A stretch of 64,000 bases of DNA from Stentor roeselii (taxonomy: Eukaryota; Ciliophora; Heterotrichea; Heterotrichida; Stentoridae), in NCBI GenBank assembly GCA_006503475.1, contig RSEH01000159.1, forward strand, positions 1-64,000. The letters run 5' to 3'. The notes beneath the pieces were generated by a model that was not told where the DNA came from, did not search any database, and saw only the letters and a list, made by a program, of their open reading frames with translations. The position numbers and the translations under genes are program-made. Shown in pieces: positions 1-64,000 of this stretch; the stretch's first letter is position 1, and every line of letters starts with the position of its first letter.

Positions 1-76
1 CACCCTAACACCCTAACACCCTAACACCCTAACACCCTAACACCCTAACACCCTAACACCCTAACACCCTAACACC
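1..76. repeat. Telomere, (CACCCTAA)n
   Basis: Nine perfect CACCCTAA units run from the first base, followed by a partial CACC. The C-rich strand reads inward, as expected for the left end of a linear chromosome. The unit (TTAGGGTG on the G strand) is the one known from heterotrich ciliates and differs from the oligohymenophorean and spirotrich repeats. The array stops abruptly in unique AT-rich DNA, with no degenerate telomere repeats behind it. Confidence 0.97.
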
Positions 77-3000
77 TTGCTTATTTTTATTTGTTTAGTT
101 ACAGAATATTCAGAATCTAAAAGAATATATTACAATCAAATTTTTTTCAGATGCTTGTTACCCTTTCTTAATTATATATATTGATATACAATTTATACAA
201 CAAAAGCAATAATTCTGGATTAATTTACTGATTACTCAAAGTTTTGTTTATTTTATTGTCTACTCTACTATGTTATATATTATTTATATTAATCAAAAAT
301 CTTTTGAAAGATTATGGAAATATTAAGAATAAAAATTTGCTAGTGATTAATTTAATAATTGCTCATTATATTAAAAAACATCTACTCTATTAATAATTTT
401 TCAAGTAGATATTTACACTAAAACAACATAATTACATCATAAACCATATAAAAAATACTCATAAGTATATCCAATTTCAATTAACATTTAGTACCAACAA
501 GTTTTGATTTAATCTTCAGCTTATCCTTGAAATCAATATATTAAATGATCTTATTTCTTATAATCTTTCGATTCTAATCTCAATCTAGTAGTATATTTTT
601 AATCGAAGCGTTTTTACATTTTTTCTAGGTGAATACTTTTAGTTTTGAAAAATCATTGAAAAAAGTTATTGCCATTATCTAATTTAATCTAAACCATCTT
701 TTATTAAAGAAAGCAAGTAAAATATCTTCATCCAAATAGAAGATGCTGAAAATGGAATAATTAAGTGATATGAAATCATATTTTAAATTTTAAATCATGC
801 TTAGTAAATCTATATCAATAAGTAATTTGTAAAAATTAGCTAATTTTAATTTTTCTCGATAAATAAATTTATATTCATTCTTCATAATCAGTTATTTAGA
901 ATTAGATATTTATAGTTAAGTTCTGAATATGACTATGAATGAAAGCCAAAATATTCATATTTCATATTTTACTATCTTATTCTATCATATTGGCTTCAAA
1001 TAGTATAAAATATTTAAATTTCAACATTTTACTGATTAAAATAACCAGAAAAATTTTACTCTTTAAGATTGATTAGTAAGAAATACTTTGTTTAAATCCC
1101 TTTTAATAAAAACAACTGACTTCTCCTTGAAAACTCTTGATCTGTTTATTCGAAACAGCTTGGATGTATTCTTCTCCAAAAACATACAAGTTCACAAATG
1201 ATTCCTGAAATAGTCTTCTGAAATTTCCCATTCTTTAAGATTTTCCAGGATTTACCAGCTATTCGAGAAGTTTTCACTTGTGTTTGAATTATTTTCGAGT
1301 GACATCTAAATGCTCTGATATGAAAATCGTGATTTTGTCTTGAAAAGGTAACTTGCCCTATATAAACTATTATCTTAAATCACATTAAGTGACATAAGAA
1401 AGCTATCTTCAGAGAAATCGCGCCGGATTAAGTTTCTTTGTAGGTTGTATTCGAATGTCACATCGATCAGCCGCAAAAGAAGACCTTCTTTCGAGTTTTT
1501 TTTGGATAAATGGTGAGATCAATATTAGGTTATTTGTTCAGAAAAACCCAGATAGTTTCCAAGTTGCTTTGAAAATTGAAACATTTTGTTAAAGTGTTAG
1601 TTAGACTAAGAGTTATTTGAATTTTTTAATACTTTAAGACGAAGACGATTAGATTTTCTGAGCGTATCTGGCATGCACATCTGAAGATAGAGATTTTTTG
1701 GCGTAGTAACGAATTAATTCACAATATTACTTAAATAATCTGGGCTTTTAATATTTTTTAACTTACATGAATTTGATTTCTTAATTTAGGTGATTACTCT
1801 GATGACTGAAATAATACCGATTCTGCTGCGAACTCTCCTACTTTAAACAGTTTGCTTATAAAAAGTATGAATATTTTAGGTCAATGATGAAATTGACTGA
1901 TCTTTCAGCTCTAAAACTAATAAATATTAAGAAAAATTTAAAGCAACAGCATTTCCATAAGAAAAATTCAGGATCTTATGTCCAGCACGTTTTTTTATCA
2001 CAATTTGTAGCTACTGATGATTAGTCTCTTGAATTTCAAGGTTCCTAGGAAGATAAGGTAAGCCCGAAGCATTACAAATAAAATGCAATCTTAGTTGACA
2101 ACATAATAAACCATCTTGTTTTTGTACCTGATTTGCTAAGTTCACAGTGATCCTCTCAAGCATCTTTAAGTTGAAAGACTTACCCCATCCTCGGTCTTGT
2201 TATGAGCATAGTTTTATGTTCAAGCATATCCTTTATTATCAGAGATTTATTCTCATGAAGGATGCTCTTATCTTAAATCATTTTGAATTCCTCAAACTCT
2301 GGCATAATCTTTAAAGTTGAATAAGGATTATATGTCGAGAACCTCTTCCTGATGAATTTTAGACGAGATCGCATTTCTAGTAAGCCAATTAAACATTATA
2401 AACTTGCCTGACATCGACTTGGACATTAAAGGACTTGTCCGGCCAACTATCCCAAAGATTGAGAATCAAGCAGACCTGCCCAGTCCATTAAGTGCTCTCT
2501 GTGAAGTGACTCAAATTCTTGAGGAAAATTATCGTTCTAGATCTCGGCTATAGCTGTTCGTTCACTAGGACGCATGCATCTGCATCTTTGTTCAGAATTC
2601 CTCATAATTTTGATTTGAATGAAAGTGACTTGGATTAATTATAAGAACTGTTTAAGTAAAGCAAACTAATCGATTATTTCAACTCTAGATTATGGAAAAA
2701 ATTCTCATTGATTATAATTTATAATATATATTCTTAAAACTAAAGTGCGCTTGAATAAATAAAAACTTTGTTTTGGCTGAAATTTGTATGTTTTTCGAAA
2801 GAATTATTTAAATATTCAAAGACAAATACTTCATTCTATAATAATATAAGATAATGAGTTTTAACTAGTGTTTGATTTTATGTGAATCATAAAAAAAATA
2901 GTGCTAAATATCAAAAATTTATTCAAACTCTGGGCAATACAATATCGAGCTATCCATTTTGAACTGGAGTCACAGAAATGTATAAGAGTTATCTGAAAAT

Positions 3001-3643
3001 TTTTATTTTTTTTTTGAAGTCAGAGATTTACCTTGCAGCTTGTTGTGTTGCATCATAGTACTCAGACATAACTAGCGAAATAGTTGAGCAATAAGTGAAA
3101 ATAATGAGTTTCGCAAAAGAATATTAACATAATTCATTAGTTTTTTAAGTTAGTAATGATCCTTAATGAGGTTTGAGTCCTCAGAATTATATCTGAATAA
3201 TGTAAGCTGTCTAAAATAATTTTCAAGTGCCTAAATTTGTGAAATTTCCACTACTCTTTAATATTTTACTGTTTTATCACTACTATTAAACTTCTCAGAA
3301 AATTTTTACCAAAATTTCCTGACGGAAATTAAAACTCTTTATCATTGTTCTAAATCTTTCGTCAAGAATTCGATACATTTGAAGCTTTGAAATCTTTAAT
3401 TGATTAAACAAACTGATACTTTACTTGAAAGAATCTCTAATCAATAAAATATCCAATTTTGAAACTAGTTACTATTTAAATTTAAAATTTTCTAAGTATT
3501 TCTTCAAAAGCCAGGCAGTTCAAAACCCTAAAGCAAGAATCAAAACTTAATCAATATCATTTGATTTTGCAATTTCTATTTAGATTTAACTAAATTTTAA
3601 TACGGTAGAAAAATATATTTTCAGCACGTGAGACATCTTTATA
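77..3643. other. Subtelomeric non-coding region with coding relics
   Basis: No long ORF lies in these 3.6 kb; most is AT-rich. Two less AT-rich islands look like decayed coding sequence. A 65-codon open frame on the plus strand (2356-2553) lacks a start codon and has two stops just before it. On the minus strand a frame of about 45-50 codons is open over roughly 1384-1520. Neither matches a family I recognise. No satellite repeat was seen. Confidence 0.5.
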
Positions 3644-5719
3644 ATGTTTAATTTGATAACTAGGAGTGCGATCTCCTGTTTCACGGACATCGTAAAGAGT
3701 TTCTCGACTGATCGTCCTTACCCCAAAGAACCTAAAGAAATATTACCCGAAATCGAAGACTTTCAATATCTCTTAGATAAGCGCATCCTTCATGTCGATA
3801 AATCTCTGCTAATAAAAGATATGATAAAAAGAAAAACTGTGCTTATAACAAGGCCAAGAAGATGGGGAAAATCATTAAACATAAAAATGCTTCAGAGTTT
3901 TTTCCAACCAAAATACTCATCAGGAGGTATTATTATAAATGATGATAAAACAAAAGAAAAATTTTCTAAAATGCTGATCGGGTCTGAAATGTTAAATTAT
4001 CATCCATTTACAGGTGAGGAACAATTAACGAAAATAACAGATTTACAAGGAACTTTGCCCGTGATACTTTTTACTTTTAACAATGTTGAAGAGATGACTA
4101 AAGAAGCAATCAAATCAGAATTTATCAAAACCCTTCGACAAGGAATGATTCAACATAATTACTTATTAAATTCCCCGAAAGTTGAGAGTCAAAGTTTTAA
4201 AAATATACTAAAAGAATATGTTATTTACAATGGTGATAATTTTATGGAAAAACTGATTGATGATCATCTGCTGCTACTTGTCGAATCTCTAAACCAGCAT
4301 CATGGAAGGAGAGTCGTTATTCTTATAGATGAGTACGACAAAACTTTAGTTCATATCAAATCAAGGTGTCCAGATTTGTATGAATATGCCTGTGATCTCT
4401 ACAGAAAAATCTTTTCTGTATTAAAAAATGACACTGATCTAGTGCAACTGTCAGTGTTCACAGGGGTTACCCGAATTTCAAAAGAAGACATTTTTTCAGG
4501 AATAAACAACCTTTTCCACGATTCAGTAGTGGAGTCATCTGTTTGCACAATTGGTGAACATTATGGGTTCACTGAAGCTGAGATTTCAGAGTTGATCAAA
4601 GCAGTAAAAACATTTCCAAATATTGAACAGGATGAAGATACTATAAAAGAAAAATTAGCACGATTGTATAACGGGTATAGAATGAACAATACTATGATTT
4701 ACAATCCTTGGTCAGTTATGAATTGTCTTTATTATCTGGCTTATGATATACCAAATCCTTATAAAAGATTTTGGTTAAGGACAGGTAGTCCTATTATACT
4801 TATAAAAGCACTTAATGAGCTTGGAAAAAATAAAGAAAATAAAGTAAGTGAAGAAAACAAAGAAACTAAAGAAAACAAAGAAAATAAAGAAAATCAAAAT
4901 ATTGAAACATTAATCAAAACAGGAAAAGTTGAATTCACCCCTAATGATGGAACAGAACTTGATAAGATTTTTACTAACAATTATTCATTTTTGACACTAA
5001 TGCTAGATGCAGGATATATCACTTCAACAGATCAAAAAAATGTTTACCGAATCCCAAATAACGAGGTGAGATATGAATTCTATACTATAATTGCTCGCGC
5101 TTGGTTTAGCATTGAAGATCAAGCCCTCTTGAATTTTACTATTAATCAAAATGAATTTGATGATCCACAAAAACTTATCGAAATATTTCACAGCAGGGTT
5201 CTTCAAAAACGTAAAAGAGAATATTTTCCAGAGTTTTATTTTCAATCAATGCTTTATGAGAGTATCAGACGCCGAAGTTTATCAGCGAATTTAGAATACA
5301 GGACTCCGGATGGCAAAAGAATTGACCTTTTAGTATGGCCTGAAAATAATAATGAAACTGTTTACATTATTGAAGTTAAGAAAAAAGGTAGCAAAAGCAA
5401 GGATGAGACTATAAACAAAGGCTTGACTCAAATTTTTGAAAAAGATTATGCAGCTAATGTAATCCATAAAAATAAAGACCTGAAAACTATTATTGTCAGG
5501 GTAGCTTATTTTGAAATGAACAATAATTTTGAATGGGAGTTTTCAATAGTAGAGCTCAAGTTTACAAGAGAAAATTTAATCAGAGCAATCGAATGGTTTG
5601 TTGCTAAAACAGACTCAGATAAAACCAAAAAAACAAATAAAATAAAACAAGTCTCGAACAGTGGCAAACTATTCAATGGATTGAAAAAGTTTGCAACCAG
5701 TTACTTTCCTAGAAAATAA
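3644..5719 (+). CDS. AAA-ATPase-like / PD-(D/E)XK nuclease-family protein
   Basis: A 691-aa protein. The N-terminal half has the AAA-ATPase-like signature of this family: a P-loop variant RPRRWGKS at about residues 70-77 and a hydrophobic Walker B strand ending in DEYDK at about 225-235. The C-terminus has a PD-(D/E)XK fold signature: GKRIDLLVW at about 554-562 followed by IIEVKKK at about 575-581, supplying the acidic residue and the E-x-K. The family is known mainly from bacteria, with scattered eukaryotic members; its cellular role is poorly defined. A Lys/Glu/Asn low-complexity insert (about 397-422) and AT-rich codons suggest long residence in this genome. It is the gene nearest the telomere and needs no intron. 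Transfer from bacteria is inference. Confidence 0.85.
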   Translation: MFNLITRSAISCFTDIVKSFSTDRPYPKEPKEILPEIEDFQYLLDKRILHVDKSLLIKDMIKRKTVLITRPRRWGKSLNIKMLQSFFQPKYSSGGIIINDDKTKEKFSKMLIGSEMLNYHPFTGEEQLTKITDLQGTLPVILFTFNNVEEMTKEAIKSEFIKTLRQGMIQHNYLLNSPKVESQSFKNILKEYVIYNGDNFMEKLIDDHLLLLVESLNQHHGRRVVILIDEYDKTLVHIKSRCPDLYEYACDLYRKIFSVLKNDTDLVQLSVFTGVTRISKEDIFSGINNLFHDSVVESSVCTIGEHYGFTEAEISELIKAVKTFPNIEQDEDTIKEKLARLYNGYRMNNTMIYNPWSVMNCLYYLAYDIPNPYKRFWLRTGSPIILIKALNELGKNKENKVSEENKETKENKENKENQNIETLIKTGKVEFTPNDGTELDKIFTNNYSFLTLMLDAGYITSTDQKNVYRIPNNEVRYEFYTIIARAWFSIEDQALLNFTINQNEFDDPQKLIEIFHSRVLQKRKREYFPEFYFQSMLYESIRRRSLSANLEYRTPDGKRIDLLVWPENNNETVYIIEVKKKGSKSKDETINKGLTQIFEKDYAANVIHKNKDLKTIIVRVAYFEMNNNFEWEFSIVELKFTRENLIRAIEWFVAKTDSDKTKKTNKIKQVSNSGKLFNGLKKFATSYFPRK

Positions 5720-6211
5720 TTAGATTAAAGGTTAGATAATTAAGTTTGATTTGTTAAATATTAAAAGAAAGAGATTAATTTATAAGATTTACTTCACATG
5801 GTATAATCATCATACTGAAATAACTCATTATTTAACTTCTTAAAATTACCTAATTTTTCTTTATATAACTTCAAGCCTTCTAGTTCCAATTCAAAACTTG
5901 ATCTAAAATAAAGTTTCTGGTATTTTCAATCGACCATTCAACAGTTTCATTCACTGCACATTTGGCTGATTTTTTCTAATCAAAAAATTGACTTCACTAC
6001 TAGCGAAAAAACTTACTCTATCTTCCTCTCAAGTAACCTCATTCTCGTACAAGCCTGCATCAGCCTATCTTTGTCAGTCCCTGGGCTAAAGTAACAGCTC
6101 CGAAAGTCCCTTCAGAGATTTTCAAGTCAGTTTTGCATGTATGAAAACTTCAACAGCTCTCAATAATCCAAAATAATTTTTCTACTAATTCCAAGTTCAC
6201 CAGATATAATA
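5720..6211. other. Intergenic, possible coding remnants
   Basis: No intact ORF. Around 5990-6130 composition is less AT-rich, and two minus-strand frames each give short protein-like stretches broken by stops. This could be a relic, but no family could be assigned. The end of the segment (TATAATA directly before the ATG at 6212) is probably the promoter of the next gene. Confidence 0.35.
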
Positions 6212-7516
6212 ATGATCAGTGAAAAAGAAATCCTGAATAATTTAAAAAAACGCAAAAAAATCACTGAAGAGACCTGCTATCAAGTCCCTTTAAACTGGTA
6301 CAACCAGTGGAAAAAGCACTTAAAAGGTTCAACATCGCCAGGAGTTCTGAAAACCGAAAAGCTAGACAAGGTCCATCTCGAAAAGCTTCGTTCTTCAAAC
6401 CCAAAAGACAAGTTCATAACCTATTCCGAGTATTCACTCTTAACCTCAAAGTACAACAAGCCCTCCGCCCTGGCCGCTTCAGAAGACTCAGAATTAGAAA
6501 CTTCAAACTTATGCGAAACCCCAAAAGCAAGTCCAGCAGAATTAAAATTTTCTCGAAACTTCAAAGCTCTAAGTTCAATAACAAAGCCAGCAACATACGA
6601 CAACAACTTCGCAACAATGTCGACGACTCCATCATTCAAAAGGTCCTTCAGCACGTTGAACACGATAATAAAGCAGAGACCGACAAGTAGTGGAAAAATA
6701 ACTTTCTGGTGCGAAGGGAATTTTTCAATGCTCAACTCATGTCTGCAGGTCTTTTTCAGCATTTCCCAGCTCAGCGAGTTCTTCATCGACCGGTACTTCT
6801 CCGGGAACTTCATCAGCCGGACGTTGAGTTCGAGTTTCGCGCAGATGTTTCTGACGAGGACGATGTTAAAAAACGGAAAAATCGACACAAGTCCGATTCG
6901 GAACCATTTAATTCACAACTTTCCTCAAATCGCTGAACTTTCCTTCACACAGCTCTTTCGTCTGATCATCGACGAGCTGATTGAGGAGTACGAGGAAAAC
7001 GACTTCTTAGTCAAGACAGTGTTTAACGGAAGAGTCCTTCGGGAAACGACGTGTCTTGCCTGCGACTTCAAGAAAGAAGAAGAGGAAAACTTCAACGATT
7101 TGACTTTAGAAGTTTGCAAAACACTTGACCGGTCTTTTGAAATTTTCAACCGAGAGGACCGGATCATGAGTTTCTGCACAAGTTGCAATCAAGTCACGAA
7201 CACCTCGCAAAGAAACACAGTGGTCCAGCCTCCGAACTTCCTCGTCTTGCACTTGAAACGTTTCGTACAGTCGCCCTATCTGCACAAGAACAACCTGATC
7301 ACTGATATCAACAAGAAACTCGTGATGAATGAGGAGAAGTTCTCGTTGAAAGGAATGGTTTTTCATGAAGGTGAAATTAATACCGGGGAGTATTTGCTTT
7401 ACTCGAAGGTCAACTCGAAGTGGTACCTTTATAAAGGGAAAAAAGCTAGCAAAGTTAGTCAGGATGATGTGTTGTCTTTGCCGGGATTGATTTACATTTA
7501 TGAGAAACAGTTTTAG
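6212..7516 (+). CDS. USP-family protein, predicted catalytically inactive
   Basis: A 434-aa protein. Residues 1-40 resemble a DUSP domain (ETCYQVPLNWYNQWKKHL). Residues about 164-434 follow the ubiquitin-specific protease fold: a Cys box (GNFSMLNSCLQ, 169-179), a zinc site with C281, C284, C322 and C325, the strand PPNFLVLHLKRF, and a His box ending in YIYEKQF. All three catalytic positions appear replaced. The Cys of GNTC is Ser172, the His of the GHY motif is Glu393 (TGEY), and the WY...D acidic residue is absent (WYLYKGKK). The fold seems kept while peptidase chemistry is lost, so a ubiquitin-binding or scaffold role is the likely inference. The stop is 11 nt before the next start codon. 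Confidence 0.8.
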   Translation: MISEKEILNNLKKRKKITEETCYQVPLNWYNQWKKHLKGSTSPGVLKTEKLDKVHLEKLRSSNPKDKFITYSEYSLLTSKYNKPSALAASEDSELETSNLCETPKASPAELKFSRNFKALSSITKPATYDNNFATMSTTPSFKRSFSTLNTIIKQRPTSSGKITFWCEGNFSMLNSCLQVFFSISQLSEFFIDRYFSGNFISRTLSSSFAQMFLTRTMLKNGKIDTSPIRNHLIHNFPQIAELSFTQLFRLIIDELIEEYEENDFLVKTVFNGRVLRETTCLACDFKKEEEENFNDLTLEVCKTLDRSFEIFNREDRIMSFCTSCNQVTNTSQRNTVVQPPNFLVLHLKRFVQSPYLHKNNLITDINKKLVMNEEKFSLKGMVFHEGEINTGEYLLYSKVNSKWYLYKGKKASKVSQDDVLSLPGLIYIYEKQF

Positions 7517-7527
7517 TAATAATTTAA

Positions 7528-10500
7528 ATGAACTACTCAATCCTCGAATGGTCTCGATGTGTCAACCTTCATGACTCGATCCCGCCACCTGAAGCAGTTA
7601 AAATGGGAAGGACAAGCGACCCCTTCGCTCTGATCATTGAAGGAGTCGAGACAAATGGCGGGTCTCCGACGCCGATTGACGACTTGATGTTCAGCATCAC
7701 TCTTTACCACACCCGAACCCAGAGCTTTTACGGAAGGACCTACGTCTTCAATGGTGACTTGGCAGTCTTCTACCACTCGAAAGTCACTGACGAGGAAGCC
7801 TTGGCCGTCGTTGAAATCATCAAACTCGACCCAAACAACCCAGTCAAAAAAAACCTTCTCGGATGGGCCAAGGTCTTTTGTTACAATGAAAGACCTTCGG
7901 AAAAAGCGCCGATCTTTTTGGGCAGTTCCAGGTCGTTACTGCTCGGACAACAGCCGACTGCCCTGGGCCAAGGAACCGCGCTTGTTTATACTGTCAGGTT
8001 TTACCCGGAACTCGCTGCTATTTACTCTATTGTTCCTCCTGATACCTTCTTTGGAAGTCAGGAAATCTTGCCGGGAGTCAAAGGAAAGAAAATTCAAATT
8101 AATCAAAAAATTTTAATGGAAAAAACTGGCAATATGACTATTGAAGGAATTGAAATTCATCAGGGATTGGAAATTGAACAGAAGGTTCTGGCTTTCGCTG
8201 AAAAGTACCAAAAGGAAAAGTTTTTTAATACGAATCCTAAACGGCCGAATATTTTGGAAAGAAGGATCTTGGTAGGAACGCATAATACCTGGACTTATAT
8301 TGGAAATAATGGACCGGAAAGTGTTGCGGTGCTTAGGCCTGAAGATACGCGGCTGGTTTCATCAAGCATAATAAGCGTGAAAGACACATTCGAAGACGAG
8401 ATGGTAGCAGTGGTATTTGAACTTCAATACATCCTGCTGATTCCGAAGAAGATGGGTGAATCAGACGAGCAGATTACAATAAACGTGTCCTGGGCGCCTC
8501 ACGTGGGTGACAAAGAAGGTCGATACGAGGTGGGAATGATATCAGGTCCAGGGCGTAGCATATCAGGCAAGATGCTATGGGACATCTCAATAGACCTAGA
8601 AATCGAGTTCAGTCTAAGCATGTCAGGTTTCGCGCACCGTCCTTCAAACAACGAAATCGTCGAGGCGCCTCCAGACATGTCGAAGCTTTTGCGAGAAAAC
8701 GACCGAAAGCTTATGATCGAGCGACAAAGAATGCAAGACGAAATGAACAGACTGAAAGATGAACTAATTCGAGAACGCAACAGGCCGAAAGACGCTCCGA
8801 TGATCATTCCAGTCCCCCAGCCAGAGATTCCCAGTCCCAAGAAGCAGGTCGTTGAAAGCTCGAGCCAGACTCACTTCTTCGAGCCGCCAAAAATCGACCC
8901 GGAGCCGCCTGTTCTGCCTGCTTATCAGAACCCGCCTGATTATTCGTATTTAGACGCATTGCAGCCTTCCATGCCTACTGACGCTGTTGGCAAGATATCT
9001 GCTGAACCACTGCCCAAAAATATTTCAAGGGCTGATAAGGCAAGGCTGGTCAGGTCTGGAGTCAGAGGACTGCTTGAAAATGATTATCTTTATTCTCAGT
9101 ACTCTCCGAGACTTGATGTTGAAGCCAGTGATCCACTCAAAGCTTCTAATTTTATTATACATTTCTTGGCTTATCGCCAGATGGGTGGAAAAAAAAGATT
9201 ACCTGAAAAAATTTGCTTTGGACTCAGGTTTTATAATTTTCCGCATCAGATTCATGAACCGGCTTTTATTAAAATCGCGGATGTTGGAGTTCCTTGGATG
9301 ATTGAAAAACTTGCTGGAAGTCCAGAGATGGTGATCCGATACGAAATCGAGACCTGCATCTGGGACGTGGTAGATTTCGCGAAGTACCTAATGAAAAAGT
9401 TCCTAACAATCGAGGTATGGGACACTCAAAGCCACATGATCCTGGGTTACATAAAAATCCCTCTAATCGAGTTAATGCGTCAAGGCCGTCCAAACGTATC
9501 AGTGACCAAAGAATACCCAGTTGTCGAAGAAATCGGCGGCGATCAATTCGGCAGTATTCAAATCCTTCTTCGAAACGTGGGAATCCTTTCAACAAGCAAG
9601 CTTCAACCGTCTCAAAACCCTTTAAAAATCCAATCAGGCCAATCAAGACACAAGTCCCGCATCAGGGCGAAGCCCCTGGTGCTCTCTTCAAGCGACCCTC
9701 CTCTTCCAATGGGCAACGACGAGAACCGCAAAAGACTCAGAGTCCTTGAATTCAAAAAATCAATGAAAAAACCCGGAGATGAATTCTGGGAACAAGAAAA
9801 AATGCTCAGTGAAATCGCAATGGTCCGAGAAAGTTTAAAACCAATCGTGATTAAACAAGCTCTTCGGGAATACATGAGCAACGCTGAGAAACTCTTTGTA
9901 AGAGCAGGTCAATCAATAGTTTTTCAGTTTTCTATTCACAACCCGCATGCCTTTGAAGAGTGTTTTACTTTTAACATCAGTGATGAGGACCTGCAGTTAA
10001 TCAAAGGTCCGAATGAATGGCTTTGGTGGGCAAACAACTTGAACTTCGACAAGCCAATCGACTATGAAAGCATCTCAGAGGACAACAGTCTAGTGCTTCG
10101 ATCAGGAGAGACTCTTCCAGTGCTTTTCAAGTACCACTCCTGGAACCCAACGAAAAAACTGATCTCAATCTGGGTGAACCAGTCACAAGGCTCGCCTTTA
10201 TGCGCTTTGGAACTCGAGGTAGTCCCTGAGAGCTGCCCAGTGGACAGGGTGTTCCATTTCTACGAATGTGAAAATCGTACAGTTCGTCTACATCTTCCAC
10301 CTTTATTCACTTCATCCGTCTCTTCAAAACCAGTGATTTTCTGTAGTTTGGCTAAAACTGTGATAAACTGGGAAGCGGAAAATGAAATCAGTGTTGAGAT
10401 AAAAGTTCCAGAAGCCCCGAAATGTCAAGTTTTTTACATCGTCGCCTTTGAAAACCACTACTGTCAAGAAATCACTGCAAACTGGGAAGTACGGCTTCAC

Positions 10501-11088
10501 TCTTTAGTGGGAATGGACGTGTCAGTGAACATGGGGCAGAACACGTCAATTCGCATTACCTGTCCAGGGGACGAAGCAAGGACAGTGACTCTTTTCAGCT
10601 CGTTTCCAGAAGTCGTGTTTTTCCCGCCTCCTCATAACAAGCCTTTCACTTTAATGCCACGAACAGTGAACAACTTGCCAGTCATTGTGAGGAGTGACTC
10701 GTTGTTGCCTCAAAGTGTCAGAGTTCATTGTGTGGACGTTTTTCATAAAGTCCTCGTGCATGCCTGGGTGTTTAAAATACAGACCACTGGGCAGAACGTG
10801 ACTCAACAGTTCGACTTGAAGTGTCCTATGAATGTCATGACTGAGAAAAAAGTCGCTTTTGTTAATAGAAGTCAAACTTTCGCGATTTTTCATTTTCGCA
10901 GCTCTAATGTGAGGATCTTGGAAATACGTGAAAATAAAATCGCACTTGAAGGGGGCGCGAAAGGATACCTCGGAATTTTAATTAAACCTCCGCCGGTGCC
11001 TTCTTTGGCTGAGGTTTCAGTCTTCGCCAATGATACTGAAGAAAGTATTTTTGAGTCGATGATGTTTAAGATTGACTTTTGTCCTTAA
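7528..11088 (+). CDS. NPHP4: Nephrocystin-4 homologue (ciliary transition zone)
   Basis: A 1186-aa protein (human NPHP4 is about 1426). Recognised from the N-terminal FYGRT motif, the segment LAVVEIIKLD, the ILERRILVGTHN motif and the following VAVVFELQYIL strand, which line up in order with NPHP4. A short coiled coil lies at about 385-420. The C-terminal half is beta-rich, consistent with the Ig/MSP-like repeats of the family. NPHP4 sits at the transition zone at the base of cilia and gates membrane and soluble proteins with NPHP1 and RPGRIP1L, fitting a densely ciliated cell. One uninterrupted exon; the start lies just after the USP gene. Codon ending preference shifts several times along the gene. 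Confidence 0.85.
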   Translation: MNYSILEWSRCVNLHDSIPPPEAVKMGRTSDPFALIIEGVETNGGSPTPIDDLMFSITLYHTRTQSFYGRTYVFNGDLAVFYHSKVTDEEALAVVEIIKLDPNNPVKKNLLGWAKVFCYNERPSEKAPIFLGSSRSLLLGQQPTALGQGTALVYTVRFYPELAAIYSIVPPDTFFGSQEILPGVKGKKIQINQKILMEKTGNMTIEGIEIHQGLEIEQKVLAFAEKYQKEKFFNTNPKRPNILERRILVGTHNTWTYIGNNGPESVAVLRPEDTRLVSSSIISVKDTFEDEMVAVVFELQYILLIPKKMGESDEQITINVSWAPHVGDKEGRYEVGMISGPGRSISGKMLWDISIDLEIEFSLSMSGFAHRPSNNEIVEAPPDMSKLLRENDRKLMIERQRMQDEMNRLKDELIRERNRPKDAPMIIPVPQPEIPSPKKQVVESSSQTHFFEPPKIDPEPPVLPAYQNPPDYSYLDALQPSMPTDAVGKISAEPLPKNISRADKARLVRSGVRGLLENDYLYSQYSPRLDVEASDPLKASNFIIHFLAYRQMGGKKRLPEKICFGLRFYNFPHQIHEPAFIKIADVGVPWMIEKLAGSPEMVIRYEIETCIWDVVDFAKYLMKKFLTIEVWDTQSHMILGYIKIPLIELMRQGRPNVSVTKEYPVVEEIGGDQFGSIQILLRNVGILSTSKLQPSQNPLKIQSGQSRHKSRIRAKPLVLSSSDPPLPMGNDENRKRLRVLEFKKSMKKPGDEFWEQEKMLSEIAMVRESLKPIVIKQALREYMSNAEKLFVRAGQSIVFQFSIHNPHAFEECFTFNISDEDLQLIKGPNEWLWWANNLNFDKPIDYESISEDNSLVLRSGETLPVLFKYHSWNPTKKLISIWVNQSQGSPLCALELEVVPESCPVDRVFHFYECENRTVRLHLPPLFTSSVSSKPVIFCSLAKTVINWEAENEISVEIKVPEAPKCQVFYIVAFENHYCQEITANWEVRLHSLVGMDVSVNMGQNTSIRITCPGDEARTVTLFSSFPEVVFFPPPHNKPFTLMPRTVNNLPVIVRSDSLLPQSVRVHCVDVFHKVLVHAWVFKIQTTGQNVTQQFDLKCPMNVMTEKKVAFVNRSQTFAIFHFRSSNVRILEIRENKIALEGGAKGYLGILIKPPPVPSLAEVSVFANDTEESIFESMMFKIDFCP

Positions 11089-11118
11089 TTTATTCGGTGA
11101 TTTAATTTTTTCTAATGA

Positions 11119-11733
11119 TTAATGATTAACTGATTGGTCAAATATGACCAAATCTTTTAATGTCTTGTAAAAAAGAGCCTTTTTTAATGAGTAGATAAGT
11201 ATAAAACCGCTTCCGAATATTGAAGAAATCATGAAAAAAAGCAGGAGTCCTGATGTCAGTCTGTCTTTTTCAAAGTCTATCTTGTTGGAACTGATCAAAA
11301 TTCCGTCTATTATCACCAGAACCATTATCACTGATATGATTATCGGAATACTGCAACAGAATCTGAAGTTTTCTTGTAGTCCTCTTTTCAAATCGAGTTT
11401 CCATTTGAACTTCAAGGATACTTTGAAAGATGATTTGCAAACCTCGCAACTCGCACTCAGTGAGTCGCTGAATTTCAGCAGAATCCACTTTTTTAAACAG
11501 TCTTCGTGAGTAAACTGACTGGAACCTTTGCAATTGCAAGGAGAAATCAATCGGTTTGAAGAACTGTCGAAGCAGATTCTGCACATTTTCTGTTCAGGAA
11601 AATTTAATGCTTCAGTTTCGATGTTTTCGTGATTTGGGAGAGTGGATATCTTCATTATTAGAATTAAAGCATATATGAAAGTCATTCTAATTATTTTATC
11701 TTTAAAATTTTCGGTTACAGAGTAGAAATACAC
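11119..11733 (-). CDS. MARCH-type RING-CH membrane E3 ubiquitin ligase
   Basis: Up to 204 aa. A complete C4HC3 RING-CH finger is visible: C51, C54, C66, C68, H76, C79, C96 and C99, with the family tryptophan in KKWILL. Two hydrophobic segments follow at about 125-150 and 165-192, giving the usual MARCH architecture of an N-terminal cytosolic RING and a two-helix hairpin. MARCH ligases ubiquitinate membrane proteins in endosomes, ER or plasma membrane. The start is uncertain: Met17 or Met27 are alternatives to the first Met. It converges with NPHP4, with 30 nt between the stops. Confidence 0.85.
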   Translation of the reverse strand: MYFYSVTENFKDKIIRMTFIYALILIMKISTLPNHENIETEALNFPEQKMCRICFDSSSNRLISPCNCKGSSQFTHEDCLKKWILLKFSDSLSASCEVCKSSFKVSLKFKWKLDLKRGLQENFRFCCSIPIIISVIMVLVIIDGILISSNKIDFEKDRLTSGLLLFFMISSIFGSGFILIYSLKKALFYKTLKDLVIFDQSVNH

Positions 11734-12085
11734 TCATTTTTAGGAGGAAACAGTTGATTTTAGGTCATTTATATTACTCTTCCAATAAATATATGAATAA
11801 TTTTATCATATCATTTTGAACTAGAAATATAAATGGAATTTTGAACCGCAATGTTCAACTTTAATTTAATTATGAAATATAGCTTATATCATATGTTCGA
11901 TAATTTATTTTTCATGAAACACTTAAAATAATTCTTCTAATCAAAAACCAATACAACTTCTTTAGACTTAATTAATCCACTAAAAATTTCCTTAAGCAAC
12001 TCCCCATTGCTCCATCTTTCAACCTGCAGTCACTCTTCAATATGTCGTCAATTAACTCAACATATTTCATTCTAATAATTTTGAA
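11734..12085. other. Intergenic spacer between divergent genes
   Basis: About 350 nt of AT-rich sequence between the MARCH gene and the next plus-strand gene, presumably holding both promoters. No ORF, repeat or RNA gene was recognised. Confidence 0.4.
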
Positions 12086-12601
12086 ATGTTTTCGAATGAT
12101 TTCTCTCTTCCTCCAAAACACCGAAGCACCAAGCATGTGACCTTTTTTGATGAAAAATTGAGATCAAAGCAAAGATTAAATTCAAAGTCTCCAATTCTAT
12201 CGACAATAAAAGAAGTTTCTTTAGCAACAAACCCAAGTTCTATAATAAAACTTCCAAAAATCATCAAAGTCAGCAGAACTCCTCAAAAAATTCGATTCAA
12301 CTCGAATGAAAAACTGAAAATTATTCAATTTCCTGAAGAAAAGTTTAAAATTCAAAGACAAAGCTCTGAAGATGAGCTCAAGCTTTACAGCTTGAAAAAC
12401 TTTTATATTGATAACAGGAAAGATTTGAACCGCGCTGATTCTTCTTTAATTATTCATCAGGGATATTCTTCACCTGCTATGAGAAGCGAGACTAATGGAA
12501 ATAGATATGGGAAACTTTCCAGAAGGTATTCGAATCCAAGAAAGTGCCGAAATATTTTAGAGAATTCATCACACAGCTTTATAGTAACTAACTATAAATA
12601 A
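12086..12601 (+). CDS. Hypothetical basic protein with possible RVxF motif
   Basis: A 171-aa Lys/Arg/Ser-rich protein with no recognisable domain, signal peptide or membrane segment; probably largely disordered. Residues 15-21 (TKHVTFF) fit the [K/R]-x-V-x-F docking motif for protein phosphatase 1, and a similar run recurs in IRFN near residue 70. This is only a short-motif match. The ORF has gene-like codon use and ends in a TAA cluster. Confidence 0.55.
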   Translation: MFSNDFSLPPKHRSTKHVTFFDEKLRSKQRLNSKSPILSTIKEVSLATNPSSIIKLPKIIKVSRTPQKIRFNSNEKLKIIQFPEEKFKIQRQSSEDELKLYSLKNFYIDNRKDLNRADSSLIIHQGYSSPAMRSETNGNRYGKLSRRYSNPRKCRNILENSSHSFIVTNYK

Positions 12602-12845
12602 TAACACATTCTTAGAGGTTTCAGATTTAATATATTCTCCATATTGATTAAGCTTAACTTAAATTCTCCAAGTCAAATCATAAGGATTTATTCTTCCACT
12701 AACCAAAGACAGCTCAAAACCATCCCCATACCCCCCAGTACGATTCCAAGCTACTTCAAACCCCAGGCTACTTCCCCTTCCCTCAAAAACCCAAAACCTC
12801 TAAATCCGCTCAAACCCGAGCTATTCTTACAAGCTATCTAAAAAA

Positions 12846-14120
12846 ATGCTGAAGTCCCTTCAACAATTACTATCAACCCAAACACCTCTAACCCCTGCAG
12901 ACTTCATTCCAGGAGATGAGACCCTTGAAATGCTGACATCATACGCGCGAGTGTTGGTGATAGGCGCAGGTGGTCTAGGCTGCGAGATTTTAAAAGACCT
13001 GGCCTTGTCTGGATTCCGATACTTGGAAGTGATCGACCTAGACACGATTGACATAACGAACCTGAACCGTCAGTTTTTATTCAGAAAGGAAGACGTGGGT
13101 CATTACAAGTCAGAAGTGGCCGCTCGCTTCATCATGTCGAGAGTCTCAGGGGTGACTGTCAAGGCTCACACTCAGCCGATTCAAGACTTTGACGAAGACT
13201 TTTACAAGTCTTTTCACATCATCGTCGCTGGACTGGACAATGTGGAGGCCAGAAGATGGCTTAATTCGATGATTCATTCAATTGTGGAATTTGATAGTCA
13301 AGGAGAAGTTAGACCTGAAAGTGTCCGCCCCTTAATTGATGGAGGGACTGAAGGGTTCAAAGGGCAGGCGAGGCTGATCATTCCTTATAAAACTGCTTGT
13401 TTTGAATGTACTATGAAGATGATGACACCGCAGGTCAACTTCCCTTTGTGCACTATTGCGGAAACTCCTAGATTACCTGAACATTGTATACAATATGCTA
13501 GAATTATTGAGTGGGAAAAGGCCTTTCCAGGCAAAAAATTGGATAAGGATAGCCCAGATGATATGCACTGGATCTTTAATAAGGCTGAGGAGAGGGCAAA
13601 TAGATATGGCATTCAGGGCGTCACCTACATGAAAACAATGGGAGTAGTAAAAAACATCATCCCAGCCATCGCTTCAACGAACGCTCTCATCTCAGCAGCT
13701 TGTGTCTTAGAAGCATTAAAAGTCGCAACTTATCTGGGCAGGCCAGTCGACAACTACTTCATGTACATGGGTCAGACGGGGCTTCACAGTCAAACATTTC
13801 CCTTAGAAAAAGACCCTGAGTGCCTTGTATGCAGTACCAGACCAATCACCCTAACCCTAAAAAAATCATCAACATTAAAAGACTTCCTCGAACTTCTCAA
13901 AAGTGACTCAAGGTTCAAAATGACAAATCCTGCCGTTTCCAGCAATTCAGGACCACTCTACATGCCGAAGCCAGCTAGTTTAGAGGAGAAACTAAGAGGA
14001 AGACTCTCTCTGACCTTCGCCGAGTTGATATCTTCTAAAATGTACTCCGGCGAAAGTCTAATAGTGACTGACGCGACGTTCTCCAAGTCATTGACGATAA
14101 TAATTAGCCTAGATGAATAA
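12846..14120 (+). CDS. UBA3: NEDD8-activating enzyme E1 catalytic subunit
   Basis: A 424-aa ThiF/E1 protein, close to the human length (463). The adenylation site VLVIGAGGLGCE covers about residues 37-47, DLDTIDITNLNRQFLF about 64-79, and the catalytic Cys is C202 in NFPLCTIAETPRLPEHC, diagnostic for UBA3 rather than UBA1 or UBA2. Zinc ligands are C185/C188 and the pair near 330-333 (CLVC). The last ~80 residues match the ubiquitin-fold domain that recruits the UBC12-type E2. The enzyme, with its partner NAE1, activates NEDD8 for cullin modification. The motif ACCCTAACCCTAA near 13848 is coding, not telomeric. Confidence 0.95.
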   Translation: MLKSLQQLLSTQTPLTPADFIPGDETLEMLTSYARVLVIGAGGLGCEILKDLALSGFRYLEVIDLDTIDITNLNRQFLFRKEDVGHYKSEVAARFIMSRVSGVTVKAHTQPIQDFDEDFYKSFHIIVAGLDNVEARRWLNSMIHSIVEFDSQGEVRPESVRPLIDGGTEGFKGQARLIIPYKTACFECTMKMMTPQVNFPLCTIAETPRLPEHCIQYARIIEWEKAFPGKKLDKDSPDDMHWIFNKAEERANRYGIQGVTYMKTMGVVKNIIPAIASTNALISAACVLEALKVATYLGRPVDNYFMYMGQTGLHSQTFPLEKDPECLVCSTRPITLTLKKSSTLKDFLELLKSDSRFKMTNPAVSSNSGPLYMPKPASLEEKLRGRLSLTFAELISSKMYSGESLIVTDATFSKSLTIIISLDE

Positions 14121-14123
14121 CAA

Positions 14124-15506
14124 TTAAGTGCCCACCACAAAAATCTCCACCCAAAACATGATAAACCCTGCAAGTCCGAGCACGCCCATTAAAATCATGA
14201 CGAACCAAGCAATGAACAAGTCACGGCGGGTGTACTTGCCAGGAAAGGCCTTAATGTAGAATAGACAAGGCAGGATAAAACAAATGACGGGACTGGAAAT
14301 AGTTCCGACGACAGTTAAAACATATGAAATGTTAGGAATCACTAAAGCCAGACCAAGTGCTGAGAACACCTGAACAGTAACCACGACAAAAAACTGCCTT
14401 TTCGTTGGTTTTCGCTCGTAAAGCAAAGAAAGCGTCGCATCTCGACAGGGATGCACCAGAAGAGGCGTTCCACAAAGAACAGTTGTTGAAATTGCAATAG
14501 CGGCCTAGGTAGTCCTTACAATGATTATCGGAATGTTGCTACGTGAGTAGTCCGCTTGCAGGATCTGAGCGGGAAACTTGTGAACTGAGTATTCATTGTA
14601 AAACGTCAGGAAACCGAAAATGCCGACAGTCAGGTAAAGGACTAAAACTATTAAAAGGCCTCGGGATAAGAACCTGAATCCTCTTTTTGTGCTTCTTCTT
14701 TCAAGCTCTTCGTATATCGGGATCACGTTCGGGTGGCATGTGAATGAAAAGACCACTAGGCCTATTGAGGTCAAAATATTGTAAATTTCTGGCCGAGCTG
14801 CTGGAGCTTCTGCGAATTTCTTGTTGCTGTTGCTTGTTTCGTGGAAAAAACTGTAGAGTACCGCGATTCCTAGGTAGATGCAGGAACATGTTGAGACAAA
14901 TGAGGTGTATCTTAGGGCTGAGATCTCTTTTTGAAGGGATAATGGGAAGACTATAGTTACTGTGATTAGAGAGCCCCAGAGAAAGGGGCTTAAAGCGACT
15001 TCATTATCGACCCCGAACATGTTCAAAGCATTAGGCACCATATCTTTCAACAAAACAATATACCCGATGACTGTGCCATAGTTGTTGATAATCATATTAA
15101 CTTCAGAAAACTTCCTCATCCGCTGTCCATACAGTTCCAAAGCAATACTTTCATAAGTCAACTTCCCAGTCTTTTCAGCTGCAAGAACCAGAAGTTGACA
15201 TGAGTAAAGCGAGACAATCATTCCAAAAACAAATAAAAAGATCCCCTGGTAGAGACCTGAAAGATTAATTGCGAAAGGAAGACTCAAGATTCCTGCTCCT
15301 ACTGTTGAAGCCAGGATTGTAAAAATTGAGCCAGTCATGCCGCCTGCTTTGAATTTCGCTTGAACGTATCGACTTGGAGATGAGAGAAGATATAAAAGCT
15401 TTTGACTCGCTGTTTTGTTTTTAGGCTCAATGATGTTGCTTGATGGGGATGAAACACTTTGGTTTATCCCGTGGTCATTTGCCTCGATTAGCACGTAGTC
15501 ACCCAT
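14124..15506 (-). CDS. Amino acid transporter, AAAP/SLC36-38 family
   Basis: Two exons (15506-14520 and 14504-14124) joined by removing a 15-nt intron give 455 aa. The first membrane segment carries the family signature around STVGAGILSLPFAI, and about ten to eleven hydrophobic segments follow, as in the Aa_trans family (proton- or sodium-coupled amino acid carriers at plasma membrane or lysosome). The N-terminus (about 60 aa) is cytosolic and Ser-rich. Without splicing the reading frame stops at 14505; with splicing the TM segments continue as IIAAIAISTTVLCGTPLLV. Only 3 nt separate its stop from the stop of UBA3. Substrate cannot be deduced. Confidence 0.9.
14505..14519 (-). other. 15-nt spliceosomal intron
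   Basis: Sense sequence GTAAGGACTACCTAG, phase 0. It has GT/AG ends, A at position 10 and an in-frame stop (the terminal TAG). Removal joins two transporter exons in frame. Confidence 0.92.
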
Positions 15507-15522
15507 TTATTAGATACTTAGA

Positions 15523-16023
15523 TTAATTCAACTTTTTTCGCTTTAATAGTGAAAGCTGGTCTTTTTCTTTTTCTTTTGACTCGAGAAGGAAATTCTTTCT
15601 TGCGATGAAACCGTCTTTTCTGTTCTTATCAAGAGAATCTTCAAGCTTATTAACCTTTTTATACTTTTCCCAATCAATAGTCGATTTCGAAAGACTATTC
15701 ATATTCTTCGTTTTTTTCGCATCAGCCAAGACCTGTTCAAGACTAGATTTTCCCCGTTTTCCAAGTTCAAAAGAGACCTTTTCCCCGGCAAAGGTTCCAC
15801 TCCCAACTTTCTTCGGTTCTTTAAGCCTACTACTAACCATCTTTGCAATACTCAAAGCCTCTCCCTGACAATTTTTCTTAATTTCCACATTCTTGGAGAC
15901 TTCAGCCTGTTTAAGCTGATCAAAGATGAGTTCAGCCTGAGTCAAATCAAGAGAGGGGATATTTTCACAAGTCTTTTGCTCAATTTCAGGCACATAGTCG
16001 GAGTCGTCACTCGAAGAGTCCAT
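15523..16023 (-). CDS. CFDP1: BCNT/CFDP1 (Swc5)-like chromatin protein
   Basis: A 166-aa protein with an acidic start (DSSSDDSDYVPE), matching the DSDxDYVP opening common in this family. Its C-terminal block STIDWEKYKKVNKLEDSL...RKDGFIARKNFL (about 112-146) is the BCNT-C domain. The family (yeast Swc5, human CFDP1) belongs to SWR1/SRCAP-type remodellers that exchange H2A.Z into nucleosomes; the acidic part contacts histones. It lies 17 nt upstream of the transporter start on the same strand and is divergent from the coiled-coil gene. Confidence 0.85.
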   Translation of the reverse strand: MDSSSDDSDYVPEIEQKTCENIPSLDLTQAELIFDQLKQAEVSKNVEIKKNCQGEALSIAKMVSSRLKEPKKVGSGTFAGEKVSFELGKRGKSSLEQVLADAKKTKNMNSLSKSTIDWEKYKKVNKLEDSLDKNRKDGFIARKNFLLESKEKEKDQLSLLKRKKLN

Positions 16024-16100
16024 AATAAAAATATCTAAATCCAGCCATTCAACAGACTACCTAACACCCAGTCCATCTTCTTCATAATCACTATAAAGAA

Positions 16101-17261
16101 ATGACCCAACGTAACGATGAATGGGGACTCATCATCAAGAAACAACTCGAAATCGACCAGGCCAGGGCCCTGCTCGAGCGACAACAGCTTAAAAAGCAGC
16201 AGGAAGACTACAAAAAGCAACTCGATGCTCTTATTTCTCAGAAAAACGCTCAAAAAATCAGTCATATCCATCAAAAATCTCAAGAAATCAACCAGATCAC
16301 TTCACATTTTCATCAACTTAGCCAAGAAGAAGACCTGAAACGTCTTCAAAAGTTAGAACAACATCGAAAAATCATTGAAGAAAATCTGAAACTTCAGAAT
16401 TTCAACAACTCGCAAAAAGACCAGCAAAAGTTTCAGATACTTGAACAAGACAAGCAAAATAACCAACTTGACAAAGCAAGACACTTCGAATCAATGGCTC
16501 TTCAAAAGCAACATCGAAAACTTTTAGAGCAGGAAATGAGTAAAAATCTGAAATTTTCTCTGGAACGGCAGGAAATTCAGAAAAAAACTGAAAATGAGGA
16601 AAAAAATCGAGAGTTTCTTTTGGCCAAACAAGAAGAACTGAGATTTATGCAAAGGGATCAGGATTATCGCGACCATGTCAATAAAATTCGTGAAAATCAG
16701 ATGAAAAAAATGGAAATTTTCAGTCAAAACATTGCGCCGAAGCTGGTGCAGAAGGAAATTAATTATCAGCAGTGGGTTCAACATGCTGAAGAAGTGAAAA
16801 AACTGGAAGAACAGAGAAAAGTTCTGGAAAATGAGAGGAAAAGGGAAGTTAATGAAAAGGTTGTAGCGGAAACTTTGAAGAAACAAGCTGAGGATAGGGA
16901 AGTTAGGAAGTTTATCAGGAAGGAAGAGGAAAAGGCTGTTGATGATGAACTGCAGAGGAGGATTGAGTTTAGTGTTCGTATTGATGAGGATAGAAACTTT
17001 AGGAAAAGGGTCGAGGGGATTAGTTATAGGGAAGAGTTGCTGCAGCAAGCTGCAGCTGATAAATTGAGGAAACAGAATGAGTTTAAACTTTCACAGAGGG
17101 AAAAAAATCTTAATAAAAGTTTACTTGATGTGGAGAAAAGCTCGATTCTCAGAGGGGCTAATGAAATTATTAAAGCTACTGATGTTAATAAAAGAACCCC
17201 AGGTCTATCTCCATCCTTAAAAAGCACAACCTTGCAGCTATCATCTCTAGTTTCTTTCTAG
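16101..17261 (+). CDS. Long coiled-coil protein, probably cytoskeletal
   Basis: A 386-aa protein, almost entirely charged alpha-helix (Glu/Gln/Lys/Arg heptads from about residue 10 to 345) with a short Ser/Thr/Leu tail. The style resembles axonemal and basal-body coiled-coil proteins of the TPH/CFAP type, but no diagnostic motif was found, so the specific family is unassigned. TATAAAG lies a few bases before the start codon. Confidence 0.7.
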   Translation: MTQRNDEWGLIIKKQLEIDQARALLERQQLKKQQEDYKKQLDALISQKNAQKISHIHQKSQEINQITSHFHQLSQEEDLKRLQKLEQHRKIIEENLKLQNFNNSQKDQQKFQILEQDKQNNQLDKARHFESMALQKQHRKLLEQEMSKNLKFSLERQEIQKKTENEEKNREFLLAKQEELRFMQRDQDYRDHVNKIRENQMKKMEIFSQNIAPKLVQKEINYQQWVQHAEEVKKLEEQRKVLENERKREVNEKVVAETLKKQAEDREVRKFIRKEEEKAVDDELQRRIEFSVRIDEDRNFRKRVEGISYREELLQQAAADKLRKQNEFKLSQREKNLNKSLLDVEKSSILRGANEIIKATDVNKRTPGLSPSLKSTTLQLSSLVSF

Positions 17262-17301
17262 CTGTTCATAAAATAATTAAATCTACCTCTAATCCCAAAA
17301 C

Positions 17302-18666
17302 TTAAACAACGGCCTGTCTGGGAAAAATCCTATTCATTTGTTCTTCAGTGAATTCTCCCCGTCCAAAGACAGGATAAAAAAGTGTCCAAACATCAGGAAG
17401 TCCGATTTGAACCCTTTGAAAAACCGGCTGATAAACAAGTCTTGGACTTTCAAAGCTGGGTCCCTCATGATCAAAGATCGGTTTTTCAACGAACTTCAAA
17501 GTACCGACCATGAGAGCCAACAAGGCCCAGGTGACCATAGCGAAGTAAGTATTCATAAAAGGGTAGAAGTTATTTTTGCGATAAACAAAGAAACTAGTTA
17601 ACAGGACCATGACGATCTTTGGAAACCAGTTAATCGCTTTTTTCGTTCTCAAGAAGATAAGACTGAAGAACTCAACAAGACTGAACATTGTGTAGACTCT
17701 CTCGTCAAGTCCGAAAGGGTAACTATTGCCGAAGATCATCGGGGTCCATAGCAGATAAGTACAGGCGTACATGAAGTAAAACACGATTAACATCAGTAAA
17801 AAACTTAGAACTAACTGACCGATGCCTTTTCCGTTGTTTCTTAAGGCAAAGGCTGGCTGACCTGCCCAGGGAAATGAGTAAAAAAGAATCATTCGGTTGT
17901 TTTCGTTAGCGTTGAAGAGGTCCATGCACCAGGATAAGGAAAGCATTATTCCTGCGGAACCTGCAATTGCCATTCGACAAATCATACCTGTCACTAGGGA
18001 TAATAAAAAAAATAGCACTAGGGATTTGAATAGATGACAAAAACGACCGAAGACTGTTGGACTGCTCAGGTCTTCGAATTGACCCTTTCTCCAGGACCAG
18101 ATTTCTTTGCTTCCTAAGTTTTTGAAGAATCCTGGATTGTCTGTGAACACCGCAGACACCTGGTTAATGATCACTGTATCAAGTTCATTAAAAATAATAA
18201 ACAACGGTAGCAAAAACGAAGGAAAAAAGTCATCATATTCAACTTTCACATTGTGATATGTAAAGTTAACTCTAGGATTCAGTTCTTTAGGCATCATCAT
18301 AACCTGATAATAAATCGCAAACTGAAACTTGACTGACTTTGACACTGAAATATTGTAAATGTCTTCAGGAAGAAGTGATTTGTTTTGATATATTTTCGAA
18401 TGTGAACAATCTGAACTTTTCGATAAAAGAGACAAGTTAAGCCACTGACTTGAATAACATTTTGAACCGTTTAACAACTGAGAGGAAATCGCCGAGGCCA
18501 GGACTGAAGAATCATTCACAAACGCGATGTGAAAGTACAAAAGGCAGGCGAAAGACAAGACTGAGAGCACTGAGAACGTGATTGACAAGATCTTTGTCCA
18601 GAGGTCGAAGTTCTCGGATTTGAGAACTCGCTCGTAGATACGGAACATCGATCGCTCGAATTCCAT
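17302..18666 (-). CDS. Multi-pass membrane protein, family not recognised
   Basis: A 454-aa protein. A first membrane segment at about 25-48 is followed by a ~100-aa loop with several N-x-S/T sites and paired cysteines, suggesting a luminal or extracellular domain. Five or more further segments lie between about 145 and 390. The C-terminal tail is soluble and ends in a block rich in aromatic residues (VWTLFYPVFGRGEF). I recognise no characterised family. Start codon is preceded by TATAAAG. Confidence 0.75.
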   Translation of the reverse strand: MEFERSMFRIYERVLKSENFDLWTKILSITFSVLSVLSFACLLYFHIAFVNDSSVLASAISSQLLNGSKCYSSQWLNLSLLSKSSDCSHSKIYQNKSLLPEDIYNISVSKSVKFQFAIYYQVMMMPKELNPRVNFTYHNVKVEYDDFFPSFLLPLFIIFNELDTVIINQVSAVFTDNPGFFKNLGSKEIWSWRKGQFEDLSSPTVFGRFCHLFKSLVLFFLLSLVTGMICRMAIAGSAGIMLSLSWCMDLFNANENNRMILFYSFPWAGQPAFALRNNGKGIGQLVLSFLLMLIVFYFMYACTYLLWTPMIFGNSYPFGLDERVYTMFSLVEFFSLIFLRTKKAINWFPKIVMVLLTSFFVYRKNNFYPFMNTYFAMVTWALLALMVGTLKFVEKPIFDHEGPSFESPRLVYQPVFQRVQIGLPDVWTLFYPVFGRGEFTEEQMNRIFPRQAVV

Positions 18667-18841
18667 CTTTATAGACTACTTGTTTCAATATACTTAAAGA
18701 GATATTCTTTATCAGAGATAAGGAAAATTTTACTTTTATATTTAAATTTCGCGCTTTTGACTACGAGTTTAAATAATATAAAATTCTGAGATTTTCATTA
18801 ATTTTAACTTTTTTACCCACTTCGATGTATCCGTTATAATA

Positions 18842-19384
18842 ATGTCATTGTTTTTACTTTCTTTTCTCATCTCTGTCAATGCGAGTTTTGTCTGTCTTTC
18901 AAAAAATTGGGTACTTTCCTGGAAGTTTTCTGGAAATCTTATCAACTTTTCATTGCAACTCAATCAAGATATCGCAAATCAATTTGAATGGGTCGGACTC
19001 GGATTCAAGGAAGCGAATGACCGAAGACCTGGAATGATTGGAGCTGATCTTGTTAATATTTTCATTGGAGCTGAACCGGTTGATGCTTATGCTGAATGTG
19101 ACTGTGAACCTACTGAAGATGAAGACTTGTTGACTTCTAATGATTTGAAGAAGATTACTTTTAATCGGGATTATTTTATTTACTCTTGGAATAGGGAAGT
19201 TGATACTGGGGATCTTTATGATTTGGTTTTAAAGAAGGACTTGGAGGTTAAAGTCTTGTGGGCTGCTGGAAAAGTTGTGGCCGGGGTACAATTAAAGCAT
19301 GATAAAAATGATTATGGAGTGATTCAAGTAAAACTTTCAGATCATTTTGAAAGTGATTGTCAAGAAGTGATTAATTTATCCTAA
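18842..19384 (+). CDS. Secreted DOMON-domain protein 1
   Basis: A 180-aa protein with a signal peptide (about 1-15) and a single DOMON domain: WVGLGFKE, GADLVNIF, a W-N-R-E-V-D-T-G-D strand and VLWAAG appear in family order. DOMON domains are beta-sandwiches that bind haem or sugars in extracellular or luminal space; no cytochrome b561 helices follow. Conserved Cys residues in AECDCEP probably form disulfides. It is followed by a close tandem paralogue. Confidence 0.8.
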   Translation: MSLFLLSFLISVNASFVCLSKNWVLSWKFSGNLINFSLQLNQDIANQFEWVGLGFKEANDRRPGMIGADLVNIFIGAEPVDAYAECDCEPTEDEDLLTSNDLKKITFNRDYFIYSWNREVDTGDLYDLVLKKDLEVKVLWAAGKVVAGVQLKHDKNDYGVIQVKLSDHFESDCQEVINLS

Positions 19385-19674
19385 TTAACTATGCAAAAAG
19401 ACTTTTTAAGTAGTTTGATCAAATGAAACCAAGAAAATAAATTATAAGTTTAAAAAGACATGATTCAAATGAACAAATATTTTATACATTAAGCACAAAA
19501 TTCTAAAATTTTCTGTATTAGAATTATTATCAAGCAATTTTATTGCACAAACTAGAGCCAAGCGAACCTCTAAAATTCTCGAAAACAAGAAAAACCTATC
19601 TTCCCAAAAAACGAGCAAAGATAAGAAAAAATGCAAAAATCTTATCTAACTTATTTTCTAAATCAACTTTAAAT

Positions 19675-20226
19675 ATGATACGATTTATCCTATCATTAAT
19701 CATATCAGTTAAAGCAGCCTTAGTCTGTTTTACGAATGGGTGGAGATACGGATGGGAAATCACAGGGACAAAGATAAATTTTTCATTGGAAATCACCCAA
19801 ATTACCATTGATGAATTTGACTGGGTCGCAATTGGGTTCAAAACATTAGACAACCCTTCACTTGCAGTAAAAGGAGCTGATGTTGTCAATATTTTTTTCG
19901 GCTCTGATCCAGTCGATAGTTACGCTGAATGCGACTGCGCTCCGACCATGGATGAAACTTTGAAGAGTACAAATGATTTGACTGACGTTTCTTATTTCCA
20001 GGATCATCTCACATATGTCTGGACAAGGGAAATGATTACTGGGGATAAATATGATGTTCAATTAGAAGAAGGTGCTGAGTATAAAGTTTTGTTTGCTTCT
20101 GGGATTATTACTGATGGGGTTCAAATTGGGCATGGTTTGGATGACTGTGGATTGGTTAATGTTCACCTGACGAATGATTTTTATTTTGGATGTGGAGATT
20201 TAGATAATTTGATAAAAAATTCTTGA
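19675..20226 (+). CDS. Secreted DOMON-domain protein 2 (tandem paralogue)
   Basis: 183 aa from the ATG at 19675, chosen because it opens directly into a signal peptide (MIRFILSLIISVKAA) aligning with that of the upstream paralogue. The longer open frame starting at 19543 has only a TTG. DOMON motifs WVAIGFK, GADVVNIFFG, YAECDCAPTMDE, REMITGDKYDV and VLFASG align with the first copy throughout. Ends with TGA, the only TGA terminator seen in this window and at the position where the paralogue also ends, which supports TGA as a stop. Tandem duplication about 290 nt apart. Confidence 0.8.
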   Translation: MIRFILSLIISVKAALVCFTNGWRYGWEITGTKINFSLEITQITIDEFDWVAIGFKTLDNPSLAVKGADVVNIFFGSDPVDSYAECDCAPTMDETLKSTNDLTDVSYFQDHLTYVWTREMITGDKYDVQLEEGAEYKVLFASGIITDGVQIGHGLDDCGLVNVHLTNDFYFGCGDLDNLIKNS

Positions 20227-20617
20227 TTTACTTGGGATCAAATTTTATAATAATTTTTATGGTCTAGATGGGGTTTAAGTCATGCAGTATCAATTTTTTG
20301 AAAAATTGGAGAAATAGTTTATATTTTTTAGGATTTTTAGAACCTAGTCGGGTTATGATTTAGACAATTTTATTGATCAATCGAAGTAATAAAATGTTGA
20401 AATTTTGGATAAGTTAGTCTAGTTTAGATAAAGAAATTCATCAATATTTTATCTCTATAGTCTATTAGATAAAAAAACGATTGCTTCAAAAGAGATATTA
20501 ATAATATTATAAATCACTTAATTACCTTTACAATAAATCCAAAATAGTTAAAAAAATCCCTTTAAACCCATCTAAACCTAAACAATAATCTCCAAAATCA
20601 AAAATTTAAAAAATCAA
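20227..20617. other. Intergenic spacer between convergent genes
   Basis: About 390 nt, AT-rich, between the ends of DOMON protein 2 and the DHHC gene. No ORF or recognisable signal. Confidence 0.4.
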
Positions 20618-21466
20618 TTACATCTGAAAATTGTCTCCTTGCAATTCAGTTTCATGAAAATAAACCTGAAAAGTTTTATTAACTTGCCCTTCACTATCAT
20701 TCAAACTATTTTCATTTCTATCATGAACCAAACTTCTATGACTCAATTCTTCCTTTATTTTCATTTCAAACCTCGGAAGAGTCTTTCCAGTTTCTCCAAT
20801 ACTAGAAGGACTTTCATCACTAAAGACCCTTCTTAAATCCTTCTTCCTTCGAGCCAAGATGAACTCATAAGTCGTGATTTTCTTGACTTTAAGCCAAACA
20901 TGAAAGCAAATCAAGTACCCATTAGCAACTCCAATCAAAAAATCAAAAACAAGCTGAATAACAACTAAAAAATTTTCATCAACACCCAATCGAAAAATGA
21001 CTAAAAAGTCAAGAAAACAAATAAAAAACATCTCCAGCTCTAAAAAAGCTAACAAAAAGCAAAAAGTTCTGTAATTGCTACGACCGATACAATTATTCAG
21101 CCAGAAACAATGATGATCAAAGCCATCGATGCACTTATCACACTGAGAACAGTGTTTTGAAGATTCTGACACGAAACCTGCGCAGATTGAACAGAAATAT
21201 TCGAGGTTTTGATGGGCGCTGAATAAGAATTACGATGAATGTTCTGGAGTTATTTTCATTTGAGGATTAGAAGAGGTGAGTTTAAAGCCCAGAAGTCCTA
21301 AGGAAAGAGTGATGAAGTAAGTTATGGATAATAGAGTCATTGTTGACCAGTCGTCTTTCAGCATTGAGGTCAGCACTGTTGAGAGAGTTAGAATGTTGAA
21401 CAGGTAGGCTAACCAGGAAAAGATTTGGAAATAATGAAAAGGACGGCTGAATCCGTTTTTTTTCAT
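20618..21466 (-). CDS. DHHC-type protein S-acyltransferase
   Basis: Two exons (21466-21234, 21218-20618) joined across a 15-nt intron give 277 aa. The cysteine-rich domain becomes complete only after splicing: C87-x2-C90, H100-C101-x2-C104, C107 and the catalytic D112-H-H-C115. Two hydrophobic segments precede it and two follow, the standard four-TM layout. These enzymes palmitoylate cytosolic cysteines at Golgi, endosome or plasma membrane. The C-terminal tail is charged and Ser-rich. Confidence 0.92.
21219..21233 (-). other. 15-nt spliceosomal intron
   Basis: Sense sequence GTAATTCTTATTCAG, phase 2, A at position 10. Reading through gives an immediate TAA (tcG TAA). Removal connects the N-terminal helices to the first cysteines of the DHHC domain. 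Confidence 0.93.
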
Positions 21467-21499
21467 ATTTTATTTAGGGATTCTTTTAGGAAGGATGAG

Positions 21500-22903
21500 T
21501 TATGATGAAGGCTTTAGGAGAAGACGGGATTTTATTCTTGATTGGCTCTCCGGATTTAAATGGACAGTAAGTTCTTCAACAATCCTAAAAATAACTCTTA
21601 ACCCTTTCTTACTAACTCTTGGCAATTCGCAAAAATCTCCAAAAACATCATAAACCCTGCTTTGATACCCAGGAGAAAACTTAAAATTGACTAATCCAAA
21701 GTCACTAATCACAAACTGTTCCTTTTCATTAACAAAAATCAATTCAGGGTCAATTAACCGTGCTTTCATCTTCTTGCGATAAAAAAATAAAAACTTATCA
21801 AGTATCTCATTTAAAAGTTTTTCCGTAATTTCCCTTTTCTCCACCACTCTAGCAAAAGAAAATCCAATTCTATAAACAAAAGAATCGGCAACTTTAATTT
21901 TTTCCTTAAAAACCATCTGTGAAAAGCCATTAATTCCTTTAAAAACCTCAGCTTCTCGAACCTCTGCCTCAATTTTCTCTTCAATTCCCGGGTCACTAAA
22001 TTCGTACTTCTTTACTAAAAAGCTTTCAAAGCGAAAATCTGAAGAACTATGAAAAATTTGCCAAGTAAGTCGAAGTCTCGACGATGAAAAAAAAGAAACA
22101 AGTCGACCTTCTTCTAGTTTTTCGAAAGAAATTTCAGAAATTCTCTCTTTTTTCGTTATTTTGTAAAGAACAGGTCTTGAAATATTCTCGAATGTTGAAA
22201 GGTTCAAGTTTGAGTCTTCAGGAAGTAGTTTCAAGATTTTTTCTTTAATTTCTTTGATTTTTTCTGAAAGATTTTCAGGAAAATGATGCTGAAAAAGAAT
22301 GATTTTTGAAGTAATGCCTGTTATGACAGGTGCGAAAAAGGACTCTTGCAGGATTTTAACACCTGAAAGTATTTGAAGCTTTTCTAGGATGTTGATGATT
22401 TCGTCAGGTGTTCTGCAGTTCAAGACCATCTTCAAGACCAAGGCACTTCCAAAACTTCCAGCAGCTTCATAAAAACAGTCGATTTTAAAGCCGGTCCTCA
22501 AGCCAAAAACCAGAAGTTTCTTCAAAAAATCCTGAAATTCTTCAATATTTTTACTTTTGTACATCCTCATCATTATCTTCTGAAAAATCCACATTTTGAC
22601 ACTTGCTGAATTGACAGAATTCGGAATTTCATTTAAATCTTCTAAAATCAGTTCAAAATCCTGAAAATCTTCTTGAAGATACTCACTAATCACAAAACAA
22701 TAAAAAAATTCTTTAATTTCCAGAAGTTTTTCTTCATCATAAAAAGCTTTTGCAAGTAGATGATTATAAAACTTCAAAAAATCTTCTGGATTGTAACAAT
22801 CAGCCAAATTTTCATCGATTTTCGTGGTTTTTCCTTCAGGGTCGTTTAAAAGTTCAGCTTTATTTTTTTGAAGGAAGTCTTGTACAAATGTTTTCAGCTC
22901 CAT
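21500..22903 (-). CDS. Predicted pseudokinase with helical N-terminal region
   Basis: A 467-aa protein. Residues 1-230 are helical with no recognised domain. Residues about 245-425 resemble a shrunken protein-kinase fold: FLVKKY (about 295-300) as the beta3 lysine strand, a Glu-rich helix (310-320), then RLIDPELIF (about 382-390) where kinases have HRDxKPxNI, and VISDFGLVNF (398-407) as the DFG strand. DFG is kept, but the catalytic Asp, Lys and Asn of the catalytic loop are not, and the C-lobe is cut short. The call rests on pattern only. The start codon is 6 nt from that of the divergent coilin-like gene. Confidence 0.55.
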   Translation of the reverse strand: MELKTFVQDFLQKNKAELLNDPEGKTTKIDENLADCYNPEDFLKFYNHLLAKAFYDEEKLLEIKEFFYCFVISEYLQEDFQDFELILEDLNEIPNSVNSASVKMWIFQKIMMRMYKSKNIEEFQDFLKKLLVFGLRTGFKIDCFYEAAGSFGSALVLKMVLNCRTPDEIINILEKLQILSGVKILQESFFAPVITGITSKIILFQHHFPENLSEKIKEIKEKILKLLPEDSNLNLSTFENISRPVLYKITKKERISEISFEKLEEGRLVSFFSSSRLRLTWQIFHSSSDFRFESFLVKKYEFSDPGIEEKIEAEVREAEVFKGINGFSQMVFKEKIKVADSFVYRIGFSFARVVEKREITEKLLNEILDKFLFFYRKKMKARLIDPELIFVNEKEQFVISDFGLVNFKFSPGYQSRVYDVFGDFCELPRVSKKGLRVIFRIVEELTVHLNPESQSRIKSRLLLKPSS

Positions 22904-22912
22904 TTATAAATG
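22901..22912. promoter_or_regulatory. Palindromic divergent start site CATTTATAAATG
   Basis: Two start codons on opposite strands are separated only by TTATAA, forming a perfect 12-nt palindrome. Any 5' UTR or core promoter of one gene must lie inside the coding sequence of the other. Confidence 0.6.
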
Positions 22913-23572
22913 AGATTGAAGATCATTCTTGATGAAGGGATTCTTGGAAGGACTCATAAGATTTGGGTAAATCCGCCTGACCTTTATTATGTCTCTGACT
23001 TGACTGAGTTCCTTTCGAACTACCTCAGCCTTGGAAGCACTTTTGACCTGTTTTTGAAAGATTTTTTCATTCACCCTGATTTACTAGTCAATGAAATCCT
23101 GCAAGATTCAGACGAACTGGTCTTAAAATCCCCAGAACCAGAAAAAACTAAAATCCAGTCATTTTCTATTCAACCCAAAAAAGAAAACAAAAAAGAAAAA
23201 AATTTCAAAAAAGACTTCAAAAAACAATCAAAAAACTTCAAAAAAGAAATGAAAAAAAATCCAAAAATTTTGAAGTTTTCAGGAACTGTGACAAAATTTT
23301 CGAAAAATTCTGAAGAAAACTTAAAAAACCCGAAAATTTCTCCAGTCCGTCCTCATGACCTTCAAGTAGGAGACCAAATCCGCTTCACATCACTTTCATG
23401 CACATCATCAAAAGTACCATTTACTTAGTTTGCAAAAGTATTAAAAATCAAAGATCGTCAAGTAAAACTTTTAATTTTTTCATCAAATTCAGATGAAAAA
23501 TCGAAAAATGCAGAAAAATTGCTTTTAGACAAAGGAAATTTCCTAGAAATTATGAGAGTTAAGTATAATTAA
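22910..23572 (+). CDS. COIL: Coilin-like protein (Cajal body scaffold)
   Basis: Exons 22910-23413 and 23429-23572, joined by removing a 15-nt intron, give 215 aa. The N-terminus (about 1-80) has the ubiquitin-like coilin pattern: MRLKIILDEG, KIWVNPP, then DLTEFLSNYLSL and FLKDFFIHP. A Lys-rich linker (about 85-140) follows. The C-terminus starts with LQVGDQIRF, the Tudor-like barrel start found in coilin, and continues across the splice junction. Coilin organises Cajal bodies and binds snRNPs; this copy is far shorter than the animal protein. The stop is 1 nt before the next start codon. Confidence 0.65.
23414..23428 (+). other. 15-nt spliceosomal intron
   Basis: GTACCATTTACTTAG, phase 0, A at position 10, with an in-frame TAG at its end. 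Splicing extends the coilin-like frame by 47 codons through the Tudor-like region. Confidence 0.88.
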
Positions 23573-23573
23573 C

Positions 23574-24062
23574 ATGGACCTCGGATGGAAAAACGAGAAT
23601 CTCTTCAGACCGAGTCTCAAGTCAACCTCAAGTGCCTCGAAACTTGCAGACTTTCACAGTAAGTTGATTTCATGCAAAAGGACCTCGAACTACGTCTCGA
23701 TCCCCACTTGGAAGGTGTTCAGAAGTCAAATGAGAAGCAATGCAAGTCCTGCTAAAGTAGAAAGACCTAAGTTCGAACATTACTCTGATATTAACTCTTT
23801 TAGGTCAAACTCTCCAAGAGCCGCTGTTTCGCCTTTGTGGAGAGTTAAAAGAACCGGGTCTATTGTTTCTAACCTTTCAGGAAAATCTAGCCCTAAACCT
23901 GCCTTGGCTTTGAACTTGCAGGTTGTTCGCACTGAGGAACTCAGAAAAGCCATTCAAGTGATTAATGAAATGAATGATGAGGAAATTTCTAGGGTGCCTA
24001 AAGAATATGCTCAGGAATTGTATGAATTTTGTAAAGTGGTTAGGGATAGAATTAAAAGTTAA
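23574..24062 (+). CDS. Hypothetical Ser/Arg-rich protein
   Basis: A 162-aa basic protein. The first 110 residues are Ser/Arg/Pro-rich and probably disordered; the last 50 form a predicted helix (about 115-160). No known domain. The start codon follows the coilin stop after one base, so its promoter must lie in the upstream gene or the two are co-transcribed. Confidence 0.6.
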   Translation: MDLGWKNENLFRPSLKSTSSASKLADFHSKLISCKRTSNYVSIPTWKVFRSQMRSNASPAKVERPKFEHYSDINSFRSNSPRAAVSPLWRVKRTGSIVSNLSGKSSPKPALALNLQVVRTEELRKAIQVINEMNDEEISRVPKEYAQELYEFCKVVRDRIKS

Positions 24063-24373
24063 GGGTTAGTTAAGGATTTTAAGGGGTTTTTAGTTTGGGT
24101 AGAAATTTTATGTTTTTGATGAAGTATTGATGAGATATGGTTTGATGTATTATTTGTGATTGGGGAATAAATTCTCTAAGTATTAAATGAAATGATAAAA
24201 AACAATTTCAAGTTTTCATTTTCCCTATCAATAATCATAATTCAAACTAATCACACAAAAATTTCAAAGTTTTTCTAAACTAGCCCTATCATAACATTCT
24301 CAACCCAAATCTAAAACCCTAAAAGCATAAAAACTCTAATTTCACATTAGAAAATCGATGAAAACCTATCTAA
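24063..24373. other. Intergenic spacer between convergent genes
   Basis: About 310 nt, AT-rich. The left half is T/G-rich and the right half A/C-rich on the plus strand. No gene seen. Confidence 0.4.
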
Positions 24374-26059
24374 TTACTCCCATTTCTTAAAAAAATCCTG
24401 CTTAATATTCCCCGCACAAGCTTCACATTTCCCTTCACCAACACAATTAAAACAAGTACTCATCAAAATCGGGTAACATCCATATTCACAAAAAAAATTT
24501 CCAGCATTTTTAAAATACTTCGATCCACAATTCTCACAATCAATAATCGATCCATTTCCAAGAATATTTCCAAGAACATCATTAAAATCCTCTAGTTTTT
24601 GATTATTAATAAAAATAGCAGCTTGATTAATCCAGCATATTTTACATTTAAATTCCTTAGTAGTCGCTCTATACCTTAAATTCACAGCTAAAGTCTGATT
24701 TTTACACTCTCCACAAATAACAATTGTTTCAGGACTATTTTTAATAGCACAGTTAAAACAAATCGGATTATTTAAATTAAAAGTCTCCGGGTTTATATAA
24801 AAAGTGACAAAACAATTTGAACAAGTCATTTTTTTCGTGAATATCAATAAAAAGATTCTTAAGTTTTCTTTATTTTCCTCGTGTTTTAAAAAGCTTAGAA
24901 TTGAAATACTCCGGTTTTTGCATCTTGGACATTTCAGTTCATAGTCCTCGATTTGTAAGGAATAGTCAATGCTGGTCTCCATCCACTCTTTGTACATTGA
25001 AAGGACACATTCGAAGTGGAAAAAACAACCTTCTCTTGAAAATATTTCGTTTTTTGAAGAGGTTATTGAAATGTTGCATTTGTGGCAGGTAGTGTTGAAA
25101 GATTCAAATGAAAAATTTAGAACTTCGAAGTTGTTTGAGTTGAAGTCTGAAGGATTTATATCTTGCTGGGATTTTAAAGATTTTAAAATTAGGAGGTCCT
25201 CGGTTAGGTTTTCTTCTATTGATGGTGGAAGGCCTTCGGTTATTTTAGTGAGGTATGAAGTTAGTATAGTGTTTTGGATCTTGTTTAGTGCGATGAAATA
25301 GTCTTGGGATTGGTTTTTTATGGATTTTGATTTTTGGATTTTGGTATCCTCTGCATTTTCATCTAAAATGATTGAACGCTTGATTTTTAGTTCAACTCTG
25401 TCACCTTGATACCCATCCAGAAAATCATCTCTAAAAGTAAAAAGCGCAACAAGTTTCTTCATATTCCTCGCATTCAACCTTGAAAAATAATGAAAACAAG
25501 GTAAATTATCATCAATTCCTCCATTAAAAATCATTCTTCTACAAGTCCCATCCTGTTCCTCACTGACAACAACCAAAGTAACTCCAAAAATTTTCCCAAG
25601 AATTTGAATAGTCTTAAAATCAGTCTCCATGTCAATATTTAACTTAAAAGGGTGCAAATTCGAGAAAAGATAAGAAAATTGAACTGCCCGACAAATCATT
25701 TTTTCACAAAGAACAACAGCATCTAAATAATTCAAATTTTGAAGAAATTCGACTGAATCTAAAGTAAGTTCGCACATTGTTGACTTTAATGAAAACTTTT
25801 CAATCATTTTTTGAGTCCTTGAGTCGTTTTGTGAACGAAGAATATGTCTTGATAGATGAAGACCAAAGGCACGGATTTGGTTTCTGTCTTCTGAGATTGA
25901 GATGCAACTTGAGTACTCTTGTTTTGGGTCGGTTATTATAGATTTATCAGAGATTTGAAGCTTTTCGATGAAGTATCTTTTGGATATTTTCGTTCGTGGG
26001 TCTATTCGGGTTGGGTCGACACTGGAAGGTGGTCGAGGGGATTTGCCTCTGAAGTTCAT
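24374..26059 (-). CDS. Array paralogue A: otubain-like/RING-like protein, short form
   Basis: A 561-aa member of the local six-gene family. It lacks the first N-terminal domain and begins with a Pro/Arg-rich stretch, then an otubain (C65)-like domain at about 25-220. The motif region reads EDRNQIRAFGLHL where active otubains have DGNCFYRAFGF; a helix/strand block TDFKTIQILGKIFGVTLVVV follows, and TFRDDFLDGY stands at the position of the otubain R-x-G-H-Y-D motif. The Cys and His positions are thus Gln and Asp. Then comes a RING-like module (CHKC ... GCFFHFEC ... CPRC, about 325-390) and three or four further C-x2-C modules to the C-terminus. Function unknown; ubiquitin binding and/or E3 activity is inference. 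Confidence 0.7.
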   Translation of the reverse strand: MNFRGKSPRPPSSVDPTRIDPRTKISKRYFIEKLQISDKSIITDPKQEYSSCISISEDRNQIRAFGLHLSRHILRSQNDSRTQKMIEKFSLKSTMCELTLDSVEFLQNLNYLDAVVLCEKMICRAVQFSYLFSNLHPFKLNIDMETDFKTIQILGKIFGVTLVVVSEEQDGTCRRMIFNGGIDDNLPCFHYFSRLNARNMKKLVALFTFRDDFLDGYQGDRVELKIKRSIILDENAEDTKIQKSKSIKNQSQDYFIALNKIQNTILTSYLTKITEGLPPSIEENLTEDLLILKSLKSQQDINPSDFNSNNFEVLNFSFESFNTTCHKCNISITSSKNEIFSREGCFFHFECVLSMYKEWMETSIDYSLQIEDYELKCPRCKNRSISILSFLKHEENKENLRIFLLIFTKKMTCSNCFVTFYINPETFNLNNPICFNCAIKNSPETIVICGECKNQTLAVNLRYRATTKEFKCKICWINQAAIFINNQKLEDFNDVLGNILGNGSIIDCENCGSKYFKNAGNFFCEYGCYPILMSTCFNCVGEGKCEACAGNIKQDFFKKWE

Positions 26060-26496
26060 TTTTGTTTTATATAAAAGATCATATTTTCTATATTTATTGG
26101 AATTTTAAATAGTTTGGATTTTTTTTGGGATTTTTAAGTTTTGAACGATTTTCGGTTTTTTTTATAAGATTTGGAGAATTATAAGAATAATGATGAATTT
26201 GAGAGAGAAAAGATTAATATTATTTGAATGAGATCTTTTTAGAGTAGATTTTTAATTGAGGTAGATGAGAGGATTTATTTAATAGAGATTATTGGTTCAG
26301 AAGAATTTTTAACAAGATTATCAGGCTTATAGAAGTAATTAAAATGATTCTCATTACAAGTTTTTCTACTGGATTGGTTATTATATATAAATTATCTAAA
26401 TATTGAAGGGAGTTTAATCGATAAATCAAATTTTCTTAAAACATTCTAAACACCTCTGATCTTCAACTAATAAAATTATTAACCTATTCTCTATCT
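26060..26496. other. Intergenic spacer in the paralogue array
   Basis: About 440 nt, AT-rich, upstream of paralogue A. I could not find a remnant of the first N-terminal domain that paralogue A lacks. Confidence 0.4.
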
Positions 26497-29165
26497 TTAA
26501 TTATTCCATCTACTTAAATAGTTCAACATCATTCCCATTCCTCCACACAGAATACAATTGATTGGGTAAGTACTATTAGTTTGGTTAGTGCATTTGACTT
26601 GGTAAGCACATTCCCAGCAACAGTTATTAAAACCTTGATGAGATCCTAAAGTGCAAACGACATCTCCAGCGTTCACAAAATAATCATTATTGCATATTTC
26701 ACACTTAACAATCAAATTAATCCCAACAATAACTGAAATCTGGTTAAAAACCTGATAATTCTTACTATAGTATTCCTGAATCGCCTTAATAATCCAGCAT
26801 TTTTTGCATAAAATTTCATTATTATCTTTATTTTGCCTGAAGTTTACAACCCAAGTATTTTGATTACAATTAGAACAGCGCATTTCGTATTCTTGATAAT
26901 AAGTGACAAGACATTTAAAGCAGAGTTGGTTATCAAAATCAGTTTGATATAAAGGATTAACTAAAAATTGATTATTGCAAAGAATACAATGGCCTCTTTT
27001 TGCTACTAAAAAAATGTATCTTCTGAGATCTGCATTGTTTTCCTGTCTTTGTAAAAAACAGAGAATTGAAAAAGAACGGTTTGGACATCTTGGACATTTT
27101 AACTCGTGGTCTTCAATCTTTAGACTGGCATCGAAATTGCTTTCGGCCCATTCTTTATACATTGATTTTATACAGTCAAAGTGGAAAAAACAACCATCTC
27201 TTGAAAAGATGCATTCTTTTCCATTTTCAGGTATTTTATTACATTTGTGACAAGTATTATGTGAAATTTCATTGAAGTTTTCTAGGATTTTATAAGATGA
27301 ATCGAAATTTTGGTTTGAGGAAGTCAAAGAGTTTTTTAGAGATTTAAGCTCTTCTAGATCATCGACGATATTTTGGTCGATGAAAGGAGGAATACCTTCT
27401 TTGAACTGCTTGAGGTATATTTTTATTATTTTATCTTCAGTCTTATTCATTTGGGTGTAAAATCTTAAAAGTTCCTCATGTTCAGATTTTGTAGGCTCTG
27501 GTTGAAAATCATCGCATATGAGAGATTTTTTCTCACTCATTTGCTGACTGTTATCTCTAATCTGATCAATAAAATCATTTCTCAAAGTAAAAATTGCATA
27601 AATCTTCTTATTTTCTCTTTCTCGTTGTCTAGAAAAAAAATGAAAAACATTATAAATCCCATTATCATTTTGATTAAAAGTATACCTTATATACTCATAC
27701 CTCTCTCCACCATTACTTCTCACCAGCTCTTCACTGATGATAACAACAGAAATTCCAAATATACGGCTTAAAACCTGAATAGTTTTAAAGTTATTTTCCA
27801 AATCATCATTTACCCTGAAAGGATTCAAATCTGAAAAAAAATAACTAAATAATCCAGCTCTTTTAATCATTTTTTCACAAAGTTCTACAGCTTTTGGATA
27901 ATCAATTCTTTCCACAACTTCCTGATTTTCCAATGTAAGTTTGCACATTGTTGATAAATTCAAGAAATTTCTAATCATTTCTTTCGTACCCAGTTCATTT
28001 TTAGTTCGATTAACATGAAGCGAGAGTTGAAAAGCAAAAGCTCTTATTTGATTTTTATTATCTGAAATAGAGACACAGCTAGAGTACTCAAGTTTCAATT
28101 CATTGAGGATTGAAGGGTCTTTAACTTCAAGTTCATCAATAGAGTATCTTCGAGAAATTTTTGTAATGGGGTCGATTTTATTGATTTCGATGTTTTGAGC
28201 CCTGGAAGCTGGACGAGAGTTTCTTGATTTGACTTCTTCTCGAGATCTTGCTTCTATAAAAGGACTTCTGGGGATGTTGCGGTTGGAAGATGGACGAGGG
28301 GTTCTGTATTTGCTTTCTTCTTGATGTATTGCTTGAATAAAAGAATCGTTAAGGATTTTCCGGTTGGAAGGTGGAGGAGGGGTTCTGTATTTGCTTTCTT
28401 CTTGATGTATTGCTTGAATAAGAGAATCGTTGTGGATTTTCCGGTTGGACGGTGGACGAGGGGTTCTGAATTTAGATGGCTCGTGAATCGGATTTATTTT
28501 GGGACTTTCCATCATTATACTACTTGATGGTGGTCGAGAGGTTCTCAAATTTCCGAGTTCAACTCGTTTCTTTACATTATCCAAGTAAGGTTCCCCTGAA
28601 AAGTATTTTTCTACCCATTCCAAATTTCCGTGTTTCTCCAAATCAATCATCTTCTCTGTAAAGTAAAGGTAATACTTTTTAGATTCCCGTAAAATATTAA
28701 GCCTCATCTTCATTTTTTCCTCAGATAATGAAAATTTTTCAATTCTGTTTGCTTCGATAATGGAAATAGAAACTTTAAACTTTTCAGAGAAAAATTCAAT
28801 TTTTTTCGAGTCTGTCTGATGAGTTGATAAGTTTTTGACGACTTCTGAGATATTATTCGGATATTTTTCGATTGTGTTGTAGTCATAAAGGTAGATTAAA
28901 CACCATTCCAGTCTTTTTGTCAGATCATTTTCCTCATTGCAGCAGGTGTCAATAATGAAAGTGATTATATTGTTTTGGAATAAGGAACTTATCGGCTTTC
29001 TGAATGTCTCGAAATTTGAAGGATTTTTTGAGTGAACATCAGGTTGTAGAGATAGGAACTCATTAAACAGGCTAGGATGTTGTTTTCACAACCTAATTCA
29101 CGGATATGCTTGAAATCTGGAGCGTATTGATTTAGATACTTGCGAACAGGCTGAGAGGTTTCCAT
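26497..29165 (-). CDS. Array paralogue B: otubain-like/RING-like protein, frameshifted near N-terminus
   Basis: The main open frame (738 aa from the ATG at 28713) continues upstream without stops to about 29080, and homology to the paralogues extends to an ATG at 29165 in another frame (METSQPVRKY, then IRELGCENNILACLMSSYLYNL). The frames meet at a six-T run (plus strand 29024-29029); one extra base would join them. It may be a decayed 5' end, a sequencing error, or recoding. Domain order: first N-terminal domain, an 81-bp repeat-coded Arg/Pro/Ser linker, an otubain-like domain (DNKNQIRAFAFQL; Cys position Gln), a RING-like module (CHKC ... GCFFHFDC ... CPRC) and zinc modules. If translation starts at 28713 the first domain is mostly lost. 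Confidence 0.65.
28219..28545 (-). repeat. 81-bp in-frame tandem repeat (about 4 units)
   Basis: Period 81 nt (27 codons); GGTTCTG recurs at 28300, 28381 and 28462 on the plus strand. The two central units are nearly identical and the outer ones degenerate. The sense product repeats a unit like YRTPxPxSNRKI plus NDSxIQAIHQEES, a flexible basic linker between the two N-terminal domains of paralogue B. Confidence 0.85.
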
Positions 29166-29434
29166 ATTTCTATATTTTAAGGGAATATTGGTAATTTGAT
29201 TAGAAGAAATTTGATATTTAATGATTAAGATTAGATGTTGTTGATAAAAGTTTAAACTGACCAGACTTCATGAAACTTTGTATTAGTTTTTTCTATTATA
29301 ATTAAAGGTTTTAACAATAAACTACTCTTATCATATAGAAGTTTATCTAATAATCCACAGAATTTAATTGATTTCAATTATTTAAGGTAATCTTAGTCTT
29401 CAAGATTTTACAAAAAGAGCTTTTCATCTAGTTA

Positions 29435-31714
29435 CTACCATACTCCAAGCTTATTGTCATGCAATAGTTGATTACAATTATAGCAATTGTTATCACTAGT
29501 ATTGCAGATTATACATATATCATAAGGGCACCTTAAACAATATTTATCCTTAAGTACTCTTAACACACTTTTATTACATCTGTTGCAGTTTATGAAAAAA
29601 TCATTTTTTTGATAAAAATCTTTAATTTTTTGTTGATTCTCATTATTTAGTGTAATAGAACTACTATTGATATAGTTTATCCAGCATTTCTTACATTTGA
29701 GTTTCTTCCAATCTCTATCATATATAAAGTTACTGATAATTGTTTCAATGTTGCAATCTTGACATATGACATAATTATTCCAATTAATTCTAGCTTCACC
29801 ACTACTTATTTTACATATCAAGCATTTATTCTGATAATGAATCTTCAATAAACAAAATGGACAATGATAAGGTTTTGAAGAAAACACTGAGACATCTTCA
29901 CTATAAATAAATTTAATTTCGCATGAACAACATGTAGCATATTCTCCATTAAGCACCTTTAAATTCATTAAAATCTTTTGAAATTTGTTATCTTTTAACA
30001 AATTCAATATAAAAATTTTATTATTTTTACAAGCTGGACAATCCATTTCCCAATCTTCAAATTTTTTCCCTTGAAATTCGCCTTTTGAGTATTTATCTTT
30101 AAACATCAATATAAAGCATTTAGGGTGAAAACAGCAGCCGTCTTTTGAATAAATCGCTCTTTTAGTACTGAAGTTTTTAGAGCAACTGTGGCATTTGGCT
30201 TCAAATTCATTAAAATTACGTTTCATGATTTTCAAGTCGATAACTTCTGAAAAGTTAAATTTTGAATCTTTTAATTCTCTCAATTTTTGTTTTAGTTGAC
30301 GAGTTTCTGTTTCTATTTTTTGTTTCATGTAAAATGGTCTTTTTTCATTAAAAGAACTGATAAAATTCTCGAGGACAATATTTTGAACTTTATTCATTTT
30401 TATTAGAAATTCAAATTCAGAATATTTTTCACTTTCATTGAAAACTGAAATATTATCATTACTTTTTATGCTGCTGTTTACTATCAAAGGCTTTTGATGG
30501 TTGAAAGTTTTCCTTTGATAATCATAATTATCTGTATAGTCATCTCTTCTAGTGATTAACATCCACAAGTGTCTCTCATTATTTTCATAACTTTTTGAAT
30601 AAAAGTGAAAAACTGGTCGAAATTGGCTTTTTTTTCTGTAAAAAGAATATCGAAAACAATGATTATTTTCATTAGATGTTATAATTAACGAGATTCCAAA
30701 TATCTTGCAAAGAATTCGAATAGTATTAAATTCTTTTTCTAAATTTTCTTCACATTTCAAATTCTTATAATTTTTAAATTTTTCTTTATTTCTAACAGCA
30801 TCAGAAACTATTTCTTTACAATCTTCAATAAAACTATCAATATTTCTATAATTGAGTTTTAAAGAGTTTGTTAGATTAAAATTATAAGTCATAGTTTTTT
30901 TATTTCTAAAGCAATCATTCAACTTTTCTATATATTCATGATTTTGCCATCTCTTTTGACAATCATAAAAATAATGTGCAAAAGCTGTTATTTGGTTCAA
31001 TTTTGTAGGTATTTTAACAAAAGATGAGTATTCTGTACTTAGTTCATTTTTCAAGTTGGTGGAGATTTTAGGAAAATTTGTTATTGGGAATCTTGTGAAT
31101 GATTCAGTAGTTCTGTTATCTGAGATTTTGAATAAAAAAGGTTTTGATTCAAATAAAGTGTTTAATTCAACAATATTTATATCAGGGGGAAGTAAAGATG
31201 TGCATGGAATATAGTTCCCGTTTTTTTTTAATATTACTAGTTTCATGCACTTTCCAAGAATATTCGACTCGATATTTTCAGGTGAATCTTCTTTTATTAT
31301 AGTTATCTTCACGTTAAAAAGGTTCATAAAAGCAAAGCACATGGAATTTTCTGTTGTGTCAGTTGTCAGTCTTCCGATTAAACCTTTAAAATTTATTTTT
31401 TCTTCATCATTGTTGAATTTAATGAGATTCTGACAACATGCTGAGAACCCTTGTGTCAAGTTTATTGGTCTCTGGTCATTATTTTCGTAAATAAAAGACG
31501 ATATTAGTTCTTTGTCATCTTTAGTTGATATAGTTTCTAAGATTTTTCTAGAGTATATTCGATAATCGCGAATATTAGGTTTGTATGCATAAATAGTTAA
31601 ATTAAGTAGATAGCAGCTTAAGAGTGATTTCAGTATACTTTTACCGCAGCCCAACTCGTTTATTCCAATAATATCAAGGCCTTTATTATCCATTTTCCTA
31701 TTAATTATAGACAT
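29435..31714 (-). CDS. Array paralogue C: otubain-like/RING-like protein
   Basis: A 759-aa full-length member with one intact frame. The first N-terminal domain (about 15-205) opens with NELGCGKSILKSLLSCYLLNL and closes with strands ending MKLVILKK. The otubain-like domain (about 215-415) reads PTKLNQITAFAHYF at the active-site position, then FNTIRILCKIFGISLII, and ends ITRRDDYTDNY. The RING-like module follows (CHSC ... GCCFHPKC ... CPAC, about 508-570), then C-x2-C modules and a final CNTSDNNCYNCNQLL block. It is more diverged than the other copies but conserves the Gln substitution. Helical linker between domains at about 425-505. Confidence 0.7.
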   Translation of the reverse strand: MSIINRKMDNKGLDIIGINELGCGKSILKSLLSCYLLNLTIYAYKPNIRDYRIYSRKILETISTKDDKELISSFIYENNDQRPINLTQGFSACCQNLIKFNNDEEKINFKGLIGRLTTDTTENSMCFAFMNLFNVKITIIKEDSPENIESNILGKCMKLVILKKNGNYIPCTSLLPPDINIVELNTLFESKPFLFKISDNRTTESFTRFPITNFPKISTNLKNELSTEYSSFVKIPTKLNQITAFAHYFYDCQKRWQNHEYIEKLNDCFRNKKTMTYNFNLTNSLKLNYRNIDSFIEDCKEIVSDAVRNKEKFKNYKNLKCEENLEKEFNTIRILCKIFGISLIITSNENNHCFRYSFYRKKSQFRPVFHFYSKSYENNERHLWMLITRRDDYTDNYDYQRKTFNHQKPLIVNSSIKSNDNISVFNESEKYSEFEFLIKMNKVQNIVLENFISSFNEKRPFYMKQKIETETRQLKQKLRELKDSKFNFSEVIDLKIMKRNFNEFEAKCHSCSKNFSTKRAIYSKDGCCFHPKCFILMFKDKYSKGEFQGKKFEDWEMDCPACKNNKIFILNLLKDNKFQKILMNLKVLNGEYATCCSCEIKFIYSEDVSVFSSKPYHCPFCLLKIHYQNKCLICKISSGEARINWNNYVICQDCNIETIISNFIYDRDWKKLKCKKCWINYINSSSITLNNENQQKIKDFYQKNDFFINCNRCNKSVLRVLKDKYCLRCPYDICIICNTSDNNCYNCNQLLHDNKLGVW

Positions 31715-32430
31715 TTATATACAAATAAGGACACCATACAGATAATCAAATAATATAGAATAATTATCTAACTAATATATTATAGAAAGTACCTCACAAA
31801 AAGAAAGAATTCAATTTAAAGGTATAGCTATTAAGTTGAATAACATACCTTATAGATAACTCAATATATTTATATATATATTTAAACTTATATTATTTTC
31901 AAATATATATCATAAGATTATTCAACAATAAATACAATCTTCATCTATTTACAAAGCATTTTATTCAGTTAAGGGCTTGGGCTAGTCGATTCCGTGTTAA
32001 AATTTTTACATTACATCATATTAACCTTAAAAGTATCAACCAATTCGCAAGTTTATAATTTATTATAATTAAATCTAGATGAGAATTAGATATAAGTATA
32101 AGAAGATTAAGAATCATGATGGTTGGATTGATTGCCAAGCATATTATTTACAATACATAAAAAGTTCATAACAAGGTGATTTTATAGATCTAACATTAAT
32201 AAGCATTACTAAAATAACTCCATGAAAACCAAAACTATATTTTAGAATATTTCTAGTGATTTCATCTACAATCGGCAGTTTATTTCAGTCGAAGATTGAT
32301 AACTTTAAGATCTTTCTTTCAGATTTTTTAATGATAAAAAGAATATATACCTAGTTTAACTAATAAAAATTTCAGATAATTAACCTTATCACTATAAAAA
32401 AGAACAAAACTTTTAATAAATAATAATTAC
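31715..32430. other. Intergenic spacer in the paralogue array
   Basis: About 715 nt, strongly AT-rich, with TATATA runs near 31870. No ORF, paralogue fragment or RNA gene recognised. Confidence 0.4.
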
Positions 32431-34820
32431 CTATTCAACCCATTTATCTAATAAATTTTCAGTCATAATAGTACCGCATGCAGGACAATTCATATTGTCA
32501 CCAACACATTCAAAACAAACTTTTACATTGCAAGAATTACATTTTTTATCATTAAACTTTGATATTTTGTGATCAGTGCAACAAAGACAATAAATAACCA
32601 GATCTTTTCCTAATACATTAACAGAAATTTTCATATAATCGTCAATTGAGTGAGGATTATAACAATTAATATTGTATTTAAGCCAGCATTTTTTGCAAAA
32701 ACCTTTATAGCTTTCGTTATGACTAAAATTGTCAAAAATTGTTATAATTCCACATTGGTTACAAGGAAACATATTATCCATATTGCTACGAGCAACTTCT
32801 TTTGAAACTTCACATCTAGGACATCTACCTTCTGCATAAATTCTTATCAGACATAATTTGCAATGGAAATTTTGGTTAAAATCCATTGGAATATCTATTT
32901 GATAATCGAATTTCGAGATGCAGAGGCAACAAGTCGCTTTTTTATCATTTTTTACTTTAAAGTTTCGAAAGTATATTGAGTTTTCATCATCTTTTAGGAA
33001 ATTTATAACCAAAATTCTTTTATTTGGACATTTTGGGCAATTGAGTTCATAATCATGAATTTTCCGTCTTTGGAAAAAATTCCCTTGGCATTTTTCCAAA
33101 ATATAATTTTTCATACAGTCAAAATGAAAACAGCATCCATCTTTTGTATAAAAAACTCTTTCTGAACTAAAATTTTTATTGCAATAATGACAATTTACTT
33201 CAAATTGGCATAAATCATAATTCAATATTTTATAGTGGTTTAAATATTGATAGTTTTCATCTAACTTACTGATTTCTTCGGCCTTGATTTTCAGTAAACG
33301 AATTTCTTCTTTTTCTATAATTTCTTTCATATAAAACGGTTTATTCTCGTTAATTGAACTAAAACTATTTGAAACAAACGAATTATGAACATCACTCAGT
33401 TTTTTAAAAAATTCATCAAATTTCCTTGCATTTTTCTTCAATTCTTTTTCCTTCAATTCATTTTGTTTCAATTTATTAATCAAATCATTTTCCTGAAAAT
33501 TAGAAATTAAAGATTTTCTATAATTGCATTCTCCTGATAAAGGATTATAGTTATCCAAATATTCTTCTCGTCTTGTAATCAGCACGGATAGGTTAAATTG
33601 ATTTTCTTGATAAGATGTAGCTAAAAAGTGAAAAATAGGTCTACAAAGAGTTTTTCTTTGATAAAAATAACTTCTTGATAATCTTCCTCTGTCATTTAAA
33701 GTTATAATTGCAGATATTCCAAATATTTTACATAAAAGTTTTAATGTATTGAAATCTTCTTTTAAATAATTGTTTATTTGTAGTTCTGGAAGCTCTTTTA
33801 AAGATTCTTTGCATTTAACTGCAAGTGATATAAGTTTTTTACAATTTTCTATCAGTTCATCTAGGTTAATATTTTTAAGTCCAATAGCCCTATTTAATTT
33901 AAGACTTTTGTACATAGTTTTCTTTTTAATGAAATATTTATAAACTGCTTCCAAATATTTGTCATTTGGAAATCTATTACAATAAGAAATAAACTGATAA
34001 GCAAAAGCTTTGATTTGATTATTTTCATGACTAATTCTAATGAAACTTGAATAATCTGTGCTTAATTCTTCTATAAAATTACTATTTAAATTAGGAAATG
34101 AGTTGATTGGCTGTCTATTCATTGAAATATTCTCATTATTAAAGATATTCTGTTGTAAGTTTTCTTGGTTATTCGGTGAAGGACTTAAGCTTACTGAATC
34201 ATGATTTTCGAATATATAAGGCTCGCGATTACAACTTTTTTTAACCATCGTCAAGAAGTTATGTTTATGTGACTTAAAAATGAGTTTTTTGCATGGAATG
34301 TGGTATTTGTTATTTATTTTTATTATTGTTAGCCTGATGTATCTTCCTAGCACCCTTGGCTCATAAATAGAAAGATTTTGATTTTCATTGATTAAAGTTA
34401 TTGCAACTTTGAAATGATTCATAAAACCAATGCAACAATCGATATCTGATTTATTATTATAGAACTTTGAAACAGTTCTTAAAAATCGATCTTTCTTGGT
34501 TATGTAAAATTTTTCCAGTTCATTAAAGAATCTTGATAAAGAATCTCTAATAGTATCTTAGTGTTGATAATATTTTGGTTGATAATGAATGTTTGGAGGC
34601 TTGGATCTACTATTTCATTGATCTGAATTGAAATTCTTGAAGTTAATTCTTTATATTTTTCTGTATCTGAGCTATACGCCTGAAGTGTTAAATTAAAGAG
34701 ATAGCAACTCATAAGAGACTGAAAAAGATTATCTTCACATCCAAATTGAGAAATACCTTTAATATTAGGAAACTTTGCATTATGATAGTCACTAAACCAA
34801 TTCTTAATATTAAAATCCAT
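32431..34820 (-). CDS. Array paralogue D: otubain-like/RING-like protein, frameshifted in first domain
   Basis: Two overlapping open frames. The first (34820 to 34500) encodes the start of the N-terminal domain (ISQFGCEDNLFQSLMSCYLFNL); the second (open from about 34555 down to 32431, first ATG at 34422) encodes the rest. Comparison with the paralogues puts the switch near 34550-34560, where one base appears missing; no 15-16-nt GT...AG intron lies there. Otubain-like region: HENNQIKAFAYQF, LKLLCKIFGISAII, ITRREEYLDNY. RING-like: CHYC ... GCCFHFDC ... CPKC. Further C-x2-C modules run to the end. Either a damaged gene, a sequencing error or recoding; the long intact second frame suggests recent change. 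Confidence 0.65.
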
Positions 34821-35372
34821 ATTTTTATTAGAAATATAGAATATATATCAAATGAAAAGAGATGTAAACTCATTTCCAGAAATAATAGAAGATTCTAACA
34901 TAGATAGGTTAAATTTAAGCAAATCTTGCTAGTTAGAAAATCAACAGAAAAATAACTTTTCCTATAAATAGATTCTTAATATAATTCATTATATTCCTAT
35001 TTGATATTCCGATTTTCTAATACAAAATGCTTTTTTTATTAATATAGTCACATAGAAAAAAATATAGTTCTTCTTATATTCACTCATGGACCTTTGAAGA
35101 GAAACTAAACAAAAATCAATTTTCCCAAAGATTGAAACATCAAATATTTTTTAGAGATAACTATACTTAAAATATTTTGTTTAAATGAAGTTGCTGGTCA
35201 AAGCTAAAGGCTAATAGTAAACTTTCCTCATCTCCTTTCACTTCAGGACAATACTAAACTAAACAAACCAGATAAATTAAACTAAAATAAATAGAAAATT
35301 TTTACCTTATCACATAAAACAATAAATCTTTAGCTCTAATCCAAAAGATTAAAATCCAAATCATCGATAAAT
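34821..35372. other. Intergenic spacer between divergent genes
   Basis: About 550 nt of AT-rich sequence between paralogue D and the B-box/WD40 gene. No further feature seen. Confidence 0.4.
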
Positions 35373-36367
35373 ATGTCTTGTTCTTATCATGGCTGTCTTA
35401 AAGATATCAGAAAATCTTGTAAAGTTTGCCAGAAAATTTCATATTGGTGCATGATTCACTCAGGAATTCACGAAGATGAAACAGAACACGAGCTTCTACG
35501 TCTTTCAGAAGAAGAATTAAAATCGATATCAACAAAAAACCTAAACATCCAAATCAACAATATCATACTTCAAATAATGAATGACACTGAAAAAATAATC
35601 ACAGCTTTAAAAAAATCCTCAAATGAAACAATAAAAAACCTCAAAAAAACATCGAAAAATATAAAAAATATTTCTGAGCTTGAAAAATTTCGATTTTCAG
35701 AGGAAAGAATATCTTTTCTTATAGATGAAGTAGAACAGATCTCAAAAGACATGAAAATCAGCAAAACAAGACAAATAATTGATTTAGAACAAAAACTTGA
35801 AGAAAAAGAAAAAATACTTCAAGATGTTGAAAGTTTAAAACGTGTCTTGGCAACCTTAGAAAAAAGTGAAGGGAAAATGGTATGTGAGAGTAGGAAAGGT
35901 TATGCCTATGTAAAGATTCAATCTTTAAATAAAGAAGATAAATTAAAATACTTCTGGGAGATTACTGGAGAAAGGTGGATAATTAATAATTATTCAGAAT
36001 TGCAAGTTCGGGGCTGGTATAGAAAATTATTTTTTTCTGATGATGGAAAATACGCTTTTTTCTGTAATCACTAGTCAGGTAATATTGAAAAAGATTGTAA
36101 TTCACATTGAAGTCGGTGATCTTCATTGAAGGCTGTAATTTAAAAAGAAGCTAGTAACTTTAAACGAAGCTAGTAATATATAAACAAGGTCGTAACATTC
36201 ATTTAGGTAAGGGATGTAAAGGCTGTATCATGTGTGTAGTGCATGTTTGGAACCTGGAAAGCAAGAAGTGTGAGATCAGTACTTGTGAACCCCAAGACCC
36301 CAAGACAAGGGAGTGGATGGGCCGGTACCCGGAGTGTTGCTATAAGCCAATGGGGTACTTCCTTTAG
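35373..36367 (+). CDS. B-box-like / coiled-coil / WD40-type protein with a string of tiny introns
   Basis: The unspliced frame stops after 233 aa. Removing ten 15-16-nt GT...AG units gives a 279-aa protein. The N-terminus is a B-box-like zinc site (C3, C8, C16, C19, C26, H29, H33, H39), followed by a coiled coil (about 60-165) and a short beta-propeller segment. After splicing, SDDGKYAFF continues as YFGSTSRLHVWNLESKK, a regular WD40 strand-turn-strand with its Trp in place; the unspliced read loses this. The exon after the string (36243-36367) is open to TAG and noticeably less AT-rich. Only about one propeller blade is present, so this may be a shortened member of a larger family. It is the only plus-strand gene within the paralogue array. 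Function unknown. Confidence 0.6.
36064..36242 (+). other. String of ten tiny introns separated by 0- or 3-nt exons
   Basis: Ten units start with GT, end with AG and are 15 or 16 nt long, at 36064, 36079, 36097, 36116, 36135, 36154, 36173, 36192, 36207 and 36225. Eight have A at position 10, as the four ordinary introns do; the last two have G there. They are separated by ATT, TCG, GCT, CTA, CTA, GTC, GCT and TGC, except for two abutting pairs (36064/36079 and 36192/36207) with AG|GT junctions. Units 3-7 form a 19-bp tandem repeat. Removing all ten keeps frame and yields Y-F-G-S-T-S-R-L-H-V-W. A decayed repeat insertion is the alternative. Confidence 0.6.
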
Positions 36368-36536
36368 TTAGTTTTAACTTAAATATTCTAAAATTTAAAC
36401 AAAATCTTGAAGCTAAACCAACAGAAAAATAATTTGATTCAATTGATAGCCTAAAGTTCCTTATTCATCAACCAATACCAATCATATAAAAATCCCTCAA
36501 AATTTAAACCATAAATCTACTAAATTATCTCTATTT

Positions 36537-38927
36537 CTACTTCCAAAGTCCATAAGGATTTACATTATAAACCGACCCACAGTTCTGACATTTATCAGAA
36601 TTAGAGCACAAACAACAAATTTGCTGAGAAGCACAACTATTACAAAATTTATAACTAAAAGTCTTCGGTCTCGGTTTTGTACAAATTTCACAATATATAT
36701 AATTTTTCTGCTCAAACAAATTAATAAAAGCAGAAATAGTTTGCTCGTCATATCCTTGATTAACATATTGTCTCAAACATTCAATCCAACACTTCAAGCA
36801 CATGACCCGATCACTGTTTGAATCAATTCGAAAGTTACCAACACAACATTGCTGGTTACAATTAGAACAAGTGACTAACATTTCATCACTTTCAATAAAC
36901 TTCTCTCTTTCTTTTTTGCATTCTTTGCAAAATTGATAGATATAAACCCTTGCCAAGCATTCCTGACAATGAAAATTTTCTATATCAATGTCATTTGTAG
37001 GCTGCATAGAAATGTTTTTCTTGCAGTAACAACAAGCGATTTTTTTTTCAATGAAAAATTTTAATGTTTTTAGGTTATATGCATTGTCTGGGTGTTTCAA
37101 GTAACTGATAATCGAAATTTCTTTATTTGGACAACTTGGACAGATAATGTCGAAATCATGAATATTTTCGAATTGAAAGGAATCACTTTTATAAACATTT
37201 TCCAGCAATTTTTTCACACAATCAAAATGAAAAAAACACCCATTTTGTGAAAAGTAACTTTTTATTGATTTATCAGCTGGACATCTGCATTGATGACAAA
37301 TTGTTACTATGTTATTTGATCTGATTTTCAAGATTTCAAGATTTTCTAGATTTAAACTTGTGATTTGAGTGGTTTTGTAATTTTTGTTCATTTCTTTCAT
37401 TTGCATGATTTTTTCATCTATCATCTCGATTGGATAAATCGGGTCGCTGTATTTAAAATGGTCTACAAATGACTTTATTACGGAATTTTGAACGTCTGCG
37501 AGACAGGATAAAAAATAAGTAAAATTCGCATCGTGATTGGGGTTTGAGTTGTTTTCTTGGATTTTACTGGAAGAGGATTTTAGATTCATTTGGTCAGTGA
37601 TTTTTATTTGAATTTTTGATGATTTCTGACTACCAAAGTCAAACCTTTCTACATAATCCGCTTTTTTAGTAAACATTACATAAACTTTTTTTCTGTTCGC
37701 TTCTTTACTCATTCCATAGAAGTGAAAATCCGGATAAAATCCTTCAGTGCTGCAATTGACAACTTTTCTTTTATATTTTTTACTTTCTTCATATATCACC
37801 GTTGAAGTTACTCCAAAAATCCTACTAAGAACATGAATAGTCTTAAAATCACAGTCAAGATCTTCATTCTTTTGAAAAGGCATCAGATCTCTAAAGACAC
37901 TCGCAGTTTGCACTGCTGTATCAAAAACTTTAATGCAAATTTCAAATAACTCTAACAAAGATGACCTAGAAAGGTTTTCCCCTGATGATAAATTCAACTC
38001 GCACATTGTCTTTCGCTGAGAAAATAAAGTGATTAAGCCTCGGCAGTACTCATTACTTGAAAAAAGAGAAAGGTATCGATGAAGTTGATAGGAAAATGCT
38101 CTGATTTGATTTTGGTTTTCTGAGATTGTTACACAACTGGAGTATTCTAATTCAAGTTCTGTTTTTATTTCATCTGCGACTTGAAAGAAGCTTATTGGGT
38201 ACCTTTTTGAGACTCTTGTGACTTTGTCAAGAATTTTTGGGTTGATTTCAAAGACTTCGTCATCTTCTGGGTCTGATTGAATTAAAGAAGCTTGAGAATT
38301 AATTGAGGTTAGGGGAGCTGAGTAGAAATAAGGACTTGATTCAAAAAATTGATCGTATGTATCGAATTTTCCATATTTTCCTACCCAGTCTAGTTCCTTT
38401 GTTAAGCAAAGAGAGAAGATATTTTCACGTTCGACTATTCTTAGAATCATGTGCCTGGTTAAAGGGGAAGGATGAAATTCGGCAGTATCCTTATTATTCG
38501 AGATGATTTTTACAATAACATCAAAGGTGTTAGCAAAATTTTGACACTTCTCTCTAAGTGAAGTTCCAAAGTTCAATCTCGACATGATTTTTGATAGTGT
38601 TATATTTGAGCTTGGCAGAGAATGGTTTTTAATATACCAAAAACATGCTGAAATTTCTGATTGCAAATTGATATTTGTAGTTTCATAATAGTTAATTATT
38701 GTTTTTATAATCTCTGATGTGTCTATTGACTTGTTGAAGATTGCATCGACTTTCCTTTTATATTTGATGAAATCTGAATCAGAGGATTTATTTCTGTGAA
38801 GTACAAGATTATAGAGAAATGAACTTATCAGACAAGCTAAAATCTCTTCACATCCAAGACTTATAGTGAAAGCAATATCTGGAGCTGAAGCGAATGAACA
38901 AGGAATAAGAGTTTGATACTCACTCAT
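36537..38927 (-). CDS. Array paralogue E: otubain-like/RING-like protein
   Basis: A 796-aa intact full-length member. First N-terminal domain at about 20-215 (SLGCEEILACLISSFLYNL ... HMILRIVE). An acidic linker SDPEDDEVFEIN precedes the otubain-like domain (about 235-430): YSSCVTISENQNQIRAF, DFKTIHVLSRIFGVTSTVI, FHFYG, and TKKADYVERF in place of the GHYD motif. Helical linker at about 460-540. RING-like module (CHQC ... GCFFHFDC ... CPSC, about 545-610) lacks one of the eight usual ligands. C-x2-C modules follow at about 625-665, 685-715 and 740-790. Very similar to paralogue F, with two nearly identical tracts. No membrane segment or signal peptide. Confidence 0.75.
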   Translation of the reverse strand: MSEYQTLIPCSFASAPDIAFTISLGCEEILACLISSFLYNLVLHRNKSSDSDFIKYKRKVDAIFNKSIDTSEIIKTIINYYETTNINLQSEISACFWYIKNHSLPSSNITLSKIMSRLNFGTSLREKCQNFANTFDVIVKIISNNKDTAEFHPSPLTRHMILRIVERENIFSLCLTKELDWVGKYGKFDTYDQFFESSPYFYSAPLTSINSQASLIQSDPEDDEVFEINPKILDKVTRVSKRYPISFFQVADEIKTELELEYSSCVTISENQNQIRAFSYQLHRYLSLFSSNEYCRGLITLFSQRKTMCELNLSSGENLSRSSLLELFEICIKVFDTAVQTASVFRDLMPFQKNEDLDCDFKTIHVLSRIFGVTSTVIYEESKKYKRKVVNCSTEGFYPDFHFYGMSKEANRKKVYVMFTKKADYVERFDFGSQKSSKIQIKITDQMNLKSSSSKIQENNSNPNHDANFTYFLSCLADVQNSVIKSFVDHFKYSDPIYPIEMIDEKIMQMKEMNKNYKTTQITSLNLENLEILKIRSNNIVTICHQCRCPADKSIKSYFSQNGCFFHFDCVKKLLENVYKSDSFQFENIHDFDIICPSCPNKEISIISYLKHPDNAYNLKTLKFFIEKKIACCYCKKNISMQPTNDIDIENFHCQECLARVYIYQFCKECKKEREKFIESDEMLVTCSNCNQQCCVGNFRIDSNSDRVMCLKCWIECLRQYVNQGYDEQTISAFINLFEQKNYIYCEICTKPRPKTFSYKFCNSCASQQICCLCSNSDKCQNCGSVYNVNPYGLWK

Positions 38928-40652
38928 ATTGTCTATATTTATACTTATTTCGTCTTAATATGGAAATTTATATTATATTTTAAAATGCGAACTTAAAGTC
39001 AATTATTATATTTAGGGGTATTATTTAAGCTATCCTGGAAATTATCGAAAAAAATAACTTAGTGCTCTGCTGATCATAGGAATTTACAAAATCTATAAGT
39101 TTTCATTTCATTTAAAACACATATTATTGTCAGAAAACGTTGATTTCATCCATGATTAGTCCAAATCAATTCAATATCTGAAAATAAATTTTACAGAATC
39201 TTTTTGATTTTAAAATAATTCATCGATATAAAAATATCTTATCTTCTTAAAATTTAATCAATCATGAGTGATATCTTTCACTAATCGAGTAATATTCCCA
39301 AATAAACCAACTAAAGATGTTTAAATTATCCCAAAGTTCTAATAGCAATTGTTTATGCATAGATCATTATTCTATACTTTTCCAAAAAATGAAGAATTTT
39401 TACCTTTGGATCAGTGCATATATCTTAATTTAAATTTAAATAATCAAAGGCTATCATTTATATTATGATAAGTATTACATTTGATAATAATGTTTTCCAA
39501 TCAAAGCCAAGTTCTTAATATTCTGAAGTAGATTATCAATATGAGTATTTCTAATATTTTTGAAGACTACAAACAAAAGAATGAAATCTTTAATTATATA
39601 GCTTGCAGCTCTTTAAAAATGTAAAGAATAAGCCTTATTGAGCCAAATGCTATTTTCAAACACTCTTTAGATTTATCTTAAATTAATCTGAATAAAAAGT
39701 CTAATCAGAAGTCAGAATTTTCTATTGTTTAAAAATTACCAATTTTAGAATTTTATGACAGGAGAAATCTTTCAATGGAATAAAAATTTAAAGAGCATTA
39801 AAAATATTGATTAACCTTGAAGATGTCTTTATAATAGAAAAGTGTCTAGCAATAAAAATTTCATTTTTCCATTTATCACTATTAGTATTTTTTATTTAGA
39901 TATAAAGAAATGTGAACTTTGAGGTAATCGCATCGAATTTATATATATTAAGATTATTTTCAATATGGCTTTGAATAAGGAAGCTTGGATTAAGTGATTA
40001 TAAAATAGTAAAATTTTTAATTTTAATTTTAAGTTGTTTATTTAGAAATATTTTTCAGACTATTATCGTTAAACATAATAGATGAATTAATTTATCTATT
40101 TTAATCATTAATATATTTTAGTAATTCTACTTTATTACAAACAACTAACTGATAATAAAAATTGACATTAATGCAATCAAACAATTTCTGGTAGAAGATA
40201 AAGATTGATTGATAAAGGAAATTATATTATCGAAGAATTCATATTTACGGTATTCTCTCATCTTAAACTACCATTTAATCTCCAAATCACAATGATATAA
40301 ATTTTCCTCTTCAAAGTATTAAACTTATTGATAAGATAAATTATTGGATAATCGAAGTACTGTCTTCTTTGAAACTTTTTAGAGTGCTTGCTTGATCAAT
40401 TCTTGTTGAAGCTTTTAACAGCTTTTCCATAAATATCTGAATCATTTTAACAAGATCTTAATTAAGCTTAATATAATTACATAAAAAATGAAATATTTTT
40501 ATAAGCCTAACTACTAAAATTTATCATTAAGATAATTGTTAAATTAATCTAAAAGTCTTATTGCTTCGTGGAGTAGAAAACAGAAAGGTTATTCCGTATT
40601 CATTTCATTAATCCTTATCTTAAAATATTAATTTATCTATCAAAATCTCTAA
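38928..40652. other. Large AT-rich spacer between paralogues E and F
   Basis: About 1.7 kb without a gene. Very AT-rich, no clear repeats, paralogue fragments or RNA genes. The 5' leader of paralogue E shares the element TATAGACAA with that of F, next to the start codon. Confidence 0.45.
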
Positions 40653-43022
40653 TTAAATCCAAACTCCTTCATAATTGATCCGACATTCCAATCCGCAATC
40701 CTCACAAGACATAGAATTAGAGCATAGACAACAAACATTCAGATAATGACAATTATCACAAGTTTTATAGCTAAAAGTCTTAGGCCTATAATTAAAACAT
40801 TTCTGACACATAATATAATTTTTCTGCTCAAACAAATAAATAAAAGCAGAAATAGTTTTCTCATCATATCCTTGATTAACACATTGTCTCAAAAATTCAA
40901 TCCAACACAGCAAGCACATGACCCGATCACTGTTTGAATCAATTCGAAAGTTACCAACACAACGTCGCTGGTTACAATTAGAACAATAGACTAACATTTC
41001 ATCTCTTTCAATAAAATTCTCTCTCCCTTTTTTGCATTCTTTGCAAAATTGATAGATATAAACTCTTGCCAAGCATTCCTGACAATGAAAAAATTGAGCA
41101 TCTATTTCTAGTGTAAATTGAATATTTATGTCTTGTTTGCAATAACAACAAGCGATTTTATTTTCAATATAAAATTTGAGCTTTTTAAAACTAGAAGCAT
41201 TTTCTGGGTGTTTCAAGTAACTAATGATTGAGATTGGCTTATTTAAACAGCTAGGACAGTTTATATCAAAGGTATCGATGGTATAAATTTGATTTAAACC
41301 AGTCGATACAGCTTTATCTACTAATTTTTCTGCACAATTAAAGTGAAAAAAACACCCATATTGTGAAAAATAACTTTTTGAAGATTTTTCAGCTGATTGC
41401 TTGCAGTAGTGACAAATAGTGACTAAGTCATTTGATTTAATCTTTAAGATTTCGAGGTTTTCTATATTTAAACTTGAAATTTTATTGTATTTATTATGTT
41501 TTTTCTGTTCATTCAAATTATTGATATTTTCGTCGATATTACTTATAGGATACATCGGCTCACCATATTTAAAAGATTCAACAAAAGCATTTATCACAGA
41601 GTTTTGAACTACTGAAAGTTCTTCTAAAAAGAAAATTTCGTCATTTGGGATCCTAGGGTCTTCTCGAGGTTCAATTTTTATATGATCCTTTATTTTAGGT
41701 TGAATCATCGATGACTTCTGACTCTTAAAGTTAAAACTTTCAACATAATCATCTCTTTTAGTGAACATTACATAAACTTTCTTCCTATTAGCTTCTTTGC
41801 TCATTCCGTAGAAATGGAAGTTAGGACGAAAGTTCTCAGAACTTGAGTTGACTATTTTTCTTTTATATTTTTTACTTTCTTCATAGATCACAGTAGAAGT
41901 TACTCCAAAAATCCTACTAAGAACATGAATAGTCTTAAAATCACAGTCAAGATCTTCATTCTTTTGAAAAGGCATCAGATCTCTAAAGACACTCGCAGTT
42001 TGCACTGCTGTATCAAAAACTTTAATGCAAATTTCAAATAACTCTAACAAAGATGACCTTGAAAGGTTTTCCCCTGATGATAAATTCAACTCGCACATTG
42101 TCTTTCGCTGAGAAAATAAAGTGATTAAGCCTCGGCAGTACTCATTAATTGAAAAAAGAGAAAGGTATCGATAAAGTTGATAGGAAAATGCTCTGATTTG
42201 ATTTTGGTTTTCTGAGATTGTTACACAACTGGAGTATTCTAATTCAAGTTCTGTTTTTATTTCATCTGCGACTGGAAAGAAGCTTATTGGGTACCTTTTT
42301 GAGACTCTTGTGATTCTGTTTATATTTTTTGGGTTGATTTCAAAGACTTCGTCATCTTCTGGGTCTGATTGAATTAAAGAAGCTTGAGAATTACTTGTGG
42401 TTAGGGGAGCTGAGTAGAAATAAGGACTTGATTCGAAAAATTGATCGTATGTATCGAATTTTCCATTGTTTTCTACCCAGTGCATTTCATTCGTAAAGCT
42501 AAGAAAGAACCTGTTTTGCCATTCTACTATTCTTAGAATCATATGCCTGGTTAATGTTGATGGATAAAATTCAGCATTATCCTTATTATTCGAGATGATT
42601 TTTACAATAACATCAAAGGTGTTTGCAAAATTTTGACTCTTCTCCTCAACTGAATTTCCAAATTTAAAACTTGACATGATTTTTGAGAGAGTAATATTTG
42701 AACTTTGTAGGCAGTAATTATAAATTTTTTTTAAACAGTCTGAAATTTCCGACTGCAAATTGATACTTGTATTAGGTCCATGATAGTTTATTATTTTTTT
42801 TATAATCTCTGATTTATCTATTGACCTGTTGAAGTTTGCATCGATTTTCCTTTTATATTTGATGAAATCTTCATCAGAAGATTTATTTTTATGAAGTACA
42901 AGATTATAAAGAAATGAACTTATCAGGCAAGCTAAAATTTCTTTACATCCGAGATTCCTTATAAACGTAATATCTGGAGCTGAATCATGTGAAAATTGAC
43001 GCTGAGCTAAATATTCATTCAT
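40653..43022 (-). CDS. Array paralogue F: otubain-like/RING-like protein
   Basis: A 789-aa intact member with the same domain order as paralogue E. First domain: NLGCKEILACLISSFLYNL. Otubain-like domain: ENQNQIRAFSYQLYRYL, FKTIHVLSRIFGVTSTVI, TKRDDYVESF. RING-like: CHYC ... GCFFHFNC ... CPSC. C-terminal zinc modules end in LCSNSMSCEDCG. The middle (about residues 205-375) and the zinc region (about 640-740) are nearly identical to E, while the stretch between them and both ends are clearly diverged, which suggests gene conversion. Catalytic Cys and His equivalents are Gln and Asp. TATAGACAA lies directly before the start codon. Confidence 0.75.
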   Translation of the reverse strand: MNEYLAQRQFSHDSAPDITFIRNLGCKEILACLISSFLYNLVLHKNKSSDEDFIKYKRKIDANFNRSIDKSEIIKKIINYHGPNTSINLQSEISDCLKKIYNYCLQSSNITLSKIMSSFKFGNSVEEKSQNFANTFDVIVKIISNNKDNAEFYPSTLTRHMILRIVEWQNRFFLSFTNEMHWVENNGKFDTYDQFFESSPYFYSAPLTTSNSQASLIQSDPEDDEVFEINPKNINRITRVSKRYPISFFPVADEIKTELELEYSSCVTISENQNQIRAFSYQLYRYLSLFSINEYCRGLITLFSQRKTMCELNLSSGENLSRSSLLELFEICIKVFDTAVQTASVFRDLMPFQKNEDLDCDFKTIHVLSRIFGVTSTVIYEESKKYKRKIVNSSSENFRPNFHFYGMSKEANRKKVYVMFTKRDDYVESFNFKSQKSSMIQPKIKDHIKIEPREDPRIPNDEIFFLEELSVVQNSVINAFVESFKYGEPMYPISNIDENINNLNEQKKHNKYNKISSLNIENLEILKIKSNDLVTICHYCKQSAEKSSKSYFSQYGCFFHFNCAEKLVDKAVSTGLNQIYTIDTFDINCPSCLNKPISIISYLKHPENASSFKKLKFYIENKIACCYCKQDINIQFTLEIDAQFFHCQECLARVYIYQFCKECKKGRENFIERDEMLVYCSNCNQRRCVGNFRIDSNSDRVMCLLCWIEFLRQCVNQGYDEKTISAFIYLFEQKNYIMCQKCFNYRPKTFSYKTCDNCHYLNVCCLCSNSMSCEDCGLECRINYEGVWI

Positions 43023-43934
43023 TTGTCTATATTTTATCTATATTTACATAAAAATGGTAAGTTTAATTTTAAGTTTTTATCGAAATATAATTTAGCCAAA
43101 TTATGATGATCAAATATCTGATTTCATAGTATAAAGATATTAAAATTATTACTAATTGATTTTATGATTACTTGATTTAAAATTAGAGTTAAAGTATCTA
43201 AAAATCTGATAGCATGATTTCAATAATTTACTATAAAGCCTCTTATTAATGCTTGCTATCATAGCCAATAGGATAGCTTAAAAATTTTGATTAACATTAA
43301 GGAATTTAAATTTTTATGGTTGGATTGCATCACACATTAGCTATAAGCTTTTTTGGGTATAGTTTATATAATAATATTTTACCATCACAATACTTACAGA
43401 TTATAATTCATAAGATTATGATAATTTCTCTAAAAACTACTTGAGAACAAAATATCTGCTTTAAAAATAACCGCATGCAAAACCAACATCGAAATGTTTT
43501 ATTTCCTTGAAATAGATTATTTTTAAGGCTAGCAAAATCTGTTTTATTTTCAATTTTTGACATCTAACTAATTTCAATTGATTTAAGTTTAACAATGTCC
43601 TTCAAGTCAAAGATTTTTCAAATTACATGCAAGAACTGGATTATTGATTTACTCTGAAATAAAATTTTATTTGTTAAACTAAATTACATTTTTTTTTAAT
43701 ACAAAAAATGATTTCATTTGAGAAAAATTTTAATATTTTAGCATGCTAGTATAAAATCATGAATCCCAGGAATGATTGCACTTGATTCGAATCATAAAAA
43801 TCTCCCTAAATAAAATTCAATCCTAATCACTCTAACTAGTAACCCTTTAAATTAAATATCCAATTCCCAAATACTAAAAAAAAACCGCTCTTCAAAATAT
43901 CTTCCCACTAACATAAATTAAATAAATACAACCT
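43023..43934. other. Intergenic spacer, end of paralogue array
   Basis: About 910 nt, AT-rich. It separates the array from the next gene-dense region. No ORF or repeat recognised. Confidence 0.4.
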
Positions 43935-44687
43935 CTACTTAATCACCCTCAACACTTTCGAATTAATGATATTCCTGCGATTCTGTTCATGTTTCTTATA
44001 AACCATTTTAGCCGCTTTGAGAGTGTTTTTCAAGTTTCTCTTTTCCTCAGCGAACTCAGGATTTAAATAAACGAACTGTTTATCAGAAAGTCCATCAAAT
44101 CTCGAATTCCTTTTACTATTTTTAATGCTAGGCCTTGGGTCCAATGATAGAGGATGTCCCACAAAAGAAGGTCTCATAACTTTCTGCTTCCGAAAACTTC
44201 TTCTTTTCGAGTTACTCGAAGTGACAGGGTGCGAAATCGAGACATTCGGCGAAACTTGAACCGAGTTGAAAGATTCAGCGAATTTTCTCTTATTATTGCT
44301 TAAAAGGTAAGAAAAACCTTCTTCGTCAAGTTTATTAAAAGAAAAACTCTCTGTTTGAGGGTCATTCACTTCAGATCTTAACAAATTTTCGAATTTTTCT
44401 TTGCTCATCGTTTTTTTTTCAGTGTTTTTCACTTGGATGTACTGACTGATCCTTCTTTTCCCTGAAGTCAAACCTTGGGAAACTTGAAATTTCGGACTTT
44501 TTAATTCGTTTGGATGAATTTCTTGATATTTCGAGGCTAAGGAGGAAATTTTTGACTCGATGCTTTTGCCTAAAGACTGAAATTCAGGAGTTTTTAACTT
44601 TTCGCATTGATCGATTATGTTTCGAAGAGTTGTTGAAAATCTTTTTCGAGGATTTTTGAGATCTTTGGGATCTTGGACTGGTCTCAT
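43935..44687 (-). CDS. Hypothetical basic protein
   Basis: A 250-aa Lys/Ser/Arg-rich protein with no recognisable domain. A predicted helix near the C-terminus (about 213-240) is strongly basic. Its codon use and clean ATG-to-TAG frame on the minus strand support a real gene. Possibly nuclear or cytoskeletal, but nothing decides this. Confidence 0.55.
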   Translation of the reverse strand: MRPVQDPKDLKNPRKRFSTTLRNIIDQCEKLKTPEFQSLGKSIESKISSLASKYQEIHPNELKSPKFQVSQGLTSGKRRISQYIQVKNTEKKTMSKEKFENLLRSEVNDPQTESFSFNKLDEEGFSYLLSNNKRKFAESFNSVQVSPNVSISHPVTSSNSKRRSFRKQKVMRPSFVGHPLSLDPRPSIKNSKRNSRFDGLSDKQFVYLNPEFAEEKRNLKNTLKAAKMVYKKHEQNRRNIINSKVLRVIK

Positions 44688-45471
44688 TTTCAGCTTTATG
44701 GATTGATTTAAGTTCTTGTTAATGGCTGGGAATTTTGATGATTAGGGAATAGTAGGAAGATTTTTTAGTTGTGAGAAAGGATTTGTTTGTGTGAAATTAG
44801 AGGATGATTGATTTTGGTGTGATGATTGGGAAGAGTTTTAGATGGTTTTAGTATTGGTTGTAATTTGTTGATGATGGTTGATCGATTTCTGAGAGTTTAT
44901 TTGGAGGTTTAGGAAGTTTTTGAAATTGATTGAATGTTCATTTAAATTTTGTAGATGATTCTTTGAAAAATATTTATTACTTCTCAGATCGATTCAGAGG
45001 TTTATTTAAAGTGTTAGAGAATGATATTGATATCATCAATTTATTAATCTTTGAAAATTGTAGGATCTATTTGAACTACCTGATAATCATTACTTTCCGT
45101 AGCACTAAAAATAATTAATACTAATCAATTAAGAAAAGAGAGTGTGCTGATTCATTTTATAGTCAATTTCATAATTAGAACTCTATTTCATTTATCTCAA
45201 CAACAATCAATCAACTCATCAATTTTAATTCAATGATGAGAATTCAATTTTAACATCTTTTCCCACAATATTCAAAATATCAATACTCAACCTCCACTAA
45301 TTTCTCTCAATAATAATTCAAATCTGTTAAAAATCTCAACAACAAATAAACAACATTCAATACTAAAAGAAAAATTCAATTTTCCCATCTTTTCCCCCCA
45401 ATATTCAACCTATCAAAACTCAACCTCCAACTAATATCTCCATAATTATTCAATCTAATATAAATCAAAAC
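44688..45471. other. Intergenic spacer with strand-asymmetric composition
   Basis: About 780 nt. The part just upstream of the minus-strand gene (44700-44900) is T/G-rich on the plus strand; the part downstream of the RJL-type gene (45180-45470) is A/C-rich. A 62-codon ORF at 44930-45118 is not supported as a gene. Confidence 0.4.
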
Positions 45472-46512
45472 TTAAATCAAATTAGCCGTTAAATTTTTCT
45501 TAACATTCAAAACCCGAGTAACAACCGCATTAAAAAGTCCTTCCATAGCATCAACAACTCCAGTTCCATTATTAGCCGAAGTTTCAAAATACTTATAATT
45601 TCTACTAGCAGCCCATTTCGCCCCTTCATTCTTCGTGACCTCTCTTTCCGGAACATCAATTTTATTTCCACAAAGAACAACATCAACATCAGCAAAGTTC
45701 AATCCACAATTCCTCGCTTCTCGTTCCCATCTCTGCAAATTAGCGAAAGTTGCTTTATCATTAACTTCAAAAACTAATAAAATTCCCTGCGAGTCCTTAA
45801 AAAAGTCTTTTCTAATCTCTTCATAGTCCCTTTGTCCAGAAAGATCAAAGAAGTTGATGGCGACTTTAACACCCTGAATATTCATTTTTTTCACTCCATA
45901 GTCAACACCTATTGTAGAGATGTAGCGATTGACAAAGCGTCCTTCGCAGTACCTTTTAATGATGCAGGACTTTCCACATTCCGGGTCGCCAACACTGAGT
46001 ATTTTTATTGCAAGGTGCTCATTGCTGGGGTTCGATCGAGGCGCATTTGAACTGCTGCCCATTGTATTTCTTCTGTTTCCCTTTTTTTCTTTTAACAGCT
46101 GGATAAAGTCGGACTTTTCAATGCATTCGCTGTGACTGATGCCGAGAGATGTTAGAAGATGCTTCAGTTCTTTTATTGATAAAGTCTCTGGATTTGAAGG
46201 AATTTCTACTGCGGAACTGGAAGGCATTGTCTTTGTTTTTTGCATTTGGTCTCGAGGGGTCTTGTCTGATGGCTTTGAATGAGGTGTTAAACCGTCTTGA
46301 GAGTTTGTTGCTTGAAGTTGAGCGTCGTAAGCTGAACGCTTTTTAGCGTCGGAAAGGACTTCGAATGCGTTTGTTACTAGGTTGAACATGTTCTTGTCAC
46401 CGCCTTTGTCGGGGTGGTGAATTAGGATTAACTTTCGGTAGGCTTTCTTTAGGTGGTCTTGAGATGATGTCCGGTTTGAATTTAGAATGTCGTAAAGGTT
46501 TAATCTTTCCAT
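45472..46512 (-). CDS. RJL-type small GTPase with N-terminal J domain
   Basis: A 346-aa protein. Residues 4-66 are a J domain with the Hsp70-activating H33-P-D motif. Residues about 109-142 (LSIKELKHLLTSLGIS ... EKSDFIQLL) match the SAP-like helical module seen in MANF/ARMET. Residues about 168-335 form a Rab-like GTPase: P-loop GDPECGKS (175-182), switch I TIGVDYGVKK, switch II DLSGQ followed by IRKDFFKDSQGILLV, NKID, and ETSANNGTG. The switch II region is typical of RJL/RBJ (DNAJC27-like) GTPases, linked to cilia. In known RJL proteins the J domain, when present, follows the GTPase; here it precedes it. No C-terminal prenylation Cys. Confidence 0.8.
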   Translation of the reverse strand: MERLNLYDILNSNRTSSQDHLKKAYRKLILIHHPDKGGDKNMFNLVTNAFEVLSDAKKRSAYDAQLQATNSQDGLTPHSKPSDKTPRDQMQKTKTMPSSSAVEIPSNPETLSIKELKHLLTSLGISHSECIEKSDFIQLLKEKKGNRRNTMGSSSNAPRSNPSNEHLAIKILSVGDPECGKSCIIKRYCEGRFVNRYISTIGVDYGVKKMNIQGVKVAINFFDLSGQRDYEEIRKDFFKDSQGILLVFEVNDKATFANLQRWEREARNCGLNFADVDVVLCGNKIDVPEREVTKNEGAKWAASRNYKYFETSANNGTGVVDAMEGLFNAVVTRVLNVKKNLTANLI

Positions 46513-46971
46513 TTAAATTTACAAGAATGAGTCGGTTTTCATTTTAGTTAAGAGATTTAATTATTTGGGGATAAGTTTTTTAGAGGTTTTGGGGAAAATT
46601 ATTGGAGTTTAGTTTGGGTTTGAGATTTTAGAGATGTTTTGATTAGGTTTTTTATTCTCATTTTAGGTGAAATAATGATGATATTGTTTTAGTGATTTTT
46701 TAATTGTTTTGAAGTAGATTAATCAAATCAGCATAAAGTAATAACCATCTTTTATTAAATTTACACGAGATGAATGAAATCTGATAAAATTTTACCTTCT
46801 GTAAAAAATTTTAAAAACCACCCTCTAGAAAAATTTCTAGAAACAACCTGTAAAACCATAACCCAAATAAAATCGACCTAAACCAAAAAAAACCACCAAA
46901 CCAAAAAAAAATCTCCTAACCCCTCCAACAACCCATTAAAAGCCCTAAATAATAAACCCTAATAATCACCA
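46513..46971. other. Intergenic spacer between divergent genes
   Basis: About 460 nt. The left half (46513-46680) is T/G-rich and the right half (46790-46971) is A/C-rich with almost no G on the plus strand, so the sense strand upstream of both start codons is G-poor. CCCTAA-like words near 46944-46965 are isolated. Confidence 0.45.
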
Positions 46972-49545
46972 ATGGGAATCTGTTGCACAACTCCTAAAAT
47001 AATCTCAGCAACCTCAGACAAGCCTCATTTCCAAACCCTCTCAAACGTTCGTCTCTCAACAATAAAGCCTCACATCCTAAAGCACCAAAACTCATTATCT
47101 CAAAACAACCTTTCCCACAAGCTAAAAACCGAAAACGAAATATCCCTAATAGTAAAAGCCTTACGAAGTCATTTCGTATTCTCTAATCTTTCAGACATAG
47201 AACTTAAAGAAGTAGCAGGAAAGACTCAATTTTACGTTTACTCCTCAAACGAGCATATTTTCAAGCAAGGTCAAGTTGGCAACAACTTTTACATCATCAA
47301 CAGTGGAAGGGCTGAAGTTCAAGTAAATGAAAAAAAAGTCGCTTTGTTGAAATCTGGTTCAACTTTCGGAGAACTTGCAATTTTACATAGTACGACAAGA
47401 ACCGCGACAGTCACTGCTTTGACTAAAGTAGAACTTTGGGGTCTTCATCGAAAAGAATTTCTAGAAATTGTGAAGTTTATCAGCAGTAATAATTTCGAAG
47501 AAATTCAAGGATTTATTGAAAAAGTTGAAATGTTCAGTTGTTTGACAAAGGTGCAGAAGTTGAAACTTTCAGGAAGTTTTGTTGTTTTAAAGTATAATCA
47601 GGGGTTCAAGATATTTAAGGAAGGGGAAGAACCGGAGTCGTTGTATATTATTGAGTCTGGAAAGGTTTGCTGCAGTTTAAATGATGGGTGTAATAAAGTG
47701 CTTTCTAGAGGGGATCACTTTGGAGATAAAAGTCTTAATCAAAGCTTTTCATCTGCAGCGGTCACTGCTTTGGAACCTGTTCGTTGTTTGGCTATTTCTA
47801 AGTCAAAAATCGCGAAAATCCTGGGAAATGACTTGCAAACCATTCTACTTCATAATAAAATGAGACAAAAACTTAAAATTCATACGTTTTTCTCTGAAAT
47901 CAGCTCAGATTTACTTGATTCTCTTAGTTTTTCATTTAAATTCAAAACTCTACAGCATGGAAATTTACTTTTTTCTGCTGGAAAATACGAAAATGAAATA
48001 TTTTCTGTTGTTTTAAATGGAAAAATTTCTGGAAGTCAGACTTTAAAGGACTTTGGGAATTTTATTGGAGATTTTGAAAGTACGAAAATTTTTGAGGAAG
48101 ATCTTTTAAGTCAAGGGGAGAGTGTTGTTGGTTTTTTTTCCAGGAAAGACTTTGAAAGAGTTTGTGGATGTGAGTTTTGGGTCTTTCGAAACAACTTATT
48201 TGTAGTCAATGTGCTGAAAAACTTACAGATTTTCAAACATGTACCTGAAGAAAGTTTAATTGAGTTAAGTAAATCAGTGCATGAGAAGAATTATCAAAGT
48301 GGAGAAGTTATTTTAAAGGAAAATTCTATTGGCGAGTCAGTTTACATCCTTGTAAATGGAAAAGTTGATATCTTTAGAGGTTCATCTCTGATACGTACTT
48401 TGACAAAACATGATTACTTCGGAGAGAGAGGGTTTATTAACAACTTATCACGAACAGCAACTGTAAAATCAAAAGGAAACACAACATGTTGGGTGATATC
48501 AAACGACGACTTTTCTAGGATTTACGATGAAAACATTATGAAATGCTTTCAAAAAAGAATAAATCTTCAAGATGAAGAAACTCTTCTTATTGACTTACTT
48601 GGAATACAGAGTCTAGGCCATGGAGCCTTCGGAAACGTATTTTTAGTGATGCATAAAGCAACTAAAGCCCTATTCGCATTAAAAGTAATCGAAAAGAAAA
48701 TAATCCTTTCCTTCGAAATAGAAGAAAATGTGATAACTGAAAGAAACATCCTCAGAAGTCTCGACCACGAATTCATTATGAAGCTAATAAAAAGTTTCAA
48801 AGACAGTGAAAAAGTTTATTTTTTATTAGAATACGTCGCCGGTATTACTTTATTCGAAGTCTCCAACAAACTCTCTGCATTTTCCACAGAGGACTGTAAA
48901 TTTTACGCAAGTTGTTTGATTTTAGCTCTTACTTACATGCATGAACGAGAAGTGGTTTACCGTGATTTAAAACCGGAAAATATCTTGATTGACTCTGAAG
49001 GGTACCCGAAGCTTATCGACTTTGGTACAGCGAAAGTGATTCAAGACAGGACCTTTACAGTTCTAGGGACTCCTCATTACATGGCTCCTGAAATCATTTT
49101 GTTCAAAGGTTATTCTTTCGAAGTAGACTACTGGGCTTTAGGAGTGGTTTTATATGAATGTCTCTTTGGAGTACTTCCTTTCGGTCATGATAAGGATGAC
49201 CCTTATGAGATCTTTCAGTGTATTTTAGAAAAAACTCTTAAGTTCCCGGATGTTAGAAGTGATCTTAATGCTAGAGCTTTTATTGCTCAGCTACTTAGTC
49301 AGACACCTGGTGAAAGGGTTGTTGGAGGTATTGATAAACTTATTAAACATCCTTGGTTTGGGGATGTTAATTGTTTGGAAATTTTAAGTCGGGCTGTTAA
49401 ACCACCTTTTGTACCGGATCGAATGGATGTGCAAGAAGGATATGCTTGTGATTTGGCGGAGTTTATTTCGAAACAATCACGTGATTGTCCCGTTCTAAGA
49501 ACCAGAACAAAAGAGATCACAGAAGACTGGGACGAAAGTATTTAA
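46972..49545 (+). CDS. cGMP-dependent-protein-kinase-like AGC kinase
   Basis: An 857-aa protein. MGICC at the N-terminus fits myristoylation plus palmitoylation. Four cyclic-nucleotide-binding repeats follow. The first (about 65-185) and last (about 415-520) have intact phosphate-binding cassettes, FGELAILHSTTRTATV and FGERGFINNLSRTATV. The second and third lack the key Glu/Arg (FGDKSLNQSFSSAAVT; third hardly recognisable). The kinase domain (about 545-805) is complete: GHGAFG, the VIEK beta3 lysine region, YRDLKPEN, DFGTAK, TPHYMAPE. The architecture resembles protist PKG, which also carries extra and degenerate repeats. Ligand cGMP is inferred from the family. The stop is 5 nt from the stop of Piezo on the other strand. 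Confidence 0.88.
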   Translation: MGICCTTPKIISATSDKPHFQTLSNVRLSTIKPHILKHQNSLSQNNLSHKLKTENEISLIVKALRSHFVFSNLSDIELKEVAGKTQFYVYSSNEHIFKQGQVGNNFYIINSGRAEVQVNEKKVALLKSGSTFGELAILHSTTRTATVTALTKVELWGLHRKEFLEIVKFISSNNFEEIQGFIEKVEMFSCLTKVQKLKLSGSFVVLKYNQGFKIFKEGEEPESLYIIESGKVCCSLNDGCNKVLSRGDHFGDKSLNQSFSSAAVTALEPVRCLAISKSKIAKILGNDLQTILLHNKMRQKLKIHTFFSEISSDLLDSLSFSFKFKTLQHGNLLFSAGKYENEIFSVVLNGKISGSQTLKDFGNFIGDFESTKIFEEDLLSQGESVVGFFSRKDFERVCGCEFWVFRNNLFVVNVLKNLQIFKHVPEESLIELSKSVHEKNYQSGEVILKENSIGESVYILVNGKVDIFRGSSLIRTLTKHDYFGERGFINNLSRTATVKSKGNTTCWVISNDDFSRIYDENIMKCFQKRINLQDEETLLIDLLGIQSLGHGAFGNVFLVMHKATKALFALKVIEKKIILSFEIEENVITERNILRSLDHEFIMKLIKSFKDSEKVYFLLEYVAGITLFEVSNKLSAFSTEDCKFYASCLILALTYMHEREVVYRDLKPENILIDSEGYPKLIDFGTAKVIQDRTFTVLGTPHYMAPEIILFKGYSFEVDYWALGVVLYECLFGVLPFGHDKDDPYEIFQCILEKTLKFPDVRSDLNARAFIAQLLSQTPGERVVGGIDKLIKHPWFGDVNCLEILSRAVKPPFVPDRMDVQEGYACDLAEFISKQSRDCPVLRTRTKEITEDWDESI

Positions 49546-49550
49546 TTTAA

Positions 49551-52500
49551 CTATTCTGTTTTTTCCTTAATAGAGCTTCTTCCAGTGATAGTCTTAAGCA
49601 TTTCAGGTGATCGTATAATATCAACTAATTCATAATAAAGTTCCTCTTCCCTAAGCAGATCTCCAGTCATGCGACTAAGATAAACCCCATTGCACATATT
49701 AATAAGTGGTTCAGGGTTCGGCATTTCAGTCATAATAAAATTAACAGGTCCAGCCAAGACCCACCTCAGAAGTCTTCCAGCAAGTCCAACAACCGAAATA
49801 TAAAAAGTAACAACACTAAAAGAAAAAGTCATAGGACTATACTTTTCCGAAATAGTAAAAAACTGCAATCCTTGCAATTCCTCAGCACTTAAAATTCCAA
49901 CTTCCCAATAATAATACCCGAAATCATCTTCCAGTTTCTTCAACACAATATTTTTCATAGAATCATGATCATTAATCACATCAGGTGACATATTTTCACC
50001 AGAACTCGGTAACCAGACCACGAAAACTGGAAGACTTGGGTAGTTAAAAATAACTGAAATATTAGAACAAACTGTATGATTAAGAGATGAAGTTTGACTA
50101 TGGGTAAGTTTATAGCTGAACTCTTGTGAGACTTTTGGAACGTTTACCGGGTATCGGCGGGTGTAAGTGTGAGACATGTGAAGAATCGCTTCAGAAGAAC
50201 TTTCTTTTAAAGTCTTTTCAAAGCTGCTGCAAAGTTGGTTATAGCTGTGAGGTGTTATGTCCCAAAGACTGTCACTTGTCGTTGGCATGCTGATCACTTG
50301 CATCACTTCTTTGTCGTTCGAGTCTATTCCATCAAGTGAGTTAAACTTGTTGGTCTCCCATTCTGAGTCGGTTATTGAGTGAATGTCTGAAACTCGAGAG
50401 GCGGAGTAGAAGTTGAAATAGTTTTCGTCCATTATTATTCCTATTTGAACTGAGAGAGACTTCACTTTGTTGAACTCGACTACTGGATTCAAAGAACTGA
50501 ATAGGATTAGAGGAGCTAGGATTATTGCAAAAATTATCACTAAACTGCAACAGCCCATACTTAACTTAGAACCAGTTCCTATTGGACTTCCTCTCACTCT
50601 TGATAAATATCCTTTCGAGTTACATTGATTGATGTAAAGTTGAGCATATAAGTTTTCAAACTTAAGCCATTGAAATAAATCCAAAGTCGTTAAAGTAAAA
50701 ACCCAATCAACTAGAGTCCTTATTTCAAACAAAAAAGGAATTCCTCTATAAAACTGAAACATTAACTTCGAAGGCCTTGAGGTACTTTTCATCAAAGGAA
50801 ATGACCCAGACCTAAAACTTGGAAGTCCAAATTTAAGCTGTAAAGAAACAATCATCAAATAAACAACATATAAAAAGTAAAACATCTTCAAATATGAATT
50901 AATTTGAAAATTGTTGCATTTAGTCTGGTCAAACAAATCAGGACAATAAGGTTTTCCAGTGCTGAAAAGGGTGGAGTTGATAGGAAAGTACCAAAAAACA
51001 ATGTAAAGCATGCTGAGGAGTAAGATTAAATGAAGGGCAAGCTTCAGCTGCAGTGGTCGATCCCATTTTATATTCGGCTCAGAATTTTGAGTCCTGCTCA
51101 GTCGAGCCACTGCGAGTTTCAACGCTTGTGAAGTCCTGGCAAGGTAAAGATATCGCTCGATTATTATTATGCTGATGTGGAATATTATCGCTATCACCAT
51201 ACGACCTTGGAATTGATTCGCTCTGAATAAAAATTACTTGAAAGACTCGGATATGTTTAGACCTCGACCGTCCATTTGGGAAAAAAATAAGAATAGGTAT
51301 ACGAGAATCACTAGTTGTACTAAAAGAGTTGGAGTGTATAGGTCTTTTCCAGGCTTTTCTTCTTTGTTGTGAGGAAGAAGACGGTTGAAAAATTGCTTTA
51401 TTTGGCGAGAGGCTCGGGTTAAACAGCTGGATGTTCGAGTTGATGAGTCTGGGGATAATGAGGAGACTGTCACCCCCTGCCCAGCCAAGCGAAGCTTGGC
51501 TTCTTCCAAACTTTCCATTTCATATTCAGTCTTCTTCCAAAGTCCAACCCTGAGCAAGAAGTACTCATGCAATAAAACAAACAACATAACAAAAACATCC
51601 CAAATAACATAATTGACTAAAGTTTGACTATAAGTATTATCAGCTCGATTGAATCCGATTTTATACTGATCCCTATAGTTCATCATGAATTCCTGTCCAA
51701 AAACGAATTCCCAGATTTGAAACTGCAAAGTGAACTTAATAAAGAAAACGAGTTCTGAATACAACATAATAAACCTGAAGTACTTAAACGGGGGCCTGGG
51801 GTACTCAAGCATGGCATATCCGATGACGGTCAAAGGAAAAACAACTGATTCGAGACTTGCATAAGCCAAATGATTTACAATGCAAAACAAGTACACAAGT
51901 CCCTGAGTATTACTCATTAAAATCAGTACAGTCATCATTATATAATTCTTCCATGTCAAGTTGTACTCAGCTAGAGTTTTCTTTTCAACAAATTCGATAT
52001 CTTCAAATTCTTTACTTTCAGAATCAAGATCTTCAGCTTCTTTCGACTCTACCACTTTTTTCTTGGTGTTCAAGGTATCTAGATACGACCTGAATATCAC
52101 GGGGTTTATGAAATGAATGAGAAGATTTTGAAGTTTACTTCGAAAACTTGGCTCTTTTTCAACGTCTTCTGAAGGACTGATGGTTTTTCGATTTGCTGTT
52201 GTTACAGCTCGTCCCCTGGCAGGCTGCAGACTATCCCTTTTTTCTTCATAAAACTTCTGATTCCACTTCTGTACATTAACATCAAGTTTCCGCAGTTCAG
52301 TTTCAAACCTAGCTCTTTTTTCCACATACTCCGAATTTTCCTGTATCCTTTTATTATTAAACTCCCGTGCAAGAGACAATCCATAAATTTTTCCTTGAGT
52401 TTTCAAATGATTTCTTTCAAGGTCCATATGTTTATTAAAGTCCTGGCTTCGCATCATTCTATACATCATGTACAAAAATGCAAAAGCCACAATTTTAAAA

Positions 52501-55500
52501 ACAACTTTTTTATGAAGAGCCGACTGATGCGCCGGTGGGGATTCTTGCCCAGCGCGCCAGAGCCTTTCAACTCCAATGGCGACAAGCCACCCATCATTAG
52601 AAATAGTCACAATTCCAAAAGGAATCTGAATCCAAATATTCAAAGTCAAGTCAAGTAACATAAAGTTTAAAAAGTAAATCCTCAAAATCCTTAAGTAACT
52701 ATTCCACCGTCGTTCACTTCGAATATTCTGATTAGCTCCATAAATAAAAATCAGGCAAAATGCACAATAAACCCCTGAAATAATTCCATTATTTTGTATG
52801 ATGAAAAGAAGAACAAACAAGAAAATAATAAGATGAGAAATGTTGTAAGTTGTTTTTTTTACTAGTAAAAAAATCGTTTTTGATTTTGATGGAATCTCGG
52901 GGCCTGTATTCGCGAGTTCCAAGAGAAATAATTCATGTTCTTTAGTGCAGAGGAACTTGTAATAAATCATAATGAACAATGAACACAGCAGGTCCGAGTA
53001 AATATTTTCAAGTTGGTCGAAACTCGTCCCTAGGTTTAAAAAAACTGGGTCATCTTGAGTTTTCCAGTTAATTCTTGTATACCAGGGGGTGTTAGTCACT
53101 TGTTTATCCCTTGGAAGGCGCTCAGGAGAGTTTTTTTTCTGAATATTGCTGAGAATCAGAAGGTACTGAAGCCAGATCATGCAAATAACAACAGTATTCA
53201 AATAATGTGTCCGTCGATAAGGAGAGGCAAAAATGATACACATGAAAACTGACATCACATAAATAATACTCACAAAAGTCAACTTGTTAAAAGCGATGAT
53301 CAACACACACATCGGTACTAAAGCTTCAACGAAAATCCTAATAAAATCAAGAGTTTTCATTAATGTCAAGTTCTTATTTTTTAACCTGCGAAATTCATCT
53401 TCTTGGCTGATGTTGACTCTTGTGTTAAGCATGAACTCGATGCAATGTCTTTCAACGATAAGCAAAACCCACAAAATAACATAACCATAACTGATATCTA
53501 AAAGACTTCTTCCTTCACTTTTACTATACCCGCAGCAGAAGTAGATCCAAAGCACCTTCTGATACAATTTCTCCCCGAACACTTCAGGACAAACAAGAAA
53601 CTCAGCATAAGCCAGGAGGAAATTCGCGAAAGTAAATAGAAATAAAACATTCCAAACTGAAACTCTTTTTTCCCATTCAATTTCAGGACTGTAAAGTTGC
53701 TTATGCTCGACGACTTCTCCGAAATAATTCCCAAGTCTTAACAAGTACCACCCAATAGCTACTAAATAACAGATCATTGAAAGTGATAGTTTCCAGTAAA
53801 TTGAAATTGTTGAAACTGAAAAAAGGATTATTAAGGGAAAAGGCTCTTCTAAGAATTGTAAAGCGGCTGTTATGTGCTTTTCCTGACCGATCAATGAGAG
53901 GTTAGAACGGATGATGCCTGAGATGAAACCTACTTCTTCGAAGTCGAAACTTTCACGTTCGAGGTTGTGGGAACGGTTCCTGGACTCTAAAATGCAGAAT
54001 AAAAGAAGCATGCAGTCTGAGACCATGTTTTTGTAAAGCTCTGAACTGTCGTAGACTTCTAGACCTATCAATTTGAACTGGGAGTTGAAGGGGAATGGAA
54101 GGAATGGGATGAATTGGTAGATGTATCGGATTATTAGAATTGCGCCTGAGTAGTATACTGTTATTCCCCATATTTTTTTTACTTTTATGTAGTTGAAGGA
54201 TATTTCTACCATCACGTCTTTCAGGTGGATTAGCATGAATATGCAAAAACATATGAATCTTACGTAGTTTAGAAGGTTTAAGGGCGATAAAAGCATTATC
54301 AAGAAGATGAAAAAGTAACTTACCCATACCTGAAAAATCGTATACCATTCATAAACACTCACAATATACTTAACCAGCAAGGGATGTTTTTTCCTAAATT
54401 CCTTTTTAGTAAGTTTATAATAATCCAAAGAAAACATAGTCGATCCAAAAGCTCGATTTTGTATACTAGAAGATAAAAGCAGTATCCAAATACTATAATC
54501 ATAAGGAATAACTTGCCATAATTCATTCTTAGTAGACGTAGTCGAAGGTAACCCAATCAACTTTAACACTTCACCAGACGACAACTCATAAAACTGCGAG
54601 ACAAGTACCCAAACATAACGAACAAGTAAAACCGCCATCGTATAAAACATCAAAACTTTCCAATACTTCCTCGCTAACTGAATATTAAAAAGAAAAACCA
54701 GGCAAATTATAATAAACCCGACGTGAAACAAGTTGATATCACTCAGTCCTACTAAAAACAACACAATAAGAGAAATTTTGTCAGAGTTTTGCTGAAGAAT
54801 TGTGTAAAAAATTCCCCAAAGGGTCTTAGTTTCGTTTTCTATGATACTGACTTTCGTGTTGTAGCCTAAAACTCGGTTAATGAAGATAAAAGTCATGATT
54901 GTGAAGAATTGAAATAAAAGTTCAAGGGCTGGGAAGTATTTGTAGTAAAAACCTGAAATTTGAGGAAGGTCTAATGATAGAGTTTTGAAAAAGTAAGTCA
55001 AAAATGAATCGAGGATCAGAACTGGAATTAAAGTGAATCTTGACATTATTATCATCCGGTCGTGGTTTAACTCGATTATTGAGTAAAATACCCAAAGCAT
55101 TATATAAACTCCCATAGCACTCTTGAAGTAAAAAATCCAGAAAAATAAAAGAAACCGTGCCAAGAAAAATAAAAGGGTAGGAGAAAGTAGTAATTTTAAA
55201 AGATATGAACATTTTAAAATACTCACGACTGATGTTAACCCTGCATTTTTTTCATCTTTAAGGATTTCATTATAAAATGCTTCATCGTCATCATCATTCT
55301 GACTGAGCACTTCTCCTTCCTTTTCATTTTTCTCTGATTTTTTCTGAGATTCATTTTCTTCTGGAAGTTGCAAAAATTCATTTCTTTCTTCATTTTCTTT
55401 ACTTTCTTCCAAAATTTTATCCTTCTCTTTGTCCTCAAAAGATCTTTTCTTTTCCATCTTGAATTCACTAGACCTACTCGAACTTCCAGAACTTGAAAAA

Positions 55501-56459
55501 CTTTCAGAAGGTTCACTATCAGTTTGAAGTGAATCACTACTTCCACTTTCCTCTCTTAAACCATCAAAATTACTTTCCTGAACTTTCAACATAAGAATCT
55601 TGCGACTTTCCTCAATATCCTCAACCTGTTGATTCAAACTCGTTTTATCCCGAGGTAAAAAGTTATCCTTTTCAATAAGTTTTTCATTCAAAAGATTATT
55701 TTCTTCTTTAATCCCAGCTTTTCTGACATACATCGTCGAAAAACAATGAAGTACAAAGACCAAAATATAATTAGGGAGAAATCTCGGCTTATTCAAAATA
55801 ATTCCATAAAGTTCAGCCTCGTCTTCAGTGATCTGCGAGTTCAGCAAAATAAAGTAAAAGAAGGAAAAAATCATTTGCATGGTAGTCATCAGTGAAATTA
55901 GAAGTACTCCACATTTGAAAGTCGCTTTTGAAAGGCGAAGTGCCCAGGACACTGACCAGTAAATCCATAGAAGGAAGTAAGAAATGTTCATGTAGGAAAA
56001 GTTCGATGCGCAGGTACCTGTCAAGGCTAGAAAACTGCAGAAAAGCCAGAGGTTTTTACGTCGTGAATCACTTGGCTTGAACTTCACTTTTTTCGCGTAT
56101 ATCCAACCGATTATGCTGCATATGAAGGCGAGAGTGTCTGGAATAAATGTAAATGATGAGGATTCGTCCCATGTTAGATCTTTTGTGTAGAATATTCCGA
56201 GAAGGTGGAGTAAATCACGCTCTTTCTCGAAGACTTCTGAAATGTAACCTTCGTAGAGAAGGGTTAACATTATACTCTTCCAGGTAACTAGCAAGAGACT
56301 TATGAAAAATAGGCATTTGTAAACCAACTTTGGCACTTGGTATATCGTCAGCAGCATTACCAAGATAAAAAGAGCAGTCAACATATAAACCCCTGAAATC
56401 GCTGATGGTTTAATGCATCCTGATAGAAAAAGTAACACATTCAGCCACTCCTCAATCAT
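49551..56459 (-). CDS. PIEZO: Piezo mechanosensitive channel
   Basis: Two exons (56459-51238 and 51222-49551), joined by removing a 15-nt intron, give 2297 aa, the usual Piezo size. The protein has dozens of membrane segments in repeated blocks. The C-terminal part carries the family signatures: RTLVDWVFTLTTLDLFQWL, a large extracellular cap between the last two membrane segments, and the intracellular domain LLREEELYYELVDIIRSPEML. A Ser/Glu/Lys-rich disordered loop occupies about 290-405. Piezo channels are trimeric cation channels opened by membrane tension; a contractile, touch-sensitive ciliate is a natural setting. Function here is inferred from family. Confidence 0.95.
51223..51237 (-). 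other. 15-nt spliceosomal intron
   Basis: Sense GTAATTTTTATTCAG, phase 2, A at position 10, an immediate TAA if retained (aaG TAA). Splicing joins NISESFK to ANQFQGRMVIAI, continuing into the last part of Piezo. Confidence 0.93.
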
Positions 56460-56669
56460 ATACTGATTATTATGGCTATTTAGTTAAATTAGGGGATTAT
56501 TACTTGGATATATTTCTATAGTAGTTTAGATGATTAAATTCAGAGAGGATTAATATAATTTCATGATGTTCTCTGTTATTTAGTGAGTAGAGAATTTATT
56601 CAGATTGTTTAAGTGCATTCAGCGAGACTTTATATTAGAACACCTTTAAATTATAATCATCATATCAGA

Positions 56670-58307
56670 TTATTTGCTTTTCTCACAGTTTTGACATCCT
56701 TGAAACATTGAAAGTAAGTCCTGACATTTCAAGTTCCCATTCAAAAAAGTATTATAATCAGGTATTTTTCCTTGTTTCATCAATATTTTCAATTTCAGAA
56801 CAGCCATCGGCATATTAACAGCAGCGACACCAATACACTTATCACCTTTAAAAAAAAAGCTGATTTTTTTATCTCCTAAGTCTTCGTTGATCGTATTCTG
56901 TGCTCCGAAGCAAAAGCCAGCCATTTCGATGAAATCAAATTGCTGACTCCAAAAATAAGGAATTTCTTCAAATTCTTTCTCTAATCCAATCATGTTAAGA
57001 GCAGCAATATTTCCTTGCTGTTGAGCGACGACCCAATGTTCAATACGTTGATTTTCTTGGCTGAGATTATCAGGATACAAAGCAATATCACCAGCTGAAT
57101 AAATCTGAGGCCATTTAGTTTGAAGGAATTTATTAACTTTAACAGCCCCATCACTTGTTTTGAGCTCTAAAGGTACATGATCAGTTTTAAGTGTTGATCC
57201 AGTTGATACAATTACTAGATCAGTATCAATGATCATATCATCAAAAATAATCCTATTCACAACATCTCCATTATTTTCAATTCCTTCAATTTTTTTATTC
57301 CTCACAACCCTAACATTATTTTCAGCCATAGATTGAAAAATATGATCATACAAAAACTTTCCAACAACTTTAGCCAGCGCCTGACTTTCATACTCAACAA
57401 AAGTTAATTCAACATCATGAAGCGTTTTTCTAATGCAAGCAACAAGTTCCAGTCCAAGAAATCTATTCCCAATAACAGTGATTCTTTTAGCAGACGCTAC
57501 CCGATGCTGTATTTTTTGATAATCATTCATATTTCTCATAGTCAAAAAGTTAGAAAAACATAAATTTTGCATAAATTCATTAGGAACTTTAGCACTAGCG
57601 CCAGTGCAAATCAAGATCTTATCATATTTCAACTCTTCTCCATTTTGCAAAGTAACTTTAACAGGAGAGATATTTTTTACTGAAGAATTAAGTCGAAGTT
57701 CATAGTTATTCTCAAGTAAATGGTTTTCAGTGAATAAAAGGTTGTTTTTCACGTCAAGGAAAAGGTTCTTTGAAAGCAAAACTCGGTCGTAAGGTGGAAA
57801 GTCTTCATCACTGATTATTACTATACGACCACTGAAGCCAAAACGTCTCAAAGTCTCTGCTGCTGACATCCCTGCCGCACCTGCGCCTATTATTAGAAAA
57901 ATTCGAGAATCTGTTGTTTTTGAAGAGTGAATTTTTTGTGTCTTTGGTAAAGATATGTAAATTTTACCTGAATCTTCAGTTGTTTGGTAGGATGAGAGAG
58001 GATGGAAACCTGGAGGGTTCACTAAGTTTCCACTTATTATGTCAAACTCAGCACCGTGCATTGGACAAACCAAGTTGTAACCGTTCAAAAAACCTAAAGA
58101 AAGGTCTCCGGATTGATGAGTGCAGCGAGAGGACACAGCAAAAACTCTTCCATTAACTCTACAGAGTAAAATTCTTTTTCTCGATATATAGGTAGGGAAG
58201 ATCTGACCTTCAGAAACATCTTCACTCCCACAAACAAATATATTCCTGTTGTCTTCACAATAGGTTGGTAATAAAAAAGAGCTGAGAATTCTAGTAAAAA
58301 TATTCAT
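56670..58307 (-). CDS. AIFM3-like Rieske/FAD oxidoreductase
   Basis: A 545-aa protein. An N-terminal Rieske domain binds a 2Fe-2S cluster through C62-x-H64 and C81-x2-H84. A pyridine-nucleotide-disulfide oxidoreductase domain follows, with FAD motif IIGAGAAGMSAAE (about 139-151), the PYDRVLLSK motif, a second Rossmann motif (ITVIGNRFLGLEL, where one Gly is replaced) and IYSAGDIA. This order matches AIFM3 and ferredoxin-reductase-like proteins. Likely an NAD(P)H-dependent electron-transfer enzyme. The hydrophobic N-terminus could be a mitochondrial targeting sequence, but this is unclear. Confidence 0.88.
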   Translation of the reverse strand: MNIFTRILSSFLLPTYCEDNRNIFVCGSEDVSEGQIFPTYISRKRILLCRVNGRVFAVSSRCTHQSGDLSLGFLNGYNLVCPMHGAEFDIISGNLVNPPGFHPLSSYQTTEDSGKIYISLPKTQKIHSSKTTDSRIFLIIGAGAAGMSAAETLRRFGFSGRIVIISDEDFPPYDRVLLSKNLFLDVKNNLLFTENHLLENNYELRLNSSVKNISPVKVTLQNGEELKYDKILICTGASAKVPNEFMQNLCFSNFLTMRNMNDYQKIQHRVASAKRITVIGNRFLGLELVACIRKTLHDVELTFVEYESQALAKVVGKFLYDHIFQSMAENNVRVVRNKKIEGIENNGDVVNRIIFDDMIIDTDLVIVSTGSTLKTDHVPLELKTSDGAVKVNKFLQTKWPQIYSAGDIALYPDNLSQENQRIEHWVVAQQQGNIAALNMIGLEKEFEEIPYFWSQQFDFIEMAGFCFGAQNTINEDLGDKKISFFFKGDKCIGVAAVNMPMAVLKLKILMKQGKIPDYNTFLNGNLKCQDLLSMFQGCQNCEKSK

Positions 58308-58649
58308 TTCTTCAGTAAATTATATGATTTTCTCATGAATTAATTCCTTAATCTCAAAAGGTTTTTAAATCAACAAAATCTGTGTTTGTTTTTCTCATAA
58401 AAATACAACTATTTAAAAACTTCTAAAAAATTCATTATCCAAGCTAAAATAACTAACCTCGAAATTACCTTTTGAAAATAAAATTCAAATCTTGATAAAT
58501 CCTTAAAACTACTCAATTCAAATTCCTGAAAAAAAAGTTTATCTCCTTATACTTCCTTTCAATCCAATTAAAATATCAAAAATTTATCCTCCACATTCCA
58601 CTTATCCAAAAAAACCTAAACTATTCAACCGTCCATATTATTCAATCAA
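58308..58649. other. Intergenic spacer between divergent genes
   Basis: About 340 nt, AT-rich; A/C-rich towards the plus-strand start codon. Presumably both promoters. No other feature seen. Confidence 0.4.
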
Positions 58650-60419
58650 ATGATAAGCATCGACACAGAACGAAAACTTGCTGAAGTCTTCTTAAAGATC
58701 TCACTCTCAGAAGGCCAAGTAGAAAATACTCGATTCACACTATGCAGTTGTGAAGACTTCGACCCATTCAGTTTATTCCGAGCAGTAGATCGTTTAGGTC
58801 TTGGTAGTTTTTCATCAACTGACATGCTAGGAATACTTGACAAGTCTCATTTTTTTACAACAAACGACGAGGTGTATCTATCAATAAAACAATACGACAC
58901 TCATCAGTCAGGCCGACTGTCAATCAACGAGTTCTTTCAAATGGTCCTTCCAAGTACCTGCCCTGGACTCAGAACTCGTGCACAGGCCCGTCAAGGAAGT
59001 TTTAATGAAGAAGTTGAAAAACTTTTCATTAAACTTCTGCAGGCTGAGGTCATGTTTCATAGAATTTGTGAAAATGCGAAAAAATCTTTATTGCTTCGAC
59101 ATGACTTTTCCGTTCTGGAATGCTTTCGAGCTGTTGATATCAGGAACTTGTCTTTTATTGATAGAAAAGGATTGATGGACTTCTTGAGAAGACATAAAAA
59201 TGTTAATGAAATTGATGTTGATGCTATTTTTAGAAGGGTTGATAATGATGCTGATGATATTTTAAATTATCAGGAGTTTGTTGAGTGTCTTATGCCGAGT
59301 CAGGTTAGTACTTTCAGGTCTTTGAAGGTTAGCTCTACTCATGCTGGGTTTAAAGGGTTGGCGAGTCAGGGAGGGAACAACCAATCACTAAAAAACATAC
59401 CCCAGAGTCCAAGCAAATGGTCATCATCAATAAGTACCCAAAAGCCAGTATCAAAAACCCTTCCTCCCGGTTACCAATCCTCAACTTTTTCATCCTCAAT
59501 GCGAAAAGTATCATCTCCATCACCCCGCCGTGCAAGTCCGACTAAATCTCTTCGAAACAACACAAGTTTAAAGCCATCATCACCAATTCGAAGTTCAAAC
59601 CTAAACATATCAAGCAGATCTTTACATAAAAAGCCTCTAAAAAGCCAAGACCAATCCTCAGGAAGATCCCCTCTTCGATCATCTCAATCCAGGGCCTACA
59701 CCAGTCAAGACCTAAGCCAAAAACCTGAAAGTTCCATCATCAGCATTGAAGAAAAAGAACTTGTTGGGTGGTTTCAAGAAGAAATTAAGATAAACCGCGA
59801 TGTTGAAAGAAAGAAAAACGAGTTATCACTTAAACATGACTTCAACCTTTTTGATGCTTTTAGAATGTTTGATAGACAAGGGACAGGATATGCGAATTTG
59901 AATGATTTTCAAGAAACTTTCGAGTATTTCAACTTTTCTGCACCGAAAGATGAGATTTTTCTGTTGATTAAACATTTTTCTAATAGTGGACAATTGAACT
60001 TTAAACAGTTTTCTGAAGTGATTTCGCCGAAACAAGAAGAATATGCAAGGATTTTGAGGAATAGGTCTTCAAATGACTTGGATTTGGAATTTCCTGAGTT
60101 TTCTAGAGAGACTTTGAATACTTTTCTAGAAACTTTTAGACTTTTACTTGATGCTGAGTCACTCGCTGAACGTGTCAGGCAGAGACTTACTAGAATGCCT
60201 GACTTTAGCTTGTATCAGGCGTTTATGGCGGTTGATAAGGGACGAGATGGGTTTATCACTATTGATGAGTTTCAGTCTGTACTTCAGAGTCATTCTATCT
60301 TTGCTTCGACCAAAGACTTGCAGAGTCTTCTTGGAAAGTATGACAAAAATAAGGATGGTAGAGTGAGTTATACAGATTTTATTGAGGAAATAACTCCGAA
60401 ATCTCCAAAACGTTTCTAG
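58650..60419 (+). CDS. Multi-EF-hand calcium-binding protein
   Basis: A 589-aa protein with four EF-hand pairs at about 30-107, 150-215, 390-460 and 505-585, each opening with a similar F-D/S-x-F/Y-x-A-F-x-x-x-D helix. Only the last pair has canonical loops (DKGRDGFITIDE and DKNKDGRVSYTD). A loop in the second pair (DNDADDILNYQE) is plausible and the others are degenerate. A Ser/Arg-rich linker (about 230-370) separates the halves. It is not centrin or calmodulin by length. A calcium-responsive cytoskeletal role is possible in a contractile cell, but unproven. The stop is 11 nt before the next start codon. Confidence 0.8.
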   Translation: MISIDTERKLAEVFLKISLSEGQVENTRFTLCSCEDFDPFSLFRAVDRLGLGSFSSTDMLGILDKSHFFTTNDEVYLSIKQYDTHQSGRLSINEFFQMVLPSTCPGLRTRAQARQGSFNEEVEKLFIKLLQAEVMFHRICENAKKSLLLRHDFSVLECFRAVDIRNLSFIDRKGLMDFLRRHKNVNEIDVDAIFRRVDNDADDILNYQEFVECLMPSQVSTFRSLKVSSTHAGFKGLASQGGNNQSLKNIPQSPSKWSSSISTQKPVSKTLPPGYQSSTFSSSMRKVSSPSPRRASPTKSLRNNTSLKPSSPIRSSNLNISSRSLHKKPLKSQDQSSGRSPLRSSQSRAYTSQDLSQKPESSIISIEEKELVGWFQEEIKINRDVERKKNELSLKHDFNLFDAFRMFDRQGTGYANLNDFQETFEYFNFSAPKDEIFLLIKHFSNSGQLNFKQFSEVISPKQEEYARILRNRSSNDLDLEFPEFSRETLNTFLETFRLLLDAESLAERVRQRLTRMPDFSLYQAFMAVDKGRDGFITIDEFQSVLQSHSIFASTKDLQSLLGKYDKNKDGRVSYTDFIEEITPKSPKRF

Positions 60420-60430
60420 ATAGTTAATAA

Positions 60431-62830
60431 ATGAACAACCCCAGTTTTTCTAAACTTTCCCGAGACGAAAGATGGGAAGCTCGAAAGCGTGCAAAGTTCA
60501 GTAACGAGAATTCTCTAGAATCCAACCAAGACGTAAACTTCAACCCAGCAATAGAATCATTTCAATACGCTCCAGTCCCCGAGGTGAATTCCCAATCATT
60601 TCCAAAGCCGATTCCATCACAGAACTATTCGATTCCAGTTCCAGTGCAAGTATACAACCCAGTCTTAAACAACGTTGTGAACTCCTCACCTGTGCAGCAA
60701 TCAGACTCGAAAAGACTTCTTCAACAACAAGAAAATCCTCGAGGGCGGACTCCTCCAAGCAACAGCTTTTTCGTCAACCCCGTCAGTGAAGCGGACTTGA
60801 AGCGAAACAGGATGATTGAAGATTATAAAGCTTTCGCTATTCAAGACGCAAGTCGGAAAAAGGATGAAAGCTTTAAAGAAGATTATCAAAGAGATGAACA
60901 ACCAAGAAGGAACTTTGCTGATCCGCATCAGGCTGAGGAAGAAAGGAGGAGGATGTATAATTTAGAGTTGAAAAGGCAAATTGAGGAAAAGGAAGCTAGT
61001 AAAAGAAATTATAGGGCACAGGAAAAGGTTGAAGAGTATTTTCCTTTTGGAAAACCTGGAGCTGGAGCTCCTTTTAGGGATCAGTCAGGGAAAATTATTG
61101 CGGCACGACCTCCTAGGTTTGATCCGAATGATCCTAATTTCAATAGGAGACCTGCCAGGGTTGAGTTTGGACAGGGCCAAAACCCCGGATATTCAGGACA
61201 ACCTTATCCTGCTTATCAGCCCAGCCAACCATCTTATGGTTACGGAAATAATAATCCTTCTAACCCTCCATATAATGGGTATACTCAAGGAAATCAAGTA
61301 CCAAACTACAACCCGAATTTACAGAATAATCCACCTCCAAATTACAATCAAGGAATGCAAATGCAACCCAATCCTCAAAATAATAGAGATTATCCGCCTC
61401 CTAACTACCCTCCCGCTAACCTTCCAAGATCCTACCAACTCGAGCCAGAGCCATTCCATTCATCATCAAATCCTCCAGTGCACTACGAAGAACGACCAGA
61501 CCCAAGACTAGAATTCGAGAAACTCGGAGAAGTAAATAAAAAAGCCGAGCTTCAACGAGCCCTTCAAGAGCAAATCGATGAAAAAAAGCGTCGACAAGAA
61601 GAAGAAAAGCGAAAAATCCTTCTAGAAGAGCGTTACGAAGAAGAAAGACTAGCAAGAGAACGTCAACAAATGGAAGAAGAATTCCGAAAAGAAGCTGAAA
61701 AGAAAAAAAAGCAAATCGAGGACCTGAATTCTTTCAACACTCAAAACAAATCAAGCGTCGTCGTCCTTGAGCCGAAAAAAGGAAGAAGGCCAAGAACCCC
61801 AATCGACCTGCCGCCGCCTGAGCCGACTCAATTCAAAGCTCCAGTGACAGAAGACTTAAAAAGAAGAGGCCAAAGCGCATTGACAAGAAGTCCAGTTCCT
61901 GCTTACCCACTTCAAACAGGCGACATTCCTCAAGAATACATTTCTTTTTTAAACTCACAACTTGACAAGAAGTTAAATGAATTCAAAGCTGATTATAAAG
62001 TGCAAGAAATTCGACAACAAGAAGAAATGCTTAGACTACGACAACGTGATCAGATGTATAATGAACAAAATATTGAAGCTCAAAGAGAAATCGAACGGCT
62101 GAAGGATGAATTGAGAAGAAAACAACTGGAAGATGATATCAGGCATCGAGAACTCACTCTTGCTCTTCAAGCAAGACCTAACCCCTTACCTGCAACAAGA
62201 CTCCCCCCTTACGAGCCGAAGCCTGTTATACTTGCGAAGGGCTTGGAAGACGCTTCTCTTTCGTTGGACTTCGCCCAAAAGTCACTTGTCGGAGAAAGTA
62301 AGTTCATTCCTCTACCCAACCCCACTGAACCTTTTCCTATTAAACCTCAAAGTCCAAAGGAAAAACGAGCTTTGCATTTAGACTCGATTTTTCCGAGTTT
62401 ACCTGATAGCTCTTCTAACTACGATACTTTTAGAAGTGCAAGTTCGAGTTTAGGAGTTGATAATTTGTTGAGGAAAAATGAGGAAAGGTTGAAAGCTTTG
62501 GATAAAATCAACCCGGAGGCGAAAGATGAATTGAATAAACTTGATGAGATTTTATTTAAGTTTGCGGAAAATAAGGAAAAGGATGGTAAGAATGAGGGGG
62601 GGAATAGGGTGGTTAGTGGATTTGCTAGCAATGGCAGAGATGCTCCTGTAAAGAGGATGGGTAGTGCTGAGAAGTCTTTTGAGAATGATAGAAGTTTTGA
62701 GTATAATCGAAAAATTGATACTCCTGTTTTGTATGGTAATGGGGAATACTTGCCTAGTATCAAGGAACTGGATGGAGAAGGCACATATAGTCTTCCTGAT
62801 GCGGGTAAAGGAATGTACGGTATTTATTAG
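60431..62830 (+). CDS. CSPP1-like centrosome/cilium coiled-coil protein
   Basis: A 799-aa protein. Residues about 125-200 are a charged coiled coil ending in LELKRQIEEKEASKRNYRAQ, followed by YFPFGKPGAGAPFRDQSG (about 205-222), closely resembling the PWGxPGxGAPxRD motif of CSPP1, a microtubule-binding ciliary/centrosomal protein. A Pro/Asn/Tyr/Gln-rich region (about 240-345) and more coiled coil (about 370-440, 505-580) follow. Helix and motif order support a CSPP1-like call, but the rest is low complexity, so orthology is not secure. Confidence 0.6.
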   Translation: MNNPSFSKLSRDERWEARKRAKFSNENSLESNQDVNFNPAIESFQYAPVPEVNSQSFPKPIPSQNYSIPVPVQVYNPVLNNVVNSSPVQQSDSKRLLQQQENPRGRTPPSNSFFVNPVSEADLKRNRMIEDYKAFAIQDASRKKDESFKEDYQRDEQPRRNFADPHQAEEERRRMYNLELKRQIEEKEASKRNYRAQEKVEEYFPFGKPGAGAPFRDQSGKIIAARPPRFDPNDPNFNRRPARVEFGQGQNPGYSGQPYPAYQPSQPSYGYGNNNPSNPPYNGYTQGNQVPNYNPNLQNNPPPNYNQGMQMQPNPQNNRDYPPPNYPPANLPRSYQLEPEPFHSSSNPPVHYEERPDPRLEFEKLGEVNKKAELQRALQEQIDEKKRRQEEEKRKILLEERYEEERLARERQQMEEEFRKEAEKKKKQIEDLNSFNTQNKSSVVVLEPKKGRRPRTPIDLPPPEPTQFKAPVTEDLKRRGQSALTRSPVPAYPLQTGDIPQEYISFLNSQLDKKLNEFKADYKVQEIRQQEEMLRLRQRDQMYNEQNIEAQREIERLKDELRRKQLEDDIRHRELTLALQARPNPLPATRLPPYEPKPVILAKGLEDASLSLDFAQKSLVGESKFIPLPNPTEPFPIKPQSPKEKRALHLDSIFPSLPDSSSNYDTFRSASSSLGVDNLLRKNEERLKALDKINPEAKDELNKLDEILFKFAENKEKDGKNEGGNRVVSGFASNGRDAPVKRMGSAEKSFENDRSFEYNRKIDTPVLYGNGEYLPSIKELDGEGTYSLPDAGKGMYGIY

Positions 62831-62874
62831 ATAAGTGTGAGTTAAAGGATTAGACAGGTCTTTAGAATTAAATA

Positions 62875-63783
62875 TTAATTACCAAAATTAAACCTTATTG
62901 GTGTGTTTGACTTGCAACTTGATGGAGTTTTTTTTGATCTTTCGTTTTTAATGTTAAATGAATTTTTCTTGAAGTGACTGTAAGCGTTTAAAGAAGATTT
63001 TCCGTTGAATAAGGATGAATGTTCTGTTAAGTTTAGGGTTTTGCAGGTTTGATCCATCCAGACTTTTTTTTCGATTTTTATTTTTATTCTTGTAGGTGTT
63101 AAGAGTTGATCTTTGCGGTTGGTGTCTTCTGATTTTTCACATATTTTTATAGACTGAGTGTCTCTACATATGAAGAACCTGGTGGATTTTATGGTTCGAG
63201 ATGGGGTTGTGTACTTTTTGATTGATAGTGAAGATGAAAGGTCTCGAGGGACCTTCACTTTAGAAGTAGTCCTCGATTTATGTATCAACTTCAAAAATGA
63301 CGGCTGATGTTTTTCCATCATACTACTTTCTTCAGTCTGAACCATACAAGAGCTCTTCGTTTTATCCTCATCAAAAATAAATTTTACCTCTTCTTTAATA
63401 GAACTCCTCCTTGACCTAAAGAAAGTTTCCAAAGGCTGGTATTTCGAAGAATCCTGAATATTTTGAAGCGATTCTTCAACGACTCCAGGCCTTATCTTGT
63501 CCATAGTTTCCTTTTCAAGCGATTCTTCTAACAGATTGAAAGTATTTTTAAGAAAGTCATTCGTTGCTATTTCTAATGACAGGTCTGGTTTTTGTTTGAA
63601 AATAATTGTACGCGAGTTGGGAGTACTTGACTTACAAGCACTAAAAGGACGTTTTTTTACAACATGTTTCGGAGTTTTAGGTTTTTTCGGAGTTTTAAAA
63701 ACGTTGCAAGATTTTCTGGCTTCATCTTCAGCATTACGGACGAATTTTTTGAGAGGTGAGAAGTAGTTATAAGAAAACTTCAT
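62875..63783 (-). CDS. Hypothetical Lys/Ser-rich protein
   Basis: A 302-aa basic, Ser/Thr-rich protein without recognisable domain, signal peptide or membrane segment. TATAAAGAT lies directly before the start codon, as for other genes here. It is convergent with the CSPP1-like gene, with about 45 nt between the stops. Confidence 0.6.
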   Translation of the reverse strand: MKFSYNYFSPLKKFVRNAEDEARKSCNVFKTPKKPKTPKHVVKKRPFSACKSSTPNSRTIIFKQKPDLSLEIATNDFLKNTFNLLEESLEKETMDKIRPGVVEESLQNIQDSSKYQPLETFFRSRRSSIKEEVKFIFDEDKTKSSCMVQTEESSMMEKHQPSFLKLIHKSRTTSKVKVPRDLSSSLSIKKYTTPSRTIKSTRFFICRDTQSIKICEKSEDTNRKDQLLTPTRIKIKIEKKVWMDQTCKTLNLTEHSSLFNGKSSLNAYSHFKKNSFNIKNERSKKTPSSCKSNTPIRFNFGN

Positions 63784-63935
63784 ATCTTTATAAATTTTAG
63801 TGGTTTAGTCGAATTCCCAATGAAGTTAAATTAAAATCATAAAATTATTCCAATGAAAGATTTTCAATAGTTTAATTGAATTTTTTTATCAATTCTCTTT
63901 TCTTCCTCAACAAGATTCATTTAATAATCCAGATA

Positions 63936-64000
63936 ATGGTCGAACCAGTAGAATCTTCCAGAGACCTGACAGAAAAACTTCATATCAGTCTTAATCAATT
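63936..64000 (+). CDS. Possible start of a further gene (cut by window end)
   Basis: An ATG at 63936 opens a frame that stays open for 21 codons to the end of the window (MVEPVESSRDLTEKLH...). The 150 nt upstream and the spacing from the previous divergent gene fit a new gene start. Too short to assign. Confidence 0.35.
   Translation, partial: MVEPVESSRDLTEKLHISLNQ

Follow-up and report, generated by a model that had tools for sequence, protein, structure and literature searches.

Arrays of tiny putative introns and one-codon exons across a variable loop in a Stentor roeselii gene family

The window gene and its ten-unit array

The gene at positions 35373-36367 (+ strand) of the window, the whole 64,000-nt stretch analysed here (C70:1-64000 of the 44.39-Mb, 522-contig genome used for comparisons), contains ten consecutive GT-AG units of 15-16 nt at 36064-36239 (176 nt). 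Its first exon (35373-36063; 230 codons plus one base) is an open frame with protein matches in the genome; by eye it holds an N-terminal Cys/His-rich segment and a coiled-coil-like middle, followed by the start of a WD40-like hairpin (SDDGKYAFF plus T). The units, all on the + strand and read here as putative introns, measure 15, 15, 16, 16, 16, 16, 16, 15, 15 and 15 nt from 5' to 3'. According to the array parse, introns 1 (36064-36078) and 2 (36079-36093), both with A at position 10 (A10), adjoin through a 0-nt exon and precede the micro-exon ATT (36094-36096), which with the preceding T gives the Tyr found at this place in every family loop compared (31/31). The 16-nt introns 3 (36097-36112) and 4 (36116-36131), both A10, and 5 (36135-36150), 6 (36154-36169) and 7 (36173-36188), all A10/A11, are separated by the micro-exons TCG (36113-36115), GCT (36132-36134), CTA (36151-36153) and a second CTA (36170-36172). 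GTC (36189-36191) leads to intron 8 (36192-36206; A10), which adjoins intron 9 (36207-36221) through another 0-nt exon, and a second GCT (36222-36224) lies before intron 10 (36225-36239). Introns 9 and 10 are without A10; the corresponding units of other genes carry it in 91% and 85% of cases, and the second-last parsed unit is of 16 nt in 35/36 arrays. The last exon (36240-36367) reads LHVWNLESKKCEISTCEPQDPKTREWMGRYPECCYKPMGYFL plus stop, its L being shared with the last micro-exon, and its motifs VWNLE and RYPEC are kept widely among paralogues.

The initial annotation had placed ten such units at 36064-36242; the units stand, but the last of them stops at 36239. Their coordinates bear out the 0- or 3-nt spacers, and A10 is confirmed in eight of them (three of the five 15-nt units). 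Also as annotated, removal of all ten joins SDDGKYAFF to an open frame (...FSDDGKYAFFYFGSTSRLHVWNLE..., 279 aa, stop starting at 36365), removal of the array as one block (...AFFLHVWNLE..., 272 aa, in frame) deletes seven residues, and leaving the whole array in gives a stop after 233 aa. Retention of any of the five 16-nt introns, or of intron 1, truncates the protein, while introns 2, 8, 9 and 10, all of 15 nt, are each tolerated without truncation (retention of intron 10 keeps the frame open as SRCIMCVVHVWNLE). A 16-nt intron cannot simply become exon, because the frame shifts; a 15-nt one can. Block removal being in frame in the window copy, the evidence against it comes from family-level tests only.

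The genetic code of the window looks standard. Its 18 long frames (13,260 codons) hold 125 TGG and no TGA, internal TAA or TAG, and end in TAA (11) or TAG (7); as openness under the standard code was the criterion for choosing them, the telling figure is the 125 TGG together with TGA-free frames of up to 1749 codons. Reassignment of TGA, TAA or TAG was rejected on these counts. Scanning for ordinary GT-AG introns that restore the frame yielded 39 candidates (10-29 nt), without a sharp size preference (15 nt in six, 16 nt in two). Two 15-nt candidates are convincing, both with A10: GTAATTTTTATTCAG, which joins minus-strand frames of 1748 and 556 codons, and GTAAGGACTACCTAG, which joins frames of 329 and 126 codons. 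Elsewhere in the window, an 81-bp tandem repeat (3.3 copies, 28203-28473) lies inside a long minus-strand frame (26497-29085). Positions 1-76 consist of 9.5 telomere-like CACCCTAA repeats, judging from which the window start is a chromosome end. The telomere type, the code and, by comparison with PMC9505925, the intron size are compatible with a Stentor-like heterotrich ciliate.

The array family and tests of unit-wise splicing

The window gene had been singled out as one without known parallel; within this genome it is one of dozens. A 701-bp query matched 32 pieces of the genome, itself included, in alignments that run through the array, with the number of units varying between copies. The proposed genome-wide search for GT...AG runs at 18-19-nt spacing was carried out with the two-unit pattern GTAACNTANANNGAAG-NNN-GTAACNTANANNGAAG (up to three mismatches), which matched 142 times against none in a reversed control. 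A second pattern, built from the final two introns and the micro-exon between them, was found at the same tolerance in 33 places besides the window copy (control 0). Looser patterns gave 280 places against 14 in the control and 203 against 3; among the matches listed, many lie in the 33-bp arrays of C227 and C127. This excess over the control, together with further diverged arrays that could be parsed, indicates that arrays of tiny putative introns extend beyond the subfamily studied.

The parsed main set comprises 36 arrays with 401 units, 144 of 15 nt and 257 of 16 nt, at 6-18 per array. The parser demands GT and AG at unit ends and prefers exons in multiples of 3, other lengths being penalised in 29 arrays and disallowed in seven added later. 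Left out of this set are C39 (decayed), C2 (one AG lost), C486 (a fragment), C50 (segmented by hand), L076 and L077 (no array found), L082 (a short chain), L078 and L080 (ambiguous), and the second C244 gene, L079, L081, L083, L084 and L085 (parsed with 14-nt introns allowed). The 365 exons between parsed introns measure 0 nt (68), 3 nt (281), 6 nt (11), 18 nt (2), 27 nt (1), 5 nt (1) and 2 nt (1), so that 363 are of 0, 3, 6, 18 or 27 nt under a parser that disfavours other lengths. Frame-keeping copies give a spliced protein of the form DGKYCFF-[Y...loop]-LxVWNLE...RYPEC...-stop.

The spacing of the units is highly regular. In the 36 arrays (7,251 bases), GT-N11/12-AG elements number 407, against 81.9 after dinucleotide shuffling. 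They are spaced by 0, 3 and 6 nt 68, 281 and 13 times, where about 0.8-0.9 would be expected for each, and any other spacing up to 12 nt occurs at most once; this histogram is independent of the parser's preference for multiples of 3, although the regions it covers are not. A10 is found in 27/27 interior 15-nt units and in 136/144 of all parsed 15-nt units. Interior 16-nt units have A10 in 189/202, A11 in 86/202 and either in 199/202 (230, 100 and 252 among all 257). Units differ at their inner positions but keep their length, spacing and the A near position 10. In the decayed copy C39, both GT and AG are intact in only 5 of 12 recognisable units, against 401/405 elsewhere (Fisher P 6e-10, a rough value given no weight here, as the parser demands GT/AG and the four lost or altered units were counted by eye).

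The strongest test concerns reading phase. The first exon sets the predicted phase, in which a codon consists of the last base of one micro-exon and the first two of the next. Joined in this phase, the micro-exons of 34/36 arrays contain no stop in 337 codons; the same triplets read as such contain 10 stops in 303, and the third phase 36 in 303. Shuffling of micro-exons gives a mean of 17.9 stops (minimum 8) and shuffling within columns 20.6 (minimum 7; 5,000 shuffles). Interior junctions alone show 0 stops in 120 across 22 genes (expected 5.6, P 0.0012; 3.6 and P 0.012 when order is shuffled within genes). C285 and C469 are left out of the stop test because their exon lengths break the frame, and in three of the 34 the reading began further into the array (at the third intron in C124, the second in C494a and the fourth in C166), the whole arrays all being open. 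The longer middle exons of L070 (27 nt), L072 (18 nt) and L073 (18 nt) likewise carry no stop in the predicted phase, and phase 0 of each contains one. Stop avoidance confined to the predicted phase speaks against one long intron. Comparison of paralogues by phase and spacing thus lends strong support to the annotated handling of 3-nt exons and abutting AG|GT junctions, and the units are very probably spliced out one by one, with the micro-exon codons joined.

The two frame-breaking arrays among the 36 have a 5-nt piece (C285) and a 2-nt piece (C469, which also has an in-frame TAG); outside the set, C2 has lost one AG. Introns of 14 nt are needed to keep the frame in C124, C494a and C50, and C166 (L074) requires a GC-AG intron for the same purpose. 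The 14-nt GT-AG introns form a minor class, required for the frame in L043, L061, L063, L069, L081 and L049, that of the broken copy L061 being assigned only by analogy with L043.

Further arrays appear once 14-nt introns are allowed: the second C244 gene (31 introns), C92 (35), C138 (9), C30 (18) and C92b (9), the last two partly parsed, and only phase 1 is open in all five. In C219 (L085; 22 introns) no phase is free of stops; this array either counts against the rule or is incompletely parsed. The C92 array (L081, C92:179983-180594) has 35 parsed introns of 14/15 nt with mostly one-codon exons and a single open phase; its first exon looks unrelated by eye, and the array apparently begins before the stretch read and continues beyond it. 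The second C244 gene (L049 positions 175-718; C244:9474-10017), a second family gene on that contig, has many abutting pairs among its 31 parsed introns; its predicted loop, about 27 residues long, is followed by VTVYNLETK.

A different unit type is seen in L078 (C227:936-2217, minus strand), with 77 consecutive GT-AG units, nearly all of 15 nt, and 0/3-nt spacers. Its period is mostly 33 bp, and the frame of an 11-residue repeat is partly open if unspliced. If its exons were joined in the phase used elsewhere, CTT|AGA junctions read by eye would give TAG; because of these, and because the 33-nt period is a multiple of 3, L078 does not support the phase rule. Arrays of the 33-bp type also occur at both ends of C127 (10-227 and 229938-230155), at the start of C354 (10-77) and at C8:151494-151612; those of C127 and C354 are perhaps subtelomeric.

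The variable loop and competing explanations

By eye, the N-terminus of the protein resembles a B-box zinc finger with a coiled coil after it. Against Pfam, the window protein and three spliced paralogues gave neither a B-box zinc finger match, the Cys/His pattern being visible by eye only, nor a WD40 match at E up to 1; neither end of the protein received a Pfam name. A profile of 12 spliced C-termini searched against solved proteins ranked RACK1 first at a whole-sequence E of 2e-4, while the best single blade reached an i-E of 2.9. Of the 18 chains at E <=0.01, 17 bear the names RACK1/G-beta-like or PAF acetylhydrolase IB (LIS1), known WD40 proteins. The score is a sum over weak blades, and non-WD40 names such as Cdc73 appear lower. 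This lends weak support to a C-terminal part resembling one WD40 hairpin, and by eye the 279-aa window protein has one hairpin only, not several blades of a propeller. Protein searches gave 136 matches in the genome, mostly to the N-terminal part, which points to a much larger family. In one relative, L076 (C204), no array was found and the C-terminus is a ubiquitin domain (Pfam E 4.2e-20); L077 (C157), also with no array found, has a C-terminus similar to it by eye. An array-less relative that could serve as an outside standard for the loop was not found among C486 (a 3' fragment), L076 and L077 (other C-terminus); L070, L072 and L073, with their middle exons of 18 or 27 nt, come nearest to one.

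The predicted loops differ in every gene. The loop and dN/dS sets comprise 31 genes (C285, C469, C124, C494a and C166 left out), and all 31 spliced loops are different, begin with Y and finish in L, M or F. They span 6-17 residues, both ends included, so that the loop is hypervariable, without the normal length annotated for the WD40 strand-turn-strand; the hairpin itself has weak support as WD40-like. Between the ends, F/G/W/Y occur 88 times against 55.1 expected from shuffled codon positions and C/I/V 17 times against 41.3; none of 4,000 shuffles reaches either value, the groups having been chosen after the composition was seen. From this variability and residue choice we infer a putative binding loop.

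Micro-exon identity between genes is 0.287, against 0.292 expected from composition, while the free intron positions (5-9, 11-13) of the same units reach 0.585. In a close subfamily of 14 genes, hand-picked from the closest dN/dS pairs, the values are 0.330 and 0.766. Where an identical 16-nt intron is present in another subfamily gene, the micro-exon is identical too in 12/136 comparisons; per-base identity is then 0.443, compared with 0.321 when all units of that gene are counted. Micro-exons thus appear saturated with change and free intron sites do not, which argues that the loop is probably under diversifying selection, as in a binding surface, provided that those sites are roughly neutral. 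Their wide variation in diverged arrays suggests that they are; should they be constrained, the argument would be weaker. In the flanking exons, simple counting over short sequence gives a median dN/dS of 0.61 for the 182 of 465 pairs with dS <1.5, and values above 1 in three of the 22 closest pairs shown. This high ratio fits fast evolution and also relaxed constraint.

The arrays also carry traces of how they change. Adjacent micro-exons are identical in 17/193 cases, where 9.1 would be expected within genes (P 0.002) and 4.6 overall. Such an excess is as expected from the annotated tandem duplication of an intron with its flanking 3 nt, and supports an origin of this kind for the putative units. 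Intron similarity inside an array is about 0.80 at all distances (0.776 between genes); as it does not fall with distance, homogenisation is weak.

The proposed mechanism brings these observations together. In the window gene, ten tiny spliceosomal introns would each be removed singly, and the one-codon exons would be joined into the turn of a WD40-like beta-hairpin; the array family appears large in this ciliate, with 6 to 35 introns in the arrays parsed. Gene comparison shows a rule of 14-16-nt GT-AG units, spacers nearly always in multiples of 3, and one open phase. The spliceosome might recognise introns by their fixed short size, so that each site would pair with its partner in the same unit and exons of 0 or 3 nt would not be skipped, and abutting AG|GT units might be removed in sequence, as in recursive splicing. 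Arrays would lengthen when an intron and the exon after it are duplicated in tandem, and shorten when such a pair is lost, a step that the identical neighbours support; each event would add or remove one residue with the frame kept, while splice-site mutation could not lose a 16-nt intron without a frameshift. The loop itself would evolve under diversifying selection. On this basis, a dedicated diversity system, in which intron-plus-codon cassettes vary a recognition loop residue by residue without frameshift, can be put forward tentatively. Such a loop would be comparable to an antibody CDR3 in a family of dozens (B-box-like, coiled-coil, WD40-like hairpin), perhaps serving self/non-self or pathogen recognition.

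A neutral system is conceivable, although it must be considered doubtful. The units would still be spliced, but the introns would have multiplied by tandem duplication and been locked in, since the loss of any 16-nt intron would shift the frame, around a loop that is merely unconstrained. The excess of identical adjacent micro-exons, the 6-17-residue range and the truncation of the window protein by any one retained 16-nt intron all agree with this. Harder to reconcile with it are the strong departure of loop residues from codon-position composition (with groups defined post hoc), the faster change of micro-exons than of free intron positions in the same units, and the constancy of the loop ends.

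Alternative splicing, with micro-exons or 15-nt introns variably included or skipped and many loops made per gene, is unlikely. Splice sites are alike throughout the array, and four of the five 15-nt introns of the window copy could each be retained without truncation. Skipping a micro-exon, however, would need introns of about 33-35 nt, which are absent among the annotated Stentor introns as described (PMC9505925), and retention of a 16-nt intron truncates the protein.

Removal of the array as one long intron of variable length, its inner repeats meaningless for the protein, is very improbable. Its outermost ends are GT and AG and block removal is in frame in the window copy, yet the micro-exons would then be free to carry stops in any phase, and neither the residue bias of the joined codons nor the keeping of unit length, spacing and the A near position 10 while inner positions vary would be expected; the introns annotated in Stentor, moreover, are reported as 15 or 16 nt throughout (PMC9505925). 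A non-coding or subtelomeric minisatellite inside decaying genes is scarcely credible: some copies are broken (C39, C469, C285 and the C486 fragment) and some arrays with a different kind of unit are seen at contig ends (C127), but in frame-keeping copies both flanking exons are open and alike (DGKY / VWNLE / RYPEC), and avoidance of stops in one phase contradicts it for the 34 arrays tested. For frame-keeping arrays, the one-long-intron, minisatellite and pseudogene readings were rejected by the stop-phase, spacing and window-copy splicing tests.

Significance and relation to known systems

The splicing machinery proposed for unit-by-unit removal would be ordinary; it is the gene architecture that appears new. 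To our knowledge, no known kind of gene has a hypervariable loop with about one intron for every residue. A comparable layout was not found among the open-access papers listed, though an earlier mention in the Stentor genome literature or its supplements is possible. If true, this would be the most finely split protein-coding sequence known to us. It would make testable how the spliceosome handles 0- and 3-nt exons beside 14-16-nt introns, and would offer many natural cases of intron multiplication through tandem duplication. A hypervariable gene family is also indicated, and ordinary gene prediction could overlook its variable part, because an array left in truncates the window protein and one-piece deletion hides the loop.

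Published work on heterotrichs provides the closest background. The 8,806 annotated introns of Stentor are described as being all of 15 or 16 nt, with a branch-like A at position 10 in 15-nt introns and mostly at 11 in 16-nt introns (PMC9505925). Most intron-bearing genes are said there to have one or a few introns; some have more than eight, the splicing of all of which is doubted (PMC9505925), and these could be arrays of the tiny-intron kind. The words microexon, tandem and recursive do not occur in that paper. Introns of Stentor coeruleus and Blepharisma stoltei share with the units described here their length, GT-AG ends and an A near position 10/11, but runs with 0- or 3-nt exons, present here, are not mentioned in the passages of those reports compared (PMC9505925, PMC9942806). 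Relative to the Stentor introns as described, the arrays also contain 14-nt units and one GC-AG unit, and in their 16-nt units A10 is commoner than A11, whereas A11 prevails in the published set (PMC9505925).

Individual features recur in more distant systems. One-nucleotide exons, as reported in Arabidopsis and in Fusarium CYP621A, can likewise be joined, but those are single minimal exons, whereas runs of several to about 30 are seen here (PMC4674806, PMC12940212). Intron gain by tandem genomic duplication also creates introns through duplication; the case described concerns one potato gene (PMC4974935), while here an intron and a codon would be duplicated serially, with one residue added each time. 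At Drosophila ratchet points (recursive splicing, zero-nucleotide exons), juxtaposed AG|GT sites are similarly used for stepwise removal, but these are reported to sit within long introns (PMC8605326), whereas here two introns of 15-16 nt abut. Schistosome micro-exon genes (MEGs) resemble the present family in their serial short exons and fast-evolving products; their exons are given as 3-81 bp and their introns as up to 5 kb, against mostly one-codon inner exons here (PMC10526429, PMC4350168). The long introns between micro-exons are absent from the arrays, in which the 14-16-nt intron is itself part of the repeated module.
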